Origin: Cylindrobasidium torrendii FP15055 ss-10
Taxonomy: Eukaryota; Basidiomycota; Agaricomycetes; Agaricales; Physalacriaceae
Length of the DNA: 27,444 bases
Assembly: GCA_000934385.1 (NCBI GenBank)
Contig: KN880728.1
Location: 1-27,444 of the forward strand
Direction: 5' to 3'
In this document: positions 1 through 27,444 of the stretch, piece after piece
How positions within the stretch are numbered: position 1 is the first letter of the stretch
Layout: each line of letters opens with the position of its first letter
Program-made: the position numbers and the translations under genes
The notes under the pieces: generated by a model
Seen by the model: only the letters and a program-made list of their open reading frames with translations
The model's database searches: none
What the model was told of the DNA's origin: nothing

Positions 1-147
1 ACTTGCCTCCATGTCTTCTGCCCTCCAGAGTACCCGCCTATATACTGCCTATGTTAACTATAGACTTACTAGTATACTACTAATAAATGACTTTTCCCAC
101 TAAACAAACTACTTGATGAGCGACCAGGAATATTTGCCTCAGAATTG

Positions 148-470
148 CAGTGAAATGTGCCGTGATTTCATGAGAAACTATCTGTCAAAAACCTTGTCTG
201 CTTCACTGAGAAACCTAGTGAAAGACCCTTGGTCTTCGAAATTCTAGACCCAGTGAAAGTGAAAGTTTTCACTATGGATTTCACAGTGAAATTGTACAGG
301 TTTTTTTCACAGGGTACCCTGTGAACCCTCAGGGTTCCTAGGTGAGTCTCACCATGAGTTACGGTGAATTTCACGTCTAATCTACGTGAGATGCATTGGT
401 TTTTTCACGGGGTTTAGTGCACGCAGTGTCACAAACTTCATCGGGCATGCATCGCGCTGGGTTATAATTT
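148..470. repeat. GTGAA/TTCAC motif-rich patch
   Basis: This AT-rich stretch contains more than a dozen copies of the pentamer GTGAA or its complement TTCAC, in both orientations and often back to back (for example around 240-300, 306-325 and 355-372). Several adjacent copies form short inverted repeats able to fold. No coding sequence is evident. Such subterminal motif clusters occur in non-autonomous or decayed DNA transposons, but I see no terminal inverted repeats or target-site duplication, so the identity is open. Confidence 0.45.
306..325. repeat. 20-bp perfect palindrome
   Basis: The half-site TTCACAGGGT is followed immediately by its exact reverse complement, with no spacer and no mismatch. 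It lies inside the GTGAA/TTCAC-rich patch and about 700 bp upstream of the first DUF7918-type gene. It could be a dimeric binding site or part of a foldback element. Confidence 0.7.
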
Positions 471-937
471 CGGTCTACCTACGATTTTTTCGCAATCCAC
501 ATGACGACGTGCACCGCTTGCAGTTCTACTACTCCTATATAAGGAAACTTTCCCATTGACTGAGTACTACATTGTACGATGGCACACTCTGCCGGTTCTA
601 ACTTCTCGGAGTATTTCGAGACCCGTGCAAGGCATGAGGGAGAATTGAAGTTTTCGATGAAACTGACTTCTACTCTGTGATTTTGCCAACTTGGCAATCT
701 TGTTGCGACCGAAATTCCTTCCATGCATACTTAGTAGGCTGTGCCGCTGTGATGATGTACTAGATCCTTTGCTCTTTGGCTTCTCTTCTGTATCCAAGGA
801 AATATTAGAGACGGCTCTTTTTTCGCTACGGCCAAAATACAAGGGTCAAAGTTTTGATTGACCTTACATTGGTACAGCATTTATAGACCTTTGACCTAAA
901 GAATCCAATCAGCGGATCACAATCTTTCTCGCCCGAA

Positions 938-945
938 TGATCGGC
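938..945 (+). promoter_or_regulatory. TGATCGGC octamer upstream of DUF7918 copy 1
   Basis: TGATCGGC begins 84 bp before the ATG at 1022. The same octamer begins 74 bp before the ATG of copy 2 and 65 bp before that of copy 3. A shared regulatory site is inferred. For copies 1 and 2 it may simply be inherited through the tandem duplication. Confidence 0.35.
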
Positions 946-1021
946 CTCTTTCTTCTTTCCATCACCACGACCCCGAGGGCCCAATACCACCGAAAAAGGA
1001 TAGGACACGACCCCGTGCAAC

Positions 1022-2163
1022 ATGTTACTGTCCACAGGTGTTCAAGCGTGGGTCTGCGTCGATGGCGTCCGCTGCGAGGAATTCCAAGAAACAGTCAGTG
1101 AAAATGGACGCGATGTGACGTGCTGGATAGCGTCTGAGGCGGGAAAGGTGCGTCTGCAAAACCTTGCAATATTCTTCTTTCTGACCCCGCGCTTAGACGT
1201 TCTCGATACATTGGACCGACGTCCCGGTTGACCAGACCGCATATATGCTCACTATTGACGGGGCGTCCGTGGGAGGAGTATGCTGCAAAGATCCCAATGG
1301 GCGTCGGATAGAGAACACAATGACCGGGCGGCGTGTCGCGGCCACTGAAGAACGACCATTTATGTTCGCGCCAATAAAACAGTCTGGTATGTTGATATTC
1401 ATAGCTCTCCTGTAAGCTTGAACTCGCCGCAGATGATGAAAGTTTGCTCTTGAACTCTATCGAAGGCGTCGGCGAGATTAAAATCAAAACCTATACCGCG
1501 CACTTCACACCCACCCACCCGACCTACAAGCAGCCCGATGCTCAGAAGACCTTCCATGAGCGTATGAAGAAGGGCGTCGACCATCAAACATCGTGCGTCC
1601 TTCAAATGCACTGTACTTGTCCCTCGCCTCTCCTGACACTATTTAGATTCGGCGAGGCCAGGTATTCTCCCCCAACATCCGGTGTCTCGTACATCCCTAC
1701 ACAAATAGGGCCAATATATTCTCTTACCTTCAAATACCGTCCTCTGAGTGCGTGTGGTAATTGGAAGCTGGGTGGCACCCTACTAACAGTACCGCGTAGA
1801 TGTTCTGCAGGCTCACGGTATCGCGCCTCCACCCAAATTCGTAGACGTGAAACCAGAGAAGAAGCCAGTTGTGCATGACAGCGACTCGGAAGTTGAGATT
1901 ATTGAGGCAAAGCCCACGGTGCGCATCTGCTTCACGTTTAGAAGTTATTTCATTCATTACATTTCGCGAATAGACTTCAGTCAAGCGCGAACGCAAACGC
2001 AAGACCAGCAGCCCCGATGTAAGTTTGTACTTGGTTTCCTAATGCTTTCTCCGCTGACAAGAACTAGCCTAAAGTGAAGACCGAGAGTTCGCCTCAGCAC
2101 AAGAAAGTTAAAAGGGAACCTGTGAACTCAAAGAACGACGACATCATATATATTTCCGATTGA
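1022..2163 (+). CDS. DUF7918-type protein, copy 1 (tandem pair)
   Basis: Seven exons: 1022-1147, 1197-1386, 1433-1592, 1647-1747, 1800-1918, 1974-2018, 2068-2163 (278 aa). All introns are GT-AG, 46-55 nt, and phases match throughout. Residues 1-192 form a globular domain resembling the Agaricomycete DUF7918 family, with landmarks AWVCVDG, TCWIASEAGK, PFMFAPI, GVGEIKI, FHERMKKG and FKYRPL. The tail (193-278) is low-complexity and charged. It holds EVEIIE (223-228), three psi-K-x-E sites at K236, K251 and K262, a basic run KRERKRK that could be a nuclear localisation signal, and the C-terminal end DDIIYISD. No enzymatic motif is visible. The family has no established function to my knowledge; a nuclear, SUMO-linked role is inference. 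Exon lengths are identical to those of the neighbour at 2695. Confidence 0.85.
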
Positions 2164-2694
2164 CTAGGATTTGGGTGTGTCTGGATGATTTCTGGCTTTA
2201 GCTCCTTTGTTATGCACATAACTCGACGAGCATCTCTTCCAGTTCTGCGGGTTACAATGGCGCGAAGTTCGAAGCACGACAAGGCTCTGGTGAAACATGT
2301 GTGCGAGTATTGGAAGTCTATGTGCAGAGATTTGATTATCTCAAGCTGTCAAAGGACTAGCGTCTTTAGCCTCAGGCCCGTACAGCGTACAGTCTGCGAC
2401 GTCCTAATAGTATGTGACCGATCTGTTGACAACCAGTGTGGATTGCGCCCATTCCTTGCCGCGAAAAGCACTTTGGATTCTCATGTGTTTTTGAGGGGGA
2501 TTCCTATATCTTCTTCAGTAGGCCTGGTCGAACTCGAACTTAGCTTTGGTTTGGCTTTAAAAATCAAATGGCCTTGGGCAATGCCATCAACGGATCACGA
2601 CCGCTCTGCCGATTCCGGAGTGATCGGCATCCTGCCTTCTCCCATCACCACGCCCAATACCACCGAAAAGGGATAATTCGCGGCCCCGTGCAAC
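2164..2694 (+). other. spacer between tandem DUF7918-type genes
   Basis: This 531-bp stretch holds the 3' end of copy 1 and the promoter of copy 2. A 163-codon open frame from 2185 has no domain and no supporting context. The last 110 bp before 2695 resemble the upstream region of copy 1, including CGGATCAC, TGATCGGC and the leader CCCCGTGCAAC directly before the ATG. The duplicated unit therefore included the proximal promoter. Confidence 0.6.
2621..2628 (+). promoter_or_regulatory. TGATCGGC octamer upstream of DUF7918 copy 2
   Basis: The same octamer as upstream of copies 1 and 3, beginning 74 bp before the ATG at 2695. Confidence 0.35.
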
Positions 2695-3826
2695 ATGATA
2701 CTGCCTACCGGCCTTCAAGCATGGATCTGCGTCGACGGCGTTCGCTGCGAGGAATTCCAGGAAACAGTCAGTGAAAATGGACGCGATGTAACATGCTGGA
2801 TACCGTCCGAGGCAGGAAAGGCGCGTCTGCAAAACCTTGCAATATCCTGTTTTCTGACCCCCTACTCAGACGTTTACGGTACACTGGACCGATAGTCCAG
2901 GCCGCCAAACTGCATACGGACTCAGCATTGACGGCGCTCCTCGCGGAGGACGAGCCTGCGTGAACCCGACTGGTCGTCCAGTCAAATACACCAAGTCTGG
3001 AGAGCGTATCTCTGCCACCGCAAAACGACCTTATTTGTTCGCACCAATACAGCAATCCGGTATGATGACATTCACGGCTTTGCTCAAGTCTCACCTCGCC
3101 GCAGACGATGATGATTTGCTCTTGAACTCTATCGAAGGCGTTGGCGAAATCAAGATACAAGCTAATATGGCACGCTTCAGACCTAGCGCCCCGGTTTTCA
3201 GGGATGTCGGTGCTCAGAAGACATTCCACGAGCGTACGAAGAAGGGTATCGACCACCAAACCTCGTTCGTCTTCGTATCCTTTTTCCCTTGTCCATTTCG
3301 CCCTGAAGTTACCTAGATTTGGCGCTGCCAGGTATTCGCGTGCAAAATCTCTCGACACCTACATCCCCATACCATTAGGACCTCCATCCTGCCTCATATT
3401 CAAGTATCGTCCGATGAGTACGTAGAGTTTGAACGTTGGGCATCATCCAGCTAGAGGTGGCATACAGATGTTCTCCAGGCAAACGGCATCACTCCTCCAT
3501 CCAAATTCGTTGACGTGAAGCACGACAAGAAGCCTGAGATATACAATGGTGATTCGGAAGTCGAGATTATTGAGGTGAAGCCCAAGGTGCGTTACCGGGG
3601 TGTGAGTGTGATTTCATTCATTTATCCCGCGAACAGGTTTCAGTCAAGCGCGAGCGCAAACGAAAAGCCAGCAGCCCCGATGTGAGCTTGTCTCTAGCTT
3701 CTTACTTAGCCCTCCGCTGACACGAAATAGCCCTTAATAAAGGACGAGAGCTCGCCTCAGCACAAGAGAGTTAAGAGGGAACCTATGAACTCGAAGAACG
3801 ACGATATCATATACATCTCCGATTGA
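2695..3826 (+). CDS. DUF7918-type protein, copy 2 (tandem pair)
   Basis: Seven exons: 2695-2820, 2870-3059, 3105-3264, 3317-3417, 3468-3586, 3637-3681, 3731-3826 (278 aa). Every exon has exactly the same length as in copy 1, so this is a tandem duplicate. Exon 1 differs from copy 1 at only 5 of 42 residues, while exon 2 is far more diverged. Intron 1 (2821-2869) starts with GCGCGT where copy 1 has GTGCGT, so it must be spliced as a GC-AG intron; reading on does not restore the frame. The tail keeps EVEIIE, VKRE, the basic KRERKRK, IKDE in place of VKTE, a second VKRE and the end DDIIYISD. The function is unknown. If the GC donor is not spliced, the gene is broken after exon 1. Confidence 0.82.
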
Positions 3827-4382
3827 CGAGTCTTTGCCCGCCCTATCTGGCCGAGTCCGGTAGCTGTATGTGCTTGCAAAGACATAACGCAGATTGACGC
3901 TCGCCAGGCTTTTGCACACCAGCGCGCGCCCCGAGTCCTCTATTCTTTCCAGTACAGATCAATATCGAAACGTCCCTGCTTTCTTATGCAATTACTCAAT
4001 CACATACATGGCCTTTCCTCAGCTGTCGGTGCCACAACCTCCGAGTTATGTTGGAGGTTCCAATCTTGGCGCCGTGTTTTGAAGGTTTAGAATGGCATAG
4101 CAAGTCCGGGTGTTTGAGAGATGTTTTTCTTGACGTAAATGTTCCCAGGACACGGGGGGCAAGGACTGCGTTCGGCTAGCTATGTTTCGCACTGAGAAGT
4201 CGAATTGGAGCTTCCCTGCTAATCGAGATTTAGTCGCGGCTGAAGTTCATATAAGAGCCTGAGGTTGGCCACTTTCTGTGTTACGGTGACTGTCCCCTTG
4301 TTCTACCCTCACCATGGTCATAGGTGTACTGCGCGCTGTCGGCAGCCAGGTTCTCCTGCCTTTCTCAGGGTATCCAGTGATA
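3827..4382 (+). other. intergenic region before the membrane-protein gene
   Basis: No gene is visible in these 556 bp. A TATAAG sequence near 4250-4255 lies about 130 bp before the chosen start at 4383 and may be its TATA element. Open frames at 3894-4082 and 4265-4531 lack domains and conflict with the spliced model downstream. Confidence 0.5.
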
Positions 4383-6204
4383 ATGCCCTTCAAGAAACGT
4401 GCAATGGGGCCGATCATCTTTGTATTTTCGGTCGGTCTCCCTATCTTGACAACCAGAGATATCTGACTAGAAATGTAGATATCAACTCTCATCGGAATCG
4501 CAATATTCAACCTGCTTACTCAAGGGCATGAACTGACATCGTCGTACGTCGTACTCTTGGACCGTCTTCAGCCGCACCGTCTTACGCGCACACCCTACAG
4601 GACCGTCGTATTGCAGAAGTTCTATGGCGACAGAAGCCCTCTGAAGAACGAGAGCTCTACGACGACATGCCAATCTAGCTTGCTGGACGTGACCTCGAGT
4701 TACTATACACGCAGCGATACAGGCTCCAATCAGCGTATATCTCCCGGCGCATTCAAATGGACAATCAATGCATTCGACCCCGACGATGCGCTAGATACGG
4801 TACAGGGCGCCTACAGTGGCGAGCGCCTTTCATGCTTTGTATGTGGCTTCCGTGTAACTGACCGCTGTCCGCTGATGACCGTCAGGCTGGGAGCATGGGC
4901 CTGACATACTACTTCGTGGGAAACACGTACCTCTACGGGTAAGTGAATGCATAAACAGTCACCTCGGTTCTCACGACTTTGAAGCGTCTGCGCCAAGTGT
5001 GAGCTTATGGATCGCCAGGCCGCTACGTACGGCGGGGCATCGGGAATCAAGATCTTCGATATCTGTTCGAATTACAACAGACATTTTGACAAGTACGAGT
5101 TCCAGCGTGCCATGCAGGCTTCTTGCAATGCTTACGCACTTTATAGCTGGCCCGGGTTTACCAAGTCAGTGCAGAACAGAATCGACGGACTGATGGGGTA
5201 TGCCGTTTAGCAAATGCTGTATGCAGTAGCTAACCACCACATTGCGCACAGTGAATTGTCTACAAAGTATGAGGACCTCGCCTTCGCGCCAGGAGAGCTA
5301 CCCAGCGAAGCGTACGAGGACCCCTCCCCATCCATCATGAACCGAACAATCGAACCCAGCATGATAGAGTTCATCAACATCTGGATCGGCGACGTGAACT
5401 ACTTCAACAAGACGCGTCGGGATGGTTCCTCACCACCGCCCTGTCACAACAGCGAGTACTGTTCAAATGGGACGTACAATGTCGTCAAAACGAATGGCCA
5501 GCTCGATGAGAAGCATGAATACGATGACCTCAGCATGCTGTTCAATCTCACGGGAAGCCTGACTGACGACGGGCGTACACCGAGCGGGGTCTCCCTTCCA
5601 GTTTCCGGGGTCGGTTCCCTTCAACCTGAGAAAGCATTCGATGGGGATGTCAGTCGACTTCCGGGAGTCTTGCCAGACCTCTTTGATAACCTGTTCGCTC
5701 TTGTGGGATACCTTTTCGATGCCGCGCTTCACGATTTGGACGATAGGGCGCTTGCGACGTCGTTTATCTGTACAGAGCAGACGTCGAAGTGGAAGCCTGC
5801 GCTGTCCCTGCTTGCGGTTGTACTGGGTAACTCTCTGAGCGTGTTCAGTGTTGCGCTCACTGTGATGATTGCGGTATGGGATTTTCATCGCATGGTCAAA
5901 TTTGTATGCTGAATGGTATACACAGATAGCGGCATTCATCGATGGGAGACTGCGCCCTTCTCCGCCTCAAATCCCTCTAGTTTTGAGGAGAAGTAAACGG
6001 GGATCGGCAGATTCGACAACCCTTTCCGGGACACCAACAGAGGCATTATTTAGGAGCCATGACGAATGGAATCCCGATAAACTTTACTTTGGGCAGAAGG
6101 AGGATAGGGCTGCGCCAACCCGATTATCAGTGATGCCTCTGCTGGGGGAGTGGCCGAGGTCTGCTTCATCGCATAATTCAGGCGGGGCGGATGAATGGGC
6201 TTGA
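4383..6204 (+). CDS. two-pass membrane protein with large ectodomain, unknown function
   Basis: Six exons: 4383-4421, 4479-4838, 4886-4938, 4985-5197, 5252-5873, 5926-6204 (521 aa); introns are 46-57 nt and all phases agree. The start gives a short basic N-terminus (MPFKKRAMG) followed by a transmembrane segment at about 9-27, which is split by intron 1. Residues 28-402 look extracellular, with nine cysteines (including VCAKC and PPPCHNSEYC) and N-glycosylation sequons such as NES, NRT and NLT. A second transmembrane segment spans about 404-433, split by intron 5, followed by an 85-residue hydrophilic tail. Both termini are predicted cytosolic. It vaguely resembles the large family of uncharacterised two-pass membrane proteins in Agaricomycetes, but I recognise no named domain. 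Splicing intron 5 skips a TGA that would otherwise end the protein just after the second membrane segment. Confidence 0.75.
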
Positions 6205-6227
6205 GATATGTAGGGAGAATTTTGTGG

Positions 6228-6233
6228 AATAAA
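6228..6233 (+). terminator. AATAAA polyadenylation signal
   Basis: AATAAA starts 24 bp after the stop codon of the membrane-protein gene, in AT-rich sequence. It is a plausible 3'-end signal, though fungal signals are degenerate. Confidence 0.45.
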
Positions 6234-6870
6234 ATGTATGTATCTATTAATTTTTGTGCTTTACATCGAACACTTGATTTTGTACCTGGACTCTAGCGCT
6301 CAAGCTCGGAACGAGAGAAAACAGAGTATCATTCATACGGTAATACATACCTCTCCAATAAAACCTGATAAATATCACCTATGTGGTACAATGCGAACCC
6401 GATGAAACTTCAATGGAAGATCTCGATCATGAACAATGAATGTGAAGTATCACATGTGTTTGGGCAAATATCATTCTCACTACGCCCCAATCAGTACCAT
6501 CGTCGATATGTTTTGACCGGTGGTCCTTGGGTTCAACATATTTGCTGTCGGCGCTCAACGCCCTCTGAATGAACTATGACAGACAGATTCGCTGACTGCT
6601 GCTTATGATAACGCCACGCGTGACAACCCCTGCGAAATGTTATAATGTAATTTTTCAATCTCTGAGATTTTGTGCCTTTGAATCGCCCAAGGACCGTGCA
6701 ACTGTCCGATGAGCATGGGCAGGCCAGACACTATGTATCCTTTGAATACAGGGCAAAGCGAACTTTCGGAGACATTAAGATGTAGATGAGCGAGTACATT
6801 TGACGAGAACGTTTGGATTCTTTTGGGCGTAAGACTTAAGTAGCGAGTGTTTGTCTTTTGATCCGGTGCG

Positions 6871-6880
6871 AGCACGTGCT
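6871..6880. promoter_or_regulatory. E-box palindrome AGCACGTGCT
   Basis: A perfect 10-bp palindrome with a CACGTG core, ending 82 bp before the ATG at 6962. CACGTG is the usual target of fungal bHLH regulators. It is absent from the proximal upstream regions of the other DUF7918-type copies, so regulation may differ. Confidence 0.35.
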
Positions 6881-6896
6881 AGCTTCGGGGTCAGAC

Positions 6897-6904
6897 TGAT
6901 CGGC
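6897..6904 (+). promoter_or_regulatory. TGATCGGC octamer upstream of DUF7918 copy 3
   Basis: The same octamer as in front of copies 1 and 2, beginning 65 bp before the ATG at 6962. The flanks differ from the tandem pair, which makes chance inheritance less likely here. Confidence 0.4.
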
Positions 6905-6961
6905 GAGTCAGTTGATTCTTGCCACTTCGACCGCTTTCCATCGGACGGGACTCGCTGCAAA

Positions 6962-8080
6962 ATGCGCATTCACACTGGACTCGAAGCTTGGGTATCCATC
7001 GAAGGGGAACGCTGCGAAGAGTATGGACAGACACTCGCCGCCAACGGACGCGACGTTACATGCTGGATAGCCTCAGAGGCAGGCAAGGTGCGCTATACAC
7101 TCAGGACGATGAGACCAATTCTAAGCAGCTTGCAAGACCTTTTCTGTCCACTGGCAGGACAGACCAACCCAACAGATGGACTATGCACTCATTATCGACG
7201 GCGTTGACATTGGTGGCAAATGCTGCGTTAACCCGACCGGGCGTCTGGTGTCCATGGATATGACGGGGACGCGTATATCCGCCATAGAAGAGCAGCCTTT
7301 CATGTTCGCGCCAATTAGACAATCAGGCGCGTCTTTTTCCCGGCTCAAGACGTCGCAATGCTGACATTATTGCAGATGATGAGTCGTTGCTTCTCAACTC
7401 TGTCGAGGGCGTAGGTGAAATCCAAATCAAGACGGGGACCGCACGCTTCCAACCCGCTATTCGTACATATGCGCCTCCACCCTCAGGGAAAACATTCCAC
7501 GAACGCATGAAGAAGGGGATAGATCATCAAACATCGTATGTGTACAAGATCCAGCTTAGTTTTTGTTATTCAGGCCACTACTAGATTCGGGGCTGCAAAG
7601 TTAGTTGCTCAAGAAAGCGTCACAGCATACAGGCCTGTCCCTGTAGGCGTCCCCACCATGCTTACATTCAAATACCGACCACTAAGTGCGATTAATGCGA
7701 CCTCTCTGCCAAGCACTCTCTCATGCGTTACCAGATGTATTGCAAGCCAACGGCATAGCGCCCCGACCCAAGACTATTGAAACCAAACCTGTGGTTAAAC
7801 AACCTGCCATTGAAGACGATGATTCAGAGGTGGAAATAGTCGAAACCAAGCCCAAGGTATGTCACGTATCTTTCTATAATCCACTTTTTCTCATGGCTCG
7901 AATAGACCTCTGTCAAGCGCGAGCGCACAGACGTAGGCCTGCCGATGAATCTTTTTTTCAATCTTTCTTGACGCTTCACAGGTCGCTGCACAGCACGGAG
8001 GGTCTCCCGCGCGCAAGAAAGTGAAGAGGGAGGCTGCTCCGAAGATACCCAGCGACGATATCATATACATCTCAGATTAA
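6962..8080 (+). CDS. DUF7918-type protein, copy 3
   Basis: Seven exons: 6962-7087, 7137-7326, 7376-7535, 7585-7685, 7735-7856, 7906-7932, 7982-8080 (274 aa). Exons 1-4 have the same lengths as in the tandem pair; the tail exons differ by small indels. The globular part keeps GLEAWVSIEG, TCWIASEAGK, PFMFAPI, GVGEIQI, FHERMKKG and FKYRPL. Intron 1 ends in AAG. Intron 2 (7327-7375) begins GCGCGT and needs GC-AG splicing; the nearby GT at 7331 would break the frame. The tail has EVEIVE, VKRE twice and DDIIYISD. The long basic run of copies 1 and 2 is shortened in exon 6, but a KKVKRE stretch remains. The function is unknown; a nuclear role is inferred from tail composition only. Confidence 0.82.
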
Positions 8081-8381
8081 TCGACACCCATTTAGGAGGA
8101 GGGGACATTTCCCTTCACTGCTTATTATTTCTACTATTTTACCACATACATGTAAGTGGACGACGACCTTCTCTCATCCGGTTTTTTATACCCGTACTGT
8201 ACTCATCTAACACAATCTAAAGACAGCTTCTATAGAACTCGAAATGTGATAATGATACACTGTTGTTCCGCCATGGCAAAGCTTAGGATCCCACTGAGGC
8301 CAAAATTCAGATGCAAGGCGTGACATTCGTGTAAGGGTAATAATGAAGTCGTGCTACTAATACTAGGAAGAGGGAGGTTGT
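8081..8381. other. convergent intergenic region
   Basis: About 300 bp between the stop of DUF7918 copy 3 and the stop of the secreted-protein gene on the other strand. It is AT-rich and should hold both 3' ends. I see no further gene. Confidence 0.6.
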
Positions 8382-8940
8382 TTAGTTGAACTAAGGATGT
8401 CAGATGGTTAGTCGTTTGAACATTATACTTGTACATATGGGACTCACGCAGTCGCCGCAAGCCGCACGGTCAGCCATGCAGACAGTGCCAGAGTCGGTGA
8501 CCTCGACGCGTCCATTGACAGTGCCCTTCGACTCCGAGCGGCAGCCCAGGATCTGTCCAACGGCAGTATGGACGTCCTCCCCTGCAGCGAAAGTGAGTAA
8601 CTTGTTGCAGATAGCGAGTGCAAGGACAAGACATACAAAGCGGGGACCTCCAGGAGGTGTAGACGCAGCACTTGCCGTAGCAAGTCGGGTTATACTCGAG
8701 CGTGGTACCGGAGTGGCAGGTCGCGCCCCAGGTCGCGTCCTGGTAGTACGGCCAGTTGTCAAAGAGGTGCTGGCAGTCGGACAGCGTTGCGTCTCCAGCG
8801 ACGCCGCACTCAGGCTTGTTCGCGTTGTTGGTTTGGCGCGCGCCGATGCTGGTGGCGTTGGTGAACTGGATAGAGCTTGGCGCTGCAACGGCAGAAGAGA
8901 CGAGCACGAAGAGGGCAGCGAAAGAAGTGAAGGTCTTCAT
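8382..8940 (-). CDS. small secreted cysteine-rich protein
   Basis: Three exons on the minus strand: 8940-8637, 8581-8448 and a 9-nt last exon 8390-8382 (Phe-Asn-stop); 148 aa. The donors are GTATGT and GTGAGT. Residues 1-19 are a clear signal peptide ending SSAVA. The mature protein has ten cysteines: C45, C56, C75, C87, C91, C92, C115, C136, C143 and C146. Landmarks are TLSDC, KCCVY, GTVNG and CGDC. The tiny last exon completes CGDCF, which matches CGDCFDD in the divergent neighbour, and this decided the model. Even cysteine number and small size suggest a disulfide-stabilised extracellular protein. The pattern is distantly reminiscent of Hce2/Ecp2-like secreted proteins, but I cannot assign it. 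A TATA box lies 97 bp upstream. Confidence 0.78.
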
Positions 8941-9036
8941 GGCTGAGGTGGTGCTTCAAGAATGAATAAAAGGTAGAGCTGGTGAAGATGAAGGATGAAG
9001 AGGCTCTGAAGTCCTACCATCGGGGATCCCAAGGTC

Positions 9037-9042
9037 TTTATA
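9037..9042 (-). promoter_or_regulatory. TATA box of the minus-strand secreted-protein gene
   Basis: Read on the minus strand the sequence is TATAAA, 97 bp before the ATG at 8940, a usual spacing in fungi. Confidence 0.6.
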
Positions 9043-9601
9043 CCTTCTGCGAGGACGCGCAAGGTGAGTCGTTGAGATTATTGTAACCACAGAGACACGC
9101 ACCCGGACAATTATTTACCATGACGGCTGTTTTGGGCTCGAATGCTGGTCTGCGCATGCCAAACATGCACAGAAAACAACGGATTTTCGGTGACGTTTCA
9201 AGCTTATTTCTTGCATGCAAGGATTCGGCTTTTTGACTGGTAAGTAGTTGACTTGTATTGGTAAATTGGAGGACGTGGCTGTAAACCAATATAGTAGACG
9301 ACTCCCACAAAGAAATTGTAGACGACTGTACCAGAGGCCACCTGCAACAAATGCGTTTGAGGCTACGGGAAGGGTCCCGAGAAAAGCCATCGCCGATCCA
9401 CTCTCGGCCCCATGTTCAAACAAAGCAAGCAAGTTACGTAAGAAAAATTGATATGAAACTCGTCGAAATGAAGCAAATGATGTGCGCAGCGCGCGCTTTC
9501 GCGACGACCGCGACGACGGGGCTCCACAAACGATGGAAACTTTCATCCGATAGGCCTGATGCTTTGCAACACGCTGAACTAGGCTGTGGACGCGACTGTG
9601 G

Positions 9602-9608
9602 TATAAAA
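9602..9608 (+). promoter_or_regulatory. TATA box of the plus-strand secreted-protein gene
   Basis: TATAAAA lies 130 bp before the ATG at 9732, followed by a CT-rich leader, the arrangement common in well-expressed fungal genes. Confidence 0.65.
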
Positions 9609-9731
9609 GCACTGCCAAATTCTGAGTCTAATCCCCAGCACCCAGCTTCCATCTTCTTTTCGACGCTGCTGCCTTATTCTTCTTATTCTTACTTCTTCAC
9701 TCCGCTCTTGGCATCTCTTTTCAACTTCACA

Positions 9732-10718
9732 ATGTTCGCCAAGTCTGCTTTACTTCTCGCCTCTGTTATGGGCATTCAAGCTGCGTCTCTGCCTGGTCTC
9801 CTTCCAGCGCGTGGATGGGACAACCACATTAGCTGTGGTACCACTCAAGATGCGAACCTCTCCGCTTGCCAGTCGCTCCTCGACAACTGGCAGCAGGACC
9901 TCCGCGACACCCTCCACTGCACCTACCACGCCACGGGCTCCGCCTGGAATGTCGCGTCCGTTGAAGGCTGTAAGTCCCCAATGTCTCCTGCTCGATTTCT
10001 GCTCACTTGTTCACAGGCTCGGTCTACATCACCAACATCAACGCTGAGTCGAGCGCCGTCAAGGAAGCCGTTCAGGCTCTTATGGGCTGCGCGGCTGTCG
10101 ACAAGGGCAAGGTCAACGGCCTCACCACCTTGAGCGATGGCTCTGGCGTCTGCATCGGTGGAAACGATGGCTGCGGCGAGTAAGTCCTTCTTTTGATTTC
10201 ACAGGAATTGCGTGCTCATTATTATCAGCTGTTTCGACGATGGGGACTTCAACCCTCCCAGGGCACGCGACGTTGTTGAGGTCGAGCCCCGCCAGAAAGC
10301 CGACATCGCGGGCAGCATTGCCGAGCTTGTCAACGCCATCCTCGGTGGACACTCTGCCGACGACACCGCGCGCGCGAACACCGTCAAGAACGTGCGCGAT
10401 GGGCTTGCGGACGAGTACAAGAGGAACGTCGTCGTCTGCCACACCGACCATGAGGCGCACTGGGACGGTGTTCAGGGCGTCGACTGGTACCACGAGCACT
10501 TTGAGGTCGATATCCAAATTGGTGGTACCATTGGCTATGAGGTGAGCACATTCTCGCACAGTAAGGAGCAGCGTCTAACTCTTTCATAGGTGTACGTCGC
10601 AAAGGGCGGAACCTTCAAGCGCAAGGGTGACGGAGGCGAGATCAACTGGGGCTGGAACGGTGTCCTTGCGAGGGACTCGGAGGAGAATGGTTCCAAGCTC
10701 ACCTTTGCTACTCGCTAG
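9732..10718 (+). CDS. secreted protein: cysteine-rich domain plus C-terminal domain
   Basis: Four exons: 9732-9969, 10017-10179, 10229-10541, 10590-10718 (280 aa). The signal peptide is about residues 1-17 (ending GIQA). Residues 30-140 are paralogous to the small secreted protein on the opposite strand: SCGTTQDANLSAC aligns with ECGVAGDATLSDC, and GVCI plus CGDCF match at the end. Two cysteines of the relative are serines here (S76, S81), leaving eight in this domain. Residues 150-280 form an added domain ending in GGTFKRKGDGGEINWGWNG and a final LTFATR. This resembles fungal secreted or stress-associated domains of the DUF7888 type, but I am unsure of the name. The start was chosen for the TATA box at 9602 and the signal peptide. 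The function is unknown. Confidence 0.78.
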
Positions 10719-11003
10719 ATCATGATGAGGATTTTACGACACGAGCTTACCTTTCACCTAATGCACACACGATTTATTATTTTTTCCTCACGTTGTCAAT
10801 TGCAGGCGCACAGTTCGCTGAGTGCGCTGTTGAACTGCACTTACCGTTGTCCCTTCAAGATGTGAGGCTCCTCGTGCTACTTCTGTTAGTAGAAGCTATC
10901 AAAGTGCATAGGTCAAATAGTATACAGCAGATCAACTGCAAACACTAGCACCGGGCTACGAAAAACGAACATACATACATAGGTTTTGCTAATGAGCTAC
11001 AGT

Positions 11004-12596
11004 TCAATGATTTCTTACCCTCAAGCACCGCTTGACATAGACCTCCATCGCCTCACCGAAATGCGCCGGACCCACGGTCATTTCCACTTCCAAGCCACCT
11101 CCCAAAGCACGCAAGGTACTCCCAGCGACATGAATAGCATCACCGAGAACGTCCCAACGCTTATGAATCGGTACGTCCTCGGGCGGTGCACACGAGCACT
11201 CCCTTCCCGACCGAATGGCATAGAATGCTGTCGGGCACATGCGGTCCTTTAACTCGACATGCAGTATGAGCTTCTGGAGACGGCAGTTGGACCTAGCGGT
11301 ATGTGCGAGGTAGTACAGAATATCGGTGACCCAAGCGATATGGGTGGGGTCTGGACGGACAGCGACAACACGACGAGAAGCAGCATCGTGCTCATCGAAC
11401 ACCTTGATGATAACATGAAGCTCGGGAATCTGCGAGACGTCGAGGATACGGATGTCGCAGAAGCGGGATACTAGCAGCGAAGGCGCTCTTCTGTGTCGTA
11501 ACCTAGACTTGGAAGAGAATACGCGTGTGACTGCCTTGCGCAACGGAGCCCTGGGAGGTCTTGGGTGTACTGGTTCATCCTCTGAATTTAATCGTCAGCC
11601 GTCGAGCACAGGATAAGGATGCTTGAACATGCCTTCGACATTTCCAGGAGTGGCGCCTACCAGCTTCACTTTCTGCAGCGTCGGCCCGCACTTACTTACC
11701 AGATCCTGTATTTTGCTCACCGTCTTCGCGTGCATGTCCTGCGCGTCTCTGTACTCCACAACCAGCACTCCCACGTTGGGTAGGACGACCGTATCGCATA
11801 AAAGAAAGTCCAAGAGTAGAAAATCACTCGTGTGCTCCAACGAGAGGGAGAGATACGACGCAGACACCTTGAACGTACTGCGCCTTGGGACATGAACAAC
11901 ACCGCAGAAGGTCGCCTTTGCACGCTTGTTCCCTACATCGAACGTCTCCATATCATACAGCTTGTCCTTCACTTGAACATCCTCGACCATATTACGCTGG
12001 AGTCTTAGGACTTCCAAACCCAGCCGCGGCACCAGCGCCAGCACCCTGCCGTATTGCGAAAGCGCGCGGAATACGCAGTCACGCAACGTCAGGCAGGTGA
12101 TGGTGCTATGACCGATGCCGTCGAGGAATGCCCCGAGCACGCTGTCTGCGGTGTGGAGAAAACTGGTGTCGACGAGCAGACTCTTGAGCTTCTTCATCCG
12201 CGGAAGACACCAGGTCCCGATGCGCATTATGCACTGTCCACAGCTGCAGTTCCCGCGATATTCGAGGGTCTGGGTGAAGAGGAGAGGGTCGCCGAGGGTT
12301 ATCGATGCGCTTGGAGCCACATCGATGAGCTTCTTCATCGTGTCGCACCTCAGGCTGAGGCGCCGAAACAATCGATGGCGCGTGTGCGCAAGGAGAGGGC
12401 GGCCAGCAATGGAGAGTGCTTGCAGAGATTTGCCCGACACGTCTTCGCTGGCATAGGAAATAATTCGTGCAAGTACCCTTGTCGGAATGAACGTTGAATG
12501 CGTAGAGGACGCAAAAGATTGGGCTGAGGCCATGGAAGAAAAAGTGAGACAGGACGACGCATCAGGCGCGGTCAGAAGATGACGGAGGGAAGACAT
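11004..12596 (-). CDS. F-box-like protein interrupted by an in-frame TGA
   Basis: From the ATG at 12596 the frame runs 333 codons to a TGA at 11597-11595, then continues in the same frame for 196 more codons to 11004. The N-terminal part has an F-box-like segment (IPTRVLARIISYASEDVSGK and on to RLFRRLSL), then leucine-rich sequence, as in Agaricomycete F-box proteins that recruit substrates to SCF ubiquitin ligases. The second part (RHRRAPSLLVSRFCDIRILD and on) looks like the natural continuation. Explanations are a recent nonsense mutation, readthrough (the context is TGA-C), or a 102-nt frame-preserving intron at 11609-11508 (GTGCTC donor, CCAAG acceptor) that would remove the stop; that intron has no good branch site. 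A frame-compatible ATG 23 codons upstream (12665) is possible. The gene is convergent with the secreted-protein gene. Confidence 0.65.
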
Positions 12597-13538
12597 AGAC
12601 CGGCTATGTTGGTATGTATGTGTAGAGAAGGAGAAGAGAAAGAAAGAAGGTGAGGGCACTGCCAATCGTTGCAGAAACGAAAGAGAGAGCCTTAAGAAGT
12701 GCTTGATAGAACAGGCAGGCAGTATCCATCGGATATCATGCTGATGGTGGCGAGAGGAGCTCGGTTGGCGAGGCTGGCGCTAAATGGATTGAGGGTAGCC
12801 TAGTAGTAGTAGTTCACGTGCCAGTCAATACCAATTTCAATTAAGCCGCTATGAAGTGCACACTGCGGACTGGCTTTCCGTGTCTAGCCTTCAAGTCCTT
12901 ACTGCTCAGTTGAGTTATCGAGGTTTGATAGATTCCCGAACTGCTACATTTAGCCAATCAAACTTCCCTTTTTTCGGTCACGTCCACTCTCTGACCATCA
13001 GTACTGCAGCTTGAGGCGTCTATTGGGTTGTTGCTGATATACCGAGAGTGCGATGTGTCGAAGGGGTATAGGGAGAGCGGAGTATGTGTCGTGTAGCACA
13101 GTGATGAAGAGTTTTCGAGACCTGCAGCATGTGCATGAACATGCATACGAAGGAGCCGCTACTGCGATTCCGACTACTACTGTAGTACTTACGCTGAGAG
13201 TGATCGTCAAAGATAGCAGCTGAGCAACGTTGCCTCTCATAAGCGATGTTTTGGGACTCAGAAAAAGGCTACACCGGGCATTAGTCGACATGAAGAAAAC
13301 GAAGTCTCTTCGAGTTTGTGTCTTTGTGTTGTCGACCACATGGGGCATACCTAGGAAACGCCTAGTATGCTGCGCAGTGCAAAAACAAGTATTAGTATGT
13401 GCAGATAGCTATGTTACATCAACTCCATTGAGTACCAATTAAGACCAGAGTGCACTTACATCAAGTAACTTGGATATAATAATACCATACCCGTTCGTTA
13501 AATAAGGAATAGAGGACTACATAACGTACTATCAATAC
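12597..13538. other. intergenic region between F-box-like gene and DUF7918 copy 4
   Basis: About 940 bp with no supportable gene. The part next to 12596 is purine-rich on the plus strand, that is a CT-rich leader for the minus-strand F-box-like gene. Open frames at 12998-13348 and 12958-13146 overlap in different frames and show no domain. A downstream exon of DUF7918 copy 4 could lie here (see the finding at 13529-13541). Confidence 0.5.
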
Positions 13539-14712
13539 TTACAACATCCAAGTCAAATCTATCACTTCAGCTTCACGCTTCACGCGTCGTTCGGCCGTCT
13601 CTTTCTTGATGCGCGGCTTGATGTCCTGGGACTGCAACAAGGGAGTCAATCAAGGGCTTGGAACGGGCAAGAACAGCAATAAACCTGTGATGCGACGACA
13701 GCTCTGCCTTTCTTTTCTCTCTTTACAGGCTAAAAAGTATGAGTGCTGATGAACAACAACTAAACTTGACTTCTCACCTTCACGTCTGGCTCAATAATAA
13801 TCACTTCGTCGTCCGAGTCGATGCTGTCGACAGGCGCGGGCGGCGGAGGTCGCGGAGCAATTCCATTTGCCTGCAGGACCGCTAATTTCATCGTGAGCAT
13901 AGGTACAAGTAGGATGAGATACTTGTGTGCAACTCACCTAGTGGTCGATATTTGAACGTGAGCTCCATGGGCTCTCCAATACGTCGTCGCGTACGCCAGC
14001 GCACCGGATCCATGCGCTTACGATCATGGAAGGCATTGCCATACCTATCAATGCATAAGTCGTGGATATGTCTATCGGAAGCCACGCTGGACGCACGTAG
14101 TCTGATGGTCAATGCCTTTTTTCAGGCGCTCATGGAAAGCTCTAGGAGGCTGAGGCGCGTCAAAGTCGTATTTGAAACTGGCCTTCCTGCGCTCCTTTGT
14201 ATACTCGGTGCGCCAGGCTCGAATGGTGATGTCCCCAATATCTTGTGGAAGGTCGAGCAACGCAGCTTCGTCGTCTACGCACATGATCCCTTAGCATGCC
14301 GAACACATACCAAGGGGCAAACATGGTTTAGCGCACCAGTCTTGGAAACGGGCGTGAACATCAGTGGTCGCCTTTTCGTTTCGGATATTCTCTTGCCAAC
14401 CACGAGCCAATTCAAACGATGGTCTACCTCGGAGGGGACTACTTTCGTGGCGCTGACAAGGTTTCCATCCACGACAACTTCATAGTAGAAGGACGCTCGA
14501 GGAATATCTTCAACGCGGACTTCATATTTCTAGTATCTGCTGTCAGCTAGGGCGTATTTCAACGAGATGGAACCGGGGGCGCGTACTTTTCCAGCTTGAG
14601 ATGCGACCCAACACGTCGCATGGTGTCCACCCCCCGAAAGCGTATAGCCATATTCTTCGCACTCCTCGCCGCCCACAATGATTGTGCCACGGACGTTCTC
14701 GGAAATTCTCAT
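13539..14712 (-). CDS. DUF7918-type protein, copy 4 (divergent, VIDLT tail)
   Basis: Seven exons on the minus strand: 14712-14587, 14529-14337, 14274-14097, 14044-13938, 13881-13778, 13729-13685, 13631-13539 (281 aa). Exon 1 (126 nt) and exon 6 (45 nt) keep the lengths seen in the tandem pair. Globular landmarks are ECEEYGYTLSG, TCWVASQAGK, RPLMFTPV, FHERLKKG and LTFKYRPL. The sequence is strongly diverged from the three plus-strand copies, and the N-terminal AWV motif is lost. The tail has EVIIIE (227-232), VKRE (K239), IKKE (K260), VKRE (K269) and ends AEVIDLTWML. VIDLT is the textbook core of SUMO-interacting motifs, which supports the same reading of the other copies. The final TTG-TAA overlaps a perfect GTAAGT donor, so the true C-terminus may differ. 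Confidence 0.82.
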
Positions 14713-15065
14713 GAGTGAACGTCAGTCCGCCAGAGCGACTGTGATGGACTAAGGACAAAGCGCAAACGCGATCGAGAGCGCCGGCGACGGGCGTCCAGAC
14801 ACGATCACGTTCCTCCGGATCTCGGCATAGCTCTCAGTGGACTGCCAGTGAATCTGGCTGGAATGCAGCTAGAAAGAAATGCGAGTGTCCATTTGATACT
14901 AACCATCGTAGACTACGGAAAGTACAAGTTCGAATAAGTTCGCGGGTAAGTAGAGTAATAATCATCAAAGGTCCATAACAAAAGAGTTCAAGTCCGTCGT
15001 CGGCGCATAAGATAACTCGTAGGTAAACGTGAGACTTTGCAGATGGGGTATGTGAGACGAAAAAT
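14713..15065. other. spacer between DUF7918 copy 4 and the deacetylase gene
   Basis: Both neighbours are on the minus strand, so these 353 bp hold the deacetylase 3' end and the copy 4 promoter. No gene is seen. The TGATCGGC octamer of the other three copies is absent here. Confidence 0.55.
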
Positions 15066-16320
15066 TTAGCAGCTCCATGATCCCTAAAGTCTCGGGATGA
15101 GCAAGCAATGGTCATGGCAGTATGAGAGACACATACACTCTCGGGGGAGCCGACATTCTGGTAGGGTTGGTAGCCAAGGCATTCAGCGACAGTGACGAGC
15201 TGGTATCCGGCGCTGGTGAGGACCTGGAGGGCGTGGGGCAGCACGTCGTACGCGGTCGAGGCTGTAACAACATGAGCTGGTGATGATACACCGTGTGGGA
15301 AATGTGCTCACAGTAGGTCTCGTGGTTCAAAGCAAGGAGGTTGGATGGGTGGCTGGACACAAATTGGTCATAGCGAGACTTGCTGTCCGCTGCAGATGCT
15401 CCAACAGAGTCACCGGAGCTAGAGACGAGGACGTTAGAAAGTCAGGACGGGTAAAATGGACGAGACGCACTCAAAGTCCCAAATAACCACCTTTTGGCCA
15501 CGCACAGCAGACGCGGCGAGAACATTGTCGTTATAGTTGCCATACGCTGGAAGGAAATTGAATGGATAGGCAGATACAAACAGGAAACTGGCACGTACGA
15601 GGACGCATGAAAGCGGGGGTGACGCCGACAATACGCTGGAGTGCCTCTGCAGGAAGGTCAATACACCATCTGCTAGCGCGAGGCAGTACTCACGTTCAAC
15701 GCGCCACATCTCATCGTGAACTAGAACAATTTGTTAGGAGGAGCCGGGATAGATGTCGAGGAAGTGCACCTTGATCCCACGACAGGGTGCTCAGGTCCTT
15801 GTGCGACCAAGTATGCGAACCGAGCTGCATGCCAGAGTTGTACGCGAACTGGATGCCGCTCCTGATGTCGTTGTCGTAGATGCACTTGTCTAGGGAAAAT
15901 GTTGGTGGGTGGAAGATGGTTTCGACGAGTACCACGTACAGTTGTTTCCATCTGGAAAATGAGTGAGCAAGTGAAGTAGAGGAATAGGATGGACACGCAC
16001 TGAAGAAGAACGTTGCCTTGGCTCCATAGTCATTGAGCTTGCCCACGATATCCCAACTAATAGACGCGTAAGTTCCGGGATGTTTGAGTTGGATCGTACA
16101 CACATGTAGTTGTAGGGACCGTCATCCTGTTCACTCTGTCAGCGTCGGACCCAAGGAAAGCAATGAAGGAACGCACAAAAGTCAGCGCAACCTGGTTGGG
16201 ATTGCGGCAGCTGGAGATGACCTCTGCCTGCTGGCGCCTCTCAGGCGCTTCGCCAGTTGGATGCGCGACGGCGGCGCCGGCGAGGAGGGCGACCGTGAGA
16301 TGGGCGAGGTTGAAAAGCAT
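15066..16320 (-). CDS. secreted polysaccharide (chitin) deacetylase, CE4 family
   Basis: Eleven exons on the minus strand: 16320-16177, 16126-16104, 16056-16001, 15951-15940, 15889-15770, 15720-15694, 15646-15599, 15546-15471, 15418-15312, 15261-15137, 15083-15066 (251 aa). A signal peptide covers about 1-19. All NodB-fold motifs are present: TFDDGP at 47-52 (catalytic base and metal aspartates), HTWSH at 104-108 (metal histidines), RPPYG at 142-146, WDFD at 166-169 and a late ALNHETY. It should remove acetyl groups from chitin or related polymers in the wall or medium (family knowledge). Exon 4 is a 12-nt microexon in the conserved TFFFNGNN segment; the last exon is 18 nt and encodes GSWSC. 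Without these, the conserved motifs would be lost. I see no carbohydrate-binding module or GPI signal. A TATA box lies at 16411-16416. Confidence 0.9.
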
Positions 16321-18352
16321 TGGCGAGTCGAGAGAGATTGGACGGAGAGGAAGGGAGGAGGATGCGAAACGAAACGAACCTAAAAAAATTGGATATCACT
16401 CGCGTCCGAATTTATACTTTTCCTCCTTCACGCGCGGCCCGTGACTAAAAGGTACGGTGGCTGTAAATAGGCCCTGCCACGAGGCTCGGTTCGGGAGTTA
16501 CACACAAGCGCCCTTACTAAGTCCCCTAGCTCGCACACAGAAAGCGAACGCCTTGTCCAAGTGCGTATTTTTTCACCCATTTCTGCCATCTTGAGGCTTA
16601 CAAAGGTTGGAACAATGGGAAATTGAAAAGGCTGCTGCGCACCAGCCGGCGCAACGGGCGCGCGCGCGAGCAGAAGGACGCGAGTTCGAACGCGAGTCGA
16701 CATGGCAGGTCCATCCGAGATGTCTTGCGGCCGCCTCGAGGCTCGCAATGACGGGGTTCTAAGCCCGGCGGAAAGTATTTGCCCTCGAAATTGGGCTCAT
16801 GTGCCCCGTCTATTTGCGGTCATAATCCACGAAAAACGGCGAGCCGGTCTCACAGTCAAGATCGACTGGTGGGCTGACGTTTTTCAAGGCCGATATCCTG
16901 CTGAGTTTCTCCCGGCAAGAACGGTCGAGAACATATTGCCATTGCACTCAGGCTCACTTGGCGTCCAACCAGCATCCTTCATCCCACAGTGAGCTGAGCT
17001 GCTGGCCTTTTCGGATGATGGTAAAGTGCGAGAAAAAAAAGTCGAGCCCGAAGGTATCGGCTAGCCCGGAAGGTTCAGGGAAGCGTACGCCTAGATAATT
17101 GGGGTCCCAAGTATTTTTGACAGACAGAAGAAGGTCTCCAGCTCCACCCAAGTAATGAGCGTCTTCATTTCTCTCTGACAGTCAAGCTGAGTAGCGTCTT
17201 CGGCCATGTTTCAAGCAAAACTGGGCAAAGGGTAAACCGAAATTCGTGCGAAAGGTCGTGTATGTCTGTGAGAAAAGGAATCCATGAGGTGTAGTCGAAT
17301 TGCATAGATCGAGGTCAAGAGATGGTGGAACGAACGACAGCGAGAATTGCGCGATCGCGCACATCCGGCATGGCGGCCCGAGAACCGGCAGTGAAAAATT
17401 GTAGCACACAGGGACACCCAAGGAATAAGAAAACTAGTGTGTTATCGCATTGGGGCTGTAAGATGTCTCTTTGCCTCTTGAAAATTCTCTGGCACCTTGG
17501 GAATGGCAGATGAGAGCACATGCAATAGTCACGTGAGCGCGTTTTCCCCGGCGGCAATCGCTGGACTCACCGAAGTCCACCACACGTCCACCATGCCTCG
17601 CTCCTCATCTACCCAAGGGTGCGCGCGAATTCACACAACATGGGAACATCGATGATCGATTGTACACGCTCGTTATACCTGCAATTTCTCCCACTTCTAG
17701 TCTATGATGGCCTCCCAAATTATACTCACGGTCATTGTCTACATGTTTCCTTACTATTTTCGTCTATCCTCTCTTGCATAATAATGACACACCTCTTGAC
17801 CATAAGTCTACCGGGTCTTCACCAGAGTTACTCTCATGACACCTTAATCGCGCCTCAAGCTGGCCCGGAACAGGCACTTCGCGGTTGGTGGTCACCGTAT
17901 TGCAAGTAGCATCACTATACTCTCGTGAGGGCACAAGTAGCGTTAGAGAGAGGCTAGCAATGCCCGAGCTTGCACTCAGGACATAAGTTGGGCCAGCACT
18001 TGGCAGGCCCATTCCGGTATCGAATGATTGCACACAGAGGTACATGACCTGTATTATATCTTGCTCGTCTCCCATGACCACAATCGGTCTAGAATGCCTG
18101 TCCAAAACTAGACAGCCCGGGGGTCGTGTAGTACGACTTCCGCTTATAGGTTTCCATTGTTTACTAAGACCTTCCATTGTGTGTGACTCGTACATTGAAG
18201 GTATGGATATGTAAAAGAATGATATGCATGATTGATTATAATTTAATTTACGATAAGTATATTTCCTTCTTTTTAATCGTCATCGTGACCACTGAAAAGG
18301 AGACCTTCCAGGACCCAAACAAGGGACTTTAAGAAAGAATGAACTCTCAAAA
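16321..18352. other. 2-kb region without a supportable gene
   Basis: Beyond the deacetylase promoter, I see no gene in about 1.9 kb. Open frames (16702-16992 plus; 16428-16748, 17182-17421 and 17764-18195 minus) lack signal peptides, domains, repeats or exons that splice into longer frames. A GC-rich stretch at 16640-16700 contains a GTTCGAA tRNA B-box-like word, but no tRNA fold. A CACGTG E-box lies at about 17530. The AT-rich end near 18230-18290 likely holds the 3' end of the zinc-finger gene. Confidence 0.5.
16411..16416 (-). promoter_or_regulatory. TATA box of the deacetylase gene
   Basis: Read on the minus strand the sequence is TATAAA, about 91 bp before the ATG at 16320. Confidence 0.55.
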
Positions 18353-19440
18353 TTAGAGAGGCATGAAATTAAGATACCCGAGGGCGGCTTTGAAAGTAGC
18401 TGTGAAGACTTCAGAATGATGCACCTTCCAGTGGTCGAATGATACGACGTACCGATTATAGGGCTCATAGGAACCTCTGGTTCATTAGGACAGATGTGGT
18501 AGTTGAGCGCAGGGACGCTAGCAAAGCGTACATCGCATCCCGAACAGTCAAATGGCCTATCGAGAGGAGATTAGGTTGGAATCTAAGCCGAGGACAATGT
18601 GAGGGCAAACGTACATCCTGTCGACTTCGTCGGCGATCTCATGCACTGCGAGATGCATCTTGAGGGCATGAACTCCTACGAGCTCGTCAAGACACTCCTC
18701 GATAGGGCATCCTACGCGGTCCATCGGGGATAACGATTCCGAGGCAAAATAGGCGTCCGCTTCCTTGGACTAAAGGCTGTTAGTTCGATTATGAGGAAAG
18801 TCAATGACACTCATACCTTTTGTTTAATTATTTCTACGCATGCTGCATCATGCATCATGCTTACTTCACGCGGCGTGAGAGGGCTGCATGGCTCATCAGA
18901 GCACTCCGAGCCTGCGGTCTCTGGCTCAGCCAGTAACACGCTCTCGATACTCAGCGGCCACCAATCCTCCATATCCGAAAGGATATCAGTAGGTGAGCCG
19001 AGCTGATTTTTACATCCCCCACACCTCCCAGCCCGCTCAACCAGGGTGGTATCTGCGTCCGACGCCACTCCCTCCGAGTCCTCATCGTCCTCGATCCTCC
19101 CGAACTCGCGGTATTGTTGTGCATAACGCTGGGCCTTTGTCGGGGTAAATTCCGTACGAATCGTCAAGGGTTTTGGGCCGCGATTCCGCCTGCGAAGACC
19201 TTCATTCATATCCAGCTCGGCGCCTATGGCCGCGACGAGATCGGCGCAAGCAGCCGGGTCGAAGTACGTCCCAAGGCGTTTGTAGTTTCGGCTCTTCGCG
19301 CTGAAGACACTGTCTTTAGCGCTGGGAACGCTGAATTTTGCGGACGTGGGAGAGCCGGGGGGAGTGGCACAACGGTTGATCTCCTCGAGGCGTTCCAAGG
19401 ATGGGAAGGCGATGACAGATTTCATAGACAAAGAGCTCAT
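18353..19440 (-). CDS. C2H2-type zinc-finger protein
   Basis: Four exons on the minus strand: 19440-18817, 18769-18615, 18556-18453, 18399-18353 (309 aa), all phases consistent. Residues 1-208 are polar and probably disordered, with serine/acidic stretches (for example DDEDSEGVASDAD) and a CGGC pair. The C-terminal third has a finger C229-x4-C234-x12-H247-x3-H251. A second, atypical finger follows: C264-x2-C267-x12-H280-x1-C282. It ends SPII-ATFKAALGYLNFMPL. A nucleic-acid-binding or regulatory role is likely for the family, but the second finger has too short a final spacing for a classic C2H2 fold. A TATATAT element at 19547-19554 lies about 107 bp upstream. I do not recognise a specific orthologue. 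Confidence 0.72.
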
Positions 19441-19935
19441 TGTGATCTACAGAATGTGGCTTCGGAAAGACTTGGTGCTCGGATATGGTGTTGTGATCTG
19501 GCTGGGGGGTGAGAGGATGGAGGAATTGGGCAATAGGCCCAGCCAGATATATACGTTTGCACAGCCTACAAGACCACCACCTGGGGACCTTTGTTCGTCT
19601 TTTCTCATTGTTTGTTGCCGGTCTTTGCTGCTACCTTCTAGATTTGGGTATCGTAGGCAAAGAAGCCTTTCGTGACAAAACGCAGCGTGATATGATCAAC
19701 AACCCTGATGAAACGTGCTGGCCTCAGGGGTCCTGTGTTAACGTCACGTGAGCGCGCCTCTTCATTCTCGAGACAAATAATAGTCCATTATATGTATGGA
19801 CAGTGATACAAGACCGACATATCATATATCATTGACGGTATATACCGAGTAGATTTGCAAAAAACTGAGTATTGCCTACTGCACACAAATATGGCGTTGG
19901 GTAAAATATTCGCTGTCTTTCCAGACATCATGTCT
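19441..19935. other. intergenic region between zinc-finger and F-box genes
   Basis: These 495 bp hold the promoter of the zinc-finger gene (TATATAT at 19547-19554) and the 3' end of the F-box gene. A CACGTG E-box lies at 19745-19750. No gene is seen. Confidence 0.55.
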
Positions 19936-22900
19936 TCAGAAATCGCTCACTATACTATAGCTATCAAGCCATCCTGTGTTCCCCTTCTCCGCGCTACCGT
20001 CCGGAGCACGAACCCATACCCGATTAGGATACTCGCGTCGAGTGGACGTGTTCTCTGCAAGCTCTGATGGCACCCCAGTGAGTGACACCTTCCGTAGCGA
20101 AGCGTATCGCCCAAAAAGCATCTCAACAGTCGCCTGTTCAATCTGATCAACCCCGTCGTCCTTTGGATAGTCGCGTCTCTGCGGTCGGACGAGGAAGTAC
20201 TTGAACGGGAAGATGATGGTCTGGAGACCTGGCATCTCCTTAACAAGGTCGTCAAGAACAGTGGCCTGTTCGAGAGTTAAGTACAACTTCTGAAAAAACG
20301 TGTGTTACATACCAGGTCTTCATGACTGAACAGCATCCACTCTGTCCGACTCTCCAATTCGACTGAGCGCGCGCCGGGGAACATCCTGCCCAGGCTCCGC
20401 AAGACCTTCTGCATCCTCTCGACCCCAAGGTGTGACGATACGTGCCGCAGAGGCGACGATGTCGCACCATCCCCCTTGAGGCGGACAGCGAGCACGTCCG
20501 GGAGCACGGCGTACGAAACCGGATCGGCGTCAAGGGCATGATCCCAGCCAAACAGGTCCTTCTCGTGCAAGGCCACTTTCTCAGTCCCAGTAGGCAGCTG
20601 AGCGACTCGCCATCCGGACATGTCCAGCTGAACGAGCGATGGACAGGCAAGTTGCAAGTCGAGAGGCTGAGGAAAAGTTTGCTGTGCCACTCCAGACATT
20701 GGGATGTACAGATGCATATTGCGCAGACGAAGCCGTAGGCGCTCTACGTTGGGAAAGCATCGGTGCATCCACGCTTGCAGGTCGTGCGCTGGAAGGTTCG
20801 TCTGTAAGTCTGCTTGGCGGAGGTTAGGCAGAACCGGGCACTGGTCGAGGTTTTTCATGTCGTCAACTGAGAGATGGAGAGTGATGGACTGTAGAGTGTC
20901 TAGTCTGGGTTGAAGAAGCGCGGGAATGGGGATTTCGACCGTCTGTGTCTCAGTCGTTCCGGGTAAATCGTCCTCGTCCTCGTCTGAGTCGCGGCGGATG
21001 CTGAGTTTGCAGAGGAAGCCTTGTGTGTCCCAGGGCCTCGATTCGAGGAGCGAGTAAATGTTGTTCAAGGACATCCCTCTGTAATATGCGATGTACGAGA
21101 ATGACAGCTCGAGCTCCCTAAGGTGAGGGTACTGGCATGTGAGGAAGCTCACGAGCCGACAGAGACTTGTGCCGGAAAGCATCTTGCTTTCTTCCACTTG
21201 GAATTCAGGAACCTCGAGTATACTCGCTGGGAGAAGCATCGAGATTGTCGTCAGCGCAGATAACGCCTGCGCAAGCGGCGAAGCCAGAGGGAGGGCGTAC
21301 TCGCTGCTTCCGATCGATATCATGCTTTCTTCGCTGTGACTGGTCGGACAAAGAGGTAGTTCGCGCACGTGATGGCGTAGATCTGGACGAGCAAGTAGCA
21401 AATGCTGGAGTTTCAGGTATGAATCTCGTACACCGTCTTGACCATTGAAGATGGGCGACACCAAGTCAGAGGGTACAGGGGAGTCTCGCAGGTGTCGGGC
21501 ATTGCGCCAGCGAATGAGATTGTCTGGTTCGCGAAATATGGTGGGCAGACAGAGCGAATGGAAGACGGCACAAACACGACACAGTGACAAGGCATCGCTT
21601 GCAGTAAGGAATGATACAATCCAGGCAAGTAGCTCGACCGGTAGTGTTAAAAGCTGTGATGACTGGGGCATACGGGAGGCAAGAGAAATGCACCCCTGCT
21701 CGGCTTCCAAACACACTGGACTGGTGATAGTGTTGTAGATACCAGCGTTGATCTCTGCCCACGGTCTTGCATGGGCGGAAGAATCCGGCAAAAGTCCATC
21801 GTATATGTAGGTGTACCCGGTGTGCGGTCGGTCGTGCGAACGGCGAGGAGTCGAGTCAAAGGGAAATCCGAGCAGATCGAAGGCGCCCTGTACGCGTTCT
21901 TTGAGGGCATCCCCTGCGATCGTGCAGTACTTCTCCTCGCGCATATCTGAATCCACCTGTTCATTTCTCTCTACTGCTGTCCGCATCACAGCCCACCATG
22001 CAATGACAACATCGAGGCAGTGTTGCCGGTATTCTGCGCGAGCAACGGGATCACGCTCCTGGCGCTCCTCATCAGTCGCCGCCCTCCAGAACTCCGAGTG
22101 AATGGGATCTTGGTCTTGTGGGAACCATTCCGCATGGTTACTTGCGCCGTGATAACCTCCCCAAAATGGGTGTGGATACCTTGTATAGACGGTGTCTGCT
22201 GTGACGGAGCCTCCGACCACCGGCTCAACAGAGCAGAAGCCATACCAGGCAGGAAAGTTGGACAGCTTCCTGCACACCCCGTTCTCCAATGTTTCTCGTC
22301 CCACCTCGACAGCCTCGAGCACGCCAAGTAATATGTAGTAGGCGAGCGATTGCTGTACGTAGTTGTCAAGCACGGAGCGATACTGTCTACGGTGCGAGGA
22401 AACTAAAACGGGGTGGGATGTTATTCGAAATAGGCGCTGAGGGGTATCAATTTCACGTACGGTGGGCACTGGCTTGTGGTCCGCGAAGGTGTTCTAGTCG
22501 CACACCGCCATTTGATCGATGGGAATTGACTTGCTGAAGACGCGAAAAGGGTACTCGCGCCTGTTGTGCAAGATATACGAAGGCAGCTATGTTGGAAAAT
22601 GGGACATCGTCCCCAGTGAGTGCACGCAGAAATAAGAGTACGGGCTTGTACGAGTCGAATGCGACGTGCTCCCATCCGTGTCGTCTGTTGTAACGATCTA
22701 AAGGAGGGCCTGAAAATGCTGCTTCTGTCGTCCCTGCGAGAAATTCGGCACAAGATGGAATAAGGTTACTGGAACCAAAGAGGTTATTCTCATAAACACC
22801 AATGTCATGCCAGGCTTCAGAGTCGGCATCCGGTCCAGGCATGCATTCCAACAAACGAAGAGACCCGTTGTCAATTTCGTCAACAATGGACTCAGTGATA

Positions 22901-23067
22901 GAGGCAATGACTTGCGCGCGCGCCTCCCTGTCTGGCGGGTACCGCTCGAACATTCCTACCACTTCATCGGACTGTTGGGCAAATACTATGTGCTTGTCAA
23001 GTTCTAAACTGTCTTTAGAAGTTGTAAATTAAGTTTGAGGGCTATACATACCTTCCCAGGATGTCAT
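19936..23067 (-). CDS. large protein with internal F-box and leucine-rich C-terminal part
   Basis: Four exons on the minus strand: a 16-nt first exon 23067-23052, then 23003-22461, 22402-20313 and 20265-19936 (992 aa). Introns are 48, 58 and 47 nt. Residues 1-430 are a domain I do not recognise, rich in aromatic and acidic residues. At 431 a methionine begins an F-box (LPVELLAWIVSFLTASDALS and on, to about 478). A leucine-rich, F-box-type C-terminal part follows (HLRELELSFSY, NVERLRLRLRNM, SLVQLDMSGWRV). F-boxes usually sit at the N-terminus of SCF substrate adaptors, so this may be two genes joined: an upstream gene ending before 21671 and an F-box gene starting there. The frame across the junction is open without a stop, and no obvious terminator or second promoter was seen. 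In the last intron the 47-nt choice is preferred over a frame-equivalent 23-nt one, which is too short. Confidence 0.68.
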
Positions 23068-23293
23068 GGTGGTCGGAAGACAAGACACGACGCGTCCGAT
23101 GATGCCATCAGTTCGTGATGCATGATCGCTGGCGCCACTCATGTTCGACTGGCCGTTGACTCAGCGCTCACGTTGAATCATCCGTTTCTGCCTTACCCTG
23201 AATGATATCAGGGCGCAATAAACTCAACGCTACTTTGTTCATGAAATTTCCAATGGGTCTCAATCAAGTATAACTTGTATGTAAGAACACTGT

Positions 23294-24816
23294 CTACAGC
23301 TCGTCATGTTGTATGAAATGAGGTAGCTTGAATCCTCCAGACCAGTGCTTACCGAGTAAGTTTTCCGGGTCGTATTTCTCCTTCACATCCCAATACCGCT
23401 GCAGATCCATTCCCTTGTAGGCATCCTGGTCACCCGACGCATAGTTCATGTAGATGAATGGCTTGACCATCTCAGTGTGCGTACTCACCCAGTCGACAAG
23501 ATCCCTCATATGATTGTCTGGGCTATACGAGTCAAATACAAACAAGGCAACTATGATTGACCGTTAGAGGCTCACTGTTGCCTAGATCATGGTGATGGCA
23601 CTCACGAAGGATAGGTTGTCCATCGGCGAACAAATGTCCCGGTAGAGGCTGAAAGCCGATGTTCCAAGTTCCAGCTTTGCCCGAATAAAGCTCCATTCCT
23701 TTGTCGAAAATGCGGCGCACAAAACGGGCGTCCGGCTTGAGCGTGAGCGTCATCCACTTGTGGTACTCTCCCTTCATCACACCATCCTGCGCAGCCCATG
23801 CCTTCCACACGTCCGATTTCTTCAGGCCCGGCGTGTTATTGAGGTTGTTGACTATGGGGTTTGCGATGGTCGGTAGCGGAACGTCTGCATGGGCGACACG
23901 CAACGCTATGGCAGATGGGCCTTCATTGGACATGAGAACGCACAGCCATTCCTTCATCCCATCCTCAAGTTTCGACGAAAGCTCCACAAGCTCGTCCAGC
24001 ACCGCATCGGCACCTGGCGAGTCCATAGCGAAGACCTGTACGCCTCCCCAGACATCGTCGTCCAGAGTTGTTTCCATCGTAATGCGAGTGACAATTCCAA
24101 AATTCGTGCTCCCGTATTTCAGAGCCCAAAAGAGGTCCGCGTTGTCAGACTCATTCGCGTGCACGATAGCACCAGACGAAAGAACGACTTCGTAGTCTGC
24201 TACTGTTGCACTGGAAAAGCTGTCCCCGGGGAACCCAACACCACCTGAGAGTATCATCAGCGACATAGATTATTGTTTAAGAACACATCATGCTGACCTC
24301 CGAGCAGGAACCCAGCGACGCCCACATCCATCGTTCGTCCGCCGCGCATGGTACGATTGTACCCTCCAAGGTACGTATACACATCGCCCCAGCGCAGCCC
24401 AGCGCCAAACGTGACCCGCTCTGTTGCCTCGTCGTACACAATGTCGTTGAACGCCTCCATGTCGATTGTGAATCCTGGGGCATCCACATTCGAGGACCCA
24501 GGCCATGGCATGTGCCCACCACACCGTACGGCAAACTGGAACTCGCAGGGCGCGTCAGAGAGCTTCAAGATGCTGGAGACGTCGGCCGCTGAGGTGGGAT
24601 GTACATAACAGGCGGGCTGCATTTGGGCTTGGTGCAGAGAGAAGTATGGTCTAGCCTCATAAGAAAGGCGCACGCCCATGTCGCCTATACGAGCACACTA
24701 TAAAAGATAAGCCTCAGAATGAAGAAGGATCGTGAGCAACAACATACACAGCTCGAGTCCGCCCATACCAAGCGTAATCCAGATGCCAGAAAGCTGCAAA
24801 GGAGAATGGATCTCAT
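23294..24816 (-). CDS. secreted FAD-linked oxidase, BBE/VAO-type
   Basis: Four exons on the minus strand: 24816-24748, 24697-24298, 24244-23606, 23550-23294 (454 aa); introns are 50, 53 and 55 nt. A signal peptide covers about 1-19. The FAD-binding PCMH part includes PACYVHPTSAADVSSIL, the RCGGH motif with H85 as probable covalent flavin attachment site, VTFGAGLRWGDVY and GRTMDVGVAGFLLGGG. The substrate domain follows, and the C-terminal BBE motif is present (FIYMNYASGDQD, KYDPENLLG). Family members oxidise alcohols, sugars or alkaloid-like compounds with release of H2O2; the substrate here cannot be told. The segment before PACYV is shorter than usual, and no second flavin-linking cysteine is evident. 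The gene is 226 bp upstream of, and in tandem with, the F-box gene. Confidence 0.88.
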
Positions 24817-25336
24817 GATTGATTCTCGATCCAGAAATGATTGAAAAGAGCTTTCAAAGAGCTTATATGTATGCGGCATAGGGGCAAGACTAGATCGAGC
24901 GGTGCTTACGTAAAGTACAATGCATTTCGGGACCGCGCTACTAGTTGCATGCTCTGACTCCCCTCGAGCGCTACATCGTACAGTGTGACTCGGCTTGAGG
25001 ATCCCTCGCAGCCAGACGTTTTAGTACACGCACCAGAATGGAATGGCAATGGGGGGTAGACTAGAGCCAGGCGAAGGTCTCAACAAGTGTCTTCCAAGCT
25101 CGCACATGCGTACAGAATATTCCGAACTGATTTTCGAATCGTATACTGATTTCTCCGTTGCCAGCTTCAAATTTTACTTACTAGAAGCCATAGTGAATAT
25201 GCACCGCCTACGCGCGTTGTCAAACCTATCCAAGTGACACGCAAACGACAATAAATTAATTCCGCATCAGCACAAAAATAATATAGATTCATGGTTACAG
25301 TTGAGTGGAGTCTTTGATTTACTGCCAGCAAATTAT
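24817..25336. other. intergenic region between oxidase and Zn2Cys6 regulator genes
   Basis: These 520 bp contain the oxidase promoter and the 3' end of the regulator gene, with an AATAAT/ATTTATT-rich part near 25250. I see no gene. Confidence 0.55.
24862..24867 (-). promoter_or_regulatory. TATA-like element of the oxidase gene
   Basis: Read on the minus strand the sequence is TATAAG, 46 bp before the ATG at 24816. The spacing is short but usable. Confidence 0.35.
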
Positions 25337-27444
25337 CTAATGCACTACACACAAGGTGTCAGCCCATTCACGCCCAAGGGGAACACATAGCGTACCCTCA
25401 ATGAATGGTATCTTGCGACTCAGGAGGTCTGCATGGTGGTTGATGATGCCAATCCACTCCCCCGCAGTCTCGCCGGTAATGAAGGGTGTCGGGGCGGCGA
25501 GTTCATTGCGGATAGCAGTCGTGCATTCATTCCAAATGACCTATCCGATGAATATCAGTGAACATCATTTCCGCGAGCGCGGCTTCTTGGACACACATTC
25601 ATGATGGGGTCGAGCCTGAAGTAGTCTTCGTCCTTGAATGAGCTCGTCGTGAGCACAAGTCGCTCAAGTGCGTCGACAGCGGCATTGTGCGAGTCTTCGT
25701 TCGTAAGAGTAAACAGCGAGTGTAGCCTGAGCAGGTAGCACAGAGAAAGCATCTCTGCGAGCTTTAGAGCCCGAGTGTGCAGATCGTCGCCTGCATGTTC
25801 CGTCAATGTCAGCCGGCGCCGGACCTCAGACAAGTGCTGGTCAGTCTTGCCGACCAAGTCGTGGAAGGCGGAATTCCACAGGTCCACCTGCCCTTGAGCT
25901 GTATTCGAATTAATAGATGCGCCCAGGTTGATACTATGTACATACACAATTTGCCATCTCGCGACTTTGCGATAAGCGCATCTGCGTCGCGGAAGTACAG
26001 CAAGGAGACAGCTCGACAGATTATGCAAAAAGCGTCGAGCTCAAAATCTTTGTATACTGGCTATCAAAAATATCAGAGGTGAAGCAAAGAACCAATGTGA
26101 AGCCCACGGACAGGTAGTGTACGAAGCTCGTTGTAGAGATAATCTGGAAAAAGAATCGTTGTCTTGAAAAGTATGTTCTGGTGCTGGTCCATGAACAGTG
26201 CCTCGCTGAGAGCGCCGATATCTTCCTCTGGGCTTATGGTTATGGTTGATGAAGTGAAGCCTTGCGTTATTGTTTGCGCAAGGTTGAAGATGTGGATGTT
26301 GTGGGAAATAGCGCGATGGGCGGCGCATAGTATTTGCTCTCTGGCCTTGAACACGTCTCGGATGACGAGATAATACGTCGCTAGAAGGCAGTGGGTCTAG
26401 CACGGAATCAGCCAGAGTCTCCCGCTATTGAACCAACTGTTACCCTACCTCGATAGCGGAGGTTGAGTCTATCCTGTAGGTCATATCGCTCAGACTGCGA
26501 AGGGCATGACTGAGCTGCGTGCTTTGAACGAGCTTGCGGAAGTCGATGTCCCTATTCAGTTCGACTGTATTGACGAACGAACCAAGCAGCTGGACTGCGT
26601 GTATGACCGCGGGGTGCAACGTTGATGTATCCCCCAATCGCAAGGCATCGATTCTCCGTTGCGTGAGGCACAACCCAAGCTGTCCCCGATGCGTGAGGAT
26701 AAGCTCCCTCCTGCACGGGATGGGTCAATCGAACATATTGTCACAAGACGACTTACAGGGAACGAAGGTCAGCATCGGTGTAGCCAACAGTAAATGGAAT
26801 TGGATTGAGAGGAGGAGGAGGAACTGCCGTCCGCGGAGGGCTTGCCATTTCAGCGTTGCTGACAATCTCGGACAGGTCGGGAGACTCCTTGGCTCTCAAT
26901 TTCGCCTCAAGTTCTCTAATGCGGGCTTGCAGAATCAGCCGTTCCTGCTCGTTCTGCTCAAGGTCGTATCGGCAATCATTGGGATGCGGGCTGCGCAGGC
27001 AAGTGCTGCATTGAGGGCGTTTGGCGTCGCATTTCTAAATAGAAACTTGAGTTCTTGACCCTTGAACGAGGCGCAGGACAGTGTGCACCTTCTTCTTCCG
27101 GCTGTGCATATGGTGTCAGCGAAGACAAGATGTCGCTGGATTGAAGAATGCGCACCGGCAAGGTACACAGACATTGCGAGTATAGATGCCATCAAGACGC
27201 GCTGGTGGTCCTGATTCGCTAATCTTTTTATAAAGGCAGTGTTGGCCTTTGCCAGAAATGCTACAGTTGGTGCAGATGGGTTGTGCACCGTCACAACCCT
27301 AGGGGACAAGTCAATATCGCCTGAGTTGCAAGCAGTTCCCACGGGTCGGCCGTACCAAGCGCTGGCGCCTAGCATGAATTTAAGCATTTAAAAGGTAGAA
27401 ATGAAGATTTTCGACGCGCCAGCAAAGAGTGCAGCTCTGTCGTT
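25337..27444 (-). CDS. transcription factor with two tandem Zn2Cys6 clusters (5' partial)
   Basis: Eleven visible exons on the minus strand: 27444-27420 (partial), 27368-27356, 27298-27156, 27101-27089, 27034-26757, 26710-26449, 26396-26112, 26060-25946, 25898-25597, 25540-25396, 25344-25337 (528 aa in window). Counting from the first complete codon, cluster 1 uses C4, C7, C14, C21, C24 and C33. Cluster 2 uses C56, C59, C66, C73, C76 and C85. Both have spacing 2-6-6-2-8. Cluster 2 has the basic run RRKKKK and is followed by a predicted coiled coil (EQNEQERLILQARIRELEAK), as in Gal4-type regulators. The remainder resembles the fungal transcription-factor middle region (for example THCLLATYYLV). 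Each cluster contains a 13-nt microexon. The first visible intron (27419-27369) starts GCGCGT. The last exon is 8 nt. The start codon lies outside the window. Confidence 0.82.

What the first reader, a model, noticed from the sequence alone, without database searches (positions are those of the whole stretch)
1022..14712. DUF7918-type proteins carry a conserved SUMO-like tail: repeated psi-K-x-E plus SUMO-interacting-like motifs
Seen: in all four copies the globular part is followed by a tail with an acidic/aliphatic motif (EVEIIE, EVEIIE, EVEIVE, EVIIIE), two or three psi-K-x-E sites (VKRE in every copy; VKTE, IKDE or IKKE at a second site in three), and a C-terminal aliphatic/acidic end (DDIIYISD in three copies, EVIDLT in the fourth). 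The residues change but the motif class is kept, for example VKTE to IKDE and IIYISD to VIDLT. Known: psi-K-x-E is the SUMO acceptor consensus, and [VI]-x-[VI]-[VI] or [VI]-[VI]-x-[VI/L] with acidic flanks is the SUMO-interacting motif. Inference: the family is a SUMO target and reader, perhaps a nuclear scaffold. I know of no description of this.
Basis: partly seen in the sequence, partly recalled or inferred. Interest (0 to 1): 0.78.

Follow-up and report, generated by a model that had tools for sequence, protein, structure and literature searches.

The report
SUMO-motif tail on mushroom DUF7918 proteins
An uncharacterised family of fungal proteins, four of whose genes lie in this window, carries a floppy tail whose motifs match both the attachment site and the docking site for the small protein tag SUMO, and those motifs are kept in many mushroom genera although the rest of the tail changes.

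Summary
The window (Cylindrobasidium torrendii) has four seven-exon DUF7918 genes; three spliced models equal deposited proteins. Each tail has an inner SIM-like core, 2-4 psi-K-x-E sites and a SIM-like end. The excess survives thinning to 30 tails; 36 of 65 proteins from a search scored on the folded domain alone carry both motifs by the stricter rule, and 18 of 27 named genera have such a tail. A lysine/arginine control separates SUMO site from nuclear localisation signal: E at +2 follows 116 of 207 psi-K but 7 of 83 psi-R. SUMO-pathway genes are present. One Suillus/Ganoderma clade lacks the tail. The domain is a confident beta-sandwich without a clear PDB relative; the tail is predicted disordered. 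Best reading: a SUMO substrate that also binds SUMO, by SIM-assisted conjugation. Binding, conjugation and a scaffold role are untested.

The parts
1022..2163 (+). DUF7918 gene, copy 1 (278 aa, 7 exons); identical to deposited CYLTODRAFT_426459
1847..1858 (+). copy 1 psi-K-x-E VKPE
1889..1906 (+). copy 1 inner SIM-like EVEIIE
1980..1991 (+). copy 1 psi-K-x-E VKRE
2074..2085 (+). copy 1 psi-K-x-E VKTE
2107..2118 (+). copy 1 psi-K-x-E VKRE (in KKVKREP)
2137..2160 (+). copy 1 C-terminal SIM-like DDIIYISD
2695..3826 (+). DUF7918 gene, copy 2 (278 aa, 7 exons); identical to deposited CYLTODRAFT_426460
3557..3574 (+). copy 2 inner SIM-like EVEIIE
3643..3654 (+). copy 2 psi-K-x-E VKRE
3737..3748 (+). 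copy 2 psi-K-x-E IKDE
3770..3781 (+). copy 2 psi-K-x-E VKRE (in KRVKREP)
3800..3823 (+). copy 2 C-terminal SIM-like DDIIYISD
6962..8080 (+). DUF7918 gene, copy 3 (274 aa, 7 exons); identical to deposited CYLTODRAFT_426462
7827..7844 (+). copy 3 inner SIM-like EVEIVE
7912..7923 (+). copy 3 psi-K-x-E VKRE
8021..8032 (+). copy 3 psi-K-x-E VKRE (in KKVKREA)
8054..8077 (+). copy 3 C-terminal SIM-like DDIIYISD
13539..14712 (-). DUF7918 gene, copy 4 (281 aa, 7 exons; my splice model, no deposited protein seen)
13790..13807 (-). copy 4 inner SIM-like EVIIIE
13715..13726 (-). copy 4 psi-K-x-E VKRE
13599..13610 (-). copy 4 psi-K-x-E IKKE
13572..13583 (-). copy 4 psi-K-x-E VKRE
13551..13568 (-). copy 4 C-terminal SIM EVIDLT

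Best explanation
DUF7918 proteins of mushroom-forming fungi are two-part proteins: a folded N-terminal beta-sandwich (about residues 1-200) of unknown ligand, and a disordered C-terminal SUMO tail. The tail combines lysines in the Ubc9 consensus psi-K-x-E, often inside a short basic stretch that can also serve as a nuclear localisation signal, with one or two SUMO-interacting motifs, the last mostly of the VIDLT class at or near the C-terminus, typically 5 to 15 residues after the last acceptor site. Proposed working: the tail brings the protein to the nucleus; the SIM holds the SUMO of a SUMO-Ubc9 thioester and so speeds conjugation of the nearby lysines (SIM-assisted conjugation in cis, as known for DAXX, USP25, BLM and TDG); the modified, SIM-bearing protein then joins or is recruited to other SUMO-modified assemblies, carrying its folded domain with it. 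Shown here: the motifs, their excess, lysine specificity, conservation across genera, predicted disorder, and presence of SUMO-pathway genes. Inferred: SUMO binding, conjugation, nuclear site, recruitment.
For: Motifs in all four copies. 71 tails: psi-K-x-E 116 sites in 61 tails, shuffled mean 12.3 (max 25 of 1000), reversed motif 13; [VIF][VI]D[LIM][TS] 49 against 0.2, reversed 0; 30 tails under 40% identity: 51 against 5.2 and 19 against 0.0. Search scored on the domain only: psi-K-x-E in 53 of 65, strict C-terminal SIM-like core in 37, both in 36; with a relaxed rule written after seeing the tails, 50 and 48. Both by the strict rule in 44 of 71 tails, in 18 of 27 named genera. E at +2 of psi-K 116/207 against +1 10/207 and +3 26/207; psi-R 7/83 (Fisher p 7e-15); K after neither aliphatic nor basic residue 22/252; thinned set 51/86 against 3/34. 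In [KR][KR][VIL]K, 42 of 45 have E at +2. x takes 16 different residues. SIM cores: D/E at -1 in 77%, S/T at +1 in 68%. Folded domains of the same proteins: E at +2 of psi-K in 6 of 145. Model of copy 1: blocks of residues 1-200 at pLDDT 91-98, from 221 on 56-61, no helix or strand after 197. Own genome: SUMO gene with diglycine end, Ubc9 exons 62-65% identical to the yeast query, MIZ finger, Ulp-like exons. VIDLT is the SIM of PIAS1 (PMC4907222, passages); its peptide binds SUMO2 at 16 uM (PMC3901395, passages). Cis SIM-assisted conjugation: PMC12751080 section 29.
Against: No binding or conjugation data. Even by the relaxed rule 8 of 70 tails have neither motif, 5 lack the C-terminal SIM and 2 lack psi-K-x-E. 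By the strict rule only 44 of 71 have both, and five of these (P0008, P0023, P0025, P0026, P0038) meet it by a neighbouring aliphatic core, not by the T[IV]DLT they end in; with [VIF][VI]D[LIM][TS] alone it is 34 of 71. The form [VI]-x-[VI]-[VI] is not clearly enriched (17 against 10.3), so the inner EVEII(V)E of copies 1-3 is weaker evidence than the C-terminal motif; inner SIM-like cores occur in 21 of 71 tails (shuffled 2.3). R is the commonest x (40 of 116), which the SUMO consensus alone does not ask for and which fits an overlapping NLS. Tails are homologous, so counts are not independent even after thinning. The SUMO gene was identified by weak hits (36% and 63%, E 6e-4 and 0.03) and by eye.
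Confidence: 0.72

Rival explanations
1. The tail is a nuclear localisation tail: KKVK is a c-Myc-like monopartite NLS, and IDLT/IYISD is a short beta-strand motif for some other nuclear partner; psi-K-x-E is a by-product.
For: 35 of 61 last psi-K-x-E sites follow K/R directly and R is x in 40 of 116; that KKVK fits an NLS is from recall.
Against: An NLS accepts R for K and asks for no E two places on: E at +2 is 116/207 after psi-K, 7/83 after psi-R, 11/153 after [KR]K; 26 of 61 last sites are not preceded by K/R. Does not explain the VIDLT class.
Confidence: 0.12
2. One reading: the tail binds SUMO without being modified, or is modified without binding; the second motif class serves something else.
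For: By the relaxed rule 5 of 70 have psi-K-x-E without C-terminal SIM and 2 the reverse.
Against: Both classes co-occur in 55 of 70 by the relaxed rule, 44 of 71 by the strict one.
Confidence: 0.11
3. The conserved tail is common descent without function, or low-complexity composition that throws up such tetrapeptides.
For: Tails are rich in K, E and D, about 9-10% each, and paralogues are related.
Against: Shuffled and reversed controls of the same composition, and the thinned set; psi, K and E kept while x varies.
Confidence: 0.02
4. The C-terminal strand folds back on the DUF7918 domain as a latch and never meets SUMO.
For: The domain is a beta-sandwich, and such folds can accept strands (inference).
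Against: In the full-length model no strand or helix is assigned after residue 197 and pLDDT from residue 221 on is 56-61; AlphaFold could miss a latch with a 70-row alignment.
Confidence: 0.03

Closest known systems
SIM-assisted SUMO substrates (DAXX, USP25, BLM, TDG, yeast Srs2)
   Same: SIM and acceptor lysines in one protein (PMC12751080 section 29)
   Different: No sequence relation tested; DUF7918 is a fungal family with another folded part; conjugation not shown
PIAS-family SIM (VIDLT)
   Same: Copy 4 and tails of 17 of 27 named genera carry a core of the VIDLT class near the C-terminus together with psi-K-x-E (PMC4907222 and PMC3901395, passages)
   Different: No MIZ/SP-RING finger reported in the four copies, only PF25534, so no sign of an E3 ligase
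PML/SP100 type SUMO-dependent nuclear assemblies
   Same: Several acceptor sites plus SIM per molecule; a number of tails of other genera also hold a short heptad-like stretch (by eye) that could raise valency
   Different: No other Pfam domain reported in the four copies; no localisation data
TEAD YAP-binding domain, UNC119/PDE-delta/RhoGDI sandwiches

Membership tests
Pfam DUF7918 (PF25534) | whole-protein score above the curated cut-off of 27 bits | tested here: met
   75.6, 55.8, 60.8 bits for copies 1-3, 55.4 for copy 4
SUMO substrate | psi-K-x-E in an accessible, disordered region | tested here: met
   2-4 sites per copy; copy 1 tail pLDDT 56-61 from residue 221; the VKPE of copy 1 at 209 lies in a block of 84; excess and lysine specificity in 71 tails
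SUMO substrate | covalent SUMO on the lysine | not testable with these tools
   needs a conjugation assay or proteomics
SIM-bearing SUMO reader | four-residue aliphatic core with acidic or phospho-acceptor flank in a disordered region | tested here: met
   IIYI with DD before and SD after, VIDL with E before and T after; over all 74 cores D/E 77% at -1, S/T 68% at +1
SIM-bearing SUMO reader | binding in the SUMO groove | not testable with these tools
   needs a binding assay or structure
SUMO E3 ligase (PIAS/Siz) | SP-RING (zf-MIZ) domain | tested here: not met
   only PF25534 reported in the four copies at E <= 0.01
PML-type SUMO scaffold | own oligomerisation module plus several SUMO sites and SIMs | tested here: inconclusive
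   sites and SIM-like motifs met; no helix of 4 or more residues after 197 in the copy 1 model; heptad-like stretches in other genera seen by eye only
TEAD YAP-binding-domain fold | clear structural match over the domain | tested here: inconclusive

The most novel reading that the evidence does not exclude
DUF7918 is a large, fast-changing family of SUMO-dependent nuclear scaffold or adaptor proteins of mushrooms, working like PML or SP100: the variable sandwich domain binds a target (an intruding element or a chromatin factor), and the multivalent SUMO-site/SIM tail gathers it into SUMO-rich bodies.
Probability: 0.2. Interest if true: 0.82.

Novelty: new member of a known kind. Interest (0 to 1): 0.62.

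Why it matters
DUF7918 genes are many (15 loci at E <= 0.01 in this genome, the window's four included), and no paper in the searched library names DUF7918 or PF25534. The tail gives a mechanistic handle on an orphan family: it points to a pathway (SUMO), to particular residues, and to a direct in vitro test. It also offers a natural contrast, a Suillus/Ganoderma clade with the domain and without the tail.

Tried and rejected
NLS-only reading: tested by the arginine control and set aside as sole explanation. Composition/chance: shuffles and reversed motifs. Intramolecular latch: not supported by the full-length model. Fold-based function: Foldseek and VIA-align 2 on two models gave only weak sandwich matches, led by TEAD; I saw no PIAS PINIT row among those shown, from which nothing follows. 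Profile search of PDB sequences: 5 rows, best E 0.09.

Tails of the other C. torrendii paralogues: my small splice predictor got copies 1 and 2 right in leave-one-out, missed the last intron of copies 3 and 4, and also disagreed with the deposited P0004, so I use only what lies in the open frame of an LQANG-like anchor. Of 15 fetched DUF7918 loci 5 had such an anchor by my pattern: 3 (L042 FIIISSDEEDERDD, L043 IIVISSDEEDDDD, L044 FIDLTEDDD) show an acidic SIM-like core, L051 (the P0004 locus) shows DVEIIE, L039 none that convinces. L041 shows VIEISDTEDED in the frame of its anchor. The other 9 stay unread. Runs of psi-K-x-E in raw frames of L041 and L050 are not placed in a gene model.

PF25534 searched as a family in the own genome found nothing, probably because introns cut the gene into short exons (the control rang nowhere either); protein queries worked. 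A pattern RTNATHGAYYTNACNTRR for [VI]IDLT before a stop gave 3 places against 1 for the pattern read backwards; the copy 4 match goes through TGG, which is no stop, so this search says only that the exact ending is not common. The C256 ubiquitin-like hit reads as a ubiquitin fusion, not SUMO (by eye). P0055 and P0056 may be mis-spliced models (P0055's sister P0042 has the full tail); not checked. Motif against non-motif identity between copies 1 and 2: 24 of 26 against 32 of 46 positions, too few to lean on.

Papers: searches; none held for DUF7918, PF25534 or IPR057678 (this last number is from recall). Passages of PMC12884345 on SUMO in filamentous fungi were seen and are not used as evidence.
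Full report
What is there. The window is from Cylindrobasidium torrendii FP15055: three proteins spliced from it are letter for letter in public sets. Four DUF7918 genes of seven exons each lie at 1022-2163, 2695-3826, 6962-8080 (+) and 13539-14712 (-), all above the PF25534 cut-off. In each, about 200 residues of domain are followed by a tail of some 70-80 residues.

Homologues. One search with copy 1 gave 11 proteins, one with an alignment 21, and a third, scored only on residues 1-202 of a family consensus so that the tail could not score the hits, gave 65. In all, 75 proteins plus copy 4. By the names in the listings they come from 28 named genera (27 among the 71 tails used, plus Lentinus, P0060), all basidiomycete except Emmonsiellopsis (P0021, an ascomycete; group names from recall). 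Tails are poorly alignable, yet read again and again KKVKREP, KRVKVE, KKVKQE, KKIKTE, VKAE, VKLE and end in VIDLT, FIDLT, IIDLT, TIDLTEDD. The ascomycete tail has VKRE, EVEI and IEVISLLDDD.

Chance tests. In 71 tails (76 less five with no anchor or a short tail), psi-K-x-E occurs 116 times in 61 tails; 1000 shuffles average 12.3 with a maximum of 25; the reversed motif occurs 13 times. [VIF][VI]D[LIM][TS] occurs 49 times against 0.2, reversed 0. The generic [VI][VI]x[VIL] occurs 74 times against 15.6 (reversed 23). [VI]x[VI][VI] is not clearly above chance, 17 against 10.3 with a maximum of 22. Thinned to under 40% identity, 30 tails give 51 against 5.2, and 19 against 0.0. In the 65 domain-search hits, 53 have psi-K-x-E, 37 a strict SIM-like core in the last 15 residues, 36 both; a relaxed rule made after looking gives 50 and 48. 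By the strict rule 44 of 71 tails have both, in 18 of 27 named genera; by the VIDLT-class core alone 34 of 71, in 17 of 27. Five of the 44 (Marasmius and Moniliophthora tails ending in T[IV]DLT) meet the strict rule only by a neighbouring aliphatic core.

SUMO site or nuclear localisation signal. The stretch KKVK also fits a c-Myc-like NLS (recalled). An NLS treats K and R alike and needs no E. E at +2 follows psi-K in 116 of 207 cases, psi-R in 7 of 83 (p 7e-15), [KR]K in 11 of 153, other K in 22 of 252; in the thinned set 51 of 86 against 3 of 34. At +1 and +3 E is 10 and 26 of 207. Within [KR][KR][VIL]K, 42 of 45 have the E. The residue before K given KxE is V, I or L in 116 of 149; x takes 16 residues, R in 40 of 116. 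In the folded domains of the same proteins E at +2 of psi-K is 6 of 145. So the class psi-K-x-E is kept, K itself is required, x is fairly free; an NLS may overlap it.

SIM. Over 74 cores, D/E stands at -1 in 77% and S/T at +1 in 68%, the kind of acidic or phospho-acceptor flank described for SIMs (PMC12751080, passages). VIDLT is the SIM of PIAS1 (PMC4907222, passages); a PIAS1 peptide binds SUMO2 with 16 uM (PMC3901395, passages). In 39 of 61 tails with a site the spacing from the last psi-K-x-E to a C-terminal core could be measured: 34 of 39 lie at 5 to 15 residues, the rest at 0, 0, 2, 3 and 36.

Machinery. The genome has a SUMO gene (contig 214; weak hits to yeast Smt3; read by eye: VKPE near its start, diglycine then TYA at its end), Ubc9 exons (contig 166; 62-65% to the yeast query), one MIZ finger and Ulp-like exons.

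Evolution. On a tree of 70 domains, 55 tails have both motifs by the relaxed rule, 5 only psi-K-x-E, 2 only SIM, 8 neither; six of the eight form one supported clade (100/99): three Suillus, two Ganoderma and one unnamed protein. This clade probably lost or never had the tail; the root is not fixed.

Mechanism. Most likely a SUMO substrate and reader with SIM-assisted conjugation in cis, as reviewed for TDG, DAXX, USP25, BLM and Srs2 (PMC12751080 section 29). Several sites and SIMs per molecule meet the condition that the same review states for SUMO-driven networks (passages). What the folded domain binds is unknown; a scaffold role is a proposal.

Noticed in passing
window 6962-8080 and 2695-3826: All six introns of copy 3 are exactly 49 nt; copy 2 intron 1 and copy 3 intron 2 start with GC instead of GT.
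   Followed up: no
G000 contigs 16, 17, 18, 41, 63, 164, 281, 299, 471 (and weaker 197): Eleven further DUF7918 loci in the genome at E <= 0.01 beside the window's four; contigs 41 and 63 hold two each, and 299 and 197 hold more at weaker E-values.
   Followed up: partly
window 8404-8940 (-) and 9731-10718 (+): Two genes that look like small secreted proteins and share a CQxLxDNW-like stretch, by eye.
   Followed up: no
window 20277-22469 (-), 15711-16103 (-), 24257-24679 (-): F-box-like protein, polysaccharide deacetylase exon and FAD-binding domain exon.
   Followed up: no
P0068, P0069, P0070, P0071, P0072, P0075: DUF7918 clade (Suillus, Ganoderma, one unnamed) with the domain but a quite different tail without the SUMO motifs; P0068 and P0069 pass the PF25534 cut-off.
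   Followed up: partly
P0005, P0006, P0010, P0012, P0022, P0024 and others: Between inner and outer SIM several tails of other genera hold a short heptad-like amphipathic stretch (ELERLRARVKELEAR type), not seen in the window copies; by eye.
   Followed up: no
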